From Pseudomonadota bacterium (lineage in GTDB: Bacteria; Pseudomonadota; Alphaproteobacteria; Reyranellales; Reyranellaceae): a stretch of DNA of 64,000 nt. The position numbers and the translations under genes are program-made. This document shows positions 1 through 64,000 of the stretch, piece by piece. Location: positions 1 through 64,000 of the forward strand of contig JAFEBU010000053.1 of NCBI GenBank assembly GCA_018242505.1. Direction: 5' to 3'. How positions within the stretch are numbered: the first letter of the stretch is position 1; the number at the start of each line of letters is the position of its first letter. The notes beneath the pieces are model-generated. The model had not been told where the DNA came from and made no database searches. It was given only the letters and a program-made list of their open reading frames with translations.

Positions 1-50
1 AAAGGCTTGATCAGCCGCCATTCGACATCGCTGAGATCGAACCGAGCCAT
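1..50 (-). mobile_element. IS5-family transposase, N-terminal fragment running off the window edge
   Basis: Read leftward from the ATG at 48-50, the sequence encodes MARFDLSDVEWRLIKP. This matches the usual start of IS5-group transposases (the DDE-family orfA product, 'M-R-DLTD-EW-I-P'). Only 16 codons are visible because the gene continues past base 1, so I cannot say whether the element is intact. A purine-rich stretch (GGAGGTGAAG) lies just before the ATG and is a good ribosome-binding site. No terminal inverted repeat could be assigned. Confidence 0.7.
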
Positions 51-108
51 CTTCACCTCCGGCAAGATCGCAGTGAATCAGTTCAGCTCAATCTTGGGAA
101 TATCCTTT

Positions 109-270
109 ATGGGTACAGAATCTAGTCAGAACGACCGCGCGGCCTTCATCGAAGCCGCTCGCGCGGCCGAAGCTGATGAAGACGAGAAGCGATGGGAGGC
201 TCGTCTAAAGGCCGTGGTGAAGCCGCCAGCAAAGACGAAGAAGAAGGGGAAGGAGCGGGTAAAAAGATGA
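109..270 (+). CDS. Small charged hypothetical protein (53 aa)
   Basis: The frame is open from base 7, but the first part runs through the transposase upstream region, so I take the internal ATG at 109. The product is about 53 residues, acidic in the middle (FIEAARAAEADEDEKRWE) and lysine/arginine rich at the end. Short proteins with this 'FIEAAR..EADEDE..W..RL' pattern occur in Hyphomicrobiales, with no known function that I can name. Its stop overlaps the next gene's start as ATGA (267-270), which supports both genes being real and translationally coupled. Nothing suggests export or membrane insertion. Confidence 0.5.
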   Translation: MGTESSQNDRAAFIEAARAAEADEDEKRWEARLKAVVKPPAKTKKKGKERVKR

Positions 271-515
271 AGAAGCCGCAAACCGGCGCCGAAAGACAAC
301 TGATTTTCGCATTAGTGCACATGTGTGAACAGTATTTGACGGTACCCAAGGGGTACAGGGATCGGCCGCTCGACCTCGAGCATAAGTTCATGAGTGCTGG
401 CGAGGAGGCCATTGAGTTGCTTGCGGAATATGGGCTCGCGGACCGCCTCCATGGTGGTGGCAATTGGAGTGAAGCCGCACTGGCCTATCGTTTTCCGCGC
501 GAAAGCAAAGCCTAG
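267..515 (+). CDS. Hypothetical protein (82 aa), coupled to the upstream small gene
   Basis: I chose the ATG at 267 because it forms an ATGA overlap with the preceding stop and has an AGGAGCGGG ribosome-binding site nine bases upstream. An upstream in-frame start at 192 would give an odd low-complexity leader. The 82-residue product reads as a soluble alpha-helical protein with amphipathic stretches (ERQLIFALVHMCEQYL, AGEEAIELLAEYGL). I do not recognise a family. It is probably co-expressed with the 109-270 gene. Confidence 0.5.
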   Translation: MKKPQTGAERQLIFALVHMCEQYLTVPKGYRDRPLDLEHKFMSAGEEAIELLAEYGLADRLHGGGNWSEAALAYRFPRESKA

Positions 516-599
516 ACTTGGGTGTGTGAAGTATACAATCGCCTCTTGCTTTGGTCGGTACGGTCTTGTGGCGAGTGTGTGCCTGCTCGCATGGGCAAC

Positions 600-804
600 A
601 GGAGCCAAGGAGAGGAGAACGGATGGGTCAGGCAATCTCCGACGTCGCGAGCGTAGCGGTGGCGACCTGGTAGAGCAGCGGTTGGAACAGGTGATGGTTG
701 CGCCGATCGATCATTGTGATGCGGACCGCCGCGTTCGCGAGACAGCGCGCGCGAACGGCAAGGCCACCGGAACGGGCTCCGACGATGATGATATGATGGA
801 TGCG
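600..804 (-). pseudogene. Type II NADH dehydrogenase (Ndh) N-terminal remnant
   Basis: Read leftward from about 804, the frame gives HHIIIVGARSGGLAV, then RITMIDRRNHHLFQPLLYQV and ATATLATSEIA before a TGA at 628-630. This is the FAD-binding N-terminus of type II NADH:quinone oxidoreductases (dinucleotide-binding strand, then the 'DRxNHHLFQPLLYQVAT' segment). The gene is dead. The glycine-rich loop has an arginine where a glycine is expected (GARSGG for GxGxxG), a stop replaces the usual Trp after SEIA, and the remaining ~350 residues are absent. It lies just downstream of cbpM on the same strand. It explains most of the otherwise gene-free stretch 516-831. Confidence 0.7.
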
Positions 805-831
805 GAGAGCTTCGTTACCCGATGTATTGCC

Positions 832-1116
832 CTACCGTGAAGTGGGCGTCTGAAGCTCTCCGGCCAATTGCTCGAGTACGCCGCGCAAGCCATGGAGCTG
901 ATCCACGAGGTGGAGGATCATCTCCACTCCTTCGTCGTTGAAGCCGAAATCCGTTTTCAGATCGCGGATGAGCCGCGCACGTGCAAGGTCAACGTCGGAG
1001 AAGTCAATTCCTGCGGCATTCTCCTCTGGAATGAGCCATCGCTGCTCGAGCCAGAAATCCAGCGTGTGCACCTGGAGACCCAGGCAGGTCAGGAATTCCT
1101 GCTTGTTCATGATCAT
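832..1116 (-). CDS. cbpM: Chaperone modulator CbpM-like protein
   Basis: The 94-residue protein has a MerR-like N-terminal region (TLDFWLEQRWLIPE followed by DVDLARARLIRDLKTDFGFNDEGVEMILHLVDQ). This is the signature of CbpM, the small modulator that binds and restrains the J-domain protein CbpA. Its start overlaps the stop of the dnaJ-like gene by ATGA (1113-1116), so the pair is translationally coupled, as in the E. coli cbpA-cbpM operon. A second in-frame ATG two codons later (1110) is an alternative start. The likely role is cytoplasmic control of the DnaK co-chaperone encoded directly upstream. Confidence 0.85.
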   Translation of the reverse strand: MIMNKQEFLTCLGLQVHTLDFWLEQRWLIPEENAAGIDFSDVDLARARLIRDLKTDFGFNDEGVEMILHLVDQLHGLRGVLEQLAGELQTPTSR

Positions 1117-2018
1117 GATGTCCTGTCCTCAAGCGGATTGAATGTTTTGCCCTTTTCCCAGTTCGAAACGAATGCCTCGAGCGCGGGATCCGGAGATTTG
1201 GGCAAGACTACCTTCAACCTGACGAGTTCATCACCGTGGCCTCCACTCCGGCGCGGCGCACCTTTGCCTTTCAGGCGCATTGTTGTCCCGGTGTTCGATC
1301 CCTTCGGCACTGTCATGGTTACTTCGCCGGTCGGCGTCGGAACGCGAATCTTTCCCCCAAGAACGGCTTCGGAAAGGGAGATCGGCAATTCCAGAGAAAT
1401 GTCGTCGCCCTCGCGCGTGAAGCGACGGTCGGGCCGGACTTCCACCTCGATCAGGGCGTCCCCGGGGCGCCCTTTCCCGGTGCCGCGAGCGCCCTTGCCT
1501 CGCAGACGCAGGACTTGTCCGTCCACCAGGCCGGCCGGAATTTTCACATCAAGAGTGCCGCCATCCGGCAGGGTCAGACGCTTGCTGGCGCCCGTGATCG
1601 ACTCCACAAAATCGATCGGCAGGCGGTAGTGTACATCCCGTCCAGGTCTATTCGCGCGGGCTCTTTCACTGCGCCTCAGGAGCTCAGCGAAAGCGTCCTC
1701 TGAATCCGTGAAATCGGCGAAGCCGGAAGTGTCGGTGTAGCGGTGACTGCGATCGGACGTTGCAAAATCTCGATAGAAACGTTGCTGCGGCCGTTCTGCA
1801 CCGGACGCGTCGATCTCACCGTTGTCGAAACGTTTGCGCTTCTCTGCATCTCCCAACAGATCATAGGCGCCCGCGACTTCCTTGAACTTCTCCTCGGCAG
1901 CTCTGTCTCCGGGATTGAGATCCGGGTGCAACTTCTTTGCAAGTTTACGGTACGCAATCTGAATATCGGCAGCTGAAGCCGTAGGGGCAACACCAAGAAC
2001 GTCGTACGGATTCTTCAC
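1113..2018 (-). CDS. cbpA: DnaJ-class co-chaperone, CbpA-like
   Basis: An N-terminal J domain (NPYDVLGV, then YRKLAKKLHPDLNPGD with the HPD tripeptide) is followed by a linker. The C-terminal substrate-binding domains come next (LPDGGTLDVKIPAGLVDGQ, LRGKG, RRFTREGDD, SLSEAVLGGKIRVPTPTG). The Cys-rich zinc domain of true DnaJ is absent, so this is a type II, CbpA-like J protein of about 300 residues. The frame is open upstream to 2099. I prefer the GTG at 2016-2018, which gives a protein starting V/M-K-N-P-Y-D like homologues and has GGAG upstream. It should stimulate DnaK ATP hydrolysis in the cytoplasm, modulated by the adjacent CbpM. Confidence 0.85.
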   Translation of the reverse strand: MKNPYDVLGVAPTASAADIQIAYRKLAKKLHPDLNPGDRAAEEKFKEVAGAYDLLGDAEKRKRFDNGEIDASGAERPQQRFYRDFATSDRSHRYTDTSGFADFTDSEDAFAELLRRSERARANRPGRDVHYRLPIDFVESITGASKRLTLPDGGTLDVKIPAGLVDGQVLRLRGKGARGTGKGRPGDALIEVEVRPDRRFTREGDDISLELPISLSEAVLGGKIRVPTPTGEVTMTVPKGSNTGTTMRLKGKGAPRRSGGHGDELVRLKVVLPKSPDPALEAFVSNWEKGKTFNPLEDRTS

Positions 2019-2292
2019 GACCTTCTCCGCAATAACTTCTGTTCGCTCAAATCGAGAACTGCAATGCAGTCTCGACCTCAGTCGCAACACAACGGGCAAT
2101 TGCCGCAGGTCGTTCGATCTGGTTTGGCAATTTGATGGGGTGGACCGCTGTCGCTCAGCTCATCCTAACGGATCAAACCCAAAATCAAAGAGACCGCGAC
2201 TTGAGTATTCGAACCACCGTAGCGAAGTATCTCAAAAGAACGACTTGCAGCAGTACGTCTAGAAGATGATCGCAGTCGAGGGTGATGCCGCG

Positions 2293-2330
2293 ATGGATAA
2301 CTTGTCCATTCGGCTTGGACAAATTGTCCA
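2293..2330. promoter_or_regulatory. Paired inverted repeats upstream of a sigma-54 promoter (activator-site candidate)
   Basis: A perfect 15-bp palindrome, TGGACAA-A-TTGTCCA, lies at 2316-2330. A second, related half-site pair (ATGGA...TTGTCCAT, 2293-2309) lies immediately upstream. They sit roughly 50-90 bp before the -24/-12 promoter at 2382. That position fits an upstream binding site for a sigma-54 enhancer-binding protein, or a repressor. The protein that binds is unknown. Confidence 0.5.
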
Positions 2331-2381
2331 TGAGACAACGAAAGCGGAAGCCTAACGTATTGACATTGCGACCTGCTCAGA

Positions 2382-2398
2382 TTGGCACGGCTGTTGCG
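2382..2398 (+). promoter_or_regulatory. Sigma-54 (-24/-12) promoter
   Basis: The sequence TTGGCACGGCTGTTGCG matches the RpoN consensus (YTGGCACG-N4-TTGC) at every conserved position, with GG at -24 and GC at -12 in the correct spacing. It points toward the Hsp20-like gene starting at 2490. A perfect palindrome sits about 50 bp upstream. Transcription from here would need an AAA+ enhancer-binding activator; none is encoded nearby. Confidence 0.75.
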
Positions 2399-2489
2399 AC
2401 GGGTATCACGACTGTTGCGACGAGTATTCGGAATCGATCGAGCATGTGCCGGTCTCTTTATGGAAAAGAAAGAGAAAGTAGGAGGAAGA

Positions 2490-2882
2490 ATGGCGCAAAA
2501 TTATCCGACGCCCATCCATTCAGGAACTCCCATTCGTTCACGCGGTTCTCTGGTTGGCGATTTGGAGCACCCACTGCTTTCGCTTCACCGGGAGATGAAC
2601 CGCTTGTTCGACGATGTGTTTCACCGTCGGCCTGGTGGATCGACGCAAGATGGTTCGCAGCAGTATGTGCCCATGCTGCTGAGCATCGACGTGAGCGAAA
2701 CGGACAAGGAGATACGGATTTGCGCCGATCTTGCAGGCGTAAGCGAGGACAATATCGATGTGTCTCTCGCGCGTCTCGAGGGGACGGTTCGATTTCTGGC
2801 CGAGCGGGACGCAGATGGAATGGCCCCGTGGATGGCGCCTGGTGTGAGTTTTGTCGAAAATCGTCTTGGGGTCAGATCCTGA
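2490..2882 (+). pseudogene. Truncated small heat-shock protein (Hsp20/alpha-crystallin)
   Basis: From the ATG at 2490, which has a strong AGGAGGAAGA ribosome-binding site, the product begins like alphaproteobacterial Hsp20 proteins: LLSLHREMNRLFDDVF, then the start of the alpha-crystallin domain (IDVSETDKEIRICADLAGVS and EDNIDVSL). After about residue 94 the match ends. The expected beta-sandwich and the A-x-x-x-n-G-V-L motif are missing, replaced by an unrelated tail (RLEGTVRFLAERDADGMAPW) to a stop at 2882. The most likely reading is a deletion that removed the C-terminal half. The promoter and translation signals are intact, so a non-functional or oligomerisation-defective fragment could still be made. 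Confidence 0.7.
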
Positions 2883-2921
2883 GCGGACTATCGTTCCACA
2901 GAAATCTGCAAGGAGCCATGT

Positions 2922-3866
2922 GTGTCTTCTCCTAGTTCACAGCCGGTCGTCGCGGAGCTTACGCGCGCCGCGATTTTCCTCGTCGTGACAGTGAATGCAG
3001 GAAAGGAATGCGACACCGCGGTACGAGCCATGTGTGGCGATCTACCTGCTCTTTTGCGAGCCGTTGGCTTCCGAGACCTCGAAGGTAGGCTGTCATGTGT
3101 GATGGCGTTCGGGTCCGATGCCTGGGATCGGCTTTTCGGCCAACCGAGACCGGCTGATCTGCATCCCTTCCAAGAGATTCGCGGTCAGCATTATGCTCCG
3201 GCAACACCGGGTGACATCCTCTTCCACATCCGCGCTACGCGCATGGATCTGTGTTTCGAACTGGCGACGCAAATCATATCCCGGCTCGGGAGCGCCGTCT
3301 CAGTCGTCGACGAAGTGCATGGCTTCAACTACTTCGATGATCGCGACCTGATCGGCTTCGTCGACGGGACCGAGAATCCAGTGAAAGAAGCTGCAGATGC
3401 CGCCACTATCATTGGCGACGAAGACGCCGCCTTTGCCGGCGGCAGCTACGTGATCGTGCAGAAGTACATCCACGACCTGAAGGGGTGGAATGCGCTGCCG
3501 GTCGAGCAACAAGAAAAGATTATCGGCAGGACCAAACTGGCGGACATCGAGCTGGACGATGCCGTGAAGCCAACCTCGGCGCACAACGCCCTGACGACGA
3601 TCGTTGAAGACGGGAAGCAGCTTGAGATCGTGCGGGACAATATGCCGTTCGGCGAGGTGGGGAAGGGGGAGTTCGGCACCTATTTCATCGGTTACGCCAA
3701 GTCTCCACGCAGGATCGAGCAGATGCTCATCAACATGTTTGTGGGCAGGCCACCCGGCAATTACGATCGGCTGCTGGACTTTAGCCGTGCTGTCACCGGC
3801 ACGCTGTTCTTCGTGCCGTCGATGGCCTTTCTGGACAAGGTCGCATCCGAGGCCGCGGCTTCCTAG
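2922..3866 (+). CDS. DyP-type peroxidase (class B-like)
   Basis: This 314-residue haem peroxidase has the family signature GFVDGTENP (residues 145-153, catalytic Asp148). It also has a proximal haem-ligand His at residue 221 (PTSAHNAL) and the distal Arg238/Asn240 pair in IVRDNMPFG. The order matches bacterial B-type DyPs. It would use H2O2 to oxidise dyes, phenolics or Mn(II). Such enzymes are often encapsulin cargo or Tat-independent cytoplasmic proteins, and no signal peptide is visible. The GTG at 2922 is preferred: AGGAG lies six bases upstream, while the ATG at 2918 runs into a stop within six codons. It follows the broken hsp20 by 39 bp and may be read from the same promoter. Confidence 0.9.
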   Translation: MSSPSSQPVVAELTRAAIFLVVTVNAGKECDTAVRAMCGDLPALLRAVGFRDLEGRLSCVMAFGSDAWDRLFGQPRPADLHPFQEIRGQHYAPATPGDILFHIRATRMDLCFELATQIISRLGSAVSVVDEVHGFNYFDDRDLIGFVDGTENPVKEAADAATIIGDEDAAFAGGSYVIVQKYIHDLKGWNALPVEQQEKIIGRTKLADIELDDAVKPTSAHNALTTIVEDGKQLEIVRDNMPFGEVGKGEFGTYFIGYAKSPRRIEQMLINMFVGRPPGNYDRLLDFSRAVTGTLFFVPSMAFLDKVASEAAAS

Positions 3867-3928
3867 AATGCTGGTTCGCCCTCGACTGCAATTGAGTCCA
3901 AATCCATGTCACAGCGACGAGGGCCGTC

Positions 3929-4162
3929 ATGAGGACGTACAGCGTTCTGGTTGGAAAATGCTATCGAACCAGATCAGGTGAGGTTCGCGAGGTAAGCGGC
4001 TACTTGAATGGGGAGGTTATCTATACGATGCATGTCCCGTACAGGAACAGCGGGGAACGTATTGCGCCTCGCCTTTCATGGGAGCAATTCGCACAGGAAG
4101 CCGAGAGCGAGGTTGAGTGCCCTGGTGTTCCGGACAGCACCTTTCCCTCTCGAGTCACCTGA
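3929..4162 (+). CDS. Conserved hypothetical protein (77 aa)
   Basis: The protein contains YSVLVGKCYRTRSGEVREV, then GYLNGEVIYTMHVPYR and LSWEQFAQEAESEVEC. A 'K-Y-R---GEVR-V-G...G-V-Y......W..F..E...EV' layout is seen in small alphaproteobacterial proteins that look like single beta-barrel modules. I cannot name a family with confidence. It starts with an ATG at 3929, has no good Shine-Dalgarno, and lies 62 bp after the peroxidase gene. No transmembrane or export signal is seen. Confidence 0.5.
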   Translation: MRTYSVLVGKCYRTRSGEVREVSGYLNGEVIYTMHVPYRNSGERIAPRLSWEQFAQEAESEVECPGVPDSTFPSRVT

Positions 4163-4205
4163 TCAGGCGATCGAGGCCGTCGACATCAACATGGTTGGGA
4201 AGGAC

Positions 4206-4424
4206 ATGCCCCGTTCCAAGAGAGTGCGAAGCGCGCAGGTAACATCTGCTGAACTCGATCGTCTGCTCGATGTAGCGTTGGAGGAGACGTTCCCGGCCAG
4301 CGACCCCGTAGCGATCACGATAGATTCGAATTCCGCGGCCGAAAGACCTTCGATCGACCGTCCAGACGCCAGGCGCCGGCGCGTCGGCAGGCGATCTCGG
4401 TCGACCTCGCGGGCCAAGCCATAG
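4206..4424 (+). CDS. Small conserved protein with the ETFPASDPVAI motif (72 aa)
   Basis: The segment LDRLLDVALEETFPASDPVAI is the hallmark of a widespread family of short, uncharacterised alphaproteobacterial proteins, often near stress genes. The tail is arginine rich. The ATG at 4206 has GGGAAGGAC directly upstream; an ATG at 4191 is also possible. The frame extends further upstream (to 4008), but that part overlaps the 3929-4162 gene and does not look coding. Its function is unknown. Confidence 0.6.
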   Translation: MPRSKRVRSAQVTSAELDRLLDVALEETFPASDPVAITIDSNSAAERPSIDRPDARRRRVGRRSRSTSRAKP

Positions 4425-4508
4425 TGAGCGTGATAGTCTGGTCGACACTCACGGGATTCATGTCCGTCGGCGTACGGGGGGAGATGAAAGCAAGGGGCGT
4501 CGATGCGA

Positions 4509-4560
4509 GGCCACCACGACGAGTAACTCTGATGCAGGGCCGCCATGACGAGTAACTCTG
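4509..4560. repeat. Two imperfect 23-bp direct repeats
   Basis: The unit GGCC-R-CCA-Y-GACGAGTAACTCTG occurs at 4509-4531 and again at 4538-4560, differing at two positions and offset by 29 bp. It lies in the gap between a small gene and the broken glycosidase gene. It could be a small duplication or a protein-binding site; there is no direct evidence for either. Confidence 0.55.
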
Positions 4561-4578
4561 GGGTGTCGAGGAGGCGAT

Positions 4579-5153
4579 GTGAACTTGATCATCGAGGATT
4601 ATGCGCCCATCAGCAACGTTCTTCCCGCGGCTCTCGTCGGCCGTAACTGTCCGATGGCTGGTTGTGCATGCCACGCTTCGATTCAGAGGCATGCTTCAGT
4701 GCGCTCCCCGGTTCATCGGACAATGCCGGTGGCCGATCGTATCCACTGGCGAGATGGTTTCCACTAGGCGGCGCCATCGTGATGGCACACTCGTCCCTGA
4801 GAACTGAATTCACGACGAGCGGAAGCTGCGTCGTCGTCGACTTCATGCCGGCTTTCGAGAACGTAATCGACATTGTCCGGGCTGTTGAGGGACGCCATGG
4901 GAGAGTCGTCCGTAGGATAGTCGCCACGCAGACCGAGTTTGTCTCCCGCTTCGGATATGGGGGTATCGTACCGTGGGTGTATTGCCGTGAAGATGGAGTC
5001 GGCGTTATCGCTGGTCCCAATGCCGTACAGTTATTTGCGCCGGTATCATTCGTCGGTGGAGATTTTCAGACCACTGCCACATTCGTCGTGTCGGATAGTG
5101 AACATCTGGTGAGGCCAGGAACGTCAGCGGGGGGTGATCTTTGGAGTTCGTAG
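4579..5153 (+). pseudogene. GH15 (glucoamylase/trehalase-like) N-terminal remnant, frameshifted
   Basis: A GTG at 4579 behind GAGGAGGCG opens IIEDYAPISNVLPAALVGRN, the conserved start of GH15-type bacterial trehalases and glucoamylases ('IEDYALIGD...AALVGRDGSIDWLCWPRFDS'). The homology then jumps to another frame near 4655-4665, continuing as MPRFDSEACFSAL, TEFTTSGSCVVVDFMP, FVSRFGYGGIVPWV and VIAGPNAVQLFAPV up to 5153. The frameshift replaces the expected IDWLCW segment. Everything after about 200 residues, including the (alpha/alpha)6 catalytic domain, is missing. The gene is therefore dead, with only the beta-sandwich N-domain left. Confidence 0.75.
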
Positions 5154-5336
5154 GCGATGCCACACCCGGTTGCCAAGAATACTGGCCTATCGCTGAAGGG
5201 CCGAGTCTCGTGGCCCTCTCAAGGGGCAGGCATTGAAGGAGTGTTGGGGGAGGGGGTTAACAACCTGATTGCTATCACTGAGTAATGTATCGAAAGAGAG
5301 AGTAACAGTTGATGTAGACCAAAGGAGGTTCCCACA

Positions 5337-5531
5337 ATGGAAGAATACGACCTTTATCTAAATATCAAAAAGCCTGCCATTGGCCTTTACGTTCGCAAGG
5401 GCGCGAGTCTCCCCGATCTTGCCGATAAAGGAGACTGGGTCTTTGATGGCACTGCGGCACAGGACCTGCTGCCACCCAGCGTCGTGCAAGGTGTTGCAGC
5501 GAATGGCCATGCCTTTCGGGACATGGATTAA
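5337..5531 (+). CDS. Small conserved hypothetical protein (64 aa)
   Basis: A strong AAAGGAGG ribosome-binding site lies seven bases before the ATG at 5337. The compact 64-residue protein contains DLYLNIKKPAIGLYVRKGA, DWVFDGTAAQDLLPP and HAFRDMD. Near-identical short proteins occur in Bradyrhizobium-like genomes; their function is unknown to me. It stands alone between two remnants and looks intact. The 180-bp stretch before it (5157-5336) holds no other recognisable gene. Confidence 0.75.
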   Translation: MEEYDLYLNIKKPAIGLYVRKGASLPDLADKGDWVFDGTAAQDLLPPSVVQGVAANGHAFRDMD

Positions 5532-5534
5532 AGC

Positions 5535-5770
5535 GAGCTAAGACGCGAGAACAGCGGACCAGGGGCCGTTGCGTGGAAGAGCATTTTGAATGCGCTCTCG
5601 GCAAAGCTCTTCTTCCTGCCAAAGCACTCGCCAGATCTAAACCCGATTGAGATGCTTTTCTCCAAGCTCGAACACGGCCTGTGCAAGGCAGCGCAGTGCT
5701 CCCATGACGCCATCTGCGCCGCTTCCGTCGACCTGCTGTCTACCGCCCAGCCCAGCGAGTGTTTCCCGCT
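5535..5770 (+). mobile_element. IS630-family transposase C-terminal remnant
   Basis: In the forward frame the sequence reads ALSAKLFFLPKHSPDLNPIE, then MLFSKLEHGLCKAA and ASVDLLSTAQPSECF. This is the last third of IS630 (DDE) transposases, including the final catalytic glutamate in 'SPDLNPIE'. No N-terminal half, start codon or inverted repeats are visible. It ends against the 3' end of the leftward binding-protein gene at 5779. It is a decayed fragment marking an old insertion or rearrangement at the border of the catabolic island. Confidence 0.8.
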
Positions 5771-5778
5771 GTTGTCTG

Positions 5779-6786
5779 CTAGGTCTTTGGTAGGAAGTCG
5801 TCCGTGTAGACGTCGTTTGGCTTTAGGTCGCCCTTGAACGTTTCGAATGCCTGCTTCATGAGGACAAGTGTTTGTTCCCAGTCGGCCTGAGCCATGTACC
5901 CAAACCCCTTGCCTGCCGAATTCTTCGTATGAAGATAGGGCGGCGTGCGATTCAGCTGCTCCAGCAGTAGTTCTCGATCCGAACTGGGGCGCGCGGCTGC
6001 GAGCGCAGCCACCGCTGCTTGCGGATCCTTGAGGCCTTCTTTGAATCCCTTGGCTGTGGCAGCCATGAAGCTGCGGAGAAGCGCCGGATTTTCAGCGGCT
6101 GTCTTCTTTGACACGAAGAGGCCGCCACCCAGCATGTTCACGCCGTAGTCTGCGTACTTGATTGGCCGTTCGATCGGCTTCTGGCGTGCGACGCGAAGCG
6201 CATCGGTAAATTCCCAGCCGATCATGAAGTCGATCTTGCCTTGCAGGAGGGACGTGTGGACGATCGCATGGCTAAGCTGGATTTTCTTGACCTTCGAGGC
6301 ATCGAATCCCGCGGCGGCTGCGAATGCGGGAAACAGACGTGTCGAATAGTCGTCGGGGTTGTAACCCCAAGTCTTTCCTTCGAGATCTTTTGGCTTGGTG
6401 ATGCCAGAGCCCTTCAAGGAGATGACGGAATCCGGCATCGTCTGAATCATACCGCCGATAGCGAGCAACGGCCGGCCCTGCGATATTCCGAGCGCCACGG
6501 TTGCCAGGCTCGCAATTCCAATGGTGTCGCTTCCTTCGGAAATCGCGGTCAGCGTCGATAGACTACCCTTGCCATCGAAAATCTGGATATCGATGCCTTG
6601 CTCCTTGTAGAAGCCGCGGCTTAACGCGAGAAAGTAGGGAGCATGGTAGCCGGACGGAGTCCAATCCAGGCGCAACGTCGCCGATTGGCGGCTTTGAGCC
6701 CTTGCGCCACTCGCGCTAAGGCCGATTGCCTGCAAACTCGCCGCCGACGACAGATACTTGAGAAGTGTCCGCTTCTTCATGTTCAT
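5779..6786 (-). CDS. ABC transporter substrate-binding protein, NMT1/SsuA-like
   Basis: The 335-residue precursor starts with a lysine/arginine-rich region and a hydrophobic signal peptide (LLKYLSSAASLQAIGLSASG, cleavage probably after ARA). The NMT1/THI5-like periplasmic-binding fold follows (LRLDWTPSGYHAPYFLALSRGFYKEQGIDI, ITKPKDLEGKTWG). Proteins of this type deliver sulfonates, pyrimidine-like or aromatic acids to SsuBC-type importers. The ATG at 6786 has AGGGGG upstream and is preferred over 6858. It is the last gene of a leftward cluster after the permease and ATPase genes, with a 214-bp gap before it. The ligand is not deducible. Confidence 0.85.
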   Translation of the reverse strand: MNMKKRTLLKYLSSAASLQAIGLSASGARAQSRQSATLRLDWTPSGYHAPYFLALSRGFYKEQGIDIQIFDGKGSLSTLTAISEGSDTIGIASLATVALGISQGRPLLAIGGMIQTMPDSVISLKGSGITKPKDLEGKTWGYNPDDYSTRLFPAFAAAAGFDASKVKKIQLSHAIVHTSLLQGKIDFMIGWEFTDALRVARQKPIERPIKYADYGVNMLGGGLFVSKKTAAENPALLRSFMAATAKGFKEGLKDPQAAVAALAAARPSSDRELLLEQLNRTPPYLHTKNSAGKGFGYMAQADWEQTLVLMKQAFETFKGDLKPNDVYTDDFLPKT

Positions 6787-7000
6787 GGTTGTAGGCCCCC
6801 TGTTTCCCGATTGATTGACACTTTCCTCGCTCGGCTCGCTGCTTGACGTTGCTGCCAACGTTGTCGCTATGAGCAGGCCGCAGAGGCGAGCAAGTGCTGT
6901 ACACCAAGTGCTTTAGCCATGTTGCCGACGATCATATCAGCGATGCCTCGATCAAGCGTAAAGATCAGAAATTCGAGGAACGGCTGCGAAAATTTCGGCA

Positions 7001-7840
7001 CTAGCTGTCGACGAGCGCGTCCCGCCTAACGGAGCTGTGCCACGGGAGAAGCTGCCGTTCGAGAAGACCGATGAGACCGAAAAGCAAAATGCCGGCGACC
7101 GAAAGAATGAGGATGGCGGAGAACTGCCGGGTAACATTCTGATCGGTGGCCGCGACGATGATGAGGTATCCCAAGCCACTATCTGCGCCCACGAATTCCG
7201 CGACGATCGCACCAATTACCGCCAGGACGATCGCTACCTTCAGGCCCGCAAAAACACTTGGTAATGCGTTTGGCAGTCGAAATCGCCAAAAGACTTGCAA
7301 AGGCGAGGCGCCCATGGATTGTGCGAGATAGACCGTCTGCATATTGAGCGACTTAAGTCCAACCACGGCATTGATCACGATCGGGAAGAAGGTGATCAGC
7401 GTGACGATGATGATCTTTGGCAGAAGGCCGAAGCCGAACCAGACAAGAAATAGCGGGGCGACTGCGACCTTGGGGATCGTCTGCGTGCCGACGATAATCG
7501 GATAGACCAGCCGCTCGAAAGTACGGGAATAGGTGAACAGAATCGCGAGCGGCATTGCAATTGCAACGGATACAATAAAGCCCAGCACGATTTCGAACAG
7601 TGTCACTGCCGTTTCGGATAGCAGCAAATCCCAGGACAAAACCAGGTCTTTCAAGACCGCCAATGGCGAAGGCAATAGGTACGCAGGAAAATCGAATGCG
7701 TCGACTGCCACTTGCCATGTGAGGAAGAAGGCCAGGCCGCTAATCAGGGCATAGGGTGTTTCAGCCTGTGCGAGCCATCGTCGCCACGTCGATGGAGTCG
7801 CTCGCATTTGCGGCAGTGCCAGTTCTTTGGCTTGGGTCAT
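7001..7840 (-). CDS. ABC transporter permease, SsuC/TauC-like
   Basis: The 279-residue inner-membrane protein has about six hydrophobic segments (for example LISGLAFFLTWQVAV, IVLGFIVSVAIAMPLAILF, SAILILSVAGILLFGLIGLL). It has the EAA-type cytoplasmic loop around AQSMGASPLQVFWRFRLPNALP, which docks with the ATPase. It belongs to the binding-protein-dependent permeases of the nitrate/sulfonate/taurine group. It starts 3 bp after the ATPase stop, so the two are coupled. Normally two copies form a homodimer. Confidence 0.9.
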   Translation of the reverse strand: MTQAKELALPQMRATPSTWRRWLAQAETPYALISGLAFFLTWQVAVDAFDFPAYLLPSPLAVLKDLVLSWDLLLSETAVTLFEIVLGFIVSVAIAMPLAILFTYSRTFERLVYPIIVGTQTIPKVAVAPLFLVWFGFGLLPKIIIVTLITFFPIVINAVVGLKSLNMQTVYLAQSMGASPLQVFWRFRLPNALPSVFAGLKVAIVLAVIGAIVAEFVGADSGLGYLIIVAATDQNVTRQFSAILILSVAGILLFGLIGLLERQLLPWHSSVRRDALVDS

Positions 7841-7843
7841 CGC

Positions 7844-8614
7844 TTAGTCCTCACGCAAGATGCCGCTGGATTCGAAAACACGTCCTATCCTCCTGCTGTA
7901 CTCGAGGAATTGCGGAGTTTCGCGGATAGCGAGCCGTCGTGGCCTCGGAAGGTTTATATCGACTACGTCTTCGATGCGGCCAGGCCGCGCAGACATGATG
8001 ACTACACGATCGCTGAGGAAGACGGCTTCCGAGACGGAGTGAGTGATGAACAGGACTGTCGTGGGACTTTCGCGCCAAAAACGCATCAGGTCGACATTCA
8101 GCTGGTCACGAGTGAGGGCATCGAGCGCCCCGAACGGCTCGTCCATCAGGAGAAGGGGGGGATTGTGTAGCAGTGCACGGCAAATGGAGGCTCTCTGGCG
8201 CATCCCGCCAGAGAGCTCGTGGGGATACATGTTCTCGAAGTCCTTCAAGCCAACGATCTCGAGCAAATGCCGGGCGCGCTCGGTGTACTTCACCATGTCG
8301 AGCTTCCGGAGTTCAGCCTGAAGAAGAACGTTGCGAATGACGGTGCGCCATTCGAGCAGCGTGTCCTGCTGGAACACGATTCCGATGTCGGTATAGGGAC
8401 CGTTAATGGGCTTTCCGGCGATGGAGATGCGGCCGGTTGAATGAGACACCAAGCCGCTCAGCATCATCATCAGGGTGCTCTTGCCGCAACCGCTCGGTCC
8501 GACGATCGAGACAAATTCGTTCTGCTTGATATCAAGGCTTAACGGGTCGAGCGCGCGGATCGGCCCATTGCGCGTCGAATAGGTCTTGGTGACGTCTTCA
8601 ATCTTGATCAACAC
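7844..8614 (-). CDS. ABC transporter ATP-binding protein, SsuB/TauB-like
   Basis: The 256-residue ATPase has Walker A GPSGCGKST, the Q-loop in FQQDTLLEW, the signature LSGGMRQR, Walker B LLLMDEP with a D-loop GALDAL, and the switch His in FITHSVSEAV. The 'MDEPFGALDALTR' pattern is typical of the nitrate/sulfonate/taurine subfamily. It starts with GTG at 8614 behind GGGAGGAATAGA. It powers uptake with the permease at 7001 and the binding protein at 5779. It is co-directional with the molybdenum hydroxylase genes, so the importer probably supplies their substrate. Confidence 0.9.
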   Translation of the reverse strand: MLIKIEDVTKTYSTRNGPIRALDPLSLDIKQNEFVSIVGPSGCGKSTLMMMLSGLVSHSTGRISIAGKPINGPYTDIGIVFQQDTLLEWRTVIRNVLLQAELRKLDMVKYTERARHLLEIVGLKDFENMYPHELSGGMRQRASICRALLHNPPLLLMDEPFGALDALTRDQLNVDLMRFWRESPTTVLFITHSVSEAVFLSDRVVIMSARPGRIEDVVDINLPRPRRLAIRETPQFLEYSRRIGRVFESSGILRED

Positions 8615-8670
8615 CTCTATTCCTCCCGGATAACAACACCAAGTCTGCCGACCAAAGTGATGCCTTTTCT

Positions 8671-11600
8671 CTATTTGCTGCTTCCTCGAGCGTGGATCAG
8701 CCGTTCAGCCGCGTTCTCAACCACGCCGGCGACGGCATCAAGTTTCCATCCGTTTTTAGGCAAAGGGTGTGCCACCTTGTTCAGTTCCCGATCCAACAGG
8801 GTCCGGAATTTGGCTAGGTTGGGAATCGTACCTTCCAGTGCGCGCTCTGTCGCAATCGCCCGGTAAGGCGTCGGCGAGACTCCGCCCAGTGCGATGCGCA
8901 CGTTTCGCCATCGGCCTTCGACGTCCTGATCCGCGGCTATTGCCGCGGAGGCGATCGCGAAGTCTCCTTCCCAAAGGGCGAGCTTTTCGAAAACGGCGTA
9001 ATTCGAATGCGGCCGGGCAGGGACCTGGGTCCGGACCAGGATTTCGCCCGGCTGCAGGCTGCTTTCGCCCGGCCCGCTGTAGAGCCGGTCTATGGGCAAG
9101 GTGCGCTGCCCGTTCGGACCGGCAACGACTATCTTTGCTTCCAAGGCAGTTAACGTTGTCGCCAGGTCCGACGGCGTGACAGCCTGACAGCGGTGGCCAT
9201 CGATAACTGCGTGATAGAAGCGATGGTCGCCCGCCACCGCGTAGCATGGCGCCATCCCGCCAGAGCGTTTGTAACAGTCGAAGCCGTTGCGATAGAACCA
9301 GCACCGTTTGCCCTGTAGCAGGTTGCCGCCAACGGTTGCCATTGCGCGGATCTGGCTGGAAGCGATGGTTCGAATTGTGTCGCCGAGTACGGGACATGCT
9401 GTGCGCGCGTACTCTGCTGCCCGGGCCAAGGTTACAGCAGCCCCCAGTACGAAGGAGCCGTCGCTCTCGACACGAACTTCGTTCAACTCCGGAATGTCAA
9501 CGATCGACACGAACGAAGAGGTCCTGGCGAGGCCCTGTCGGTGTGCGGGCAGAAGGTCGGTCCCGCCGGCAAGCGTGGTTCCACCGGTTGCGCTCAACTT
9601 CACCGCAGCGGACAGTGTTTGCGGCGAGTCAATCCGACTGATTGTTCGCGGTGCTTCGACGCGGGCAAGTCGTAGGCGCTTGGCGTGCAGAACCTTCAGC
9701 AATCCTCGCGGATAGAGCCAGCGGACGAAAGAGATCCACCATCTGCCAGGGCGAGACCAGAGCGCGTGGTCTCTATGGCGGCCTTCCTTTTTCGCTAACG
9801 CAGTAAGAATCTTGTCCGGCGTAATCGGAAGCTCGGTAATGCGAACGCCTGTTGCATCGTAGACGGCATTGGCGATGGCCGGGGCGGGTGGCGTATTACA
9901 TAACTCGCCTATACCCTTGGCTCCGTGTGGCCCCTTGGGATCGCCTCCTTCGACGAGGATGGTCTTGATGTGCGGCAGGTCGCCGGCCCGCGCCATCGCG
10001 TAGTTCATGAAGGCTGGATTGATGACGCGTCCCTGCTCGTAGAGCATTTCCTCGCCTAGCGCGGCGCCGCCGCCCATTTGAACGCCACCCGCGATTTGGC
10101 CGTGGACCATTACGGGATTGAGGGCCGTTCCGATATCGTGCGCGGCCGCGAAATCGACGACGCGAAGCTTTCCGGTTTTGAGGTCGACTTCGACCTCGGC
10201 GGCGTGCGCGGCAAAGCTATACGTTGCCGAGAAGTTTCCGCGCCCCTTTTCGTCGAGGAGCTGTGACGTCTCATCGATAAACGACGCTGTTGTGCTCAGC
10301 ACGCCATCGACAGTCTCAGGATGCGCCTTAACCAGGTCGCCGATGGATACCTTCTCATCGTCACAGACGGCATGGCCATCTTCGAACCGAACAGGACGGT
10401 TGCCGAAGAATTGGGTGGCGGCCACTGCAAGACGATCGATGACCGCGTTGCAGGCTTTGATTGCCGCATTGCCGCTATAGTACGTTCCCCGGCTGCCCCA
10501 CGCACCGAGATCGTACGGCGTCTGGTCGCTCTCCATCGAGAGTATCCGGATGCGCTCCAGTGGCACGCCAATATTGTGTGAAACGATCTGCGTGAGGATC
10601 GTACGCTGGCCGGTGCCGGTGTCAGCACCGCCAAATCGGATCAGCAGATTGCCAGCGGTGTCGAGATCAATCGTGCTGTCGTTCCGATTCGAACCTTCAA
10701 AGGCATATGTACCGGACGAATGGAAGCCCGTCGCCACGCCGAGCCCTCGCCCCTTCTTGGGTGTGGCCTTCTTACGATCCCAATCGAGTGCGGTACGGAC
10801 GGCCCTAAGGCATTCGGCCATGCGTGCTGTTTGGAGCTTGGCGCCTTGGACGGTTTCCGAATATGGGACATTGGCGTTTCGCAGCCGGAGCTTGAGTGGA
10901 TCGATTCGAAGTTCCTCTGCGAGGTCGTCCATTAGCGATTCCAGCGCATAGACGGCCTGCGTCGTGCCGTATCCACGGAACTGTCCGCCAGGCTGTTTGC
11001 AAGTGTCTACGAGACGGGCCACCACGTTAACGGCCTCGGCGCGATAGAGCGTTCCGAGCGCCTTCGGACCTGAAGACATCACGCTGAAGCCCGAATGAAC
11101 ATATGAGCCGTTGTCGACGTGGATGTCGCCGTCGATTGCTCGGACCATACCGGTCTCTGATGCATGGAGCTCAAGTCCTATGCGCCAGCCGTGTCGCGTC
11201 TTCGTCATGGCGAATTCTTCAGCGCGGGTTAGGACTATCCGCACCGGGCGCTTGGCCTCGCGAGCAAGGACGGCGGTGATCGCTTCATGTTCCGCAATGC
11301 GTGATTTGGCGCCAAATGCTCCCCCAACGCCAATTTCATGGACGACGATATCGTCCACTTCCATTTCCAGAAGTTGAGCCATTTCCTTGATGACGAAGAA
11401 CGGCGCCTGGGTGCCTGTCCAAAGGTGGAGCTTGCCGTTCTCCCACAGTGCGACAGTCGCATTTGTCTCCATGCAGACGTGGGCCTGCTGCGGGAACCAA
11501 TAGGTACCTCGCACCCGCCGAGGCGAGCCCGCTCGCGCAGTCTCAATGTCTCCCCAACAGCGTTCGAGTTTCAGTGCGATATTGGGTTCACCGGTCGGGC

Positions 11601-12045
11601 GTTCGTGAAGGATCGGCGCTTCTTCTGCGAGCGCCTGATCGATATTCCACGCCGCAGGCAGTGCCTTGTATTTTACATGGATTGCTGCGAGGGCCGCTTG
11701 CGCCTGCTCGAGGGACTCAGCAGCGACCGCCGCAATCTCCTGCCCCACGAAACGCACGACACCGTCCGCGAATGGCGACCGATCCTGGGCGCCGTCGTGG
11801 ATGTAACGGGCACCTGGAGGGAAATCCGTCGAGGAAATTACAGCATGAACGCCGGGCATCTTCCGCGCGGCGCTCATGTCGATGGATGCGATACGAGCGT
11901 GAGCGTATGGCGATCGCAGTATCATCCCGAAGAGCATTCCCTCGGGCGCGAGATCGCCAATGTATTTGAATTGACCGGAGGTTATCTTCTCCCAGTCGAG
12001 CGGCCTGACGCTGCGACCGAGTGGAGAGCGCGTGTTGGCAGTCAT
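8671..12045 (-). CDS. Fused molybdenum hydroxylase: CoxL-type Mo subunit plus CoxM/PaoB-type FAD subunit
   Basis: This 1124-residue polypeptide joins two subunits that are normally separate in the xanthine dehydrogenase family. Residues 1-745 are the molybdopterin-cytosine-dinucleotide subunit (GGAFGAKS near 241, QFRGYG near 355, catalytic Glu714 in GAKGIGEL). After a linker, residues 800-1124 are the FAD subunit (AGGTDLLP 826-833, TVGGNLLQ 904-911). The FAD part carries cysteines at 915, 924, 934 and 953, in the place where PaoB/HcrB-type subunits bind an extra [4Fe-4S] cluster. Its ATG overlaps the 2Fe-2S gene by ATGA. It should hydroxylate an aromatic, N-heterocyclic or aldehyde carbon using water. 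Confidence 0.9.
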   Translation of the reverse strand: MTANTRSPLGRSVRPLDWEKITSGQFKYIGDLAPEGMLFGMILRSPYAHARIASIDMSAARKMPGVHAVISSTDFPPGARYIHDGAQDRSPFADGVVRFVGQEIAAVAAESLEQAQAALAAIHVKYKALPAAWNIDQALAEEAPILHERPTGEPNIALKLERCWGDIETARAGSPRRVRGTYWFPQQAHVCMETNATVALWENGKLHLWTGTQAPFFVIKEMAQLLEMEVDDIVVHEIGVGGAFGAKSRIAEHEAITAVLAREAKRPVRIVLTRAEEFAMTKTRHGWRIGLELHASETGMVRAIDGDIHVDNGSYVHSGFSVMSSGPKALGTLYRAEAVNVVARLVDTCKQPGGQFRGYGTTQAVYALESLMDDLAEELRIDPLKLRLRNANVPYSETVQGAKLQTARMAECLRAVRTALDWDRKKATPKKGRGLGVATGFHSSGTYAFEGSNRNDSTIDLDTAGNLLIRFGGADTGTGQRTILTQIVSHNIGVPLERIRILSMESDQTPYDLGAWGSRGTYYSGNAAIKACNAVIDRLAVAATQFFGNRPVRFEDGHAVCDDEKVSIGDLVKAHPETVDGVLSTTASFIDETSQLLDEKGRGNFSATYSFAAHAAEVEVDLKTGKLRVVDFAAAHDIGTALNPVMVHGQIAGGVQMGGGAALGEEMLYEQGRVINPAFMNYAMARAGDLPHIKTILVEGGDPKGPHGAKGIGELCNTPPAPAIANAVYDATGVRITELPITPDKILTALAKKEGRHRDHALWSRPGRWWISFVRWLYPRGLLKVLHAKRLRLARVEAPRTISRIDSPQTLSAAVKLSATGGTTLAGGTDLLPAHRQGLARTSSFVSIVDIPELNEVRVESDGSFVLGAAVTLARAAEYARTACPVLGDTIRTIASSQIRAMATVGGNLLQGKRCWFYRNGFDCYKRSGGMAPCYAVAGDHRFYHAVIDGHRCQAVTPSDLATTLTALEAKIVVAGPNGQRTLPIDRLYSGPGESSLQPGEILVRTQVPARPHSNYAVFEKLALWEGDFAIASAAIAADQDVEGRWRNVRIALGGVSPTPYRAIATERALEGTIPNLAKFRTLLDRELNKVAHPLPKNGWKLDAVAGVVENAAERLIHARGSSK

Positions 12046-12512
12046 GTAGCCACGTTCAGTCGACGGGCCTCCGCCGTCGCCCAAATCGCTTCCACAATTC
12101 CATTGTAGCCGGTACAGCGACAGATGTTTCCAGACATCTCATAGCGAATAATCTCCTCCGCTTTCTGCCTGTCGGCAGGCAGGCCTGCGCGGAGCAGAGC
12201 GGTGGCCCGGACGAGCTGGCCGGATGTGCAGAAGCCACATTGGAATCCACCGTAGTCGGCAAAAGCCTCTCGAAGATCGCGAAATTCCTCAGCCAGACCT
12301 TCGACCGTGGTCACTTCTCCTTTGACACGGGAAGCGAGCGTAATGCAGGACATCACCGGCACGTCGTCTATGAGCACTGTACAAGCGCCGCATTCACCTC
12401 GGCCACAGGCTTCTTTCGCTCCTTTCAGGCCGATCTGATCGCGCAGGACCGAAAGAAGAGTCGTGCCCGGTTCGATTGACGCTGCATGCCGCTCCGAGTT
12501 GATCAAAAGCAT
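12042..12512 (-). CDS. Molybdenum hydroxylase [2Fe-2S] subunit (CoxS-like)
   Basis: The protein has the plant-type ferredoxin motif (ACGRGECGACTVLIDD with a following C in MSCITL). A C-terminal four-helix domain holds the second cluster (FQCGFCTSGQL and NICRCTGY). This is the small electron-transfer subunit of CoxLMS/XDH-type enzymes. I chose the ATG at 12512, giving about 156 residues, the usual length. The frame is open to an ATG at 12635, which would add a 41-residue leader without homology. It overlaps the Mo/FAD gene by four bases, so the two products form one alpha-beta complex. Confidence 0.9.
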   Translation of the reverse strand: MLLINSERHAASIEPGTTLLSVLRDQIGLKGAKEACGRGECGACTVLIDDVPVMSCITLASRVKGEVTTVEGLAEEFRDLREAFADYGGFQCGFCTSGQLVRATALLRAGLPADRQKAEEIIRYEMSGNICRCTGYNGIVEAIWATAEARRLNVAT

Positions 12513-12672
12513 CTTGCCGACCCATCTGCTGAAGGCGTTACCTGAGTTTGGCGTATCGCTCTGAACGAGTCGCTGCGAATATTTCGCCAGCGAATACGCG
12601 AAAATCTGATCTTTACCCTTCGTCACCACGGCCATTAGGTCTTGAGCTGTTAAACGTCATGGGGTGGTTCGA

Positions 12673-13908
12673 ATGATGCCCGTTGCTTGGCCCAAGGAGG
12701 GTGTACGTAGGATACCCTTCGCTGTGTATTCACGCCCGGAGATCTTCGAGTCCGAGCAGACTGCGATCTTCCGCGGGCCGATTTGGCATTTTCTGGGCCT
12801 CGAAGCGCAGATCCCGGATGTGGGGATGTATGTGTTGGCCCAGGTGGGCGAGACGCCGGTCATTGTCGTTCGAGAGGCTGAGGGGAAGGTGAACGCCCTG
12901 GTCAATCGTTGCTCGCACAAGGGCACGCCGCTTGCCTATGTCCCACAAGGAAAGGTGAGTCGCTTCCTTTGTATCTATCACAATTGGTGTTTTGGCCTGA
13001 ACGGCAAGATGATTTCAGCCGCGTTCGAACGGGGCGTCGCCGGCAAGGGTGGTATGGCCGAGACCTTCAAAAAGGAAGAACATGGCCTGCAGAAGCTACG
13101 CGTTCACATTTGCAATGGGCTGATCTTCGGCACCCTCAACGACGACACTCCTCCTTTCGAGGAATATGTCGGTGCTGATCTCATCGCCAACATCAAGCGT
13201 GTTTGCGGAAAGCCTCTCCGAATACTCGGACAGTATAGTCAGCGGCTTCCATCGAACTGGAAGCTGTATATCGAGAACGTCAAAGACCCTTACCATGCCT
13301 CAATTCTTCATGCCTTCAACGGTGTGATGAAACAGGATCGCCTGACGATGGAAGGGGGGATCGTGATGGGCTCTCGGGGATGGTCGCACATCAGTTACTC
13401 CAAATTGAGCACCGATCGGGGAGATGCCGTGTACAAAGGCAAGGAACTCCGATCCGCTGAAGTTACCGCTTACGGCCATGGGTTGCGCGATACGTCGATG
13501 ACCGACATCTGGGACGATTTTGGCGACGGCATAAGCATGACGATTCAGACCATATTCCCGAACTTCGTACTGCAGCAGCTCAGGAATTGCCTGGCCGTTC
13601 GTACGATCGTGCCGAAAGGGACACACGAGGCGGAGCTCCGATGGATCGCGTTCGGCTATGACGATGACGATGAGCGAAAGCTCAAGGGTCGGCTCAAGCA
13701 AGCGAATATGATGGGACCGGCAGGCCTCATCGCCATGGAAGACGGAATGATTGGCGGTCTGGTCCAGAAAGGCATTGCGGGAGACCTCGACAAGGCGGCT
13801 GTTGTCGAGATGGGTGGCCATGGAATAGAGCCGATCCCTGGATCGCGTGTCTCGGAAGGCAGCGTGCGCGGTTTCTGGACAGGCTATCGCGCGCTGATGG
13901 GGCTCTAG
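12673..13908 (+). CDS. Rieske non-haem iron oxygenase, large (alpha) subunit
   Basis: The N-terminal Rieske domain has CSHKG (Cys-x-His) and CIYHNW (Cys-x2-His) spaced as in ring-hydroxylating dioxygenases. The catalytic domain has NWKLYIENVKDPYHASILH with the two facial-triad histidines (DPYHASILH). The ~411-residue length is normal. Starts are possible at GTG 12664 and ATG 12673/12676; GGGGTGG at 12661-12667 favours the ATGs. It would hydroxylate or demethylate an aromatic substrate, using electrons from a reductase not encoded in this window. It is divergent from the molybdenum hydroxylase genes and starts about 160 bp from the start I chose for the 2Fe-2S gene. Confidence 0.9.
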   Translation: MMPVAWPKEGVRRIPFAVYSRPEIFESEQTAIFRGPIWHFLGLEAQIPDVGMYVLAQVGETPVIVVREAEGKVNALVNRCSHKGTPLAYVPQGKVSRFLCIYHNWCFGLNGKMISAAFERGVAGKGGMAETFKKEEHGLQKLRVHICNGLIFGTLNDDTPPFEEYVGADLIANIKRVCGKPLRILGQYSQRLPSNWKLYIENVKDPYHASILHAFNGVMKQDRLTMEGGIVMGSRGWSHISYSKLSTDRGDAVYKGKELRSAEVTAYGHGLRDTSMTDIWDDFGDGISMTIQTIFPNFVLQQLRNCLAVRTIVPKGTHEAELRWIAFGYDDDDERKLKGRLKQANMMGPAGLIAMEDGMIGGLVQKGIAGDLDKAAVVEMGGHGIEPIPGSRVSEGSVRGFWTGYRALMGL

Positions 13909-13910
13909 TC

Positions 13911-14396
13911 ATGGGTGAAACCAAATCGGCTCTGGTCTCCGAGTCTCAGGCAAGGCGACTTATCGTCGACTACGCTTGCGCCATCGATGCTCTGGAGTTG
14001 TCGAAATGGCCGGCTTTTTTCACCGATCCTTGCTTGTACCGGATAACGACTAGGCAGAACGAAGAGCAGAACATGCCGCTTTCGATCATGCTCTGCGACA
14101 ACCGCGCCATGCTCTATGACCGCGTGGAGGCAATCGAGAAGGCGAACGTCTTCGAGCCGCACTATTATCGTCACATCCTGTCGGACTCACGTACTGTCGG
14201 GGATTCGCCCGACGGCATTAGGGCAGAGACCAGCTTCATGTGCGTGCGCACGATGCTGGATGGCAGGATGACTCTGTTCGCGGCAGGCGTGTTCCACGAT
14301 GAAATCGTATCTGAGAATGGCGCCTGCCGGTTTCGGTCACGAACAGTGGTGCTCGATGCATCGCAAGTGGATACATTGATAGCCATTCCGCTTTGA
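13911..14396 (+). CDS. Ring-hydroxylating oxygenase small (beta) subunit
   Basis: The 161-residue protein has the NTF2/SnoaL-like fold pattern of dioxygenase beta subunits: FFTDPCLYRITTRQNEEQN, YYRHILSDSRT, and the terminal RSRTVVLDASQVDTLIAIPL ('...V.D.S..D.L...PL' is diagnostic). It starts 3 bp after the alpha-subunit stop. Beta subunits are structural and help assemble the alpha3beta3 hexamer. The pair indicates a two-subunit terminal oxygenase. A dedicated ferredoxin or reductase gene is absent. Confidence 0.85.
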   Translation: MGETKSALVSESQARRLIVDYACAIDALELSKWPAFFTDPCLYRITTRQNEEQNMPLSIMLCDNRAMLYDRVEAIEKANVFEPHYYRHILSDSRTVGDSPDGIRAETSFMCVRTMLDGRMTLFAAGVFHDEIVSENGACRFRSRTVVLDASQVDTLIAIPL

Positions 14397-14411
14397 GCAA
14401 AGGGCAGGACG

Positions 14412-15131
14412 GTGGCGCTGACGTCTATCAATCGCGAGAAGCTTCGGCAGGTGAGCGTTTCGACACTCACCACGTGTCTATACAGAAAAGGTATAAAGCG
14501 TGTCTGGCCGAAGGGCATACTGCCACTTTCGAAGGACCAGCCGCGTATGGTTGGCGAAGCGTACACCTTGCGGTTTGTTCCAATGCGCGAAGACGCTGGC
14601 AACCAGGCCTCGTACGGTACCACGGCCAACGTGCACCAGCGCGCCTTCGAGGAATGCCCGACAGGTCACGTCCTGGTGATGGATACGCGAAGCGAGACGC
14701 GCGGCTGCTCGTGCGGCGATCTGCTGATCGGTCGCCTGAAGGCGCGCGGTTGCGCTGGTATCGTCACTGATGGCGGGTTTCGCGATACATTGGATATCGA
14801 GGCGCTTGAGTTTCCTGTCTATCAGCGATGTGCGGTGCCGGCGCCGAGTTTTGGCTATCTGAGCGCGGTCGAGGCCGGCGTTCCAATCGGTTGTGGCGAC
14901 GTCGCGGTCTACCCTGGCGATATCATAGTCGGTGATCGAGATGGCATCGTCGTTCTGCCGATGGAGATCGCAAATGAGATCGCAGAGATAGCGTACGAGC
15001 AGACGGAGTACGAAATCTTTGCCTCGCAGGAGGTGGCTCGCGGGCGCACGGTAATCGGGCTTTATCCCGCCACTGAACAGTCTATGGCTGATTTTCAAGC
15101 GTGGCGGAAAAACTGCAATGGCCGCGAGTGA
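14412..15131 (+). CDS. RraA/HMG-CHA-aldolase-family protein
   Basis: The 239-residue protein carries the RraA-like fold: MVGEAYTLRF, then CSCGDLLIGRLKARGCAGIVTDGGFRD with the G-D-x-x-x-A/R...DG-x-R-D metal/substrate motif, and GDIIVGDRDGIVVLP. Family members include 4-hydroxy-4-methyl-2-oxoglutarate/4-carboxy-4-hydroxy-2-oxoadipate aldolases, which end aromatic ring cleavage pathways, and the RNase E inhibitor RraA. The catabolic setting favours an aldolase or decarboxylase role. GTG at 14412 follows AAAGGGCAGGACG. It overlaps the next gene by 14 bp. Confidence 0.8.
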   Translation: MALTSINREKLRQVSVSTLTTCLYRKGIKRVWPKGILPLSKDQPRMVGEAYTLRFVPMREDAGNQASYGTTANVHQRAFEECPTGHVLVMDTRSETRGCSCGDLLIGRLKARGCAGIVTDGGFRDTLDIEALEFPVYQRCAVPAPSFGYLSAVEAGVPIGCGDVAVYPGDIIVGDRDGIVVLPMEIANEIAEIAYEQTEYEIFASQEVARGRTVIGLYPATEQSMADFQAWRKNCNGRE

Positions 15132-15312
15132 CCATGTAGCCAGATCGACTGACGTACGGCCAGCGGTCGTTGAACGCCTTGCCGGGCACGGCATTCTTTT
15201 GTCGGAACAGCAGGTCAGTGAGCTCACTGCTGCAGCAGCCCGACTTCAGAAGATGAAGGATCTGGTCCGCTCGGACGTACCGTCGCCATGCCCTAGGCGT
15301 ATTGGGCGTTAA
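15118..15312 (+). CDS. AtzG-like small partner of the downstream amidase
   Basis: The 64-residue protein (VVERLAGHGILLSEQQVSEL, then AAAARLQKMKDLVR) resembles AtzG-like short helical proteins. AtzG is known to form a complex with, and stabilise, the amidase AtzE. It overlaps the RraA-like gene by 14 bp and ends 7 bp before the amidase ATG. That order (small helical protein, then amidase-signature enzyme) matches atzG-atzE. The homology call rests on the pattern and position only; sequence similarity is short. The arginine-rich end (CPRRIGR) is atypical. Confidence 0.55.
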   Translation: MAASDHVARSTDVRPAVVERLAGHGILLSEQQVSELTAAAARLQKMKDLVRSDVPSPCPRRIGR

Positions 15313-15319
15313 AGCTCAA

Positions 15320-16714
15320 ATGAACGAGATTCCAGGCCTGACGGAGGCAGCGCGGAAGATCCGGGCAAAAAAAATCTTGCCGTCCGCCCTGCTGGAGCAG
15401 TGTGTATCGAGAATCGAGGCTCTGGACGGAATGCTGAACGCCTTCGTCACGCCTCTGATCGAGGCGGCGCGAACCGAGGCGCGGACTGCTGATCGCGAGA
15501 TCCTGGCCGGCAGGTGGCGCGGCCCATTACATGGAATTCCCGTAGGCATCAAAGACGTGATCGACGTTGAGGGCGTCGCGACCATGGCGCAGTCGCGCCA
15601 GCTTGAAGGGTATGTCCCGACGAAGAGCGCCGTCGTTGTTCGAAAGTTGGTCGAAGCGGGCGCAATCATCGTCGGCAAGTTGACCACTCATGAGTTCGCT
15701 TTCGGTACTCCGACGTGGGGACCGCCTGGGCCACCCGCCCGTAATCCGTGGAATCCGGACCGGTTCGCCGGGGGGTCGTCCAGCGGTGCCGCTGTTGCGA
15801 CGGCGACGGGCATGGTGTTGGGCGCCGTTGGGACGGATACGGCGGGCTCGGTACGCAGCCCAGCCGCGCTTTGCGGCGTGGCTGGCTTAAAGCCGAGCCA
15901 GAGCAGGGTGGATCGTCGCGGTGTCTTTCCCTTGTCGCCCAGCCTGGACGCGGTGGGGGCGTTCGGCTGGACTGTCGAGGATTGCGCTTCTGTCTACAGA
16001 GCCATGTCTTCTTCCGCCGGCTCAAGGCGCTCATCCAGTGAACCGTTCCCGGCCCTGGATACCGACTTGCGCGGAATTCGCATTGGCGTAATTCGCCACT
16101 TCTTTTCGAAGGATGCGCCGATTAGCAGCGACGGCATCACCGCCATAGATGAGGCAATTGAAGTATTCCGTAGTCGTGGATGCAGAATACGCAATGTGGC
16201 ACTTCCTCCGCTTGAGGAATGGAATGCCGTCGGCATGATTCTGCTACTGTCGGAAGCCTTCGCATTCCACGAGCCTTGGCTGCGGGAGCGGATCCATCTC
16301 TATGGGGAGTCACTGCGCGATGCCCTTCTTCTCGGCGGTCTGATCGACGCCGCCGACTACGTGCAGGCGAATTCCAAGAGGCTACGCTTGGCCGAGGCGC
16401 TCGACATCGTCTTCAAAGACAACGATATCCTGATTTCGGCAATCCAGTCAGGCGAGGCGGCGCCCCTCGAAAGCGTCGAAAAATGGGGCTTCATTGAAAA
16501 GCCAAGTTATGGGATTCCTTTCAATGTGAGCGACCATCCTGCATTGAGCGTCTGTTGCGGGTTCGGCCGGCAAGGGTTGCCGCTTGCTCTGCAGCTTGTT
16601 GGCCGCCGGAACGACGAGGCGCTGCTGTTGCGTGCTGGGCACGCATATGAGTGCGCGGCAGGTTGGCAGGAGCATCGGCCCGCGCCGCGACTGCCGACAG
16701 CCGCGGTTGTCTGA
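15320..16714 (+). CDS. Amidase-signature family hydrolase (AtzE/GatA-like)
   Basis: The 464-residue enzyme has the Ser-cisSer-Lys triad: Lys78 in GIPVGIKDV, the cis-Ser in GGSSSGAAVA (about 153-154) and the nucleophile Ser177 in GTDTAGSVRSPA. It hydrolyses amide bonds to a carboxylate and ammonia. With the small AtzG-like protein upstream, an AtzE-type deamidation of a ring-cleavage product is likely, suggesting that the island's substrate contains nitrogen. The ATG at 15320 is chosen; a TTG at 15302 is possible. The sequence around 257-268 is serine rich and variable. Confidence 0.9.
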   Translation: MNEIPGLTEAARKIRAKKILPSALLEQCVSRIEALDGMLNAFVTPLIEAARTEARTADREILAGRWRGPLHGIPVGIKDVIDVEGVATMAQSRQLEGYVPTKSAVVVRKLVEAGAIIVGKLTTHEFAFGTPTWGPPGPPARNPWNPDRFAGGSSSGAAVATATGMVLGAVGTDTAGSVRSPAALCGVAGLKPSQSRVDRRGVFPLSPSLDAVGAFGWTVEDCASVYRAMSSSAGSRRSSSEPFPALDTDLRGIRIGVIRHFFSKDAPISSDGITAIDEAIEVFRSRGCRIRNVALPPLEEWNAVGMILLLSEAFAFHEPWLRERIHLYGESLRDALLLGGLIDAADYVQANSKRLRLAEALDIVFKDNDILISAIQSGEAAPLESVEKWGFIEKPSYGIPFNVSDHPALSVCCGFGRQGLPLALQLVGRRNDEALLLRAGHAYECAAGWQEHRPAPRLPTAAVV

Positions 16715-16799
16715 CTATCGTGCACGTTTCTGGGTGATTGGCTAGACGTGCGAGACGGTAGGTTTATCGGTTGGCCTCGACGTAGTAGAGTTTTCCGCT

Positions 16800-17744
16800 A
16801 TGGCCCTCGGTCTGCTGCCGAACTTCATCAATACGACTGCGCTTCGCTATTTCTATGAAGTGGCGCGGTATGGCTCGTTTCAGGTGGCCGAGGAAAAGAT
16901 ACACATTGCCGGCTCAGCCATTCGGCGCCAGATCCAACTGCTCGAGGAGGAACTCGGCGCAAAGCTGTTCATTCGGAGTCGCAATGGACTAAGGTTGAGT
17001 GCGGCAGGCGAAGCGCTGCTTTATCGCCTCAGGCGCGCAATGAAGGAATTGAGTAGCGCGCGCTTGGAGATCGACATCCTGCAGGGGATGCATACCGGCA
17101 ATGTTCGCGTCGGGTTGAACGAGACGGTCGCTCGCGAAATGCTGCCCGTGTTCATAAGCGAGTTCAGCAAGAAGTATCCGCGTATCACCTTCGAGATCAT
17201 CGTCGCGAACTCCAATGCTCTCGTGGAAATACTTCTCCGGAACGAAGCCGATATCATCGTGGGCTATGCCATCGAACCAAGGGGCGGTATGCAGAAGGTG
17301 CTGTCCTTCAAATTGAGAGTCTGCATCACCGTCCACAAAAGCCATCGATTGGCGAAGCAGGAATCGGTGCGCGTATCGGATCTGGTAGATGAAACCTTTA
17401 TCTTGCCGAGCGCGGATTCGCATACTCGAAGGGTATTCAACGAGCTGTTTGAACGAGTCGCGATCAAACCCGCCTATAATGTCTCGACTAATTCCTTCGA
17501 GCTGATTGGATTGCTCGTCGCGAAGGGGCTGGGCATCGGTTGCCAGGTATCGCTCGTGTGGGGACCGGATCCCGCGCGACCCGACCTGGTCTACATACCG
17601 GTCCGAGATGCCAAAGTCTCGTCAGCCGCCCTTGGCTGCTGCATCGGCGAGGAGGGTGTGCCCAATATGGCCACGTCTCTCTGCCTCAAGGAACTGACCT
17701 CTGCATTGGAGGAGTGGGCAATGCGTTCGACAAAAGGACGCTGA
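16800..17744 (+). CDS. LysR-type transcriptional regulator
   Basis: The 314-residue protein has an N-terminal winged helix-turn-helix (LRYFYEVARYGSFQVAEEKI, AIRRQIQLLEEELGAKLF, RLSAAGEALL) and a periplasmic-binding-like effector domain. It lies between the amidase and a DapA-like gene in the same direction. It probably controls the divergent catabolic operons in response to a pathway intermediate. Note the unusual 'HIAGSAIRRQI' in the recognition-helix region, where many LysR proteins have 'S.PAVSRQI'. An 85-bp gap upstream could hold its promoter. Confidence 0.9.
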   Translation: MALGLLPNFINTTALRYFYEVARYGSFQVAEEKIHIAGSAIRRQIQLLEEELGAKLFIRSRNGLRLSAAGEALLYRLRRAMKELSSARLEIDILQGMHTGNVRVGLNETVAREMLPVFISEFSKKYPRITFEIIVANSNALVEILLRNEADIIVGYAIEPRGGMQKVLSFKLRVCITVHKSHRLAKQESVRVSDLVDETFILPSADSHTRRVFNELFERVAIKPAYNVSTNSFELIGLLVAKGLGIGCQVSLVWGPDPARPDLVYIPVRDAKVSSAALGCCIGEEGVPNMATSLCLKELTSALEEWAMRSTKGR

Positions 17745-17820
17745 GATCTGGCTCCTAAAAGTTTGCCGAACCGAAAACTAATTTCTGATCTTTACGTCCC
17801 GGCCATGATCTCGCTACCTC

Positions 17821-17833
17821 ATGCGTAACGCAT
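17821..17833. promoter_or_regulatory. 13-bp perfect palindrome upstream of the DapA-like gene
   Basis: ATGCGT-A-ACGCAT is a perfect odd palindrome located 28 bp before the start of the dihydrodipicolinate-synthase-like gene and 77 bp after the LysR gene. Its shape (T-N11-A contained) is compatible with a LysR box and also with a GntR/FadR-type site. The most economical guess is that the neighbouring LysR protein binds it. Confidence 0.45.
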
Positions 17834-17860
17834 ACCGACGTTCAGGCCTGAGGAAGCGCA

Positions 17861-18811
17861 ATGAAACTCGACGAGTCGGCAAAAGGTGTATTTATCATCT
17901 CGGCCACTCCGTTCTCCGAAAACGGTGCGCTCGATTTGCAGAGTGTCGATACGCTGACCGATTTCTATCTTGGCTGCGGAGTCCATGGCTTCACGCTTCT
18001 TGGAATGATGGGCGAGGCTCACAAGCTGACGGCGGAGGAATCTCTGCAAGTCGTGAAGCGAGTGATAGGTCGGGCACAGGGCCGGCAGGTCATTGTGGGT
18101 GTAAGCCATGCAGGCATCGAGAATTTGCGGCGCCTTTCGCATGAGGCCATGAATGCAGGTGCGGCGGGCGTCATGGTGGCGCCGTCGCCCGGCCTCAGGG
18201 GGGACGCGGCCCTCTACAACTATTATACGCAGGTTTTCCAGGCCCTGGGACCGGACGTGCCGGTTGCCTATCAGGATTACCCGCAGACTACCGGTGTCTT
18301 CATGCCGGCCGTCGTGTTTGCGCGGCTAGTAGACGAGTTCAAGCAGCTGGTGATGCTGAAACACGAAGATTGCCCGGGCCTGGCGAAGCTCACGCATGTT
18401 CGGGAACTGGAGAAGAAGCCAGGCCGTCGGCGCGTTTCTATTTTGGTGGGCAATGGTGGTCTGTACCTACCCCAGGAGCTGCGTCGCGGCGCCGACGGTG
18501 CGATGACCGGATTTGCCTGGCCCGAGATGCTGGTGCAGGTCTACGAGCTATTTGCGAAGGGGCACGCAGATGAAGCCGAAGATCTGTTCGACATTTACCT
18601 CCCTCTGGTGCGGCACGAACAGCAACCCGGCATGGGGCTCGCGTTGCGCAAGGAAGTGCTCTTCCGTCGGGGCGCCATCAAGTGTCCGATGCAGCGTGCT
18701 CCGGGGTCGAGCCTCACTGCAACCGATCGTGCCGAGCTTGACAGCCTTGTCGAGAGGCTCGAGCGGCGCCGTTCGAACGCGAACAGGGTGCACAAGGTGG
18801 CTGTGGCGTAG
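17861..18811 (+). CDS. DapA/N-acetylneuraminate-lyase-family aldolase
   Basis: The TIM-barrel lyase of 316 residues has the Schiff-base Lys167 in LVMLKHED, the tyrosine region VAYQDYP (Tyr137/Tyr140) and HGFTLLGMMGEAHKLTAEE near residue 42-60. The last strands deviate from lysine-biosynthetic DapA, and the tail (KCPMQRAPGSSLTATDRAELD) is typical of catabolic relatives that cleave or form 2-oxo acids. In this island it probably releases pyruvate from a ring-cleavage product. A palindrome sits just upstream, so it may form its own transcription unit under the LysR protein. Confidence 0.85.
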   Translation: MKLDESAKGVFIISATPFSENGALDLQSVDTLTDFYLGCGVHGFTLLGMMGEAHKLTAEESLQVVKRVIGRAQGRQVIVGVSHAGIENLRRLSHEAMNAGAAGVMVAPSPGLRGDAALYNYYTQVFQALGPDVPVAYQDYPQTTGVFMPAVVFARLVDEFKQLVMLKHEDCPGLAKLTHVRELEKKPGRRRVSILVGNGGLYLPQELRRGADGAMTGFAWPEMLVQVYELFAKGHADEAEDLFDIYLPLVRHEQQPGMGLALRKEVLFRRGAIKCPMQRAPGSSLTATDRAELDSLVERLERRRSNANRVHKVAVA

Positions 18812-18829
18812 GAAGAGGTACCGGTGGAA

Positions 18830-19050
18830 CTCCAGAAGAATGATGCGAAGCCGATCTGGAAAGCCCAATTGCCCATCTTGTGCACCGGCTCGACCGTGCG
18901 CCGTGGCGTGAAGCCATCGTCGTAGGAGATGAACTCGATCTTGTGGTCTTTGATCCCGCCGCCCTCGGCATTGACCACGTCGAAGAAGAATTTGTGCGTC
19001 TTGCCGATCTCATGCTGAAGACCGACGCCGGACCACTTTAGGGCATGGTG
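18830..19050 (-). pseudogene. Leu/Ile/Val-type ABC substrate-binding protein remnant
   Basis: Leftward from about 19010 the frame reads EIGKTHKFFFDVVNAEGG and IKDHKIEFISYDDGFTP, then RRTVEPVHKM. This is the conserved early segment of periplasmic LivK-like proteins ('...A...INA.GGI.GRKIE.I..DDGYSPPKTVEQ.RKL'). Nothing recognisable precedes or follows, and the frame soon runs into the 3' end of the DapA-like gene. It is a ~60-codon relic of a branched-chain-amino-acid-type importer. Confidence 0.6.
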
Positions 19051-19213
19051 CTGCCAATTTAATCATCCTATCGGCGCCAGGATCATACTTCTGCATGTAG
19101 CCAAGCATAGCGGGGAGCCCAGTCGCCGCGAGCGGCGCACCGGAGATAAGCGATCGCTCCATCAAAGAAGAACCCATGAGAGGATGTTCCGCGAAGGGGC
19201 AGTCGCATCAAAA

Positions 19214-19400
19214 CCCTATGAGGTTGGCTACAAGCGTCCGCCCACAAGGACACGCTGTGAAAAGGGGCCAAAGCGGCAATCCCGCTCGCCAGCAGCCCAT
19301 CCGGAAGGAAAGCGCGCTGGAAACGATCGATCGGCTTCCACTGCCGCCCATCGAGATTGTTGAAAGAGGTCAAGCGGGGAAGGTGACAGCGCGAAGGCCT
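19214..19400 (+). pseudogene. DUF5681 (small-terminase-like) remnant, frameshifted
   Basis: The forward frame gives YEVGYKRPPTRTRCEKG, then after a one-base shift near 19260 it continues GQSGNPARQQPIRKES. Together they match the 'YEVGYGKPP..TRF.KGQSGNP.GRP.G' opening of DUF5681 proteins, which usually sit just upstream of phage terminase large-subunit genes. Here it directly precedes such a remnant, so it is likely what is left of a small-terminase-like gene. It is no longer translatable as one protein. Confidence 0.55.
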
Positions 19401-19404
19401 GCCG

Positions 19405-19760
19405 CGCCCGCCGAGGGTATACCGGCGCCTGGATTGAAGACAAGAACTCCGGGACGATCCTGTTGCAGCAGGCCCTGAGGCGAGGCTTTCCTGCAAGCCT
19501 GATCGCGTCGAAGCTGACCGCTCTGGGCAAGGACGAACGGGCTATCAACGTTTTCGGTTATGCCCACCACGAGCGCGTCAAATACTCGGACCATGCTTTC
19601 AACAAGACGTCGCGATACAAAGAGAAGTCGAAAAAGCCACCTTGTCGATCAGGTGGAGAGCTTCCGGATCAGCGACAGGAAAAGCGATCGGGATGGCGAT
19701 CTTTTGGACACTTTCTGTCAAGGGATCGCGCTGGCGCTCGGCAATAGCGAAGGGTTTTGA
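19405..19760 (+). pseudogene. Phage terminase large subunit, C-terminal remnant
   Basis: From about 19409 the forward frame reads RGYTGAWIEDKNSGTILLQQ, ALRRGFPASLIASKLTALGK, DERAINVFGYAHHERVKYS. After a shift near 19640 it continues HLVDQVESFRISDR, DLLDTFCQGIALALGNSEGF, ending at 19760. The 'WIEDKNSGT..LQQ...G', 'LTA.GKDERAI' and 'DDLLDTFCYGI.IALG' blocks are those of the nuclease end of TerL-like proteins. The ATPase half is gone. With the DUF5681 fragment just upstream, this marks an old prophage or transfer-agent packaging module. Confidence 0.65.
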
Positions 19761-19921
19761 TCGGCCAAGTCAGTGCGACTCATGCGAGCTGCAATCGCTA
19801 GAGCTTGATTTGACCTATGTTTCCGCAGCCTCAATGGTATTTCACCTGCTTGCACCTCACAATTAGTAAAGCTAGACCAATTCGCGAGAGCGGGGGCATT
19901 GCGTTTAGATGATGGTGCGAG

Positions 19922-20272
19922 ATGAAGCAGGCTACAGCGATTAAGCGGATCGACTCGATGAACTTCGACGAGCTTTTGGCAATCAAGGCCAAGGTCGAAG
20001 CGGCGATCGATGCTCGAATTGGCGAGGAGCGCCGCCGGCTGGAGGCATCCCTCAAGCGGCTCGATAAGATCTCTGCGTCGGTAAAGGCAGATGGCCGAAC
20101 GCCGAAACCCCGGAATGGCGTTACGAAGCGCACCTTGGCCCCAAAATACCGCAACCCGGCCAACCCAAAAGAAACCTGGGCAGGTCGTGGCAATCGCCCG
20201 CGCTGGCTTGTCGCCGCTCTGAAAGGCGGCAAGAAGAAGCTGGCTGACTTTACGGTCGCCCGGCATCAGTAG
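19922..20272 (+). CDS. H-NS-family nucleoid protein
   Basis: The 116-residue protein has an N-terminal coiled coil for dimerisation (MNFDELLAIKAKVEAAIDA). The C-terminal H-NS DNA-binding core is KYRNPANPKETWAGRGNRPRW. The AT-hook-like loop, usually written TWSGRGR-PRW, is intact. Such proteins silence AT-rich foreign DNA; one lying among phage remnants may have arrived with, or control, acquired DNA. The start is ATG 19922, with an alternative at 19958 (MNFDEL). It appears to be a single-gene unit. Confidence 0.85.
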   Translation: MKQATAIKRIDSMNFDELLAIKAKVEAAIDARIGEERRRLEASLKRLDKISASVKADGRTPKPRNGVTKRTLAPKYRNPANPKETWAGRGNRPRWLVAALKGGKKKLADFTVARHQ

Positions 20273-20322
20273 CCGTCATCGAGTTTAGTCATGCATAAGG
20301 CGGCATAAGGATCCAATGTGCC

Positions 20323-20640
20323 ATGTCGTCGATAGGAAGAGGGAAGAACAAGACGCCTGGCACCCCCGGGCGGCGTTCACGTTGGCATGCGCATTCGCCA
20401 ACGGCGGTCGCTCTCGGGCATGAGTCGGAGGACACTCGCCAACGCCGTCGGGCTTACCTTTCAACAGGTCCAGAAATACGAGCGTGGTTCTAATCGGGCC
20501 GGTTCGAGCCGGCTGTTCGACTTCGCCAAGGTGCTGGGTGTACCCGCGTCGTATTTCTTCGATGGGAATGCCGTCAAACGCGCTTGCCGCCCGGCCGATG
20601 TCGAGGCGCGGCCGCAAGGGCGGTCCAGGTCCAGGCGAAG
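20323..20640 (+). pseudogene. XRE-family helix-turn-helix regulator, frameshifted
   Basis: The conserved core is clear: VHVGMRIRQRRSLSGMS, RTLANAVGLTFQQVQKYERG, SRLFDFAKVLGVPASYFFDG, the usual alphaproteobacterial XRE/Cro-like repressor. The likely start, ATG 20323 (SSIGRGKNKTPGTPG), is in a different frame from the HTH, implying a frameshift near 20370. A second shift near 20570 separates FFDG from its expected tail (MPSNALAARP in the next frame). The first in-frame ATG in the HTH frame is 20387, which could still give a short DNA-binding product. I therefore treat it as a probable pseudogene. Confidence 0.6.
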
Positions 20641-20761
20641 CTGCAACACAACCGATGGCCGCTACGGCGACATGGAGATGGTTCCTCACCGCGCGCCGAT
20701 CGCGTTCTCAAGGATCAACCAGACAAAGAGCCAGCAGCGCGAGAGCACAAACCACGCCAAT

Positions 20762-20789
20762 ACAGGCCTGCCACGCGAAGCAGGCCTGT
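20762..20789. terminator. Perfect 10-bp stem-loop downstream of the YidB-like genes
   Basis: ACAGGCCTGC at 20762-20771 pairs perfectly with GCAGGCCTGT at 20780-20789 around an 8-base loop. It lies about 125 bp beyond the stop of the leftward yidB-like gene and in the gene-free stretch after the broken XRE gene (20640-20915). There is no clear T-run on either strand, so an intrinsic terminator is plausible but not certain. The rest of this 275-bp stretch shows nothing recognisable. Confidence 0.45.
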
Positions 20790-20915
20790 CACTCGAGGTT
20801 GAGACACCTTGCCAGTCGCGGGGTCAAAGGCGTCTCTGGGTCTTGTCCAGTCGGTATCGATGCGATCGATGCCTCTCCGAAGGACAGACGGGGTGGTCCC
20901 GAGCCGTCGCAGGCT

Positions 20916-21458
20916 CTATCCGTTGCCGGGCAACTGTCCGCTTGGGGTGAGCTTGTTAATGAACTCCGGCAGATGCTGGCTAAGGCTTGCAAGCAACTCC
21001 TGGCCCGACAGTCCAGATTGGGCGGCCAGCGCATCGATCTTGTCGGAACCGATGACCTTTGCCAGGTCGGTCGGCGCAATCGACTGATTGGTGCCGGTGC
21101 CGATCCACGAATTGACCGTCTCGCCGTGCCCGGCTTGCTCGAACTGCCGAATAAGATCGCTTAAGCCTGTGCCCAGCGCGCTTGCGCCACTCTCGCCGGA
21201 CAGCAATCCGCCGAGTCCTCCTTTCATCAAGCCCTCGAGGCCGCCGCCCATGCCGAGCAATCCGCCCAGCAGGCCTCCGGTTGGAGCCTCGCCGCCGGTC
21301 GCTGCCTGCGGCTGACCGGCACCGACCGCCTTGCCGGCGACCAGCCCCAGAAGTGCCAACATGACTGGAGAAAGTCCGGAGCCGCTCGCTTCGCCAGCCG
21401 CTGCCGGTTGGCCGCTCGACCCAGCCTGCAACTCGTTCAGAATATCCATCAACGCCAT
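20916..21458 (-). CDS. YidB-family (DUF937) protein
   Basis: The 180-residue protein starts MALMDILNELQAG behind a perfect GGAGGACAAT ribosome-binding site (ATG at 21458). A glycine/alanine-rich low-complexity middle (GGLLGGLLGMGGGLEGLMKG) is followed by the YidB-type helical domain: LIRQFEQAGHGETVNSWIG, DLAKVIGSDKIDALAAQ, SGLSGQELLASLSQHLPEFI. The family is widespread and uncharacterised. Its last ~90 residues are nearly repeated by the adjacent gene at 21536, indicating tandem duplication followed by loss or gain of the glycine-rich part. Confidence 0.85.
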   Translation of the reverse strand: MALMDILNELQAGSSGQPAAAGEASGSGLSPVMLALLGLVAGKAVGAGQPQAATGGEAPTGGLLGGLLGMGGGLEGLMKGGLGGLLSGESGASALGTGLSDLIRQFEQAGHGETVNSWIGTGTNQSIAPTDLAKVIGSDKIDALAAQSGLSGQELLASLSQHLPEFINKLTPSGQLPGNG

Positions 21459-21535
21459 ATTGTCCTCCTGCCTTGCTTCGGCACTGCTTGATGTCCCCAC
21501 ATCCGCCCGTATGAGGCATTCCGGCGGTGTGGACG

Positions 21536-21817
21536 CTATTTGTTGCCGGGCAGCTGCCCGTTCGGAGTGATCTTGCTTATGAATTCCGGCAAATGCCGGC
21601 TGAGGCCTGCAAGCAGGTCCTCACGTGACAGTCCGGCGTATTCGGCCAGTGCATCGATCTTCTCGGAACCGACGACCTTTGCCAGGTCGGCCGGCGCAAT
21701 CTCCTGCCAGGCGTCGCTGCCGATCCACGAATTGATCGCATCGCCATGTCCGGCCTGTTCGAACCGTCGAACGAAGTCACTCAAACCTTTGTCCAACAGG
21801 ATGTCCAGGAAGCCCAT
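21536..21817 (-). CDS. Short YidB-like (DUF937) protein
   Basis: The 93-residue product from ATG 21817 (GGGAGGGCGCT before it) reads MGFLDILLDKGLSDFVRRFE, QAGHGDAINSWIGSD, APADLAKVVGSEKIDALAEY, ending PNGQLPGNK. It is a compact version of the gene at 20916, sharing the C-terminal domain down to the 'GQLPGN' end. It sits 77 bp upstream in the same direction. Its function is unknown. The absence of the glycine-rich spacer suggests that the conserved domain is the functional unit. Confidence 0.8.
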   Translation of the reverse strand: MGFLDILLDKGLSDFVRRFEQAGHGDAINSWIGSDAWQEIAPADLAKVVGSEKIDALAEYAGLSREDLLAGLSRHLPEFISKITPNGQLPGNK

Positions 21818-21874
21818 AGCGCCCTCCCTGCCGTGGCTCGGCAAGACCATCACTCGATATGGCGTTCTCGCGGA

Positions 21875-22513
21875 TCAGTTCTTCGCCGGCGCCTTCTCGT
21901 TGCGAGCTGCCCGGAAACCGGCAGCGTCGCTCTCTTTCTGGCACATGTACGCGCCTTGCTTCGTCTTTCCGTAATCGCTTGCACCGTTGTAGTGATAGAT
22001 CTTCGAGTCGGTATTGACCCAGACCACCGTATCGCTTGGGCAATGCTTCCGGGCCTCGGTTTCGGCCTTGAACTCGTCTGCCGGAGCGGCCTTCGCGGCC
22101 TTCGCCGCAGTCGGCCGGTCCTCGCCCGTCGCTCTCGTGCGCAATGGCGTTGGCGAAGCGGGCTTCGCATCCGCTTCCTTGGCCGATGTTGCCGCCGCCT
22201 TGGCAACGACCTTTGTCTTGATGCCGTCATAGACATTCTGCGGCAGGATCTTCCTGTGCACCAACTCGTCGGCGCTCTTGTAGGGCCTGCCCTTGATAAT
22301 CGCATTGGCGCGCGTGGCGCCGACACCCTTCAGCTCCTGTAGTTCGTCTTTGGAAGCTGAATTGATGTCTACCATTTCGCCAGATTTTCCGACTGGCTCC
22401 GTCGAAACCGATTTGGTCGTCCTGCTCGTATCGGTTCCCGTTTTCTGCGCCATCGCAGGGGATGCTGTGGCCAAACTGATTGCCGCCATCGCCAAGATCC
22501 AGAGCTTGGACAT
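21875..22513 (-). CDS. Secreted helix-hairpin-helix protein
   Basis: The 212-residue precursor from ATG 22513 (GGAGGA seven bases upstream) has a signal peptide (LWILAMAAISLATASPAMAQ). A ComEA-like helix-hairpin-helix unit follows (MVDINSASKDELQELKGVGA, RANAIIKGRPYKSADELV). After an Ala/Lys-rich linker comes a small conserved C-terminal segment (CPSDTVVWVNTDSKIYHY, GAYMCQKESDAAGF). HhH domains bind DNA non-specifically, so a periplasmic DNA-binding role is possible; the C-terminal Cys pair may form a disulfide. The natural role is unproven. Confidence 0.8.
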   Translation of the reverse strand: MSKLWILAMAAISLATASPAMAQKTGTDTSRTTKSVSTEPVGKSGEMVDINSASKDELQELKGVGATRANAIIKGRPYKSADELVHRKILPQNVYDGIKTKVVAKAAATSAKEADAKPASPTPLRTRATGEDRPTAAKAAKAAPADEFKAETEARKHCPSDTVVWVNTDSKIYHYNGASDYGKTKQGAYMCQKESDAAGFRAARNEKAPAKN

Positions 22514-22549
22514 TCCATGTCCTCCCAGCACGAGTGGAGATAACCGCGC

Positions 22550-22825
22550 TCAGCGACCGATGGAGTCGGAGAGGCACTTCTTGGTGAAGCTTGCCTTGGC
22601 CGCGCCGCCCAGCTTCTTGTCGGCGGCGGCCGTATCGCAGGCCTTGGCCGCATCGCCTTCGCACTTCTTCATGAAGCTCGTGAGGGCGGCGCCGGCGAGT
22701 TTCTTGTCAGTCGCCTGAGCTTTGCACGTTGCCGACGGAGCGGTGGTGGACGCGGACTGCGCGTAGGTGGCCGTGGCGAAAATGCAGGTGAAGATGGAAG
22801 CAACGGCAAGCATCGATTTAGACAT
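22550..22825 (-). CDS. psiF: PsiF-repeat periplasmic protein
   Basis: The 91-residue precursor has a signal peptide (MLAVASIFTCIFATATYAQS) followed by two PsiF repeats: CKAQATDKKLAGAALTSFMK with KC, and CDTAAADKKLGGAAKASFTK with KC. Each repeat has the C...A.DKKL.GAA..SF.KKC layout, giving four cysteines. The E. coli namesake is phosphate-starvation inducible, but its function is not known. It starts at ATG 22825 behind GAGGAGACGACAG and lies between mscL and the helix-hairpin-helix gene in a run of envelope-related genes. Confidence 0.85.
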   Translation of the reverse strand: MSKSMLAVASIFTCIFATATYAQSASTTAPSATCKAQATDKKLAGAALTSFMKKCEGDAAKACDTAAADKKLGGAAKASFTKKCLSDSIGR

Positions 22826-22867
22826 CTGTCGTCTCCTCTCGGGGTGCGGGTCTCCCTGACCCAGGCA

Positions 22868-23290
22868 TCAGTTTCTTGCCTTCAGAAGATCGCGGATCTC
22901 TGTCAGGAGCATCTGCTCCTTCGACGGGGGAGGAGGTGGAGGCGGAGCCTCCTCTGCCTTCCGCGAGAGGCGATTGAGGCCGCGCACCACGAGGAAGAGC
23001 ACCCAGGCGATGAGGAGGAAATTCACCGTGACGGTGATGAAGGTCCCGTAGCCCAGCGTGGCCCCTGCCTTTTTGGCAGCTTCATAGGTGGCCGCCTGGC
23101 TGGAGGCCGATGTGAGACCGATGAAGTAGTTGGAGAAGTCGAGCCCGCCGAAGATCCAGCCGATTAGCGGCATGATTATGTCGTCGACGAGCGAAGACAC
23201 GATCTTACCGAAGGCCGCACCGATGATCACGCCGATGGCAAGATCGACAACGTTGCCACGCATCGCGAATTTTTTGAACTCTTCCAGCAC
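22868..23290 (-). CDS. mscL: Large-conductance mechanosensitive channel
   Basis: The 140-residue protein is a full-length MscL. It has the N-terminal amphipathic helix [22 protein letters not shown]1 [20 protein letters not shown], a periplasmic loop, and TM2 [21 protein letters not shown] proline-rich stretch (PPPPPPP) and the C-terminal helix [13 protein letters not shown] follow. It forms a homopentamer that opens under membrane tension to release solutes during osmotic downshock. It is probably the first gene of the leftward envelope cluster. The proline run before the C-terminal helix is longer than usual but lies in a variable linker. Confidence 0.95.
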
Positions 23291-23492
23291 TGGCCTAGGT
23301 CCTCCTGGTGGCCTGCTTCATAGGCACAACCGGCTCGAGCGTACTGAGTGTTCCTCTTTGGCGTGAAAGTAGCGGGTCTCGCCGAGCGGGCACATATGGC
23401 GAACGTCAGAATCGCGAGTGACGAAAGTCATATTCTTTTGCAGTTGCTGAAGGCTTACGACATAGTCTGGGTAGTCGCTGGGAGCTGGGTAT

Positions 23493-24584
23493 TTGGAGCG
23501 ATTGATCGACCTTGGCGCTGAGCTGCTGTCGACCGTAGAAGCCGACGTCTTGGGGCTGGCCGTTGTCGGAGCGGACAGAACCATTCAGTGCAAGGTTGGA
23601 CGCCTGGTCGATTGGCTCCCGCCGATCGGCGGGGACTGTTGCCAGTGTATACTTCTGGTCGGGATGGAGGCGGAGCTGGCCGCCCTGGCTGAAGGTAAGC
23701 GGAGCATAATCGCTCTGTCGGGCATACGCGGCGCGTCGTCCGGGCTGGATCACCCTGTGACGGCTGCCGTGCTCTGGAATATGGAGCGGTCGCATTACAC
23801 CATAGTCGTGGTTCCCGATTTCGCAGCCCGCCAAGTCGAGATTCTCCTCGGAACCGAGCGCCGTGCCCGGCGCGTGATGGAGCAGCAACTTGAAGCGGCG
23901 AATTCGGAGGTACGGTTCGCCTCGCTTGCGCGAACGCGCCTTCGCTTGGCGCGCGATCTTCATGACACGCTTGCGCATTCGATTGTCGCGCTCCTGATCC
24001 AGATCCGGATGATCCGGCACTTCCTGTCGACCGACCGGGAGCGCGTCTCCGAGGGCTTGGCGGCGGCGGAGGAAGCGGCTGTCAGCGGATTGGCGCGTGT
24101 ACGCGATGCCATTGCTCGTCTCAGAATGCCCGACGAGCTCGATGTCGCCCCAGATGTCGAGGGAATGCTGTCCGACTTTTCGGAGCGGACCGGCATCGAG
24201 GTCTCGGTACATATCGGCGAGGGAGCCTCGGACGGGCTGCGCACCCATGGTGTGACGGTTCAGCGCATTCTCGGCGAGACATTGCGCAACGTCGAGGCGC
24301 ACGCGAAGGCGCGACATGTCCGGTTTCATGCGGCCGAGAGTGACAAGAGGCTGATTGTCGAGATCGGCGACGATGGACGCGGTTTCGACCCGACTGTCGC
24401 CAAGCCCGGCCATTTCGGTCTGATCGGCATGGCTGAGCTCGCCGAGCTCGTCGGCGGAGAGTGCTCTGTTGAGAGCTCGCCCCAGGAGGGCACGCTGGTC
24501 CGTGTGTCATTGCCGGTTACCTTGCCTCAGGCGGTGCCATCCTCGAACACTCTCTCAGATGCCGGTGCGGGGGCGGGGGGATGA
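23493..24584 (+). CDS. Sensor histidine kinase, NarL/LiaS type (soluble)
   Basis: The HisKA_3 dimerisation box RDLHDTLAHSI has the phospho-acceptor His157. It is followed by a GHKL ATPase domain (GETLRNVEAHAKARHV, GDDGRGFD, GHFGLIGMAELAELVGG). The N-terminal ~120 residues look like a PAS/GAF-type sensor with no transmembrane segment and a cysteine cluster (GDCCQC, residues 47-52, plus Cys33) that could bind metal or sense redox. The start is a TTG at 23493, after GGGAG; an upstream in-frame stop rules out a longer protein. It overlaps the response-regulator gene by four bases. Confidence 0.9.
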   Translation: MERLIDLGAELLSTVEADVLGLAVVGADRTIQCKVGRLVDWLPPIGGDCCQCILLVGMEAELAALAEGKRSIIALSGIRGASSGLDHPVTAAVLWNMERSHYTIVVVPDFAARQVEILLGTERRARRVMEQQLEAANSEVRFASLARTRLRLARDLHDTLAHSIVALLIQIRMIRHFLSTDRERVSEGLAAAEEAAVSGLARVRDAIARLRMPDELDVAPDVEGMLSDFSERTGIEVSVHIGEGASDGLRTHGVTVQRILGETLRNVEAHAKARHVRFHAAESDKRLIVEIGDDGRGFDPTVAKPGHFGLIGMAELAELVGGECSVESSPQEGTLVRVSLPVTLPQAVPSSNTLSDAGAGAGG

Positions 24585-25249
24585 CGGAGCCGCGCCGGCA
24601 AGGCAAAAGGATCCGTGTGCTGATCGCGGAAGATCAGGCGTTGATCCGGGAAGCGCTGGCGACGCTCCTCGCCCAGCAGAACGGCGACTTCGAGGTCCTG
24701 AAAGGCGCGGCCGACGGGGAGCAGGCGATCGAGTATGCGCGCCGATATCGACCTGATGTCGTTCTGATGGATCTGCAGATGCCGCGTCTCGATGGCATTA
24801 GGGCGACCCAGCGGATTCTTCGCGAGTTCCCGACGACGAGCATCGTGGTCTTGACCACCTTCGAGGCGGACGACCTGATCTTCGATGCTGTCAGTGCCGG
24901 CGCGAAGGCTTATCTCTTGAAAGACGCCAGGATCGAGGAAATCGCAGCGACCATCCGGGCGGTAACGAACGGTCAAGCCGCGCTCTCGGCGAGCGTGGCT
25001 GCGCGAATTCTCGACGAGTTCAAACGGTTGCGTCCGCGGCGCGCATCGGCGAGCCAGGCGGTTGGCGAAAGCTTGACTGAGCGGGAGAACGAGATTCTCC
25101 AGTTCATCATGGAAGGCAAGAGCAACAGCGAGATCGCCAAACAGCTTCACCTGGCCGAGGGTACGGTAAAGAACTACGTGAGCACGATCCTGAGAAAGTG
25201 TGAGGTGAGGAATCGGACGGAGTTGGCCATAAAGACCATAGCCCAGTAG
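24581..25249 (+). CDS. NarL/FixJ-family response regulator
   Basis: The 222-residue protein has a receiver domain (VLIAEDQALIREAL; phospho-acceptor Asp64 in VLMDLQMPRLDG; the conserved Lys in AYLLKDA). A LuxR-type helix-turn-helix follows (LTERENEILQFIMEGKSNSE, EGTVKNYVSTILRK). The ATGA overlap with the kinase gene makes this a cognate pair. It is followed after 16 bp by the coiled-coil/OmpA/GTPase genes in the same direction, so it either regulates them or shares their transcript. Confidence 0.93.
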   Translation: MTEPRRQGKRIRVLIAEDQALIREALATLLAQQNGDFEVLKGAADGEQAIEYARRYRPDVVLMDLQMPRLDGIRATQRILREFPTTSIVVLTTFEADDLIFDAVSAGAKAYLLKDARIEEIAATIRAVTNGQAALSASVAARILDEFKRLRPRRASASQAVGESLTERENEILQFIMEGKSNSEIAKQLHLAEGTVKNYVSTILRKCEVRNRTELAIKTIAQ

Positions 25250-25265
25250 GGAGAACGAGTGGGGA

Positions 25266-25622
25266 ATGACGATGAAAGGCAACGAGCACACTGAAAGAGG
25301 CCCAGCCAGAGCGGCTTTGGCCAGTGGACCGGAAGAGGCAGTGCCTTCCGAGGCGACAATCGATCAGGTCCGTGAACTTCTGTTTGGCGGAGCTCAGCGG
25401 TCGATCCAAAGCAGCCTGTCGGGTCTACGCGAAGAGATGGAGACTTCACTCAAGAAGCTCCAGGCGGAATTCTCAAAGGAGCTGGCAGCTCTCCATGCGA
25501 AGGTATCGGAGCTTGAGCGAGATACGGAGCAGAAGCGACTGGCTGCGCAGAGAGACATAGGGGCCGCGATCTCGGAGCTTGGCACCAGCATCACCAGAAT
25601 GGGCTCCAGCCGTACAGGGTAA
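25266..25622 (+). CDS. Coiled-coil protein of the OmpA/GTPase module
   Basis: The 118-residue hydrophilic protein has an N-terminal disordered stretch and a segment DQVRELLFGGAQRSIQSSL. A long heptad-rich helix follows (LREEMETSLKKLQAEFSKEL, LHAKVSELERDTEQKRLAA). It has no signal or membrane segment. It starts 16 bp after the response regulator, with GGGGA before the ATG, and ends 4 bp before the OmpA-domain gene's ATG. The 'RELLFG' plus coiled-coil layout occurs in partner proteins of such modules, and by position it should contact either the cytoplasmic half of the membrane protein or the GTPase. Function is inferred only. Confidence 0.65.
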   Translation: MTMKGNEHTERGPARAALASGPEEAVPSEATIDQVRELLFGGAQRSIQSSLSGLREEMETSLKKLQAEFSKELAALHAKVSELERDTEQKRLAAQRDIGAAISELGTSITRMGSSRTG

Positions 25623-25626
25623 TGGT

Positions 25627-27309
25627 ATGACGTCTGCCGCCCGCCAGAACCGCGAAATCGAGCAGCTCAAGACGATGCTCTTTCAAACGGAGACGGCGCG
25701 TCTTGCGACGATGGAAACGGATGTCGCTTCCCTTCAGCGATACGTAGGCAGTGCCGCCCGCCTCGAGGTTGCAACAGCAGACGTCCTGGTCGCCGCCCTG
25801 GAGCGTGCGGAAGTCGATCGACCACGCGAGTTGGCGAATGCCATCGCACCCACCGTCGTCTCTGTGATCAGGAGCGAGATCAGGAATTCGCGTGACCTGA
25901 TGGTCGATGCGCTCTACCCGATCACTGGACGGCTGGTGAGTGCAGCGGTGGCGAATGCCTTCAAGGAGCTGATTGCGCTCCTGGAGCAGCGCCTCAATGC
26001 CCTGACGTCGACGGAGCTTTGGGTCGGGCGTGTCAAGTCGCTGGTGACCGGCCGCCCGATTAGTGAGTTCGTACTGGCGGATAGCCCGCCGCGGGTCGAA
26101 CGGCTGCTCATGATCGAACGTGGCAGTGGGCGCCTCGTCGCGGATTGGACGCACGAGGCGAGCCCCGACAACCGTGCGGACTTGCTCAGCGCGATGGTCG
26201 CGGCAATTCTGGAATTCTCCGTGCAAGCACTGGCCGAAGAAGGCAATTTGCAGAAGCTCGACTTCGGTGGACGGGAACTGGTGCTTCGCGCGTCACCTCG
26301 GTTCATCCTCGCGGCGGAATGCGTCGGTCCCTTGCGGCCCGCTGACGACTCCAGGATCAATGCCCTTTTCTTCGATACGATCGAAAGTATGGATCGCGGC
26401 TCAGCCTGCGATAGCGCTGCGCTGGCGTCGCTGGCGACCTCCATCGAAGCCGATCCGCGCTCCCGCAAGAAGGGGAACCGGGGAGGACGGGCTGCGCTGC
26501 TTGTGCTCGCTGGTCTGGCGATCGCTTTGCTCGGCTGGTGGGCCGTGTTGTCCGTGACCCGCACGATGCTGGAGCGGCGGGCGACCGCGGCGCTGCAGCA
26601 GCTCGCCGACGAGCAACCCTCGCTGACATCGTTTCCGTTGCGCCTGGACTTCGATCATCCTGGTCGGAGCCTCACGGTCCGGGGAATCGAGCCGAGCCAG
26701 GTGAATATCGCGGCTGTGATGGATGCGCTGGCCAAGGCTGCCGCGCCCTACCGGATCATTGACCGCATCGGCGTCGTGCCGGGGCTGGAACAGTGGACCG
26801 CCTCGCGCACCGATGCCGCTGCCACGCAGCAGTCGCTCGCACGCCTGCAGGCAAGTCTCGACGAGGTGCACAAGGCGATTGCGGAGGAAGCGAGATCCAG
26901 AAGCCAGCAATATGCCAAGCTGCAGTCGACCGTCGATAGCCCGGCGGAGCGCCTAAGTCGCTTCATGGCCTCGACGGCGATCTTCTTCGGCATTGACGAC
27001 GAATTTACCGACAGGGAGGAAGCCGATCGGCAGATTCGGCAGCTTGCGGCGTTGCTTGAGAACAACGATTTGGAGGTCCGTGTCGTCGGATACACAGACG
27101 ACACCGGATCGGAGGCCGGCAACAGAGCGCTCGCCCGCCGAAGAGCAGAGGTGGTCGTGCAGAAACTGACCGCCCTCGGGATCGAGCCTTCGCGATTGCT
27201 CGTCGTCTCGCGCGCAGCGTCGATGCCAATCTCCGACAAGACCGGGCCGAATGACGGCAATCGCCGGGTCACCTTCGAGAACGTGTTTCGTGGCGAACCC
27301 ACGCGATGA
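25627..27309 (+). CDS. Membrane-spanning protein with cytoplasmic domain, BON-like region and periplasmic OmpA domain
   Basis: The 560-residue protein has an N-terminal helical part (1-125) and a cytoplasmic alpha/beta region (about 130-285; VERLLMIERGSGRLVADWTH). One transmembrane helix follows at 288-311 (AALLVLAGLAIALLGWWAVL). The periplasmic part has a BON-like segment (about 320-385; DFDHPGRSLTVRGIEPSQVN), a short coiled coil and a C-terminal OmpA domain (445-555) with the peptidoglycan-binding pattern YTDDTGSEAGNRALARRRAE and NRRVTF. It therefore links cytoplasm to cell wall. It has no signal peptide, unlike outer-membrane OmpA. It overlaps the GTPase gene by ATGA (27306-27309), so the GTPase is its obvious cytoplasmic partner. 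Confidence 0.85.
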   Translation: MTSAARQNREIEQLKTMLFQTETARLATMETDVASLQRYVGSAARLEVATADVLVAALERAEVDRPRELANAIAPTVVSVIRSEIRNSRDLMVDALYPITGRLVSAAVANAFKELIALLEQRLNALTSTELWVGRVKSLVTGRPISEFVLADSPPRVERLLMIERGSGRLVADWTHEASPDNRADLLSAMVAAILEFSVQALAEEGNLQKLDFGGRELVLRASPRFILAAECVGPLRPADDSRINALFFDTIESMDRGSACDSAALASLATSIEADPRSRKKGNRGGRAALLVLAGLAIALLGWWAVLSVTRTMLERRATAALQQLADEQPSLTSFPLRLDFDHPGRSLTVRGIEPSQVNIAAVMDALAKAAAPYRIIDRIGVVPGLEQWTASRTDAAATQQSLARLQASLDEVHKAIAEEARSRSQQYAKLQSTVDSPAERLSRFMASTAIFFGIDDEFTDREEADRQIRQLAALLENNDLEVRVVGYTDDTGSEAGNRALARRRAEVVVQKLTALGIEPSRLLVVSRAASMPISDKTGPNDGNRRVTFENVFRGEPTR

Positions 27310-27815
27310 TGCTTACGGCGAAAGTCATGCTGCTCGGCGACATGGGGGTCGGTAAGACATCGATCCTGTACCGCCTCGTGCATGACCGCTTCGATGGCCA
27401 ATACAAGACGACGCTCGGCGTCGAGGTACTCAGCTACGACGTTCCGATCGACGCGGTCGGCGGGGGCGAGCCGACTCGTCTCGTACTCTGGGACACCGAT
27501 GGCGATTTCGGGACACGCATCTTCGAGACCGTCTACATCATGGGCGCTTCGGCTGCGATCATCGTGTCTGACGTCACGCGGCCGCAGACGGTCCCGCGCA
27601 TGGTCGAGTTCGCTCGCGGCTTTGAGGCGAGGTTCCCGGGAAGACCTTACAAGGCGCTCGTGAACAAGATCGATCTCGCAAAGTCGGTGGGCAGTGTTGG
27701 CCCGATCGGCGAACTCACCCCTTCGAATGTCAACTACGTGAGCGCGAAGACCGGTGACGGGATTGCAGAATCCTTCGCCGAGCTCGCGGAGACAATCCGT
27801 CGCCGGCAGCTCTAG
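27306..27815 (+). CDS. Ras/Rab-like small GTPase
   Basis: The 169-residue protein carries all five G motifs: G1 GDMGVGKTS (11-19), G2 KTTLGVEV (34-41, Thr36), G3 WDTDG (62-66), G4 NKID (120-123) and G5 SAK (146-148). The arrangement is that of eukaryotic-like Rab/Ras domains. Position 67, where Ras has catalytic Gln61, is Asp, and the preceding Ala is Asp65, so intrinsic GTP hydrolysis may be slow or GAP-dependent. It has no C-terminal cysteine for prenylation. The start at 27306 overlaps the OmpA-domain gene's stop. It belongs with prokaryotic Ras-superfamily proteins of unknown function rather than MglA, by my reading of the motifs. Confidence 0.88.
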   Translation: MMLTAKVMLLGDMGVGKTSILYRLVHDRFDGQYKTTLGVEVLSYDVPIDAVGGGEPTRLVLWDTDGDFGTRIFETVYIMGASAAIIVSDVTRPQTVPRMVEFARGFEARFPGRPYKALVNKIDLAKSVGSVGPIGELTPSNVNYVSAKTGDGIAESFAELAETIRRRQL

Positions 27816-29094
27816 GCAAGCGGTCTGGCGCTCCTCTGCCCACATGGGCGGAATTCGCAAACGTCTGGTCGGAAGCCTGGTCGGCGTCGGTCTCTCCCAA
27901 GGTAGCCTGCCGCAGCAGCGAGGCGACTTTTTCGATCCATACCCTTCATGCCGGAGGCATGATGGCTTGCTCGGGTTGTCCACGATGGGTGTGGGGCAGG
28001 GGGAGGCATGGTCAAGTAAGCGCGACACTGATGACGTGAAAGAGATTACTTTCTGCACGTTGCACCATCGCCTGTGCAATGCAAATCGGTAGGCTGCTCG
28101 TGTCCGTCGCGGGCCTGTGGTGGACAGCTGGGCGGGCGCGGCTGCTACAATCCCGTGAAGCCACTGCAGGCCCGCCAGTGGTCTCATCTCTTCCTGAAGC
28201 CTTCATCTCTTCTTAGGCCCCTCATCTCTTCTTGGAGCCCCTCATCTCTTCTTGGAACTGCGTGTTCCTCGCGCCATCAACTGTGGCTCGATAGCCGCTG
28301 CATGCGATTGAAGTGGGCGATCTTCCCGTACTTGCCGCAGTGTGTCTTGGCGAGGGAAAGAGCATCGGCCTCGTCCACATGTTCGAGATGGTGACATGTG
28401 CGGCATTGTCGGTGACGCCGTGGCCGAACCCGCTGGAGCAGGCCCGGTCGGCGTTGTTCGTGCCGCGCGCTCCTTGCTCGAACGCGACATGCAAACGACC
28501 GCTCGATGCATCTACACACCCCCTGTTTGCCGGGAGAGGAGGGGTGCAACGTGGAAATCGACCGTTACGTGTGATGATCAATTCCATGCGTGTTGGCGCG
28601 TGCTCGTGTTCCTCTCTGTTCCGTGAGTGCGCACGAGCGTACGGGGGCTGGCATGAGTTCACCGGGGGGGATTGCGGAGCGAGCGTGCATCGTGAGGTTC
28701 GGAATTTTTATTGGAAAGCCCGCAAGGCCGAGCACCTCTGCCGGGGTGCCCCTCGGCGCACCCACTGGCGGGCCAGCAGTGGCGACGGGAGAGAGGGAGA
28801 GCAGGCCTGCCCTGTTCGAGGTGCATTTCAGCACTGCTCGATCCACCACACACTAAGGCCCGCAGCAGGCCCGCTCGGTCTATCCATTCACATGGCACAA
28901 ACCGATCCGCTATGTGCCGAAAGTCACTTTTTGCGACAACAATACGTAGCCCGCTGTTCTGCTTCCGCTTCGCTTTTCCACGTTCCCTACATGCGCAGGC
29001 GGCCATTCACTGTTGACCGGAATGAAGTCTTGCGGCGCAGGGGACCGATGGCCAAGGGAACCGAGCGGCCGCACGGTCCGCCCGGATGCACGGC
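27816..29094. other. 1.28-kb gene-poor stretch
   Basis: No convincing gene is visible. Long open frames exist on both strands, but their translations are Cys/Arg/Pro-rich low-quality sequence without domains. On the minus strand near 28270-28400, a short stretch (DEADALSLAKTHCGKYGKIA, then HFNRMQ) resembles the conserved end of small lipoprotein-like proteins. That hints at a decayed gene, but the frame is broken. A 19-20-bp tandem repeat lies at 28183-28257 (listed separately). The stretch separates the GTPase module from the convergent autotransporter gene. Confidence 0.6.
28183..28257. repeat. Four tandem copies of a 19-20-bp repeat
   Basis: The unit CTCATCTCTTCTTGGAGCC occurs four times in a row (starting near 28183, 28202, 28221 and 28241), with small changes (TTCCTGAAG, TTCTTAGG, TTCTTGGAG, TTCTTGGAA). 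It is pyrimidine rich on the plus strand. It lies in non-coding sequence. Possible origins are slippage duplication or an array of protein-binding sites. Confidence 0.8.
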
Positions 29095-32307
<3,213 letters not shown>

Positions 32308-32674
32308 TCGGGACCTCGGCTTTCCGTCGCGAACTCACCCTCCTGGCAGGCTGGTACAAGGTCGCGTTAGAATATTGTCACAAAGACTGCATATACAGTA
32401 TTCGCACGCCGTGATGTTGCAATTCTGTGTCTTTCCGGTGGAGAACACTGTCAGCGCAAAGCCGATCGTTCGAATGCCATCTGCGGAGTAGGGCCGGGAT
32501 CCGTTGACGTCGCGTCAGGATGTTCCGGGAACCATGGGCTTTTCAGCAACGCTACCATTTAACATCCTCTTGGTGTGCCGGCTCCCGACCCAGCAATCTT
32601 GATTGTGGCTGCCAAGGCGTGCCGGTCGGTCCAGCAGGTTCGCGAGAGAATATTGATCCCATACCCGGTGTTTC
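32308..32674. other. Intergenic stretch upstream of the autotransporter
   Basis: No gene is seen. Two inverted repeats are present. ACTG-CATATA-CAGT at 32386-32399, about 80 bp before the autotransporter start, is a possible operator for it. TGACG-TCG-CGTCA lies at 32505-32517. The autotransporter promoter should lie at 32340-32420 on the minus strand, but I cannot assign -35/-10 boxes with confidence. Confidence 0.4.
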
Positions 32675-32998
32675 ATGCCCGGTGTTCCCTGTATGGAACA
32701 GGAGGGCGCATCGCTGGATGAGCTGGCGCGGCAGGAAGGCAGCTCGCACCCCTACGTCAGCAGCATGATCAAACTGGCTTACTTAGCGCCCGACACCACA
32801 CAGGCAATTCTCGACAGGACTCAGCCCACCTCTCTGACCCTGGCTGATCTGATGAAGCGTGACATTCCGGCCAGCCGGGCCGACCAGCGCGGCGCCTTTG
32901 GCTTCCTTCAAGATTTCCAAGAATCGATCTCGGTTCGCTGGGAGAGTCATAATTGCGTCACCGAGCCAAAGATGCACATCGGGGCGACCTGTTCGTGA
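32675..32998 (+). pseudogene. C-terminal remnant of a site-specific (serine) recombinase
   Basis: Residues such as GASLDELARQEGSSHPYVSS, then MIKLAYLAPDTTQAILDRTQ and LTLADLMKRDIPASRADQRG match the C-terminal helical tail found on many large serine recombinases in alphaproteobacteria ('S...LA..EG...RYV.RL..LAFLAPD....IL.G.QP..LT...L....LPL.W..Q...LGF'). The catalytic and recombinase domains are absent, and the tail after FGF is unrelated. It is a relic of a mobile element next to the ada-like gene. Confidence 0.55.
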
Positions 32999-33002
32999 GG
33001 AC

Positions 33003-33611
33003 TCAGTTAGTCTCCGAACGAGCCAGCCCTTTGAGCTGGTTCGCCCTGAGCCGACGCCGGATCTCGCTCGGTGGCCTACGGTAGACTTCCATGAATACGG
33101 TGTTGAACCGTCGGAGGCTCTTAAACCCGGCCCGCAAGGCTACTTCTGTCATAGGCAGGTCGGTCTCGTTGAGCAGCCGTTTGGCGCGTTGCACGCGAGC
33201 GGTTTTCGCCACCTGCACCGGGCTCGCGCCCAAGTGCCGTTCGAATAGTCTCGTGAGATGGCGTGCGCCAATTCCGACGCGCCCGGCCAAAGCGTCCACC
33301 GAGGCCTTCTCGCCGTCGAGTACGCCATCCCGCACGATCAGTCGGGCGGCTCGATCGACAATTGAGCGACTGCCTTTCCATGCGGCGCAGAACGGCGCAG
33401 TTTCTGGCCGGCATCTTAAACATGGACGAAAGCCCGCCCCCTCTGCTGCCGCTGCCGTGGGGAAGAATCGTACGTTCTTGGGGCGAGCCGGACGCACGGG
33501 GCAAACCGGGCGACAATACACACCTGTGGTCTGAACGCCGGTGAAGAACAGCCCATCGTAGGCCGGGTCTCGCCCGACCCGTGCTCTCTCGCATTCATCG
33601 TGATCCAACAT
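33003..33611 (-). CDS. Ada-type methylphosphotriester sensor / AraC-family regulator (AdaA-like)
   Basis: The 202-residue protein opens with the Ada zinc domain: FTGVQTTGVYCRPVCPVRPA, then FRPCLRCRPE. The four cysteines bind zinc, and one accepts the methyl group from alkylated DNA phosphates. An AraC-type double helix-turn-helix follows (SVDALAGRVGIGARHLTRLF, LPMTEVALRAGFKSLRRFNT). The methyltransferase domain that completes full-length Ada is absent, making it AdaA-like. An AlkA glycosylase often follows such proteins, but none is present here. The start at 33611 follows AAAAGCAACGG; the ribosome-binding site is weak. Confidence 0.88.
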   Translation of the reverse strand: MLDHDECERARVGRDPAYDGLFFTGVQTTGVYCRPVCPVRPARPKNVRFFPTAAAAEGAGFRPCLRCRPETAPFCAAWKGSRSIVDRAARLIVRDGVLDGEKASVDALAGRVGIGARHLTRLFERHLGASPVQVAKTARVQRAKRLLNETDLPMTEVALRAGFKSLRRFNTVFMEVYRRPPSEIRRRLRANQLKGLARSETN

Positions 33612-33736
33612 CCGTTGCTTTTCCTCCCGCTGTCTGTTGCCAGGGGACGGAGTCCGAATCCGGCGAGCCTCGAGGAGGCTCTGGAGGGTAGCACTACGTC
33701 ACTGAAGAAAATATCGCGTTCAAGGAAGGGGCAGCG

Positions 33737-34453
33737 ATGGGCATCGGCGAAGATCACCCACTCGACAATGTTGTGTGGGCGGCACTGACAACCGAGCATG
33801 CATGGCTGGCGATAGGGGATGGCCGCGCGCGGCACTATCCGCGCGATATGGCCCCGTTCTCTGCGGTCGCAGAGCCGACTGCACGCGCATACGCCGATCT
33901 AGCGGCGGGCCTCGGATCGGGAATCGAGGCACGTCTCTTTCGCCCGTACGAGGAGCCCACGCCTTCAGGTTGGGAGACATTAAGCGCGCGACCGATCATT
34001 CAGATGGTTGCACAGGAGCCCCGTGCCAGTTGTGACAGCGCTTCGATCGGGCCACTCGGGGCCGACGATGTGCCGGATATGCTGGCTCTCGCCGAGGTGA
34101 CGAAGCCTGGTCCATTCCAGGCACGTACAGTTCTCCTCGGCAATTACATTGGCGTTCGAGAATCAGTAAACGGACGCCTGATCGCCATGGCGGGGGAACG
34201 CTTTCGGCTTCCGGGTTATGTCGAGCTGAGTGCCATTTGCGTCCATCCAGATGCGCGTAGGAGCGGTCTCGGCCGGACCCTGACTCTGTACCTGATGCAG
34301 AGGGCGTTCGAACGCGGAGAGACTCCGTTCCTTCACGTCTTCCCCGGCAACTCCGCTGCGATCCTCTATGCCCAACTTGGCTTCCGTGAAAGGGCACGAC
34401 CCTGGGTGATATGGCGCCGGCCAGCTCCAATTGTCACGAGCAGAGGCGCATGA
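33737..34453 (+). CDS. GNAT-family N-acetyltransferase
   Basis: The 238-residue protein has a C-terminal GNAT/FR47-like fold: GYVELSAICVHPDARRSGLG (acetyl-CoA loop R-x-x-G-x-G/A variant), RTLTLYLMQRAFERGETPFL and NSAAILYAQLGFRERARPW. The N-terminal ~100 residues form an accessory domain. It starts at ATG 33737 after GGAAGGGGCAGCG. It overlaps a broken MFS gene by ATGA at 34450-34453, suggesting a former two-gene operon. The substrate is unknown. Confidence 0.85.
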   Translation: MGIGEDHPLDNVVWAALTTEHAWLAIGDGRARHYPRDMAPFSAVAEPTARAYADLAAGLGSGIEARLFRPYEEPTPSGWETLSARPIIQMVAQEPRASCDSASIGPLGADDVPDMLALAEVTKPGPFQARTVLLGNYIGVRESVNGRLIAMAGERFRLPGYVELSAICVHPDARRSGLGRTLTLYLMQRAFERGETPFLHVFPGNSAAILYAQLGFRERARPWVIWRRPAPIVTSRGA

Positions 34454-34755
34454 TTCCCCGGCAACCAATCTTCTTCGGCTGGCGAGTCGTGGCGATCGCC
34501 TTCGTAATCGCGATGTTTGCCTGGGGCGTCGGATTCTATGGTCCGTCGGTGTTCCTGCGAGCACTCCATGCCGAGCGCGGCTGGTCGATTGCTTGGGTAT
34601 CAGCAGCGATATCTGCGCATTTTCTAACCAGCGCGGTACTTGTCGCATGCCTATCCGATGCTCATCGGCGATTTCGCATTGTCTTTGTGTCGCGAGCGGG
34701 GGGTGCATTGGCCGGGGCTTTCGGTCCTATCGATGCTGGTGCCGGAACTCTTTAA
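34450..34755 (+). pseudogene. MFS transporter, N-terminal fragment
   Basis: From the ATG at 34450 (coupled to the GNAT stop), the product reads FFGWRVVAIAFVIAMFAWGV, GFYGPSVFLRALHAERGWSI, ISAHFLTSAVLVACL, SDAHRRF. This is the first two transmembrane segments and the cytoplasmic A-motif region of a major-facilitator importer. After about 75 residues the similarity degrades (RIVFVSRAGGALAGAFGPID), and the frame stops at 34755. Fragments continue in another frame to about 34850. Roughly 80 percent of the protein is missing, so it is non-functional. Confidence 0.75.
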
Positions 34756-34872
34756 GGCCAGCGTTCCTGCTGTTTTCGGCACTTTAATCCGGTCGTTTTT
34801 TCGAGAGAACTTCCGAGCCGATCAGTTCACCATCAAACTCTCTCGAAGCTGACTCAGGCCTTTTCCTACAAT

Positions 34873-35646
34873 CTACGCTTGGAAGCCGCCCAGGCTTGTC
34901 GAAACTCTGCGAGCCACAAGAGCGAGCACAGCAAGGCAAGAAGACGCAACCTGCGTATTGAAGCGACTTACGGGGCCCGAGACATTGAGGACGCCTGCAA
35001 AGCCGGACGTATCGAAAATCGGTGCTCCGACCGAAGCTGTCTGAGAGTCGCCAATCCCAGACGTCGAAATGCACAAGGTCGCATAGTCGACTGAAGCGCT
35101 CGGCCGGGCAGCAGTGTTCTCATAGCGCCGCAGTAGCTGGCTGGTGGCAGCTCCATCGAGATCGATGATTTGCCCTGCATCGATTACGTGACGAACAGCC
35201 TGCGAAGACTGGACGCGGAAAACGCACTGACGCTGCGTACCGGCACGCACATAGAAGGCTGAACTTTCTCCTGTTAAGCGTGAGAGGTCGGCCAGGGCAG
35301 GCTTGATAATTTCTGACAAGTCGAACGAGGCGGCGTAGCTGGAGCCCAACTCGTAAATAACTCCACCTACGCGATACTGGCCGTCGCTCAGGCGAGTGAC
35401 GTAGCCATGGCGCTCCAGGGTCGCAAGAATACGCAGCAGCGTGCTCTTGAAGAGGCCAGTACGAGTCGAGAGTTCACTCAGCGTCAATCTCGGCGCTATC
35501 CTGAATGCGCTGAGCACCTGCAGCGCCCGTTCCACTGCCGCGATCGGCTTGGTATCGCTCTGCTTTCCAAAGCTGCGTTCAACCAAAATATGGCTTTTTG
35601 CCCTTTGCTTGGGGGAAATCCGTTTGGTCTTTGCCTTGACGGCCAT
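34873..35646 (-). CDS. IclR-family transcriptional regulator
   Basis: The 257-residue protein has a basic N-terminal extension, then the IclR winged helix (AVERALQVLSAFRIAPRLTL, LSELSTRTGLFKSTLLRILA, LERHGYVTRL). The effector-binding GAF-like domain follows (GESSAFYVRAGTQRQCVFRV, GVLNVSGPVSRF). It is divergent from the molybdenum-hydroxylase/hydantoinase operon. A 23-bp palindrome in the shared promoter region recurs before two more operons in the island, so this protein is the likely regulator of all three. Confidence 0.92.
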   Translation of the reverse strand: MAVKAKTKRISPKQRAKSHILVERSFGKQSDTKPIAAVERALQVLSAFRIAPRLTLSELSTRTGLFKSTLLRILATLERHGYVTRLSDGQYRVGGVIYELGSSYAASFDLSEIIKPALADLSRLTGESSAFYVRAGTQRQCVFRVQSSQAVRHVIDAGQIIDLDGAATSQLLRRYENTAARPSASVDYATLCISTSGIGDSQTASVGAPIFDTSGFAGVLNVSGPVSRFNTQVASSCLAVLALVARRVSTSLGGFQA

Positions 35647-35743
35647 CTAAGCCTCTTTGCCTCAACTCTGCGAGCAGATGGATAGACTGGTTCGGCTAGC
35701 TTTTAAAAGAAAACGTTGGGGAAAGCTTAGCAAAGGCGGACAA

Positions 35744-35766
35744 AAAATAGAACGACGTTCTTTTTC
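35744..35766. promoter_or_regulatory. IclR-type operator, copy 1
   Basis: The site fits AAAATAGA-N7-TCTATTTT: left arm AAAATAGA, spacer ACGACGT, right arm TCTTTTTC. Its core, AGAACG-A-CGTTCT, is a perfect palindrome. It lies between the divergent iclR gene (start 35646) and the CoxL-like gene (start 35831). The same design occurs at 46158 and 48920. Binding by the adjacent IclR protein is inferred from location and symmetry. Confidence 0.75.
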
Positions 35767-35830
35767 TAGACAGAGCGACGGGGCATGTGCAACTCTCGGG
35801 TCAGGGCCGTGATGCGGAGAGGGGACGTCA

Positions 35831-38149
35831 GTGCCGGTCTTTCGGGGTTTATCGCAGAGCCGTCTGGAGGATGAGCGCTTTCTGACCGGCAAGGGGACAT
35901 ATGTCAGCAACGGTTTCCCCGAGCGCTGCCTTCAGGCGCATGTGGTGCGGTCGTTATTTGCCCATGCGCGTATTGTCCGGATCGACACGGCACCAGCGCT
36001 CCGCGTGCCCGGTATCGTCGGGGTCTTCACGGAAGGCGATCTGGCGGCGGATGGCATCGGTCCCTTGCCGTGCATTACCGTGCTGGATGCCATTGAGCCG
36101 ATCATCGTTCCGCCCCGGCCCGCTCTCGCGAAGGACGTAGTTCGCCACGTCGGCGATCCGGTCGCATTCATCGTTGCGGAGTCGATGGGCGCCGCCCTTG
36201 AGGCGGCCGAGGCCATCGAGATCGAATACGATTCACTGCCATGCGTAGTCGAGCCGACGGCTGCGCTGAGCGATGACGCACCTCAGATCTGGCCGCAAGC
36301 GAAGGGCAATTCCGCCTTCCTCTATCGCAAGGGCGATGCGAGCGCGGTGGAGAAGGCGTTTGCCGCAGCGGCGCACGTCGTCTCGGCGGATCTGGTGAAC
36401 AGCCGCGTCGTCGTTGCACCAATCGAAACCCGCGCGGCCATCGGTGCGTACGATGCCGGGTCCGATGTGCTGCACCTGATTTTGACAGGCCAGGCCGTTC
36501 ACGGCATCCGCAAGCAGCTCGCTGACTCGGTGTTCCGGATTCCCGTCGATCGGATGCGGCTCACCGTACCGGATGTCGGCGGCGGCTTCGGCATGAAGAA
36601 CTTCGTTTATCCGGAATGGGCGCTGGTTCTTTACGCCGCGCGTAAGCTGGGCCGACCGGTGCGTTGGATTTCGGAGCGTACCGAAGACTTCGTCAGTTCC
36701 ACTCATGGTCGCGATTATACCGCGACGGCGCGGCTCGCCCTCGATTCCTCGGGTCGTTTCCTCGCGCTCGGCGTGCAGGCAATCGCGAACATGGGCGCTT
36801 ATCTGTCGTCCAATGGGCCGCTCAGCCCAACGTCGGCGGCGGCGAGCGCCATGGGCGGCGTCTACGACATTCCGTCGATCTTCCTTGAGGTTCGTGGCGC
36901 CTTCACCAATACCCCGCCTCTCGACGCCTACCGCGGTGCGGGAAAGCCCGAGGCCAACTACATCATCGAGCGGCTCGTCGATCTGGCGGCCAAGGCGGTT
37001 GGTGTCGATTCCGTCGACTTGCGCCGGCGCAACATCATCTCGTCCTTTCCGCATGTCACGGCGATGGGGATGAAGATCGACGGCGGGCGGTTCGCAGCCA
37101 ACCTGGAAGACGCGGTTCGCGCGGCAGATCGCGCGGGTTTCGAGGGCCGGCGCAAGCAATCCGCCGATCGCGGCCTGCTCCGAGGTATGGGCGTTTCATG
37201 TTTCCTGGAAACCGCACGAGGCGCTCCGAACGAAGTCGCGCGCGTCGCCTTCCTGTCCGACAACACGGTCTCGATTGCAGTCGGCACACAATCCAATGGG
37301 CAAGGTCACGAAACGGCCTACCCACAGATCGCGGCCGATATGCTGGGGTTGCCTCTATCGTCCTTCCGATTTCTGCAGGGAGATACTGGCCTCCTGCCCT
37401 CCGGTGGCGGTCATGGTGGCGCGCGGTCGATGCACCTGGGCGGCACGGCTCTGGTGATTGCGCTTGAAGCTTTGATTGAGAAGGGGCGCCGGATAGCGGC
37501 GCATCTGCTACAGACGCCGGTCGATCGGCTTCAGTTTGTAGAGGGAGTTTTCAAAGTCCGCGGCAGCGAACGGTCCATCGGCCTTGTCGAGATTGCGGTG
37601 GCCGCGCGTGATCCGACCAATCTGCCGGAAGGAATGTTGCCGGGTCTGGAGGCACTCGAGAACAATATCAGCGACCTCTACACCTTCCCGAACGGTTGTC
37701 ACGTCGCCGAAGTCGAGATCGAACCCGAGACTGGCAACGTTCGCCTCGATCGCTACTTGCTGGTCGACGACTTCGGCGCGCTGGTCAATCCGATGCTGAC
37801 CCTGGGCCAGGTGCACGGCGGCGTCGCCCAGGGCATCGGCCAGGCGTTGCTGGAGAACGTGGTTTTCGACGCGGACTCGGGGCAACTGCTGAGCGGCTCG
37901 ATGATGGACTATGCTTTGCCGCGCGCGTCCGATCTGCCGAGCTTCGGCGGCCATCTCAGCGACAAGGCGCCGACGAAATCCAACCGGCTGGGTGTCAAGG
38001 GATCCGGTCAGGCGGGCTGCATGGCCTCGCCGCAGACCGTGATGAACGCCGTCCTCGACGCGCTCCTTCCGCTCGGTGTGAAGAAACTCGACATGCCGGC
38101 GACGCCGTTCGCCGTGTGGCAGGCCATCCAATCGGCCCGCGCTCTCTAG
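35831..38149 (+). CDS. Lone CoxL-like molybdenum-binding subunit with Gln in place of the catalytic Glu
   Basis: The 772-residue protein is a complete xanthine dehydrogenase-family molybdopterin subunit (GGGFGMKN 250-257, AYRGAGKPE 366-374, QSNGQGHETAYPQIA 487-501). The near-universal C-terminal motif G-V-K-G-x-G-E-x-G reads GVKGSGQAG, so the catalytic base position is Gln727. No small FeS or FAD subunit is encoded beside it, unlike the enzyme at 8671. It may have changed chemistry, borrow partners from elsewhere, or be a non-redox binding protein. GTG 35831 follows GGAGAGGGG. It heads the run to the aminotransferase and FAD oxidase. Confidence 0.85.
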   Translation: MPVFRGLSQSRLEDERFLTGKGTYVSNGFPERCLQAHVVRSLFAHARIVRIDTAPALRVPGIVGVFTEGDLAADGIGPLPCITVLDAIEPIIVPPRPALAKDVVRHVGDPVAFIVAESMGAALEAAEAIEIEYDSLPCVVEPTAALSDDAPQIWPQAKGNSAFLYRKGDASAVEKAFAAAAHVVSADLVNSRVVVAPIETRAAIGAYDAGSDVLHLILTGQAVHGIRKQLADSVFRIPVDRMRLTVPDVGGGFGMKNFVYPEWALVLYAARKLGRPVRWISERTEDFVSSTHGRDYTATARLALDSSGRFLALGVQAIANMGAYLSSNGPLSPTSAAASAMGGVYDIPSIFLEVRGAFTNTPPLDAYRGAGKPEANYIIERLVDLAAKAVGVDSVDLRRRNIISSFPHVTAMGMKIDGGRFAANLEDAVRAADRAGFEGRRKQSADRGLLRGMGVSCFLETARGAPNEVARVAFLSDNTVSIAVGTQSNGQGHETAYPQIAADMLGLPLSSFRFLQGDTGLLPSGGGHGGARSMHLGGTALVIALEALIEKGRRIAAHLLQTPVDRLQFVEGVFKVRGSERSIGLVEIAVAARDPTNLPEGMLPGLEALENNISDLYTFPNGCHVAEVEIEPETGNVRLDRYLLVDDFGALVNPMLTLGQVHGGVAQGIGQALLENVVFDADSGQLLSGSMMDYALPRASDLPSFGGHLSDKAPTKSNRLGVKGSGQAGCMASPQTVMNAVLDALLPLGVKKLDMPATPFAVWQAIQSARAL

Positions 38150-38170
38150 CCACGCAGCAATGGACATTTC

Positions 38171-40249
38171 ATGAGCAAGACTTCGATCCGTCTCGCCGTC
38201 GACATCGGCGGCACTTTCACCGATCTGGTGCTGCATCTGGGCGAGCACTTCGTTTCCAGCAAGGTGCTCACGACACAGGACGCGCCGGAGCGGGGAGTGC
38301 TGGAGGGCGCGCAGCTCGTCCTGAAGCAGGCGGGCATCTCCCCAGCGGACCTGGACCTTGTCGTCCACGGCACGACGCTGGCGACGAATGCGCTTATCGA
38401 ACGCAAAGGCGCACGCACCGCGTTGGTGACGACCCAGGGTTTTCGCGACTCGCTGGAGATCGCTTACGAGCACCGTTTCGAGCAATATGACATCTACATG
38501 GAGCGCCCCGAGCCGTTGGTGCCGCGGCCGCTGCGTTTCGAGGTGCCGGAGCGCGTTGCCGCGGATGGCACCGTACTGTTGGAACTGGATGAAAGTGCCG
38601 TCGAGAGGCTCGCCGACCGCTTGGTCCAGGAAGGGGTGCAGGCGGTTGCTGTCTGCTTCTTGCATTCTTACCAGAACCACGCCCATGAGCAGCGGGCTCG
38701 CGAAATCATTGCGCGTCGCATTCCGTCTTCTGTGATCGCGATCTCGAGTGAGGTCTGCCCGGAGATTCGCGAGTACGAGCGCACGTCGACGACAGTCGCC
38801 AATGCTTATGTGCTTCCAGTGATGGAAAGCTACCTGCGGCGACTCGAACAGGGTTTCAGGGACCTGGGTTCTACGGCCCCCTTGCTACTGATCATGTCGT
38901 CGGGAGGCATCACGACGATCGATACGGCGCGCCGTTTTCCGATCCGACTGGTCGAGTCGGGACCGGCAGGCGGCGCGGTCATGGCGTTGACGGTGGCAGC
39001 GCAGAACGGCATCGACAAGGCGCTTTCCTTCGACATGGGCGGCACGACGGCCAAGATCACCCTGATCGACGACCTGCGGCCACAGCAGTCACGTCACTTC
39101 GAGATCGCTCGCGCCGCACGATTCGTGAAGGGCAGCGGCATTCCGGTGCGCATCCCCGTGATCGACATGGTCGAGATTGGTGCAGGCGGCGGGTCCATCG
39201 CGCGTACTGATCTACTGGGCCGCATCACGGTTGGACCAGACAGTGCGGGCTCGATGCCTGGGCCGGCAGCCTATGGACGGGGCGGCACTATGCCCACTGT
39301 CACCGACGCCGACCTTCTTCTCGGTTGGCTCGATCCCAAGGGATTTGCCGGAGGACATATCGATCTGTCACCGGATGCGTCCCGCAAGGCAATCGACGAA
39401 ACCATCTCGGCGAAGATAGGCCTCGATCATGACCGATCTGCCTATGGCATCACGGAGCTCGTGACCGAAACCATGGCCAGCGCAGCGCGCGTCCATGCTG
39501 TTGAGAACGGTAAGGACATGGCGGGGCGGACGATGATCGCCTTCGGCGGCGCGGCACCGCTGCACGCCGCGCGACTCGCGCAGAAGATCGGCGTGTCGCG
39601 CGTGCTAATCCCCGTCGGCGCGGGGGTCGGCTCAGCGCACGGCTTCCTGCAGGCGCCGATCTCCTACGAGGTCGTTCGCACGCGCGTGATGTCACTCAGG
39701 GAGTACGTGCCGACGGCCGTCGCCGAGCTCTTTGCCTCGATGCGCACGGAGGCCGAAAGTGTCGTGCGCGTCGGCGCGCCATCCGCCGAACTGCATGAGG
39801 AACGCATCGCCTACATGCGCTATCGCGGCCAGGGACACGAGGTGCGAGTGCCGGTCCCGCCGGCGGCCCTGGAAAGCGGCGGCTCGGATGCGCTGCATCA
39901 GGCCTTCGAGGCCGTCTATCAGGCCCTGTACGGTCGGACGATTCCGCGCCTCGATGTCGAGGCGGTGAGCTGGACGTTGTCCCTGGCCGAGCGCCGTAGA
40001 CTGCCCGAGCGCGACGAGCCGCCAGCGAAGCAGCCGGCACCCATGCCGCAGGGTAAGCGGGCCCTGCTGGATCCGTGCAGCGGCGTGGAAGTCCAGGCTG
40101 CCCTTTATGCCCGTGACTTGCTGAAGCCGGGCGCGCCGGTGCCCGGTCCGGCAGTGATCACAGAAGCAGAGACATCGACCCTGGTGCCAAGCGGTTTCGT
40201 CGCCGCAATCAACCGTGCCGGCCATATCGTCATCGAGAGGACCGCATGA
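38171..40249 (+). CDS. hyuA: Hydantoinase/oxoprolinase A-type subunit (HyuA-like)
   Basis: The 692-residue protein has the N-terminal Hydant_A_N domain (LAVDIGGTFTDLVL phosphate loop, VVHGTTLATNALIERKGA) and the hydantoinase A ASKHA ATPase core (SFDMGGTTAKITLI, EIGAGGGSIARTD, GGAAPLHAARLA). A C-terminal beta-rich domain follows. HyuA with HyuB forms ATP-dependent N-methylhydantoinase, 5-oxoprolinase, or acetone/acetophenone carboxylase-type enzymes. The cyclic-amide reading fits the amino-acid oxidases nearby, but the substrate is not fixed. It starts at ATG 38171, 21 bp after the CoxL-like gene, and overlaps hyuB by ATGA. Confidence 0.9.
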   Translation: MSKTSIRLAVDIGGTFTDLVLHLGEHFVSSKVLTTQDAPERGVLEGAQLVLKQAGISPADLDLVVHGTTLATNALIERKGARTALVTTQGFRDSLEIAYEHRFEQYDIYMERPEPLVPRPLRFEVPERVAADGTVLLELDESAVERLADRLVQEGVQAVAVCFLHSYQNHAHEQRAREIIARRIPSSVIAISSEVCPEIREYERTSTTVANAYVLPVMESYLRRLEQGFRDLGSTAPLLLIMSSGGITTIDTARRFPIRLVESGPAGGAVMALTVAAQNGIDKALSFDMGGTTAKITLIDDLRPQQSRHFEIARAARFVKGSGIPVRIPVIDMVEIGAGGGSIARTDLLGRITVGPDSAGSMPGPAAYGRGGTMPTVTDADLLLGWLDPKGFAGGHIDLSPDASRKAIDETISAKIGLDHDRSAYGITELVTETMASAARVHAVENGKDMAGRTMIAFGGAAPLHAARLAQKIGVSRVLIPVGAGVGSAHGFLQAPISYEVVRTRVMSLREYVPTAVAELFASMRTEAESVVRVGAPSAELHEERIAYMRYRGQGHEVRVPVPPAALESGGSDALHQAFEAVYQALYGRTIPRLDVEAVSWTLSLAERRRLPERDEPPAKQPAPMPQGKRALLDPCSGVEVQAALYARDLLKPGAPVPGPAVITEAETSTLVPSGFVAAINRAGHIVIERTA

Positions 40250-41913
40250 TCAAGAACAGCATCGGCGAAATCGAGAGCCAAGTGCTTTGGAATCGCCTGA
40301 TCTCCGTTGTCGAGGAGCAGGCGCAGACCCTTATTCGCACGGCCTTCAGCACGGCGGCACGCGAGGCAGGCGACATTTCCGCTGGCGTCTTCGATCGCCG
40401 CGGCCGCATGGTGGCGCAGGCCGTCACTGGAACGCCGGGCCACGTCAATTCGATGGCCCGCGCTGTCGGCCACTTTCTCGACGAATTCCCAATCGACACG
40501 CTGAAGCCAGGCGATGCGCTGATCACCAACGACCCGTGGAAGGGCACAGGTCACCTGTTCGATCTCACGGTCGTCACGCCGACCTTTCATCGCGGCAAGG
40601 CGGTTGCGCTGTTCGCCTGCACGACCCATGTCGTTGATATTGGTGGCATCGGCCAAAGCCCCGCCGGCAAGCAAGTCTTCCACGAGGGATTGCAGATTCC
40701 GATCATGCACCTGGCCCGTGAAGGCCGCATGAACGAGGATCTCCTGCGCATCGTGCGCGCCAATGTGCGCGAGCCTGTCCAGGTGGCGGGCGACATCTAC
40801 GGTCTTGCCGCCTGCAACGACACTGGCAGCGCGCGCCTCGTCGAGATGATGCAGGAGTTCGATCTCGCGGATCTTGAGGAGCTGTCGGACATCATCATCA
40901 CGCGCAGCCGGCAGGCCATGGCGGACGCCATCGCCAAGCTGCCGCGCGGCAGCTGGACCTCGTGCATGACGATTGACGGCTTTGAAGCGCCGGTCGAACT
41001 CGTCGGCACACTGACGATCGAGAGCGACATCATTCGTGTCGACTACACGGGCACGTCGGGCATTTCGAGCTTCGCCATCAACTGTCCGCTTTGCTACACC
41101 GATGCTTATACCGCGTTCGGCGTCAAATGCGCGGTTGCGCCCTGGATTCCCAACAATGCCGGCACGCTCGATTCGGTCGTCGTGACGGCGCCGGAGAACT
41201 GCATCGTCAATGCCCTGCACCCGGCGGCCGTCTATTCGCGGTCGATCATCGGACACATGTTACCCGACATTATCTTCGGTTGCCTGGATCAGGCCCTGCC
41301 GGAAACCATGCCGGCGGAGGGCACCTCCTCCTTATGGAATCTCAGCCTGGTCGCCGCGCATGGCTTGACCGGCCGGGCCGACGAGATCCGCACGCCTTTC
41401 AATGTGACGACGTTCCATTCGGGTGGTGCCGGGGCGAGGCCTCGAATCGATGGTCTTTCCGCCACGCCCTTCCCCAGTGGTGTCCGGAACGTGCCCGTCG
41501 AAGTGACGGAGTCAATCACACCCGTCGTGATCTGGCGCAAGGAGCTTCGCGTCGATTCAGGCGGTGCCGGCAAGTTCCGAGGAGGCCTGGGCCAGGTCAT
41601 GGAAGTCAGCAATCGCGAAGGCTCGCCTATGGGCATTTATCATCGCTTCGAGCGCGTGCGCTTCGCGCCACGCGGACGCGCCGGCGGCAAGGATGGCGCC
41701 CTGGGACGGCTGCGGCTGCAGTCGGGCAAGGAGCTTTCCGAGAAAGGCTTCTATGTCGTACCCGCCGGCGACCGGCTGATCGTCGAGATGCCTGGCGGCG
41801 GCGGCTACGGCGCGCCGACGGAGCGCGAACGCGATCTCGTCCAGCGCGACGTTGACTACGGCTTCATTACGGCGAGCGAAGCCGAGCAGATCTACGGCCT
41901 CAAGAAGTCCTAG
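40246..41913 (+). CDS. hyuB: Hydantoinase/oxoprolinase B-type subunit (HyuB-like)
   Basis: The 555-residue protein has the Hydant_B pattern: LWNRLISVVEEQAQTLIRTA, FSTAAREAGDISAGVFDRRG, MVAQAVTGTPGHVNSM, GDALITNDPWKGTGHLFDLT, and the C-terminal GGAGKFRGGLGQVMEV plus MPGGGGYGAP. It is the partner of HyuA and carries the hydrolytic or acceptor site. The four-base ATGA overlap with hyuA ensures equal synthesis. No HyuC or third carboxylase subunit is present, which favours a hydrolase over an acetone-carboxylase-type enzyme. Confidence 0.92.
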   Translation: MIKNSIGEIESQVLWNRLISVVEEQAQTLIRTAFSTAAREAGDISAGVFDRRGRMVAQAVTGTPGHVNSMARAVGHFLDEFPIDTLKPGDALITNDPWKGTGHLFDLTVVTPTFHRGKAVALFACTTHVVDIGGIGQSPAGKQVFHEGLQIPIMHLAREGRMNEDLLRIVRANVREPVQVAGDIYGLAACNDTGSARLVEMMQEFDLADLEELSDIIITRSRQAMADAIAKLPRGSWTSCMTIDGFEAPVELVGTLTIESDIIRVDYTGTSGISSFAINCPLCYTDAYTAFGVKCAVAPWIPNNAGTLDSVVVTAPENCIVNALHPAAVYSRSIIGHMLPDIIFGCLDQALPETMPAEGTSSLWNLSLVAAHGLTGRADEIRTPFNVTTFHSGGAGARPRIDGLSATPFPSGVRNVPVEVTESITPVVIWRKELRVDSGGAGKFRGGLGQVMEVSNREGSPMGIYHRFERVRFAPRGRAGGKDGALGRLRLQSGKELSEKGFYVVPAGDRLIVEMPGGGGYGAPTERERDLVQRDVDYGFITASEAEQIYGLKKS

Positions 41914-41928
41914 ACGGAAGTTCAAATC

Positions 41929-43131
41929 ATGCTTCACGTTAATCCCAACATCTCCCGGATTTCGGTGTCTGCGGCTTCTTCGATGACAGCGAAGGCGCGG
42001 GAATTGGCTGACAAGGGCATCAAGGTCGTAAGCCTGTCGACGGGCGAGCCCGACTTCGATACGCCCCAACACATCGTCGATGCCGCCATCCGCGCCGCGC
42101 GCGGTGGTGACACGCACTATCCGCCACTAGACGGCACGCGCGCCCTGAAGGAAGCAGTGCGCCGGAAGTTCGCCCGCGAGAACCACGTCGACTATGACCT
42201 GAACGAGATTATGGTTGGCAACGGCGCGAAGCAGATCATCTTCAATGCACTCATGGCGACCCTGGCGCCCGGCAATGAGGTGATCGTGCCGGTGCCATGC
42301 TACGCGAGCTATGCGGATATGACGCGCTCGGTCGGCGGCAATCCGGTGCTGTTGTCCTGTGGGCAGAACAACGGCTTCCGGCTGCGTCCCGAGGACCTCG
42401 AGGGCGCTATCACGCCGCGCACGCGCTGGCTGATCCTAAACATGCCGAATAATCCAACCGGCACGGTCTATTCGCGCGCCGATCTGGAGGCGATCGGCGA
42501 GGTCGTTGAGCGCCACCCGCAGATGTGGGTGATGACCGACGACATCTATGAGCACTTGACCTACTCGGACACGCCGTTCTTCACTATGGCCGAGGCTGTG
42601 CCGCAGCTGAAGGACCGTGTGCTGACGATCAACGGCTGCTCGAAAGGCTATGCCATGACCGGCTGGAGGGTCGGATACTGCGGTGGGCCCAAGTCCCTGA
42701 TCGACCAGATGCTGAAGGTCCAAAGCCAGGTTTCGTCGGGCATCTGTACCATGAGCCAGGCGGCCGCGGTGGCCGCGCTCAACGGCCCGCAGGACATTGT
42801 CGGCACGTGGCGCGAAATCTATCGCCAGCGGCGCGATCTTGTGGTGTCGATGCTGGCGAAGGTGCCACAGCTCTCCTGTCATCGGCCCGACGGCGCGTTC
42901 TACGCCTTCCCCAACGTCGCGGGCTGCCTGGGAAAGACCACAGCCGGCGGACAGAAGCTGCAAACTGATGCCGACGTGTCCCTGGCGCTGCTCGCCGAAC
43001 AGCATGTGTCCACGGTTCATGGGACTGCCTTTGGAATGAGCGGCTACATTCGTCTGTCCTACGCCACGGACATGGAAAGCCTGAAGACAGCATGCGAGCG
43101 CATCCAGACCTTCTGTGCTGCGCTGCATTGA
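41929..43131 (+). CDS. Class I/II PLP-dependent aminotransferase
   Basis: The 400-residue enzyme is a fold-type I aminotransferase of the AspC/AAT-like branch: VVSLSTGEPDFDTPQHI, THYPPLDGTRALKEAV, ILNMPNNPTGTVYSR, VMTDDIYEHL, and the PLP-lysine motif NGCSKGYAMTGWRVGY. It would move an amino group from the amino acid released by the hydantoinase, or from a related compound, to 2-oxoglutarate. It starts 15 bp after hyuB and is followed 7 bp later by an FAD oxidase gene, so the genes are very likely one operon. Confidence 0.9.
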   Translation: MLHVNPNISRISVSAASSMTAKARELADKGIKVVSLSTGEPDFDTPQHIVDAAIRAARGGDTHYPPLDGTRALKEAVRRKFARENHVDYDLNEIMVGNGAKQIIFNALMATLAPGNEVIVPVPCYASYADMTRSVGGNPVLLSCGQNNGFRLRPEDLEGAITPRTRWLILNMPNNPTGTVYSRADLEAIGEVVERHPQMWVMTDDIYEHLTYSDTPFFTMAEAVPQLKDRVLTINGCSKGYAMTGWRVGYCGGPKSLIDQMLKVQSQVSSGICTMSQAAAVAALNGPQDIVGTWREIYRQRRDLVVSMLAKVPQLSCHRPDGAFYAFPNVAGCLGKTTAGGQKLQTDADVSLALLAEQHVSTVHGTAFGMSGYIRLSYATDMESLKTACERIQTFCAALH

Positions 43132-43138
43132 GGATCGC

Positions 43139-44458
43139 ATGTTGTTCCGGCCTGCTGACGACAGCCACGAACCAGCACGTACGCCGTATCGCGTGCGCGG
43201 CGGCGATCCCCTCGGTCTTCCGAGTCTGAAGGAAGAGCTCCAGACCGACATCGCCATTGTTGGCGGTGGCATTACGGGTTGCTCCGCTGCGCTGCACGCG
43301 GTTGAGGCGGGCGCCAAGGTAGTCCTGGTCGAAGGGCAATCGATCGGATGGGGCGCGTCGAGCCGCAACGCAGGACATCTGCCCGCCGCCACCAAGCATG
43401 AACCCGAGGAGGTCGTGCGCCTGTATGGCGAAACGTTCGGTCCACGCATCATCGACGCCAGTGAAAACGGCCCACGGACAATTGAGGCTATCGCGGAGCG
43501 CTACGGGATCGAGTGCGAGCTGATGTTCCCGGGCATCATTACGGCGGCCCACACGGCCGAAGCGCTCGATGGGCTGAAGCACCGAGTAGACTACTGGCAG
43601 AAGCGGGGACGGCCGCTTGAACTGCTCGACCGGCCGACGCTCGCCTCCATGCTTGGCAGTTCCTTCTATCTCGGCGGAGCGATCGACCGGCGCGGCGGCA
43701 GCATCAATCCGCTGGCCTATGTCCGCGGCCTCGCGCGCGCCGCGCTGAAGAAGGGCGCCTATCTGTATGAGAACACTCGCGCTCAATCGCTGTATCGCGA
43801 CGGCGACGAATGGGTGGTGCGAACCGCCGACGGCGTCATTCGTGCAGACAAGGTGTTCCTGTGCACCAACGCCTACACCGACAATCTCTGGCCGGGGCTG
43901 CGCCGGACGGTGATCCCGGTCCGAACGATCCAGTTCACGACCAAGCCGTTGTCGGACAATCTGCTGAAAACCATACTTCCTGGTCGCCAGCCGATGATCG
44001 ATACGCGCCGCGTCCTGATTTCGGTCCGAATTCATCGGGATGGCCGCCTGCATTTTGGCTGCGGACCCTCGATGTGGGCCGGCAGCGCGCCCACGTGGCA
44101 GTCGGCGCGAGCGCGCCTACAGGAGATCTTTCCGCAGCTTGCCGACGTCGAGTTCGACGATTACTGGCCAGGCTGGATGGCCTTCAACAAGGCCGACTCC
44201 TGGCAAATGCATGCGCTGGCGCCGGGTGTCTTCGCGGCGCTGGGCTGCAACGGGCGCGGCGTAGCGCTGGCGACGATCTACGGCCGCGATCTGGCCCGCC
44301 ACGCGATGGGCACACCGGCCACTGAGCTTACTCTGCCGATGACGCCGCTCGATCCCGTCGGCATGCACGCCTTTTCCGGCATGGGCGCCGCCGCGATCGC
44401 GCAGTGGTGGCGGATGCGTGATGCGATTGAGATGCGACGGTTAAAAGCAAAGGTCTGA
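43139..44458 (+). CDS. FAD-dependent amine/amino-acid oxidase (DAO family), paralog 1
   Basis: The 439-residue flavoprotein has a dinucleotide-binding motif near residue 39 (DIAIVGGGITGCSAALHAVE) and GWGASSRNAGHLPAATKHEP for FAD contact. The downstream block KVFLCTNAYTDNLWPGL and the C-terminal GCNGRGVALATIYGRDLA are conserved. The layout is like gamma-glutamylputrescine oxidase (PuuB) and related DAO enzymes, which deaminate amines with H2O2 release. The ATG at 43139 has AGGA five bases upstream, so I prefer it to 43115. It is closely related to the genes at 46235 and 47578. Confidence 0.88.
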   Translation: MLFRPADDSHEPARTPYRVRGGDPLGLPSLKEELQTDIAIVGGGITGCSAALHAVEAGAKVVLVEGQSIGWGASSRNAGHLPAATKHEPEEVVRLYGETFGPRIIDASENGPRTIEAIAERYGIECELMFPGIITAAHTAEALDGLKHRVDYWQKRGRPLELLDRPTLASMLGSSFYLGGAIDRRGGSINPLAYVRGLARAALKKGAYLYENTRAQSLYRDGDEWVVRTADGVIRADKVFLCTNAYTDNLWPGLRRTVIPVRTIQFTTKPLSDNLLKTILPGRQPMIDTRRVLISVRIHRDGRLHFGCGPSMWAGSAPTWQSARARLQEIFPQLADVEFDDYWPGWMAFNKADSWQMHALAPGVFAALGCNGRGVALATIYGRDLARHAMGTPATELTLPMTPLDPVGMHAFSGMGAAAIAQWWRMRDAIEMRRLKAKV

Positions 44459-44512
44459 GATGCCGCGCCCTTCCGTCCCTCAGGGAGAACGTGGAGACCG
44501 CGGCCATTTTTC

Positions 44513-46096
44513 CTAGAGAATAAGTTCAATCAGGTAGGGGCCGTGCGCTGCGAAGCCTCGATTGAGCTGTCGCACTAGCCCATCCAGATCGGTCGCCTTG
44601 CCGGCTTCGACACCATGGGCTTTCGCCATCGCCACCCAGTCGATCTGCGGACGGTCGAGCGTCAACATATCGATCGAGCGCCGGCCCGGGTTGGCGATAC
44701 CGACGCGCGGCAGTTGCGCCCGAAGAATCTGGTAAGCGCGGTTGGACATGATGATGGTGGTGATGTCGAGATTCTCGCGTGCCATCGTCCACAAGGACTG
44801 AGTCGTATACATGGCGCTTCCGTCGCCCGAGAGACATAAGACCTGGCGATCCGGACAGGCGAGGGCCGTGCCGATCGCTGCAGGCATGCCAAATCCGATC
44901 GCGCCGCCGGTGTTTTGCAGCCAATCATGAGGGGCGGCAGCACAGGTGATACTGGCGAAGCCTCGTCCGGTCGTCACGGCTTCGTTGACGACAATGGCGC
45001 CCTCCGGAAGCAGCGCGGTAATGGCGCGCGCGATACCTTCCGGGGACAGCGCCCCGGTTGGCCGATCGGGCTTCGTCGTAGCTTGCGGTTCAACATCATG
45101 GATGTGGGCGCCGACAGCATCGGCGAGCGTTTCGAGTGTTCCGATCAGATCGTCGTCCACCGATGCGAGGTTGAAGAAACGGCAATCCGGCCCAGTCAGC
45201 ACGTTGGAACGGTCGGGAAACGCGAAGTTGGAAACGGGCTGGTGCGTACCGCACAAGACGACCCGCTCGATCTCCTTTAATGCCTCGATGGCTTGTTCGC
45301 CGGCGTAAGGTACGCTCGGTACCTCGAAGCGGCCGGCACCCCGTTCGCTGCGCGCGCTCGAGATGGGCGAGCGTAGCTTGCAGCCAGTCTTCGCTGCGAT
45401 GGCCGCCGCAATCTGCTTGCCGCGTGCGGTCATGGCGCCGCCGCCGATCAGCAGCAGGCTCGTCGCACCTTCCTTCAAGGCCCGAGCAGCTTCCGCGATA
45501 GCCTCGGGTGCCGCGCTCTTGTTGGCGGCGGGGGGATGGACGGCAGCGGCCTTGCCGCTACTCGGGGCCCACGCAATGTCGGCCGGCACGATTAAAGTCG
45601 AGATCTTACCAGCACCCCGGCGTGCTTCGGTGACGGCGGTCGCGCCGTCGGAACCCAGCTCTTCGACACTGCGCGTCGTGCGGATCCAATGGGATACCGG
45701 CCGAGCGAAGCCTTCGATGTCCGCGGTCAAGGGCGCATTGTAGGCAAGGTGGAAGGTGGCATGCTCACCGACGACATTCACGATGCCTGAACCACCTTTC
45801 CTGGCATTGTGGAGGTTGGCCGAGCCGTTGGCGAACCCTGGACCAAGATGGAGCAGGGTGGCGGCTGGCTTACGGGCCATGCGGTAATAGCCGTCCGCAG
45901 CGCCGGTCGCGACGCCTTCGAAGAGCGCCAGCACGCAGCGCATGCCGTCGGAGCGGTCGAGCGCGGCGACGAAATGCATCTCGGACGTTCCAGGATTGGC
46001 GAAGCAGACATCGATGCCGCCCCCGACCAGGGTCGCGACGAGGCTGTCGGCACCGGTCTTGCTGATTGCTCCATCGTGGGAATGCGCCTGATCCAT
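44513..46096 (-). CDS. ThDP-dependent enzyme, acetolactate-synthase/benzoylformate-decarboxylase-like
   Basis: The ~527-residue protein has the three-domain ThDP layout: N-terminal Pyr domain with the activating glutamate (VLALFEGVATGAADGYYRMA) and an early GGGIDVCFANPGTSEMHF, a central domain, and a C-terminal PP domain (VLCLSGDGSAMYTTQSLWTM ... MSNRAY, the GDG-N metal motif). It is probably a 2-oxo-acid decarboxylase or a carboligase rather than biosynthetic IlvB, because no IlvN partner or branched-chain genes are nearby. ATG 46096 follows AGGCGG; ATG 46102 is also possible. It is divergent from FAD oxidase 2, sharing the operator at 46158. Confidence 0.85.
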   Translation of the reverse strand: MDQAHSHDGAISKTGADSLVATLVGGGIDVCFANPGTSEMHFVAALDRSDGMRCVLALFEGVATGAADGYYRMARKPAATLLHLGPGFANGSANLHNARKGGSGIVNVVGEHATFHLAYNAPLTADIEGFARPVSHWIRTTRSVEELGSDGATAVTEARRGAGKISTLIVPADIAWAPSSGKAAAVHPPAANKSAAPEAIAEAARALKEGATSLLLIGGGAMTARGKQIAAAIAAKTGCKLRSPISSARSERGAGRFEVPSVPYAGEQAIEALKEIERVVLCGTHQPVSNFAFPDRSNVLTGPDCRFFNLASVDDDLIGTLETLADAVGAHIHDVEPQATTKPDRPTGALSPEGIARAITALLPEGAIVVNEAVTTGRGFASITCAAAPHDWLQNTGGAIGFGMPAAIGTALACPDRQVLCLSGDGSAMYTTQSLWTMARENLDITTIIMSNRAYQILRAQLPRVGIANPGRRSIDMLTLDRPQIDWVAMAKAHGVEAGKATDLDGLVRQLNRGFAAHGPYLIELIL

Positions 46097-46157
46097 TACC
46101 ATCCGCCTATGTTGATTGTGGCGGCATGATTATCTGGCTGGCGTCAACTGTCTAACA

Positions 46158-46180
46158 AAAATAGAACGTCGTTCGTTTTT
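46158..46180. promoter_or_regulatory. IclR-type operator, copy 2
   Basis: AAAATAGA, spacer ACGTCGT, TCGTTTTT: the left arm and spacer ends are identical to copy 1 at 35744, and the right arm has one break (TCG for TCT). It lies in the 138-bp divergent promoter region between the ThDP enzyme (leftward) and the second FAD oxidase (rightward), where one bound dimer could control both. Confidence 0.75.
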
Positions 46181-46234
46181 TGTTGCGAGCCGATTTCCGC
46201 TGGTCTCTAGTCTGGTGGTTCAAGGAGCGGTTCG

Positions 46235-47566
46235 ATGTATTTGCCATTGCAGGATGACGAGAAATTGCCTCGGACGGCGTTCACCGCAAAAGGCGGTGCC
46301 GAGCTCGGCCTTTCCGAGCTAAGTGGCGCGCAGAGCGCTGACGTGCTCGTCATCGGAGGTGGCATCGGCGGGTGTTCGGCCGCACTGCATGCAGCCGAGG
46401 CCGGCTCGAAGGTCATCCTGCTGGAAGCCCACAAGATTGGGTGGGGCGCCTCGGGCCGCAACGGCGGCCATGTGGCGCCGGCCACCAAGCACGATCCCGA
46501 TGAGATCATCGCAAGATATGGTACGGCGGCGGGGCAGCGCTTGATTGATGCGGCGGAAGAAGCGCCAAAGGTCGTTGCCGACCTGATCGCGCGACATGAG
46601 ATCGATTGCGAATTCTCGGTGCCTGGCATTGTTTCTGCGGCGCATACGCCGACAGCGCTGTCGTCGATGGCTAAGCGCGTCGATTATTGGGCCTCGCGAG
46701 GCCGTCCGGTTGAAATGCTCGATCGCCGGCAGGCCGCTGCCACGATCGGCAGCGACTATTATCTCGGTGCTTGGCTCGACCGACGCGGCGCCAAGCTCAA
46801 TCCACTGGCCTATGTGCGCGGGTTGGCCAGCGCAGCCATTAAAGCGGGGGCCACGCTCTACGAGAACACGAAGGCGCTCAACCTTACGAAGCGGACAGGC
46901 AAGTGGGTGGTTAAGACGCCGCAAGGCGAGGTGCGGGCCGACACGGTCTTCCTCTGCACCAATGCTTACACGGACAATCTATGGCCGGGGCTGCGCCAGA
47001 CGATTGTCTCTGTGCGTGCCTTCCAGTTCATGACGCGGCCACTGCGCGACAACGTCCTCAAGACCATCCTGCCCGGCGGTCAGCCGATGACCGACTCACG
47101 CCGCTTGTTGTCGGGCATTCGCCTGCACTCCGACGGGCGGCTGCAGTTCGGCGGACAGGGGCCCGCCTTCGGCCCGCAGGGCGAGCCCGCCTGGCGACCG
47201 ACACTCGGCCGCCTACAGAAGATCTTCCCGCAGCTCGGCGAGATCGAACCCGATTTCTGGTGGACGGGCTTTATGGCCATGAACAGCGACAACAGCTGGC
47301 ATATTCATGAATTGTCGTCGGGCCTGCTGGCAATGCTGGGCTGCAATGGCCGCGGCGTGGCGCTGGCTACGATCTATGGTCGCGAACTCGCACGCTATGC
47401 CCATGGTGCGCCCGCTTCGGACTTCGTGCTGCCGCCGACGCCGCCACGGCGCATCTTTGCCCACAGTATGGTCGAGCCCTTCGTGTCGGGCCTCATCCAA
47501 TACTATGCTTTTCGCGACGCCGTCGAAATTCGCCGTCTCGAGCGCACCAATCCCGTTACGAGCTGA
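46235..47566 (+). CDS. FAD-dependent amine/amino-acid oxidase (DAO family), paralog 2
   Basis: The 443-residue protein has ADVLVIGGGIGGCSAALHAA, GWGASGRNGGHVAPATKHDP, DTVFLCTNAYTDNLWPGLRQ and GCNGRGVALATIYGRELA. It is almost colinear with paralog 1 at 43139, including the unusual 'CTNAYTDNLWPGL' block, so the two arose by duplication. It starts at ATG 46235 with GTTCAAGGAGCGGTTCG upstream. It is the first gene rightward of the shared operator and precedes paralog 3 by about 11 bp. The substrate is likely an amine or N-alkyl amino acid similar to that of its siblings. Confidence 0.88.
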   Translation: MYLPLQDDEKLPRTAFTAKGGAELGLSELSGAQSADVLVIGGGIGGCSAALHAAEAGSKVILLEAHKIGWGASGRNGGHVAPATKHDPDEIIARYGTAAGQRLIDAAEEAPKVVADLIARHEIDCEFSVPGIVSAAHTPTALSSMAKRVDYWASRGRPVEMLDRRQAAATIGSDYYLGAWLDRRGAKLNPLAYVRGLASAAIKAGATLYENTKALNLTKRTGKWVVKTPQGEVRADTVFLCTNAYTDNLWPGLRQTIVSVRAFQFMTRPLRDNVLKTILPGGQPMTDSRRLLSGIRLHSDGRLQFGGQGPAFGPQGEPAWRPTLGRLQKIFPQLGEIEPDFWWTGFMAMNSDNSWHIHELSSGLLAMLGCNGRGVALATIYGRELARYAHGAPASDFVLPPTPPRRIFAHSMVEPFVSGLIQYYAFRDAVEIRRLERTNPVTS

Positions 47567-47577
47567 GGGGGGTGCTC

Positions 47578-48885
47578 GTGCCCGCGGTGCCGATGAATGA
47601 TCCAGAAGGAACACCCACATCCTATTGGGCAGCGACGGCGCCGGCGGGCCCGAACATCCCGACGTTCGACGGCAGCGAGCGGGCAGATACCGTCGTCGTT
47701 GGCGCCGGCTATACCGGCCTGTCCGCTGCTTTGCACCTTGCGCAACGCGGCAGCTCGGTGCTGGTCCTGGATGCGCACGAACCGGGGTGGGGCGCGTCTG
47801 GCCGCAACAATGGGCAGGTAGTTGCGGCACTCAAGCATGAGCCGCATGAAATCGAGGAGCGCTTCGGCAAGGAACGCGGCGGCGAGCTGATCCGCGTGAT
47901 CGGCAACGGGCCGGATCTTGTGTTCGGGCTGATCGAGCGATACGGGATGGAATGCAGCGCCCGGCGATCAGGCATCCTCACTGCGGCCCACTCGGCTACG
48001 AGCCTCGCCGATCTGCAGCGACGAGTGGAGGTTTGGATGCGCCGTGGCGCGCCCCTGCAGCTGCTGTCGCGCGCCGAGCTGGAGTCCCGTAGTGGCACGG
48101 GTTTCTATGTCGGCGGATGCCTCGACCCGCGCGGCGGCGCGATCAACCCATTGGGGTATGCACGTGGACTGGCGGCCGCCGTTCTTCGGGAAGGCGGCCA
48201 GATCCGGCAAAAGGCGCATGTGAACAGCATTGTCCGCGCTGCATCTGGTTGGCGCGTCAATCTCGATCGCGGCAGCGTCGTGGCTTCGCGTGTGATCCTC
48301 GGCACCAACGGTTACACTGACGATCTGTGGCCGGGCCTTAAGAAGACCTTCCTGCCCGCACGAACTCCGCAACTCGTCAGCAAGCCGCTGCGGGACAATG
48401 TGCGCAAGTCGATCCTGCCTGGCGGCCAGATCATGTCGGACACGCGCTACCTGACGGTCGGCGTGCGCATGCACGCGGACGGGCGAATGCATCTTGGCGG
48501 CGGCGGCGGTACGGCCGGCGCCGATCGGCCGGTGCTTTACGAACAGTTGCCCAAGGAGGCGCGCGCGCTCTACCCGCAGCTCGGAGACGTCGAATGGGAA
48601 TTTCGCTGGAGTGGCTTCATGGCGATGACACCCGACCGCTATCCCCGTCTATTCGAACTTGCGCCCGACGTCGCTGCCGCCTTGGGCTACAGTGGGCGAG
48701 GAATCTGCACCGCCACCATTATGGGGCGGGAGCTTGCGCGTTGGGCAGCAGGCGACGCCGGCATCGATGACCTTGCGTTGCCAGTTTCGACGTTTCGCAC
48801 TTTGCCTTACTACGCCCTGCGCGGTCCAATTATCGAGGGCACGGTGCTATTCCACACTTTGCGAGACCGTCTTTCGCCCGCCTGA
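47578..48885 (+). CDS. FAD-dependent amine/amino-acid oxidase (DAO family), paralog 3
   Basis: The ~435-residue protein has ADTVVVGAGYTGLSAALHLA, GWGASGRNNGQVVAALKHEP, RVILGTNGYTDDLWPGLKKT and GYSGRGICTATIMGRELA. It is more diverged than paralogs 1 and 2. Possible starts are GTG 47572, GTG 47578 and ATG 47593; GAGGGGGG directly before 47572 makes 47578 the best spaced. The C-terminus ends soon after YYALRGPIIEGTVLFHTLRD. It is the last gene before the third operator and the ABC importer. The set of three suggests different stereo- or chain-length specificities. Confidence 0.87.
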   Translation: MPAVPMNDPEGTPTSYWAATAPAGPNIPTFDGSERADTVVVGAGYTGLSAALHLAQRGSSVLVLDAHEPGWGASGRNNGQVVAALKHEPHEIEERFGKERGGELIRVIGNGPDLVFGLIERYGMECSARRSGILTAAHSATSLADLQRRVEVWMRRGAPLQLLSRAELESRSGTGFYVGGCLDPRGGAINPLGYARGLAAAVLREGGQIRQKAHVNSIVRAASGWRVNLDRGSVVASRVILGTNGYTDDLWPGLKKTFLPARTPQLVSKPLRDNVRKSILPGGQIMSDTRYLTVGVRMHADGRMHLGGGGGTAGADRPVLYEQLPKEARALYPQLGDVEWEFRWSGFMAMTPDRYPRLFELAPDVAAALGYSGRGICTATIMGRELARWAAGDAGIDDLALPVSTFRTLPYYALRGPIIEGTVLFHTLRDRLSPA

Positions 48886-48919
48886 TGGCCCAAGGAGGGG
48901 GGCAGCGGGTCTCGTTTAC

Positions 48920-48942
48920 AAAATAGAATGATGGTCTATTTT
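48920..48942. promoter_or_regulatory. IclR-type operator, copy 3
   Basis: AAAATAGA, spacer ATGATGG, TCTATTTT: both 8-bp arms are perfect inverted repeats and the spacing is exactly that of the sites at 35744 and 46158. It lies in the 113-bp gap between FAD oxidase 3 and the first permease gene of the amino-acid importer, about 57 bp before its ATG, a normal operator position. Confidence 0.78.
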
Positions 48943-48998
48943 GCTCTTGCGGGTCTGGAATCGAGTGCTATCGTTCATAAGGGTGCGACCGGGGGTAA

Positions 48999-49667
48999 AT
49001 GGCCTACGACTGGAATTTCTCGATTGTCTTGCACTACCTGCCGAAAATTCTGGAAGGCGGTGTGAAGACACTTGCCCTCGCAGGCTCCTCGATCGCCATC
49101 GCAGCCCCAGTAGGCGTTCTCCTGGGCATCGTGCGCCATCAACGCGTGCCCTTTCTGCGTGTTCTTGCCGTCATCTATATCGATTTCTTCCGCACGTCTG
49201 TCGCGCTCGTGCTGATTTGTTGGTGCTACTACGCCCTCCCAGTATTGATCGGCGTCAACCTCAGCACTTTCACCGCAGTCACCATCGCAATTTCTCTGCA
49301 GAGTTCGGCGTACATGGCTGAACTCACGCGAGCCGGACTACAGTCGATCTCCGTCGGGCAATGGGAAGCTGGCCGTGCCTTGGGAATGCCTGGCCGTACC
49401 CGCTTGAGGTACATCATCCTGCCGCAGGCGGTGCGGAGAATGATCCCCGTCTTTTTTCTCCTAATCATCGAAATTGCGAAAACGACAACCCTTGCCGGTG
49501 TCGTCACCTATCCGGAAATCGTCTACGAGGCCTACCGCGTCGCCACGGAGATATATCGGCCAATCGAAACCTTCACGATCGTCGGAGCGGTCTGCTTCAT
49601 CTTCCTTTTCACTGCGAGCCGGATCGCTCTCTACCTTGAACGGCGTTTCGCGGTGGTGGAACGGTAG
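48999..49667 (+). CDS. Polar amino-acid ABC transporter permease 1 (HisM/GlnP-like)
   Basis: The 222-residue integral membrane protein has the His/Glu/Gln/Arg/opine family pattern: GGVKTLALAGSSIAIAAPVG, VLAVIYIDFFRTSVALVLIC, SSAYMAELTRAGLQSISVGQ, WEAGRALGMPGRTRLRYIIL and PQAVRRMIPVFF. Four to five transmembrane helices are visible. It starts at ATG 48999 after GGGGGTAA, downstream of an IclR-type operator. It pairs with permease 2 and the ATPase at 50349 to form an importer, presumably for the amino acid or amine used by this island. Confidence 0.93.
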   Translation: MAYDWNFSIVLHYLPKILEGGVKTLALAGSSIAIAAPVGVLLGIVRHQRVPFLRVLAVIYIDFFRTSVALVLICWCYYALPVLIGVNLSTFTAVTIAISLQSSAYMAELTRAGLQSISVGQWEAGRALGMPGRTRLRYIILPQAVRRMIPVFFLLIIEIAKTTTLAGVVTYPEIVYEAYRVATEIYRPIETFTIVGAVCFIFLFTASRIALYLERRFAVVER

Positions 49668-49675
49668 GTGCCGGG

Positions 49676-50356
49676 ATGACCTACCATTGGGACTTCGGAT
49701 TCCTGCTGCAGCTCGGACCCTTGCTGCTCCAAGGGTTGATGAACACCGCTAAACTTTGGGCCGTGGCGCTTGTGTGTGGATTGGCGATTGGCTTGGTCGT
49801 TGGTGTTTTCCGTACTTCGCCCTCGCGTACGTTACGCGTTATTGGCACCTTCTACGTCGAAACGATCCGCAATACGCCGGGCTTGGTCCAGTTGATCTGG
49901 ATTTTCTACGCACTGCCAATTCTGACCGGCCTGCAAAGCTCGCCGTGGATCGCTGCCGTGGTGTCGTTATCAATCTATGCGGGCGCATATTCTGCGGAGA
50001 TCTATCGAGCTGGCATAGCTTCGGTCGAGCTTGGGCAATGGGAAGCGGCAAGGGCTCTCGGCTTCGGTTACATCAATCAAATGCGCTATGTGGTGCTGCC
50101 CCAAGCGCTAACGCGGATGGTTCCGGCTTTTGGGAATCGCGCAATCGAACTGGCAAAAGCGACAACTTTGGCATCGACAATCGCGTTCGGCGAGCTGCTG
50201 TACACGGCAAAGATAATTGCCGAAGATCAGTATCGGCCGCTCGAGACCTATACGGCGCTCACTCTTCTGTTCACCGCGGTCCTGCTTCCCCTGAGTTATG
50301 CGACCATTCAGCTGGAAAGGCGGCTCGGTAAAAAAGGAACCCTCCACCGTGAATGA
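49676..50356 (+). CDS. Polar amino-acid ABC transporter permease 2
   Basis: The 226-residue protein is similar in layout to permease 1: LLLQGLMNTAKLWAVALVCG, IGTFYVETIRNTPGLVQLIW, SIYAGAYSAEIYRAGIASVE, GQWEAARALGFGYINQMRYV and LPQALTRMVPAFGNRAIELA. The 'E-I-R-G...GQ-EA' loop docks with the ATPase. It starts 8 bp after permease 1 and overlaps the ATPase gene by eight bases. The heterodimeric permease pair is typical of the HisQM type. Confidence 0.93.
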   Translation: MTYHWDFGFLLQLGPLLLQGLMNTAKLWAVALVCGLAIGLVVGVFRTSPSRTLRVIGTFYVETIRNTPGLVQLIWIFYALPILTGLQSSPWIAAVVSLSIYAGAYSAEIYRAGIASVELGQWEAARALGFGYINQMRYVVLPQALTRMVPAFGNRAIELAKATTLASTIAFGELLYTAKIIAEDQYRPLETYTALTLLFTAVLLPLSYATIQLERRLGKKGTLHRE

Positions 50357-51146
50357 AGTATTGCGCCTGGAGGGGCTAACGAAGTCCTACGGCAATGTGC
50401 CTGTACTGAAGGGCATTGATTTGACGGTGCGCCGGGGTGAGACGGTCTGTCTCATCGGCGCCTCAGGGTCGGGGAAGAGCACTCTTTTAAGGTGTGTGAA
50501 CTTTCTTGGGTATCCGACCAGTGGCCGCATTTTTTTGGAGGGGAAACTGGTCGGTCGAGAGATTACCGATCGCAGTGGAACAAAACTGGTGAAATACAGG
50601 GAGGCGGAGCTCTGTTCGGTGCGAGCGCACGTCGGAATGGTCTTCCAGCAGTTCAACCTGTTCCCGCACATGACGGCCGAGGAGAACGTCATGATCGCGC
50701 CTATCAAGATTCGTGGCTTAACGAAATCGCAGGCTCGTGATCTGGCGGCAGTCCATCTAAAGAAAGTCGGCATTCTCGAGAAGGCGCGAAGCTACCCAGG
50801 CCAGCTATCTGGCGGACAACAGCAGCGAGTGGCGATCGCACGAGCGCTTGCGATGGAGCCAGCGATCATGTTGTTCGATGAAGCGACGTCGGCACTTGAT
50901 CCGGAACTCGTGGGAGAGGTGCTGCTTGCCATGCGGCAGCTGGCGCAAGATGGAACGACCATGCTTGTCGTCACGCACGAACTCGGATTTGCCTACAACG
51001 TAGCGCACCGCGTCGCCTTCCTCCACGAGGGGACAATTCATGAAGAGGGTACGCCGGAAGAAGTGCTGGTGAAGCCTTGCAAGTCCCGGACGCAAGACTT
51101 CCTTCGAGGTCATACGACATTCCGCATGCCCGAGCCGAAGCTCTAA
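50349..51146 (+). CDS. Polar amino-acid ABC transporter ATP-binding protein (HisP/GlnQ-like)
   Basis: The 265-residue ATPase has Walker [10 protein letters not shown], the Q-loop [12 protein letters not shown], the signature LSGGQQQR, Walker [16 protein letters not shown], and [13 protein letters not shown] with the switch His. These are diagnostic of the polar amino-acid subfamily. The GTG at 50349 is preferred because it places the start near permease 2's stop; the frame is open upstream to 50298 inside that gene. It ends 57 bp before the binding-protein gene. Confidence 0.93.
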
Positions 51147-51203
51147 CGGGGCAGCCGATCGTCGCTAAAAAGGTGAAACGTCAAAAAGCAGAGGAGCAGG
51201 GAT

Positions 51204-52082
51204 ATGGTTGATCAATCAAGGCGTAACATCGCGTTGGGAGCCACCGTTGCCGCAGTGGGGGCCGGAGCTCTACTGGCCAGCCGCAAGGCTGTCGCCCAAC
51301 CGGCAAAATCGACGTGGGAGCAAATCGCGGAGAACAAAGTATTGCGTATGGCAGCGCCGATTTCCGAGCCGTTTTGCTTTAAGGACCTGACCAACAGCGC
51401 CAAGCCTGGCGCGGTCAAGATCGGGGATACAACTTGGCGCGGTATTTCTGTCAATATCTGCAAAGAAATGGCGGATGCGCTCGGTGTACAACTGAAACTC
51501 GTCGAGACGACCTACGGCAATGGCGTCGCCGGTTTGCAGGCCAACCAATTCGATCTCATGTTTGCCCTTGACGGCACCGTGAAGCGTGCCGTCGTCGTCG
51601 ATTTCGTGCCGCAGGGCATCTTCATGTATGGCACGGCCATCCTGAGCAAGGCTGGCACGGACATCACGACGTGGAAAGCGATCAACGATCAGAAACTCCT
51701 GATCGGATTGCCGGTTGGAACGACTATGGAAACAGAGACGATGCGTCGTGCGCCCGATGCCAAGCTCGATCGCTTCCAGAACTACAACGAGATGATCGCA
51801 GCCTTCCAGGCGGGCCGCGTGCAGGCGATTTCGGGATCACTGACCGGTATGACTTTGGCGAGTGCCCGTATCCCCAATTCTATCGTCACGATGCCAAACC
51901 CGCCGGCATTGTTCCCAGCGACGGCCGCGATCCGGCAGGACGTCGATCCTCGGTGGCGCAACTTCCTGACGACATCTTTCGCGTATCTCGCGAATTCAGG
52001 TTTCGTCCAAAAAGCGCTAGATGAAGCCTATTCTTTCAGAGGCGTCGACGTTACCAAACTTCAGCCGATCGTCGTTCGATAA
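51204..52082 (+). CDS. Amino-acid ABC transporter substrate-binding protein (family 3)
   Basis: The 292-residue precursor has a short twin-arginine-like leader (SRRNIALGATVAAVGAGAL, cleavage near AVAQ). The family 3 periplasmic-binding fold follows: KVLRMAAPISEPFCFKD, GISVNICKEMADALGVQLKL, LQANQFDLMFALDGTVKRAV and GLPVGTTMETETMRR. The Asp/Arg pair of classical amino-acid binding is partly altered (LDGTVKRAV where T.ER. is common), so the ligand may be unusual. It closes the four-gene importer operon behind operator copy 3. Confidence 0.9.
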   Translation: MVDQSRRNIALGATVAAVGAGALLASRKAVAQPAKSTWEQIAENKVLRMAAPISEPFCFKDLTNSAKPGAVKIGDTTWRGISVNICKEMADALGVQLKLVETTYGNGVAGLQANQFDLMFALDGTVKRAVVVDFVPQGIFMYGTAILSKAGTDITTWKAINDQKLLIGLPVGTTMETETMRRAPDAKLDRFQNYNEMIAAFQAGRVQAISGSLTGMTLASARIPNSIVTMPNPPALFPATAAIRQDVDPRWRNFLTTSFAYLANSGFVQKALDEAYSFRGVDVTKLQPIVVR

Positions 52083-52523
52083 AGTCACGCAGCAACGCGG
52101 CGCGCGTCATTGGTGTGGCAGGCTAAGGACGCTTTGACGTCGACATTTGAATCACGAGGTCAGTTGGATATCTGATGGCTGGCCTTGTCCATGTTTGCAG
52201 CGTAACCTTTGCACATGCAAAACGCTTGAAAGCGATTGGGCCCCGGTCGCGAACAGTTGCCATTGGAAAAGCGATTCCACCAATTCTTCGAGCGTCAGGC
52301 ACGTTCAGACCAAGTGATGCCGCCGGCGCATCGTTCTAGTGATATCGTAAGTGGCGATCTACAAGCGCGGGGAGTCCTGATCGTAGAGGTGGCACGATCG
52401 GGCTGGCCAATGCTGGGCGCAGTTGTTGGAATGCCGAACAAATGGCAGCTGGTGCCTAGAACGACCATGCTGTGCGCCCCAATTGTCAGGGAGTAGAATG
52501 AGAGTTCACTAGTGGAGACATCC
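52083..52523. other. Intergenic stretch with two palindromes before the class III aminotransferase
   Basis: No convincing gene is visible; the open frame at 52236-52496 has no recognisable domain. Two adjacent perfect inverted repeats are present: TTTGCA-CA-TGCAAA at 52208-52221 and CGCTT-GA-AAGCG at 52223-52234. They look like an operator region, possibly of LacI type, about 290 bp before the aminotransferase start. The rest shows nothing. Confidence 0.45.
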
Positions 52524-53867
52524 GTGACTAGCAATTTCTATGACGCTCTGTTGCGGCGTCGCTCGGAGATCGAAGCCCGCTATCGTAGTCTCACGCCAAA
52601 ATCGGCAGCAATGTCGATAGAGGCCGAGCGCGTGTTCCCTGGCGGTGTAACGCGCGATTCGATTAAACGGTGGCCCTACGCTCCCTTCATAGAGTCTGGT
52701 GAGGGCAGCACCCTGATTGACGCCGACGGACGCAGAATTACTGATTTCTGGTTCAATGCTACATCTCTGCCGTTGGGTTATTGCGACCCGCTCGTCATGG
52801 AGGCGATCAATTTACAAAGCTCGAAAGGTACGGCTTTCTTCGCATCCAATTCCCCATCGGTAAAGCTTGCGCAGGAGGTCCTGGAGCGTCTGGATGGTGC
52901 GGACATGATCCGCTTCGCCAATTCAGGTAGCGAAGCCGTCATGCTTGCTTTACGTCTCGCGCGCGGAGCCACCGGCCGCGACATGATTGCCAAATTCGAA
53001 GGCAGCTACCACGGCATATATGATGATGTCTCATGGTCTGTCGGCCCATCGGCGGACACGTTTGGCGATCCAGAGACCCCAACAGCGGTGCCAGAATCGG
53101 CCGGCCTGCCAACCGCGCTCGGAAGAGTGCTGGTGCTGCCATTTAATGACCTCGCCGGATCTGCTGCCATTATTGAGAAGCACGCTCAATCCGTTGCAGC
53201 GCTTATTGTGGAACCCGTGGCAAATCGCATGGGTTTTGTGCTCCCCAAGAGAGAATTTGTGGAAGGGCTCCGAGAGCTTTGTGATAGGCACGGAATAGTC
53301 CTCGTACTTGACGAAGTGATCTCCTTTCGAGTCGGTTTCGGCGGTTTTCAGCGAGAATTGGGTGTCGTTCCCGATCTCACCGTTTTGGGGAAAGTCATAG
53401 GTGGCGGTTTTCCGGTGGGAGCCGTTGCCGGAAAATCGGCAGTCATGATGGCGAGTGATCCTTCCAGGACTCATCGCGTCACTCACGCCGGAACGTTTAA
53501 TGGCAATCCTATGGCCATGTCTGCGGGGTTGGCCACCTTGCAGCAGTTAAGTCCTGCTGTTGTATCGAAGCTTAACCTTTTGGGAGAGCAGCTGCGCTCC
53601 AAGTTGCAGGAAATATGTGAGGGTCTTCCCTTGCTCGTTACCGGAGTGGGGCCGCTCTTCAAGATCAGCGCGATTGGCCAGAAAATAGAGAACTATCGGG
53701 ATAGCATTAGGGCGCATCGACCTTGGGAAGAAGTGATGTCAGCCGCGCTGTTGAACGAGGGTATTTTCCTGACCCCACGGCTCCAAGGGTGTGTGGCGAC
53801 CACCACTACGGCTGGCGAGATCGACGCTCTGAGTCACCATTTCGAGCAGGTACTCCGCACGAGCTAA
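52524..53867 (+). CDS. Class III PLP aminotransferase (glutamate-1-semialdehyde aminomutase-like)
   Basis: The ~447-residue fold-type I enzyme has VFPGGVTRDSIKRWPYAPFI, RFANSGSEAVMLALRLARGA, FEGSYHGIYDD, VLVLDEVISFRVGFGG and the PLP lysine in VLGKVIGGGFPVGAVAG. The whole resembles HemL and related aminotransferases. The catabolic setting argues for an amine or beta-amino acid aminotransferase rather than haem synthesis. GTG 52524 has GGAGACATCC before it and is preferred over GTG 52512. It stands alone with no overlap. Confidence 0.88.
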   Translation: MTSNFYDALLRRRSEIEARYRSLTPKSAAMSIEAERVFPGGVTRDSIKRWPYAPFIESGEGSTLIDADGRRITDFWFNATSLPLGYCDPLVMEAINLQSSKGTAFFASNSPSVKLAQEVLERLDGADMIRFANSGSEAVMLALRLARGATGRDMIAKFEGSYHGIYDDVSWSVGPSADTFGDPETPTAVPESAGLPTALGRVLVLPFNDLAGSAAIIEKHAQSVAALIVEPVANRMGFVLPKREFVEGLRELCDRHGIVLVLDEVISFRVGFGGFQRELGVVPDLTVLGKVIGGGFPVGAVAGKSAVMMASDPSRTHRVTHAGTFNGNPMAMSAGLATLQQLSPAVVSKLNLLGEQLRSKLQEICEGLPLLVTGVGPLFKISAIGQKIENYRDSIRAHRPWEEVMSAALLNEGIFLTPRLQGCVATTTTAGEIDALSHHFEQVLRTS

Positions 53868-53989
53868 GCGTTCATTGTCTGCGATACCTTCCTGGAGTGG
53901 ATAGTCGATGGCGGTAGGCGCCATGACCGGGTTACGGGGCGTTTTGTACGTGACGCATCACGCGCATTCGGATCACCGCGGAGAAGTTT

Positions 53990-54769
53990 ATGGCTAAGGT
54001 AATCTATGAAACAGATGGGCCGCTTGCTCGGATCACTATCAACCGACCGGAGGCCATGAATGCTTTTGATCTCGAAACGGCAGGTCTGCTGAAGGATAAC
54101 CTTCTAAAGTTCGATGCAGATGCCGATCTGCGCGTGGCAATCATCACGGGAGCAGGTGACAAGGCCTTTTCTGCTGGTGCCGACCTGAAGAAGATGAACA
54201 CGACAGCGTACAGTGGCGGAATTCGAGAAATTTGGGATCACGAGCTACGAGATCGCCTTGGCCAGCGCCTTCATGTCAAAAAGCCCGTAGTCGCAGCGAT
54301 AAATGGTTACTGCCTCGCCGGAGGATTGGAGTTGGCGTTGGGGTGTGACATTCGCATTGCCTCGACCAATGCATCGTTCGGTGCGCCCGAGGCACGCTGG
54401 AGCATCCTTCATGGTTTCGGCGCAATGCGTCTACCGCACGTCGTCGGTCTGACCATGGCGCTCGACTTTATGCTCACTGGGGAACGAATTGACGCGAAGC
54501 GAGCCTACGAAGTCGGATTGGTCAGCAGGCTTGTCGAACCTGCTGAACTGATGCCAGAGGCGGAAAGAGTGGCGCGCCAGATCGCGGCGAACGGACCGCT
54601 TGCGTTGCGCATTGTTAAGGAACTCGCGTGGCGTGGCCTTCATGAATCGCCCGATGCGTTAATGAGCTACTACGCGGCAGCTTCGGGGCTTTTGCATCAA
54701 ACCGACGACGCGAAGGAAGGCCCTAGGGCCTTTGCTGAGAAGCGGCCAGCGAAGTTCACGGGCAAATAG
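53990..54769 (+). CDS. Enoyl-CoA hydratase/isomerase-family protein, copy 1
   Basis: The 259-residue crotonase has the oxyanion-hole segment AFSAGADLKKM and the catalytic GGLELALGCDIRIAS. FGAPEARWSI supplies the second glutamate equivalent of rat Glu164, so both Glu residues are present, consistent with true hydratase activity. It starts at ATG 53990 with GCGGAGAAGTTT upstream. The next genes are two MaoC-like proteins, so this region is a CoA-thioester processing segment. A CGTGA-CGCA-TCACG inverted repeat at 53949-53962 lies just before it. Confidence 0.9.
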   Translation: MAKVIYETDGPLARITINRPEAMNAFDLETAGLLKDNLLKFDADADLRVAIITGAGDKAFSAGADLKKMNTTAYSGGIREIWDHELRDRLGQRLHVKKPVVAAINGYCLAGGLELALGCDIRIASTNASFGAPEARWSILHGFGAMRLPHVVGLTMALDFMLTGERIDAKRAYEVGLVSRLVEPAELMPEAERVARQIAANGPLALRIVKELAWRGLHESPDALMSYYAAASGLLHQTDDAKEGPRAFAEKRPAKFTGK

Positions 54770-54959
54770 CCGACGGCAGGAACCCATCGATAGGCTGCTG
54801 ACGAGATGTAAGGCGCAGTTGACTTCTTTTTTTATCCAACCAAAATATCGGTGGTATACAAGACGCTGAGGAGGGCTAGCCGCATGGCGGCGCTGCCCTT
54901 TGAAGTGCTTGCTGGGTGAATGCGCTCCCATTGGGGCCATTGGTTGGGGAGGTGCGTCA

Positions 54960-55418
54960 ATGGGGCTCTTCTACGAAGAATTCACGGTTGGGCGAGTCTA
55001 CGAGCACGCCATCCGACGGACCATCACGGAGTTCGACAACGTCTTCTACTGCTCACTCACGCTTAACCTTTCGCCGATCTACCTTGATCACGAAGCGGCA
55101 TCCAAGGGCCTCTGGAAGAAGCCGATCGTCAATCCGTTCCTGATTCTGTCGAACGTAATCGGCATGCACGTTCCGGAGATGACGGCTGGGACGACACACG
55201 GAAACCTTGGGATGACAAATATCGAGTATCCGGTACCCGTCTTTCACGGCGATACGATACGTAGCCGGACAACGGTCGTTAGTAAGCGGCCTAGTAAGTC
55301 CCATCCTCGAAGCGGCGTGGTAATTTTCTTGCACGAAGGACTCAATCAGCGCGACGAGGTGATCATGCGCTGCAACAGAGCGGGGCTCATGATCATGCGC
55401 GATAAAGCAGCAGCTTAG
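54960..55418 (+). CDS. MaoC-like dehydratase/hotdog protein, copy 1
   Basis: The 152-residue single-hotdog protein starts at ATG 54960 after GGGGAGG. Motifs are LFYEEFTVGRVYEHAIRRTI, TEFDNVFYCSLTLNLSPIYL with the D/H active-site dyad region shifted, and EYPVPVFHGDTIRSRTTVVS. MaoC proteins hydrate or dehydrate enoyl-CoA thioesters, and this short form usually works as a homo- or heterodimer. It lies 33 bp before a second copy with about the same layout, suggesting a heteromer. The active-site 'N...LH' pattern reads 'NLSPIYLD', so activity may depend on the partner. Confidence 0.82.
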   Translation: MGLFYEEFTVGRVYEHAIRRTITEFDNVFYCSLTLNLSPIYLDHEAASKGLWKKPIVNPFLILSNVIGMHVPEMTAGTTHGNLGMTNIEYPVPVFHGDTIRSRTTVVSKRPSKSHPRSGVVIFLHEGLNQRDEVIMRCNRAGLMIMRDKAAA

Positions 55419-55451
55419 CTGAAACATCGACACCATGTGCGAGGCCAGCAA

Positions 55452-55901
55452 ATGAAAAGCCTAACTTACAGTGAAATCGAGAAGGGTCGCGTTTTCGATC
55501 ACGGTGTGAAGCGAACCATCACTGAGGGCGACAATGTCGGTCTGAGCTGCCTTACGCTCAATCTTCAGCCGTTGCACATCGACGCCGACTTCGCATCGAA
55601 AAGCATGTGGGGCCAGGTATTGGTCGACAGCATGGTCACCATCGGCGTCATCATGGGAATTCATGAACTGGAGCTCACGCACGGGACGGCACCAGGTGCA
55701 GTGTTTATCAAGGAAGTCCGCTTTCCTAATCCAGTGTTCCACGGTGATACCCTGAGCGCACGTACGACGGTGCTCGGTAAGCAAGATGAATCGAAGGTCT
55801 CGGGATGCGGGACGGTGGAATTCTTGCTCGAGGGCTTCAATCAAAAGGGTGATGAAATCATGAGTTGCACCTGGTCGAAGGCTGTCCGAAAGCAAGCATG
55901 A
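55452..55901 (+). CDS. MaoC-like dehydratase/hotdog protein, copy 2
   Basis: The 149-residue protein from ATG 55452 reads YSEIEKGRVFDHGVKRTITE, GDNVGLSCLTLNLQPLHIDA, DFASKSMWGQVLVDSMVTIG and VRFPNPVFHGDTLSARTTVL. It retains the hotdog active-site 'N-Q-P-L-H-I-D' segment (Asn and His) that copy 1 lacks in part, so copy 2 is the better candidate catalytic subunit. It overlaps the ABC ATPase by ATGA at 55898-55901, tying CoA chemistry and transport in one operon. Confidence 0.85.
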   Translation: MKSLTYSEIEKGRVFDHGVKRTITEGDNVGLSCLTLNLQPLHIDADFASKSMWGQVLVDSMVTIGVIMGIHELELTHGTAPGAVFIKEVRFPNPVFHGDTLSARTTVLGKQDESKVSGCGTVEFLLEGFNQKGDEIMSCTWSKAVRKQA

Positions 55902-57067
55902 CGCGAGTCGTTTCACCTTCGACATCGAAAGGGCTGGCCACGCGGACGAAGGAGCTTGCCTCCGGCCAAGGACGGTCTTCCATCGGAGCGGGTGCAGGCG
56001 CGGATGTCAAAGTTGATCGGATTGAGAAGCGTTTCGGATCCCACGTCGCGGTCCAACCGACATCTTTTGAAGTGCCAGCGGGCAAGCTGGTAACACTCGT
56101 CGGGCCGAGTGGCTCCGGCAAGACGACAATTCTCAAAATGATCGCCGGCTTCGAGGAACCGTCAGGGGGCTGTGTCTTGATATCGGGAGTCGATGTCACA
56201 CACATTCCGGCTCACAAGCGAAACCTTGGCTTCGTTTTCCAGCAATATGCGCTATTTCCCCATCTTACGGTCGCTGAAAACGTAGCGTATGCGCTCAAGA
56301 TGCGGCGTGTGTCGCGTGCGGAGATCCGCACCCGGGTCTCAGAAACCCTGAACCTGGTGCGGCTCGATGGTCTTGGCGAACGCTATCCATCGCAGCTCTC
56401 TGGCGGGCAGCAGCAGCGTGTGGCTATGGCTCGCGCGATCGTTTTCCGGCCTCCGTTGCTGCTAATGGACGAGCCAATGTCAGCATTGGACAAGCGGCTG
56501 CGCGACGAGATGCAATACGAGATCCGCAACTTGCAGCAGAAGCTCGGAATTACCACGATCGCTGTGACACACGATCAATCGGAAGCGTTGGTCATGTCGG
56601 ATGTGATTGTGGTTTTGGATCGGGGGGCGATTGAGCAGAGTGGCCCCCCGCAACAGGTTTACAAGCATCCTCGGTCGGAGTTCGTGGCGACCTTTCTAGG
56701 TGAATCAAACATTCTGAAGGGCACCGTTGCCTTCCATGAAGGAAAGCCCTGGCTTGCAGCAGGCGGGGTCCGGCGTGTTCCTCTAGTGGAATCGGACGGC
56801 TTTCGCGACGGCGACGTCGTCGCCTATGTCGTTCGTCCCGAGTCGATAACCGTCGCGTCTGAGAAGCGCGACGATGCTGTGACTTTCGTCGGCCGCGTTG
56901 TCGACACGACCTTTACCGGTGATGCGGTTCGCCTGCGTATCGATCTCGGTTGGTCTGAGCCGATCGTTGCAAAAGTTTTGAGCCGGCACGGTATTTCGCT
57001 TTTCCAGTCCGGTGAAGAGGTCGCGGTTAGTTGGAGCCTTGCAGACGGCACAAGCATCCGTTGCTAA
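55898..57067 (+). CDS. Polyamine/iron-type ABC transporter ATP-binding protein (PotA-like)
   Basis: The 389-residue ATPase has Walker A GPSGSGKTT, the Q-loop FQQYALFPHLT, the signature LSGGQQQR, Walker B LLLMDEPMSALDKRL and AVTHDQSEALVMSDV. A C-terminal TOBE-like regulatory domain follows (VAYVVRPESITVASE). This is the CUT1/spermidine-type subfamily. ATG 55898 overlaps the upstream MaoC stop. About 45 residues before the ATPase fold (SGQGRSSIGAGAGA) are unusual and low-complexity. It is followed by the binding protein and two permeases. Confidence 0.9.
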   Translation: MTRVVSPSTSKGLATRTKELASGQGRSSIGAGAGADVKVDRIEKRFGSHVAVQPTSFEVPAGKLVTLVGPSGSGKTTILKMIAGFEEPSGGCVLISGVDVTHIPAHKRNLGFVFQQYALFPHLTVAENVAYALKMRRVSRAEIRTRVSETLNLVRLDGLGERYPSQLSGGQQQRVAMARAIVFRPPLLLMDEPMSALDKRLRDEMQYEIRNLQQKLGITTIAVTHDQSEALVMSDVIVVLDRGAIEQSGPPQQVYKHPRSEFVATFLGESNILKGTVAFHEGKPWLAAGGVRRVPLVESDGFRDGDVVAYVVRPESITVASEKRDDAVTFVGRVVDTTFTGDAVRLRIDLGWSEPIVAKVLSRHGISLFQSGEEVAVSWSLADGTSIRC

Positions 57068-57081
57068 AGGAGGAGGAAAAC

Positions 57082-58128
57082 ATGACGCGTTTTAATCGAA
57101 GGACCTTTACCAAAGGTGCAGCAAGCACCGCGTTCGTTCTAGGGGCACCGGCCATCTGGAGCAGCCCGGCGCGGGCTGCTCAGGAGCTGGTTTTCGTTGG
57201 CTTCGGCGGAGCTTATCAGGAAGGCCAGACCAAGGCCTTTTTTGAACCGTTCGAGCGCGAGACGGGCATCAAGATCATTCAGACGACGGGTGTCGAACTC
57301 GCCAAGCTTCGGGCCCAGGTCCAGTCCAAAAACGTCGAGTGGGACATCATCTCCCTGCCGGACCGGCTTCGGAGTACGGCACAGCAAGACGGCCTTCTCG
57401 ACAAGATCGATTACAGCCGCTTCGACAAGTCCGATATTCTCCCGGAAACGGTGTCGGAATACTGCGTCGGTTCCATCACGCTCGCGATGCAAATTACCTA
57501 CAACGCCCAGACGTTTGCCCCCGGAACGGCGCCAGTAAGTTGGTCAGACGTCTGGAACACGCAAAAGTTCCCTGGTCGTCGTGGCATGTATACGGGGGTG
57601 ACCTACACGCTGGAGTTTGCTCTGCTCGCAGATGGGGTTCCAAAGGACAAGCTGTATCCGCTTGACCTGCCCCGGGCCTTTAAGAGCCTGGAGAAATTTA
57701 AGCGCGATGCCGTCTGGTGGACGCAGTTCCCGCAGGTTGAACAGATGCTTCTATCGAAAGAGGTTTCGGTATCTCCTTGGACGCGAGCTCCCGCTTTGAT
57801 TCTGGAAGGCAAGCCCTTCGGTATTTCGTTCGACGGTGCTGCGATCACCTATGAAGGGTGGGTCATACCGAAGGGTTCAAAGAACTACGATGCGGCGATG
57901 AAATTCATCGCTTTCGCTCTACAGCCACAGCGTCAAGCGGATCTCACCAAGTATATCGCCTTTGGCCCAACCAATCGCAAGGCGCTGCCCCTGGTCGACC
58001 CAAAAGTTGCTGCGGTGTTGGCCTCCAAACCCGAAAACTTCAAGCAGGGCTTCCTGTTTAGCGGTGACTACTGGGGGCCAAATCTTACGAAGGTTACTGA
58101 ACAGTTCAACGAGTGGCGTCTCAAATAG
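57082..58128 (+). CDS. Polyamine-type ABC substrate-binding protein (PotD-like, Tat-exported)
   Basis: The 348-residue precursor begins TRFNRRTFTKGAASTAFVLG with a twin-arginine motif, then APAIWSSPARA. The extracellular solute-binding fold of the spermidine/putrescine group follows (ELVFVGFGGAYQEGQTKAFF, ETGIKIIQTTGVELAKLRAQ, WDIISLPD). It starts at ATG 57082 behind AAAGGAGGAGGAAAAC, the strongest ribosome-binding site of the operon. This suits the stoichiometric excess of binding proteins. A stem-loop follows the stop. Confidence 0.9.
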   Translation: MTRFNRRTFTKGAASTAFVLGAPAIWSSPARAAQELVFVGFGGAYQEGQTKAFFEPFERETGIKIIQTTGVELAKLRAQVQSKNVEWDIISLPDRLRSTAQQDGLLDKIDYSRFDKSDILPETVSEYCVGSITLAMQITYNAQTFAPGTAPVSWSDVWNTQKFPGRRGMYTGVTYTLEFALLADGVPKDKLYPLDLPRAFKSLEKFKRDAVWWTQFPQVEQMLLSKEVSVSPWTRAPALILEGKPFGISFDGAAITYEGWVIPKGSKNYDAAMKFIAFALQPQRQADLTKYIAFGPTNRKALPLVDPKVAAVLASKPENFKQGFLFSGDYWGPNLTKVTEQFNEWRLK

Positions 58129-58168
58129 GGGGGGGTAGGCGGAGCAACCCTAACTCGATGCCGGTATG

Positions 58169-58190
58169 CCGGTCGGCGAACGCCGGCCGG
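58169..58190 (+). terminator. Intercistronic stem-loop after the binding-protein gene
   Basis: CCGGTCGGCG pairs with CGCCGGCCGG (nine Watson-Crick pairs and one G-T wobble) around AA at 58169-58190. It sits 40 bp after the binding-protein stop and 55 bp before the permease gene. Without a T-run it is more likely an mRNA-stabilising or attenuating hairpin that raises binding-protein over permease expression, as in other ABC operons, than a full terminator. Confidence 0.65.
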
Positions 58191-58245
58191 CCAAGCGTGA
58201 GGAAGAAATGCCGCTGATCGTTACTGCTAGTGTAATTTTTCCGCT

Positions 58246-59079
58246 ATGAAGCGGTCTTCCCTACAGACGGCGGCGCTCCTGCTGGTGCCTACGCTGTTCG
58301 TTGCCTGCTTTTTCATGGTCCCGCTTATTTACGCGGTCGGGTTGAGCTTTGGCCTGCCGAACTTCACGGCGGAGAGCTACCATCATCTTGTCGACAGCCC
58401 CGTTTATCGAATTGTCTACTTGAAGACTCTAAAGGTGGCACTGATCACCACGGTGACTTGCTTGCTACTCGGCTATCCGACAGCCTACTTCGTATCTCGC
58501 TTGCATCCGAGGGCACGAGCAACAGCCGTGATGCTCATTGCCCTCCCGTTCATGCTTTCGGTCCTGGTTCGCAACTATGTCTGGATGACGATGCTGCAGG
58601 ATACGGGCGTTATCAATCGGCTGTTGATGAATCTTGGTTTTACCAAAGAGCCTGTGCAGCTGATGTACAACCAGCTCGGCGTGACCATCGCTATGGTCAA
58701 CATGCTCGTGCCTTATGTGATCTTCCCGGTGCTGACATCACTGATGGCGATTCCGCCGAATCTAAAGGTGGCATCAGCTAGCTTGGGCGGCAACCGGCTG
58801 AGCACTTTCCTGCGCGTTACCTTGCCGCTTACTGCTACGGGTACTGCGGCAGGCGCGCTTTTGACGTTTATCATCGCGCTGGGCTTTTACATCACGCCGG
58901 CCATGCTGGGTGGGCCCCGAGAAATGATGATATCGAGCCTGATCGCGTTCAACGTTCGTGAGGTGTTGAATTGGCCCTTTGCTTTTTCGCTGGCGACGAC
59001 GCTGCTTGGCTCGACGATCGTTCTCTACCTCGCATATCGCGCAGTAGCGCCGCGGGGTGTTGTCGTGAAGCCAATTTGA
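58246..59079 (+). CDS. Polyamine-type ABC permease 1 (PotB-like)
   Basis: The 277-residue protein has six hydrophobic segments (LLLVPTLFVACFFMVPLIYA, VALITTVTCLLLGYPTAYFV, AGALLTFIIALGFYITPAML) and the EAA loop around SLGGNRLSTFLRVTLPLTAT. It belongs to the PotB/CysT-type permeases. There is no good ribosome-binding site before ATG 58246, and the upstream 117 bp contain a hairpin, so lower expression than the binding protein is expected. It is followed after 9 bp by permease 2. Confidence 0.9.
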   Translation: MKRSSLQTAALLLVPTLFVACFFMVPLIYAVGLSFGLPNFTAESYHHLVDSPVYRIVYLKTLKVALITTVTCLLLGYPTAYFVSRLHPRARATAVMLIALPFMLSVLVRNYVWMTMLQDTGVINRLLMNLGFTKEPVQLMYNQLGVTIAMVNMLVPYVIFPVLTSLMAIPPNLKVASASLGGNRLSTFLRVTLPLTATGTAAGALLTFIIALGFYITPAMLGGPREMMISSLIAFNVREVLNWPFAFSLATTLLGSTIVLYLAYRAVAPRGVVVKPI

Positions 59080-59088
59080 GGGCGAGTG

Positions 59089-59880
59089 ATGAGCAAACGC
59101 CTCTTCGAAGCGGGATTGGCGGTCTACGGCTGCGCCGTTATAGCATTTCTGATTCTGCCAATCATCGTCATCATACCTATGTCGTTCAATGCGGCGCCTG
59201 TTTTTGAGGTCATTCCATCGCAACCGTCGTTTAGCCAGTACCAGCGCCTCTTCAATAGTCCTGAATGGCTGACGGTGCTGTGGCGCTCGGTTGAAATAGC
59301 TGCAAGTGCGATGGTTACTTCGACGATCATCGGCGTTCTGGCGGCGCTCGGCACTCTTCGCCTCGGCTCTAGGGCGCGTTCGCTCTTCGAGGCAATGCTG
59401 ATCTCACCGCAGATCGTGCCGTCTGTCGTTATTGCCGCCTCAGCCTATTACGTTTTTGCCCTACTCGGGTTGATTGGTTCGATTGCCGGCATCGTGATCA
59501 TGCATGCGCTGATCGCGCTGCCTTTCGTTCTGATTCTGGTGCAAAGCCGTTTGCAGTCGATCAATCCGGATTTCGCCCAGGCTTCGGCTAGCCTCGGCGC
59601 CGCCCCCTTGCAGACCTTTTGGCTGATCACGATGCCGCAGTTGCGGCTTGCATTAATAGGCGCCGCCGTTCTGGCCTTCCACGTCTCCTTTGATGAAGTA
59701 GTGCTGTCGCTTTTCTTAAGCGGCGCGCGGACAAAAACGCTGCCCGTAAAACTCTGGGACTCCATCATGTTCGAGGTGTCGCCGTTGCTGCCGGCAATAT
59801 CGGCGCTTGTCATCTTGATTCCGTTACTAGTCATCGCACCGGCGATCTGGTTGCAGCGTCGGTCCAAGGCCAACACTTAG
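59089..59880 (+). CDS. Polyamine-type ABC permease 2 (PotC-like)
   Basis: The 263-residue protein has GCAVIAFLILPIIVIIPMSF, SAMVTSTIIGVLAALGTLRL, VIAASAYYVFALLGLIGSIA, the EAA loop QASASLGAAPLQTFWLITMP, and LLPAISALVILIPLLVIAPA. The pair PotB/PotC-like plus PotA/PotD-like makes a complete importer. ATG 59089 is preferred (GTG 59086 is in frame just before it) with GAGGGCGAG upstream. The second enoyl-CoA hydratase gene starts 12 bp later. Confidence 0.9.
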   Translation: MSKRLFEAGLAVYGCAVIAFLILPIIVIIPMSFNAAPVFEVIPSQPSFSQYQRLFNSPEWLTVLWRSVEIAASAMVTSTIIGVLAALGTLRLGSRARSLFEAMLISPQIVPSVVIAASAYYVFALLGLIGSIAGIVIMHALIALPFVLILVQSRLQSINPDFAQASASLGAAPLQTFWLITMPQLRLALIGAAVLAFHVSFDEVVLSLFLSGARTKTLPVKLWDSIMFEVSPLLPAISALVILIPLLVIAPAIWLQRRSKANT

Positions 59881-59892
59881 CTGGAGTAAGCC

Positions 59893-60663
59893 ATGCATCT
59901 TGTCACTGAACGGCGCGGCCACATTCTGTGGGCGCGGCTCAACCGGCCGGAGCGGTTGAATGCCCTATCAAGTACAATTCTCGATGGTTTTCTGGCAGTG
60001 GCAGACGAGGTGGCTGGCAACATCGACATCCGATGCCTTGTCATCACGGGATCCGGTCGATCGTTCTGTGCCGGAGCCGATCTCAAGGAGCGGGGCGGTT
60101 TGGATGCCGACGATCGATGGCGCTACGTGCGAAAAGTGAACGAGGTCGTAGCCAAGTTGGACGAGGTTCCGGTGCCAGTCATCGCGGCCATCAACGGCTA
60201 CGCTATGGGAGGTGGCGTAGAGGTCGTGGCGATTAGCGACTTTCGTTTGGCCAGCAAGTCGGCTGTCTTCGGGCTTCCCGAAGTCCGTCGGGGCATCATC
60301 GCTGGCGGCTCGATTGTACGCCTCGTCCGTGATGTCTCACCGGCGCTGGCAGCTCGCCTCTGCTATACAGGCGACAATCTCGGTGCGGAGGAAGCGCTGC
60401 GGCTCGGTCTGGTGGATGGCATCTATGAAGATGTTGTCCAATTGGAGCAGGGGGTGCAGGCCTTGGCCGAGAGGATCGCTCGCAACGCACCCTTGGCTCT
60501 GCGCGCCAGCAAGCGTTTGATGCGTGGCACCCGGTCTGGTTTTTCTTCGAATGCAATGACCCTTGCCCTTGAGATCCGGGCACCGCTTGAAGATACAGCC
60601 GACAGCCGGGAGGGGCTGCGTGCATTCGCCGAAAAGCGAGAGCCTGTTTTCCAGGGGCGCTAG
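59893..60663 (+). CDS. Enoyl-CoA hydratase/isomerase-family protein, copy 2
   Basis: The 256-residue crotonase has SFCAGADLKERGG, INGYAMGGGVEVVAISDFRL (catalytic Glu) and FGLPEVRRGIIAGGSIVRLV (second Glu). It differs from copy 1 at 53990 in the active-site neighbourhood, so the two may act on different CoA intermediates. The start is ATG 59893, 12 bp after the permease. It ends 20 bp before the convergent acyl-CoA synthetase gene. This places transport and CoA chemistry in a single operon 54960-60663. Confidence 0.9.
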   Translation: MHLVTERRGHILWARLNRPERLNALSSTILDGFLAVADEVAGNIDIRCLVITGSGRSFCAGADLKERGGLDADDRWRYVRKVNEVVAKLDEVPVPVIAAINGYAMGGGVEVVAISDFRLASKSAVFGLPEVRRGIIAGGSIVRLVRDVSPALAARLCYTGDNLGAEEALRLGLVDGIYEDVVQLEQGVQALAERIARNAPLALRASKRLMRGTRSGFSSNAMTLALEIRAPLEDTADSREGLRAFAEKREPVFQGR

Positions 60664-60683
60664 GCGGGGTCCAAGCCGTTTAA

Positions 60684-62816
60684 CTATGGCTTCAGGACTA
60701 TGCGTGCATCCGCGATCAGCGCAGCATCTTCTGTCGCGATTACTGGATTGAGATCCACTTCAGCGATCTGGGGGCAGGTAGCCATCATCTCGGAAAGGCG
60801 GGCGAGCAATACCGCTACTGCTTTCATACTGACGGGCAGGGCGCCGCGATAACCCTTCAACAGGGCCTTGCCTTTCAGGTCGTCGAGCATTCCGGCCGCC
60901 ATAGACTCACTTACTGGCGCCAACCGGAAGCTTACATCTGCCAGCAACTCGACGAAAATGCCACCCAACCCGACCATGATGGCAGGACCAAATTGTCCGT
61001 CGCGTAGAGCTCCGATGACAAGTTCGACGCCGCCCCGAATCATCGGCGTCACCATCACCCTGGCGTCTTTTAACGACGCTGCTGCAGCACGTTCCATCAA
61101 TGTACGATAGCCAGCTGCGGCGTTCTTGGATCCCTCGATGCCGAGCAGGACGCCGCCGAATTCACTCTTGTGCATTGCGGCTGGCGCGATGAGCTTTAGC
61201 GCTACCGGGCAGGCGAATGCTGCCGCAGCGGCCGAGCACGCTTTTGCCGATGTCGCGACGCGCCACTCTGGCACGGCGATTTGCCAATCGCTCAGAAAAG
61301 CCCGCGCTTCAGGCTCCTGCAGCCAAAGCGGCGCGCCCACCGCGTCTGCCAATTTGGGCATGGGGCCAGGCGTTATTGCCGCCGCCGGCCCTTTTTCCCG
61401 TAGAGCGGCATCCTGCGTAGCCCGCAGAAGATGTTGCAAAGTCTTGGCTGGCATTTCGATTGCGCGATGTACGGGGATGCCCGCATTGCGCAATACCTTC
61501 ACCGCCGGCGGGTTGGAATCGGCATGGACTGAATGGACCTGGACGGGCTTGCCATGTCTGCGAGCCACCGCTGCTATCTCTTCGGCTGCCCGGATTTCCA
61601 GCGGCGTCAGGGTGGGACCGCCAAGTCGGTCATAGCCGCCAAAATGTCCGACCATGACGGCGGCGCCGATGGCTGGATCGGACAGGCAGATGTCGAGCGC
61701 TTTGGGGATGACGTGCGGCTCTCCTTCGGCAACGCCGGCGAAATCAACTGGGTTCGCGACGGGGCAGCGTTCCGGCAGGAGAGCCGCCAGCGCCTTGCGG
61801 CTCTCTCCTGAGAGGCCGGGCGTCGCGAGACCGACGAGACCCGCAGCATCACAAAAAAGGGTCGCGTGGCCACCGCCGTCGGTTAGTACGGCAATGCCAT
61901 TCGTGCGCATCGGTACGCGGTCGACTAGGCTCATGGCCGTACGCCAGGCTTCCTCGACTTCGTAGGCTCGGAGAATTCCGTACTGACGAAAGGCAGCGTC
62001 AACCAGGCGGTCCTCGCCAGCAAGCGAACCAGTGTGCGAGAGGGCAGCACGACGGCCATTTTCGCTGCGTCCCGGCTTCAGGATGACCACCGGCTTGGGT
62101 ACGGGCGCCGCCTTCACCATTTCGCAAAGGCGACGCCCTTCCAAAGGGCCGAAGCCTTCGAGATAAGCCAGAACGACCTCCGTAGCCGGATCGCGAAGGC
62201 AATAATCAATGAGTTCGAAAGCCTTCAGGTCGGCAGCATTGCCAATCGTGACGGATCGGCTGAAACCCACGCCGCTCTTGCGAGAGAAGTCGGCGAAGTC
62301 GAGTGCAATATTGCCGCTCTGGGAGACCAATCCGATGCTGCCAGCTTTCGTTTCCCAGCCCACAACGTTCATCCTGGCGGGGCCACTGAAAACACCAGCG
62401 CAGTTGGGCCCAATCATCCGAGCGCCGGCTTTGTGCGCCGTGCGCACGAGTTCAGCTTCTATTATTTTCCCCGCCTCGTTGATCTCGCCAAAGCCGGCGG
62501 TGATGACCACTAGTCCACGTGCGCCTTGGGCGACGCAGTCGACTACCGTCTTGGGAACGTCTGCAGGGGGCACGATGACGACAGCCAAGTCGATCTGTCC
62601 GGGCAGATCACGGACTGACCGGTAGGCTTTGCGCCCTAGTATGTCAGCGGCCTTGGGGTGGATTGGATAAAGCGGACCATCGAAGCCTGCTTCTACCAGT
62701 GTCTTCCACCGCCGGCCTCCGGCCTTTTCCGGCGATGCCGACGCGCCAATGACGGCAATGCTGCGAGGATTAAGAATGGCATCGATCGCATCGACCGGCT
62801 CAGGCCTGCCCGACAT
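60684..62816 (-). CDS. NDP-forming acyl-CoA synthetase/acetate-CoA-ligase-family protein
   Basis: The 710-residue protein fuses the alpha and beta parts of the ACD family. It has a CoA-binding Rossmann domain (RSIAVIGASASPEKAGGRRW, IDLAVVIVPPADVP) and a succinyl-CoA-ligase-like domain with the phospho-histidine segment ALSHTGSLAGEDRLVDAAFR. An ATP-grasp domain follows (ACPVALKLIAPAAMHKSEFG, LGGIFVELLADVSFRLAPVS). It can activate a carboxylic acid with CoA, forming ADP and phosphate reversibly. It is convergent with the transport/crotonase operon and probably starts the CoA pathway that the hydratases and MaoC proteins continue. Confidence 0.9.
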   Translation of the reverse strand: MSGRPEPVDAIDAILNPRSIAVIGASASPEKAGGRRWKTLVEAGFDGPLYPIHPKAADILGRKAYRSVRDLPGQIDLAVVIVPPADVPKTVVDCVAQGARGLVVITAGFGEINEAGKIIEAELVRTAHKAGARMIGPNCAGVFSGPARMNVVGWETKAGSIGLVSQSGNIALDFADFSRKSGVGFSRSVTIGNAADLKAFELIDYCLRDPATEVVLAYLEGFGPLEGRRLCEMVKAAPVPKPVVILKPGRSENGRRAALSHTGSLAGEDRLVDAAFRQYGILRAYEVEEAWRTAMSLVDRVPMRTNGIAVLTDGGGHATLFCDAAGLVGLATPGLSGESRKALAALLPERCPVANPVDFAGVAEGEPHVIPKALDICLSDPAIGAAVMVGHFGGYDRLGGPTLTPLEIRAAEEIAAVARRHGKPVQVHSVHADSNPPAVKVLRNAGIPVHRAIEMPAKTLQHLLRATQDAALREKGPAAAITPGPMPKLADAVGAPLWLQEPEARAFLSDWQIAVPEWRVATSAKACSAAAAAFACPVALKLIAPAAMHKSEFGGVLLGIEGSKNAAAGYRTLMERAAAASLKDARVMVTPMIRGGVELVIGALRDGQFGPAIMVGLGGIFVELLADVSFRLAPVSESMAAGMLDDLKGKALLKGYRGALPVSMKAVAVLLARLSEMMATCPQIAEVDLNPVIATEDAALIADARIVLKP

Positions 62817-62881
62817 TGTTCACCTTGTTGCGTTGGTTCTTCCGGTTGGTCGTTTGACTCCGACAGGCGAACTGTGCGGGA

Positions 62882-63709
62882 CTAGGTGGCTTGCAGCAGT
62901 TTTTCTGCATTGCCGCCCATAAGTTTTGCCAAGACCTCCGGTTTCAGCGGCAGAGCCTTTGCCTCCGTGACCGCGCGCTTGAAGGGCACCATGGAGTCGG
63001 TCGCGAACAGGATCTGGTCCTGGAGAAGATTGTTGGCAAAGCGAAGCAACATGTCCCAGCCGGCGTTTTCCGCCGCGATGTACTTGGGAGCAATTCCGCC
63101 AATCTCAATAAAGACTGATTTGTGCTTGCGGGCAATCGCCACGCTTTCATTCACCCATGGCCATCCGCCGTGGTTCAATACGATTTTAAGCCCGGGGAAG
63201 TCGCAGGCAACCTCATCGACGTAGATCGGCCTGCCGAAGTCGATTGTCCTGTCATTGGAATAGTTGATGCCAGTATGGATGGTGACCGGGATGCCGTATT
63301 CCAGGCATTTGAGATAAAGCGGATAGAATTTCTTGTCGTTGGCGTAGAGGTTGCTGGCGAACGGCTGAACATTCAACCCGCGGAGACCCAAGGTCTCTAC
63401 CGACCGTCTCAGCTCTGTAATCGCCTTCATGCCGTCAGCGGCGTTAACTGACGCGAAGCCCACGAACCTGTCTTCGTGAGCACGCACAATCTGTGCGACT
63501 TGGTCATTCTCCTCACGATAGTCACCTTGAGACCACTCGGCCTGCATGACCGCTCGCCCAATAGCGGCCTCGTCGAGGAGCCCAAGCAATTGGTCAAGCG
63601 TGTACGACACGGCTTCCAAGTCGAAAACGTCGACATAGCGCATCATGTACCCGGCTCTCGTACTGATACGATCCGGTTTGGGCACTTGAACGCGGAAGTC
63701 GAGAATCAT
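62882..63709 (-). CDS. Amidohydrolase-2-family metal-dependent hydrolase/decarboxylase
   Basis: The 275-residue TIM-barrel protein from ATG 63709 has IPVTIHTGINYSNDRTIDFG (His of metal site), LKIVLNHGGWPWVNESVAIA and ILFATDSMVPF with the conserved terminal Asp. This family includes gamma-resorcylate-type decarboxylases and lactone/amide hydrolases. The N-terminal H-x-H metal motif is weak here (MILDFRVQVPKP instead of 'DxHxH'), so full metal binding is uncertain. The frame is open to 63931, but the extra 74 residues cross the promoter region. It is divergent from the GntR gene. Confidence 0.8.
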   Translation of the reverse strand: MILDFRVQVPKPDRISTRAGYMMRYVDVFDLEAVSYTLDQLLGLLDEAAIGRAVMQAEWSQGDYREENDQVAQIVRAHEDRFVGFASVNAADGMKAITELRRSVETLGLRGLNVQPFASNLYANDKKFYPLYLKCLEYGIPVTIHTGINYSNDRTIDFGRPIYVDEVACDFPGLKIVLNHGGWPWVNESVAIARKHKSVFIEIGGIAPKYIAAENAGWDMLLRFANNLLQDQILFATDSMVPFKRAVTEAKALPLKPEVLAKLMGGNAEKLLQAT

Positions 63710-63750
63710 GTTTTGGCGTCGCGTCGAGCTGTGGGATACAGCCGATATAT

Positions 63751-63762
63751 TGTATAAATACA
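63751..63762. promoter_or_regulatory. TGTAT-AA-ATACA palindrome in the divergent promoter
   Basis: A perfect 12-bp AT-rich inverted repeat, TGTATAAATACA, lies between the amidohydrolase gene (start 63709) and the GntR gene (start 63895). GntR/FCD regulators typically bind such sites in their own divergent promoter regions, so autoregulation is likely. The half-site TTGTATA recurs near 54858 on the minus strand. Confidence 0.55.
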
Positions 63763-63894
63763 GTAAAGCAGTGTCCAAAACGCCGGTCAAACTATTTGTG
63801 GATTGCAGAGAAGCGCGAGCACCGGCTCGGTTGTTTTCGGTAGGACCGGCTGCCACAAGCGGACCCGAGAGCCGATCGAAGTACTGAGGGACTT

Positions 63895-64000
63895 GTGAAA
63901 AAATCCAACGACAGTCTGGCCGATCAGGCATACCGGGATATTGAGGAGCTCATCCTCACGGCTAAGCTTGCGCCGGGGACCTGGATTGCGGAAACCGCGA
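63895..64000 (+). CDS. GntR-family regulator, N-terminal part (continues beyond the window)
   Basis: GTG 63895 follows GAGGGACTT, a good ribosome-binding site. The 35 visible residues read KKSNDSLADQAYRDIEELIL, then TAKLAPGTWIAETA. This is the start of a GntR winged helix ('...A...I...I..G.LAPG..L.E..'). The effector domain is cut off by the window end. Divergence from the amidohydrolase and the palindrome between them indicate that it controls the acyl-CoA/amidohydrolase segment. Confidence 0.85.
   Translation, partial: MKKSNDSLADQAYRDIEELILTAKLAPGTWIAETA

Follow-up and report, generated by a model that had tools for sequence, protein, structure and literature searches.

Gene organization of the locus

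The window, meaning the whole stretch of 64,000 nucleotides that was analyzed, holds a same-strand run of five genes within 4.3 kb, which encode, in this order, a histidine kinase (HK), a NarL-type response regulator (RR), a coiled-coil protein (CC), a trans-envelope OmpA protein and a small GTPase. The genes and the features that lie within them are the following:

23493..24584, + strand, histidine kinase (HK), 363 aa, soluble; TTG start; PAS, HisKA_3 and HATPase_c domains
23544..23933, + strand, PAS domain of the kinase with its signaling helix (about aa 18-147); common to the outputs of other Rup loci
23853..23855, + strand, codon of Thr121 of the kinase, at the site where a Gln was published as invariant in Rup outputs
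24581..25249, + strand, NarL-type response regulator (RR), 222 aa
25266..25622, + strand, coiled-coil protein (CC), 118 aa
25359..25406, + strand, N-terminal motif of CC, IDQVRELLFGG..., which resembles the opening motif of the OmpA protein
25627..27309, + strand, trans-envelope OmpA protein, 560 aa; helical N-terminus, predicted roadblock/longin-type domain, one transmembrane (TM) segment and periplasmic OmpA domain
25657..25704, + strand, N-terminal motif of the OmpA protein, IEQLKTMLFQ..., which resembles the CC motif
26086..26394, + strand, predicted roadblock/longin domain of the OmpA protein (aa 154-256), described in 2014 as a "conserved domain of unknown function"
26482..26544, + strand, single TM segment, about aa 286-306, preceded by the basic stretch RSRKKGNRGGR
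27016..27261, + strand, OmpA domain, aa 464-545; the TDDTGS...N...RRRA signature is kept
27306..27815, + strand, Rab-like GTPase (Rup family) of 169 aa, whose gene overlaps that of the OmpA protein by ATGA
27489..27509, + strand, G3 motif WDTDGDF of the GTPase, which has the Asp that distinguishes Rup from MglA and lacks the catalytic Gln

The reading frames of HK and RR also meet in an ATGA overlap, a gap of 16 bp separates RR from the CC gene, and 4 bp lie between the latter and the gene of the OmpA protein. For HK, an in-frame TTG at 23502 is an alternative start that is equally compatible with the homologues. Pfam searches gave Response_reg (4.3e-26) and GerE for RR, HisKA_3 (1.1e-12) and HATPase_c for HK, OmpA (4e-15) for the OmpA protein and Ras (3.2e-20) for the GTPase. 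The gene spacing, the G motifs and the single TM segment claimed in the original prediction were all re-found, together with their coordinates. A scan for promoters and terminators gave no signal above chance. Adjoining the kinase gene, and divergent from it, is mscL (22868-23290, - strand), which encodes a mechanosensitive channel (Pfam 1.3e-46).

The GTPase and the conservation of the gene order

The G motifs of the GTPase are GDMGVGKTS, WDTDGDF, VNKIDL and VSAKTG, its nearest solved relatives are Ypt7, Sec4 and Rab7, and it has no C-terminal prenylation cysteine. In a tree that includes five MglA proteins and two yeast Rabs, in which some branches are long and a Nostoc homologue stands in place of the 2014 reference set, the Rup sequences form a single clade (100/100). 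The GTPase of the window is a Rup protein on each of the traits tested, namely the presence of the G3 Asp, the absence of the G3 Gln and a clade apart from MglA.

A scan of species genomes seeded with the GTPase returned 73 loci, mostly from Mesorhizobium, Bradyrhizobium, Methylocystis, Methylobacterium and relatives. By a strict count, the gene of the OmpA protein lies directly upstream of that of the GTPase in 64 of the 71 loci with enough upstream sequence. Four of the misses (L051, L060, L095 and L097) are start-site artefacts and a fifth (L076) is a contig edge, which brings the corrected count of loci where the two genes adjoin to 69 of 71; the true exceptions are L090 and L091, where the GTPase has no adjoining OmpA-protein gene. 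Among loci seeded with the OmpA protein, the GTPase is found directly downstream in 23 of 24 and the CC gene upstream in 24 of 24. The order CC-OmpA protein-GTPase is near-universal, and an arrangement of three families that recurs unchanged in almost all loci examined is more than chance. These counts refute a rare adjacency of the families in other genomes, and the recurrent order bears out the earlier view of the three genes as a coupled module, which is conserved. The order is also present on a Nostoc plasmid and on Mesorhizobium pWSM1497, there followed by an adenylate/guanylate cyclase. Genes in which the GTPase is fused to the platform or to an output were absent among the loci, and no other recurrent neighbor of the module stood out in those listed.

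The occurrence of the module is patchy. A match was obtained in 46 of the 299 genomes of a phylum sample, and in the taxonomic order of the window 4 of 76 genomes have any match, the genome of the window having both types and the three others the lower-scoring kind; the other 75 genomes of this order are without a module of the window type. The nearest relatives of the GTPase (82-83% identity) are found in Chelativorans and Rhizobium. It is likely that the module of the window (23493-27815) was acquired by horizontal transfer, although base composition gives no decisive sign of a recent one. Most genomes of the class also have matches to OmpA only; these come from unrelated OmpA proteins and were disregarded.

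The genome of the window has, outside the window itself, another complete Rup module (contig C8, about 94400-98800; L106:4434-8784). It consists of CC, OmpA protein, a GTPase with the motif WDLAGED and an adenylate cyclase, the PAS domain of which has kept the Gln that is replaced in the kinase of the window.

Topology and predicted fold of the OmpA protein

The N-terminus of the OmpA protein is placed in the cytoplasm (N-in) because the basic stretch precedes the TM segment. An AlphaFold2 model of aa 1-285 was built as a single chain from 36 sequences, with a folding alignment that was taken from our own loci only and from which two rows from plasmid records were left out. The model shows a helical N-terminus followed by a b-b-a-b-b-b-a succession at aa 154-256, the blocks of which mostly have pLDDT values of 82-96, while the pTM of the whole model, long helices included, is 0.53. 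In a Foldseek comparison with the PDB, all 50 matches listed belong to the roadblock/longin superfamily (probability 1.00, E about 5e-4 to 5e-3), including those entries described by the name of a complex only, which we take to be members of this family. The matches listed include Ragulator/LAMTOR, zeta-COP, the C-terminal domains of Rag proteins, Mon1-Ccz1 and MglB, as well as sigma subunits of adaptors, Asgard roadblocks, and axonemal and dynein roadblock chains. This is not a generic a/b artefact, because the same pipeline applied to the N-terminus of the kinase returns PAS-type proteins.

Detection of the platform from sequence only is marginal. Robl_LC7 is not among the 25 Pfam families listed for the 38 members searched, the PDB profile comparison gave as its best non-coiled matches a roadblock protein (E 0.076) and TRAPP BET5 (E 0.77), and in an hhalign comparison with 30 sequences obtained through Robl_LC7, 68 columns align co-linearly with a P of 0.0099 and a probability of 4%. 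It is therefore the predicted fold that carries the claim, and from the model the cytoplasmic domain of the OmpA protein is predicted to be a roadblock/longin domain. A separate classical MglB partner elsewhere in the genome was also considered and rejected, the search of the genome with Robl_LC7 being negative. No paper that ties the roadblock/longin fold to the OmpA protein was found in the open-access literature. Dimers of roadblock/longin domains are known to serve as platforms for GTPases, in an orientation that prokaryotes and eukaryotes have in common (PMC10933270). The predicted presence of such a fold in the cytoplasmic half of the OmpA protein therefore makes an interaction of this protein with the GTPase more likely.

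The helical N-terminus of the OmpA protein opens with the motif that has its twin in CC. With the patterns IDQVRELLFG for CC and IEQLKTLLFQxExxRL for the OmpA protein, the motif is found in 99 of 127 CC and in 119 of 132 OmpA-protein sequences, versus 82 of 2231 background ORFs, a contrast that is approximate given that the search windows differ. This suggests that the two proteins may form a hetero-coiled coil or have a binding partner in common.

The kinase and the PAS domain shared by Rup outputs

From its model, the N-terminal domain of the kinase is predicted to be of PAS type, with a signaling helix at the C-terminal end. The domain is also present in the outputs that adjoin the GTPase at other loci, which are histidine kinases, a Nostoc hybrid kinase, adenylate cyclases and a GGDEF-EAL protein; the most distant of these were recognized by position and alignment, not by profile. 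Given that the PAS domain recurs in this way, the kinase/regulator pair belongs to the system. The original prediction had correctly located the pair 16 bp upstream of the three genes, but its treatment of the pair as a mere neighbor does not hold.

According to our own alignment, the Gln published as invariant in Rup outputs maps to the start of the helix that leaves the PAS domain. In one set, 17 of 52 outputs have this Gln, as do all 8 of a further, diverse group, while every output of the HisKA_3/NarL branch (35/35) has T, S, A, R or G at this position. On the GTPase tree the loss of Gln amounts to one change, with a support (70/91) that is not strong, and the GTPases of the Gln-bearing and Gln-less branches share the same G3. 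At two loci (L085 and L103) a PAS domain of this kind is missing from the nearby kinase, and at two loci of Methylocystis (L071 and L075) there is a NarL-type regulator only, with no recognizable kinase adjoining the GTPase. The HisKA_3/NarL branch has thus loosened its output, and the link of the module to the two-component system may be loose.

Relation to described systems

In 2014, Wuichet & Sogaard-Andersen described Group 1 Rup GTPases that are encoded beside a coiled-coil protein, a protein composed of an unknown domain, a TM segment and an OmpA domain, and an output enzyme (PMC4316618). The group was defined by tree, taxonomy and neighborhood, and an invariant Gln was reported for the associated output proteins; the GTPases are described as very similar to eukaryotic Rab/Ras, a member from Mesorhizobium loti is mentioned, and no Rup had been experimentally characterized as of that year (PMC4316618). 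The earlier statement that no described system has exactly this composition is therefore wrong, since the composition is that of the Group 1 Rup neighborhood, and a novel composition was rejected for the gene set already catalogued in 2014 (PMC4316618).

The window has in common with Group 1 a Rup GTPase without the G3 Gln, adjoining CC and domain-TM-OmpA genes, and an adjoining output with the shared N-terminal domain. It differs in that the output is a HisKA_3 kinase, which lies upstream together with a NarL-type regulator of its own, whereas the published output is a single enzyme downstream, and in that the invariant Gln is Thr in the kinase. For this last reason the module is filed as a variant of Group 1. 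The unknown domain and the output N-terminus of the published description are predicted here as roadblock/longin and PAS, respectively. With the composition known, what is added here is the near-universal order, its reach to Nostoc, the second copy in the genome of the window, the predicted roadblock/longin and PAS folds, the membership of the kinase and the loss of the Gln.

The roadblock/longin fold acts as a GTPase platform in MglA-MglB, Rag-Ragulator and Rab-TRAPP/Mon1-Ccz1. The window resembles MglA-MglB in having a small GTPase and a partner of predicted roadblock fold, for which MglB is a Foldseek match. However, its GTPase is a Rup, with WDTDGDF and hence the Asp at G3, and its roadblock-type domain is predicted inside a wall-anchored membrane protein and is not detectable as Robl_LC7 by sequence, no Robl_LC7 having been found in the genome. 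The actinobacterial conservon (CvnA-D, mfp) likewise combines a small GTPase, a roadblock fold and a histidine kinase in one operon, but there the kinase (CvnA) is a membrane protein, the roadblock gene (CvnB) is separate, CvnC and an MglA-type GTPase complete the set and a regulator is lacking, whereas the window has a soluble kinase, a regulator, a Rup GTPase and an OmpA anchor, and no separate roadblock gene. Eukaryotic Rag-Ragulator and Rab-TRAPP/Mon1-Ccz1, which are among the top fold matches, similarly pair a Rab-like GTPase with a membrane-tethered domain of roadblock/longin type. In the window, unlike in these platforms, the tether is a TM helix with a wall-binding domain, the outputs are those of bacterial signaling and the prenylation cysteine is absent.

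Proposed mechanism and alternatives

From these observations, it is reasonably probable that the five genes make up a variant Group 1 Rup module, in which a wall-anchored GTPase platform feeds a signaling output. The GTPase would dock on the roadblock/longin platform, on the inner side of the membrane, and CC would pair with the helical N-terminus of the trans-envelope OmpA protein. The nucleotide state of the GTPase would set the activity of the PAS output, and the PAS kinase would in turn phosphorylate the NarL-type regulator, leading to a change in transcription. In other genomes, the same core appears to be connected to outputs that are adenylate cyclases, GGDEF-EAL proteins or hybrid kinases. 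The broader reading, that Rup systems have a roadblock/longin GTPase platform of their own, which is built into a wall-anchored trans-envelope protein and is a bacterial counterpart of the eukaryotic Rab/Rag platforms with modular kinase, cAMP or c-di-GMP outputs, is slightly less probable and stands a little above an even chance.

Other readings of the locus place the emphasis elsewhere. The OmpA protein could sense strain of the wall or membrane from the periplasm, with the GTPase relaying the signal to the soluble kinase, as the trans-envelope topology with a wall-binding OmpA signature, the lack of a TM segment in the kinase (from hydropathy) and the presence of mscL next door in the window would allow. 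Nonetheless, mscL is not a recurrent neighbor in the loci listed and OmpA domains may be anchors only, and this reading is considered unlikely. Somewhat less likely still is a reading in which signaling output is not the main role and, as the original prediction proposed, the GTPase switches the wall-anchored protein for polarity, envelope remodeling or the positioning of a surface organelle. Its partner protein is indeed wall-anchored, and in the literature MglA and its roadblock partner MglB set polarity in Myxococcus, but support did not extend beyond this analogy: among the loci listed, genes for motility, pili or wall synthesis do not recur next to the module, and the conserved extra partner is a signaling enzyme with the shared PAS domain, be it a kinase, an adenylate cyclase or a GGDEF-EAL protein.

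A very improbable reading for the window is that of Wuichet & Sogaard-Andersen (2014), in which the N-terminal domain of the output is a GAP that supplies in trans the catalytic Gln that the GTPase lacks (PMC4316618). A GTPase without its own Gln and the retention of this residue in outputs as diverse as cyclases, kinases and GGDEF-EAL proteins fit this proposal. The system of the window, however, cannot use that Gln in trans because Thr121 replaces it while the G3 is unchanged on both sides, a situation that extends to the whole branch, and the start of the helix leaving a PAS domain is a usual place for signal transfer. That the Gln serves to transfer the PAS signal is no less likely than catalysis in trans, and the Thr121 branch offers itself as a natural test case for a glutamine supplied in trans. 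A roadblock/longin platform in the wall-anchored partner would provide the Rup family with a regulator that is open to testing, and with a specific counterpart of the way in which eukaryotes control Rab and Rag.

Sequences flanking the module

An autotransporter of 1070 aa with PATR repeats (29095-32307, - strand; Pfam Autotransporter 3.5e-62) is encoded downstream of the module. On the other side lies a tandem pair of YidB-like genes (20916-21500 and 21536-21853, - strand); HHH and PsiF-repeat proteins are encoded close by, as is an H-NS-type protein (19922-20272). The non-coding stretch past the GTPase gene contains, at 28179-28256, four tandem copies of a repeat of 19-20 nt (CTCATCTCTTC...).
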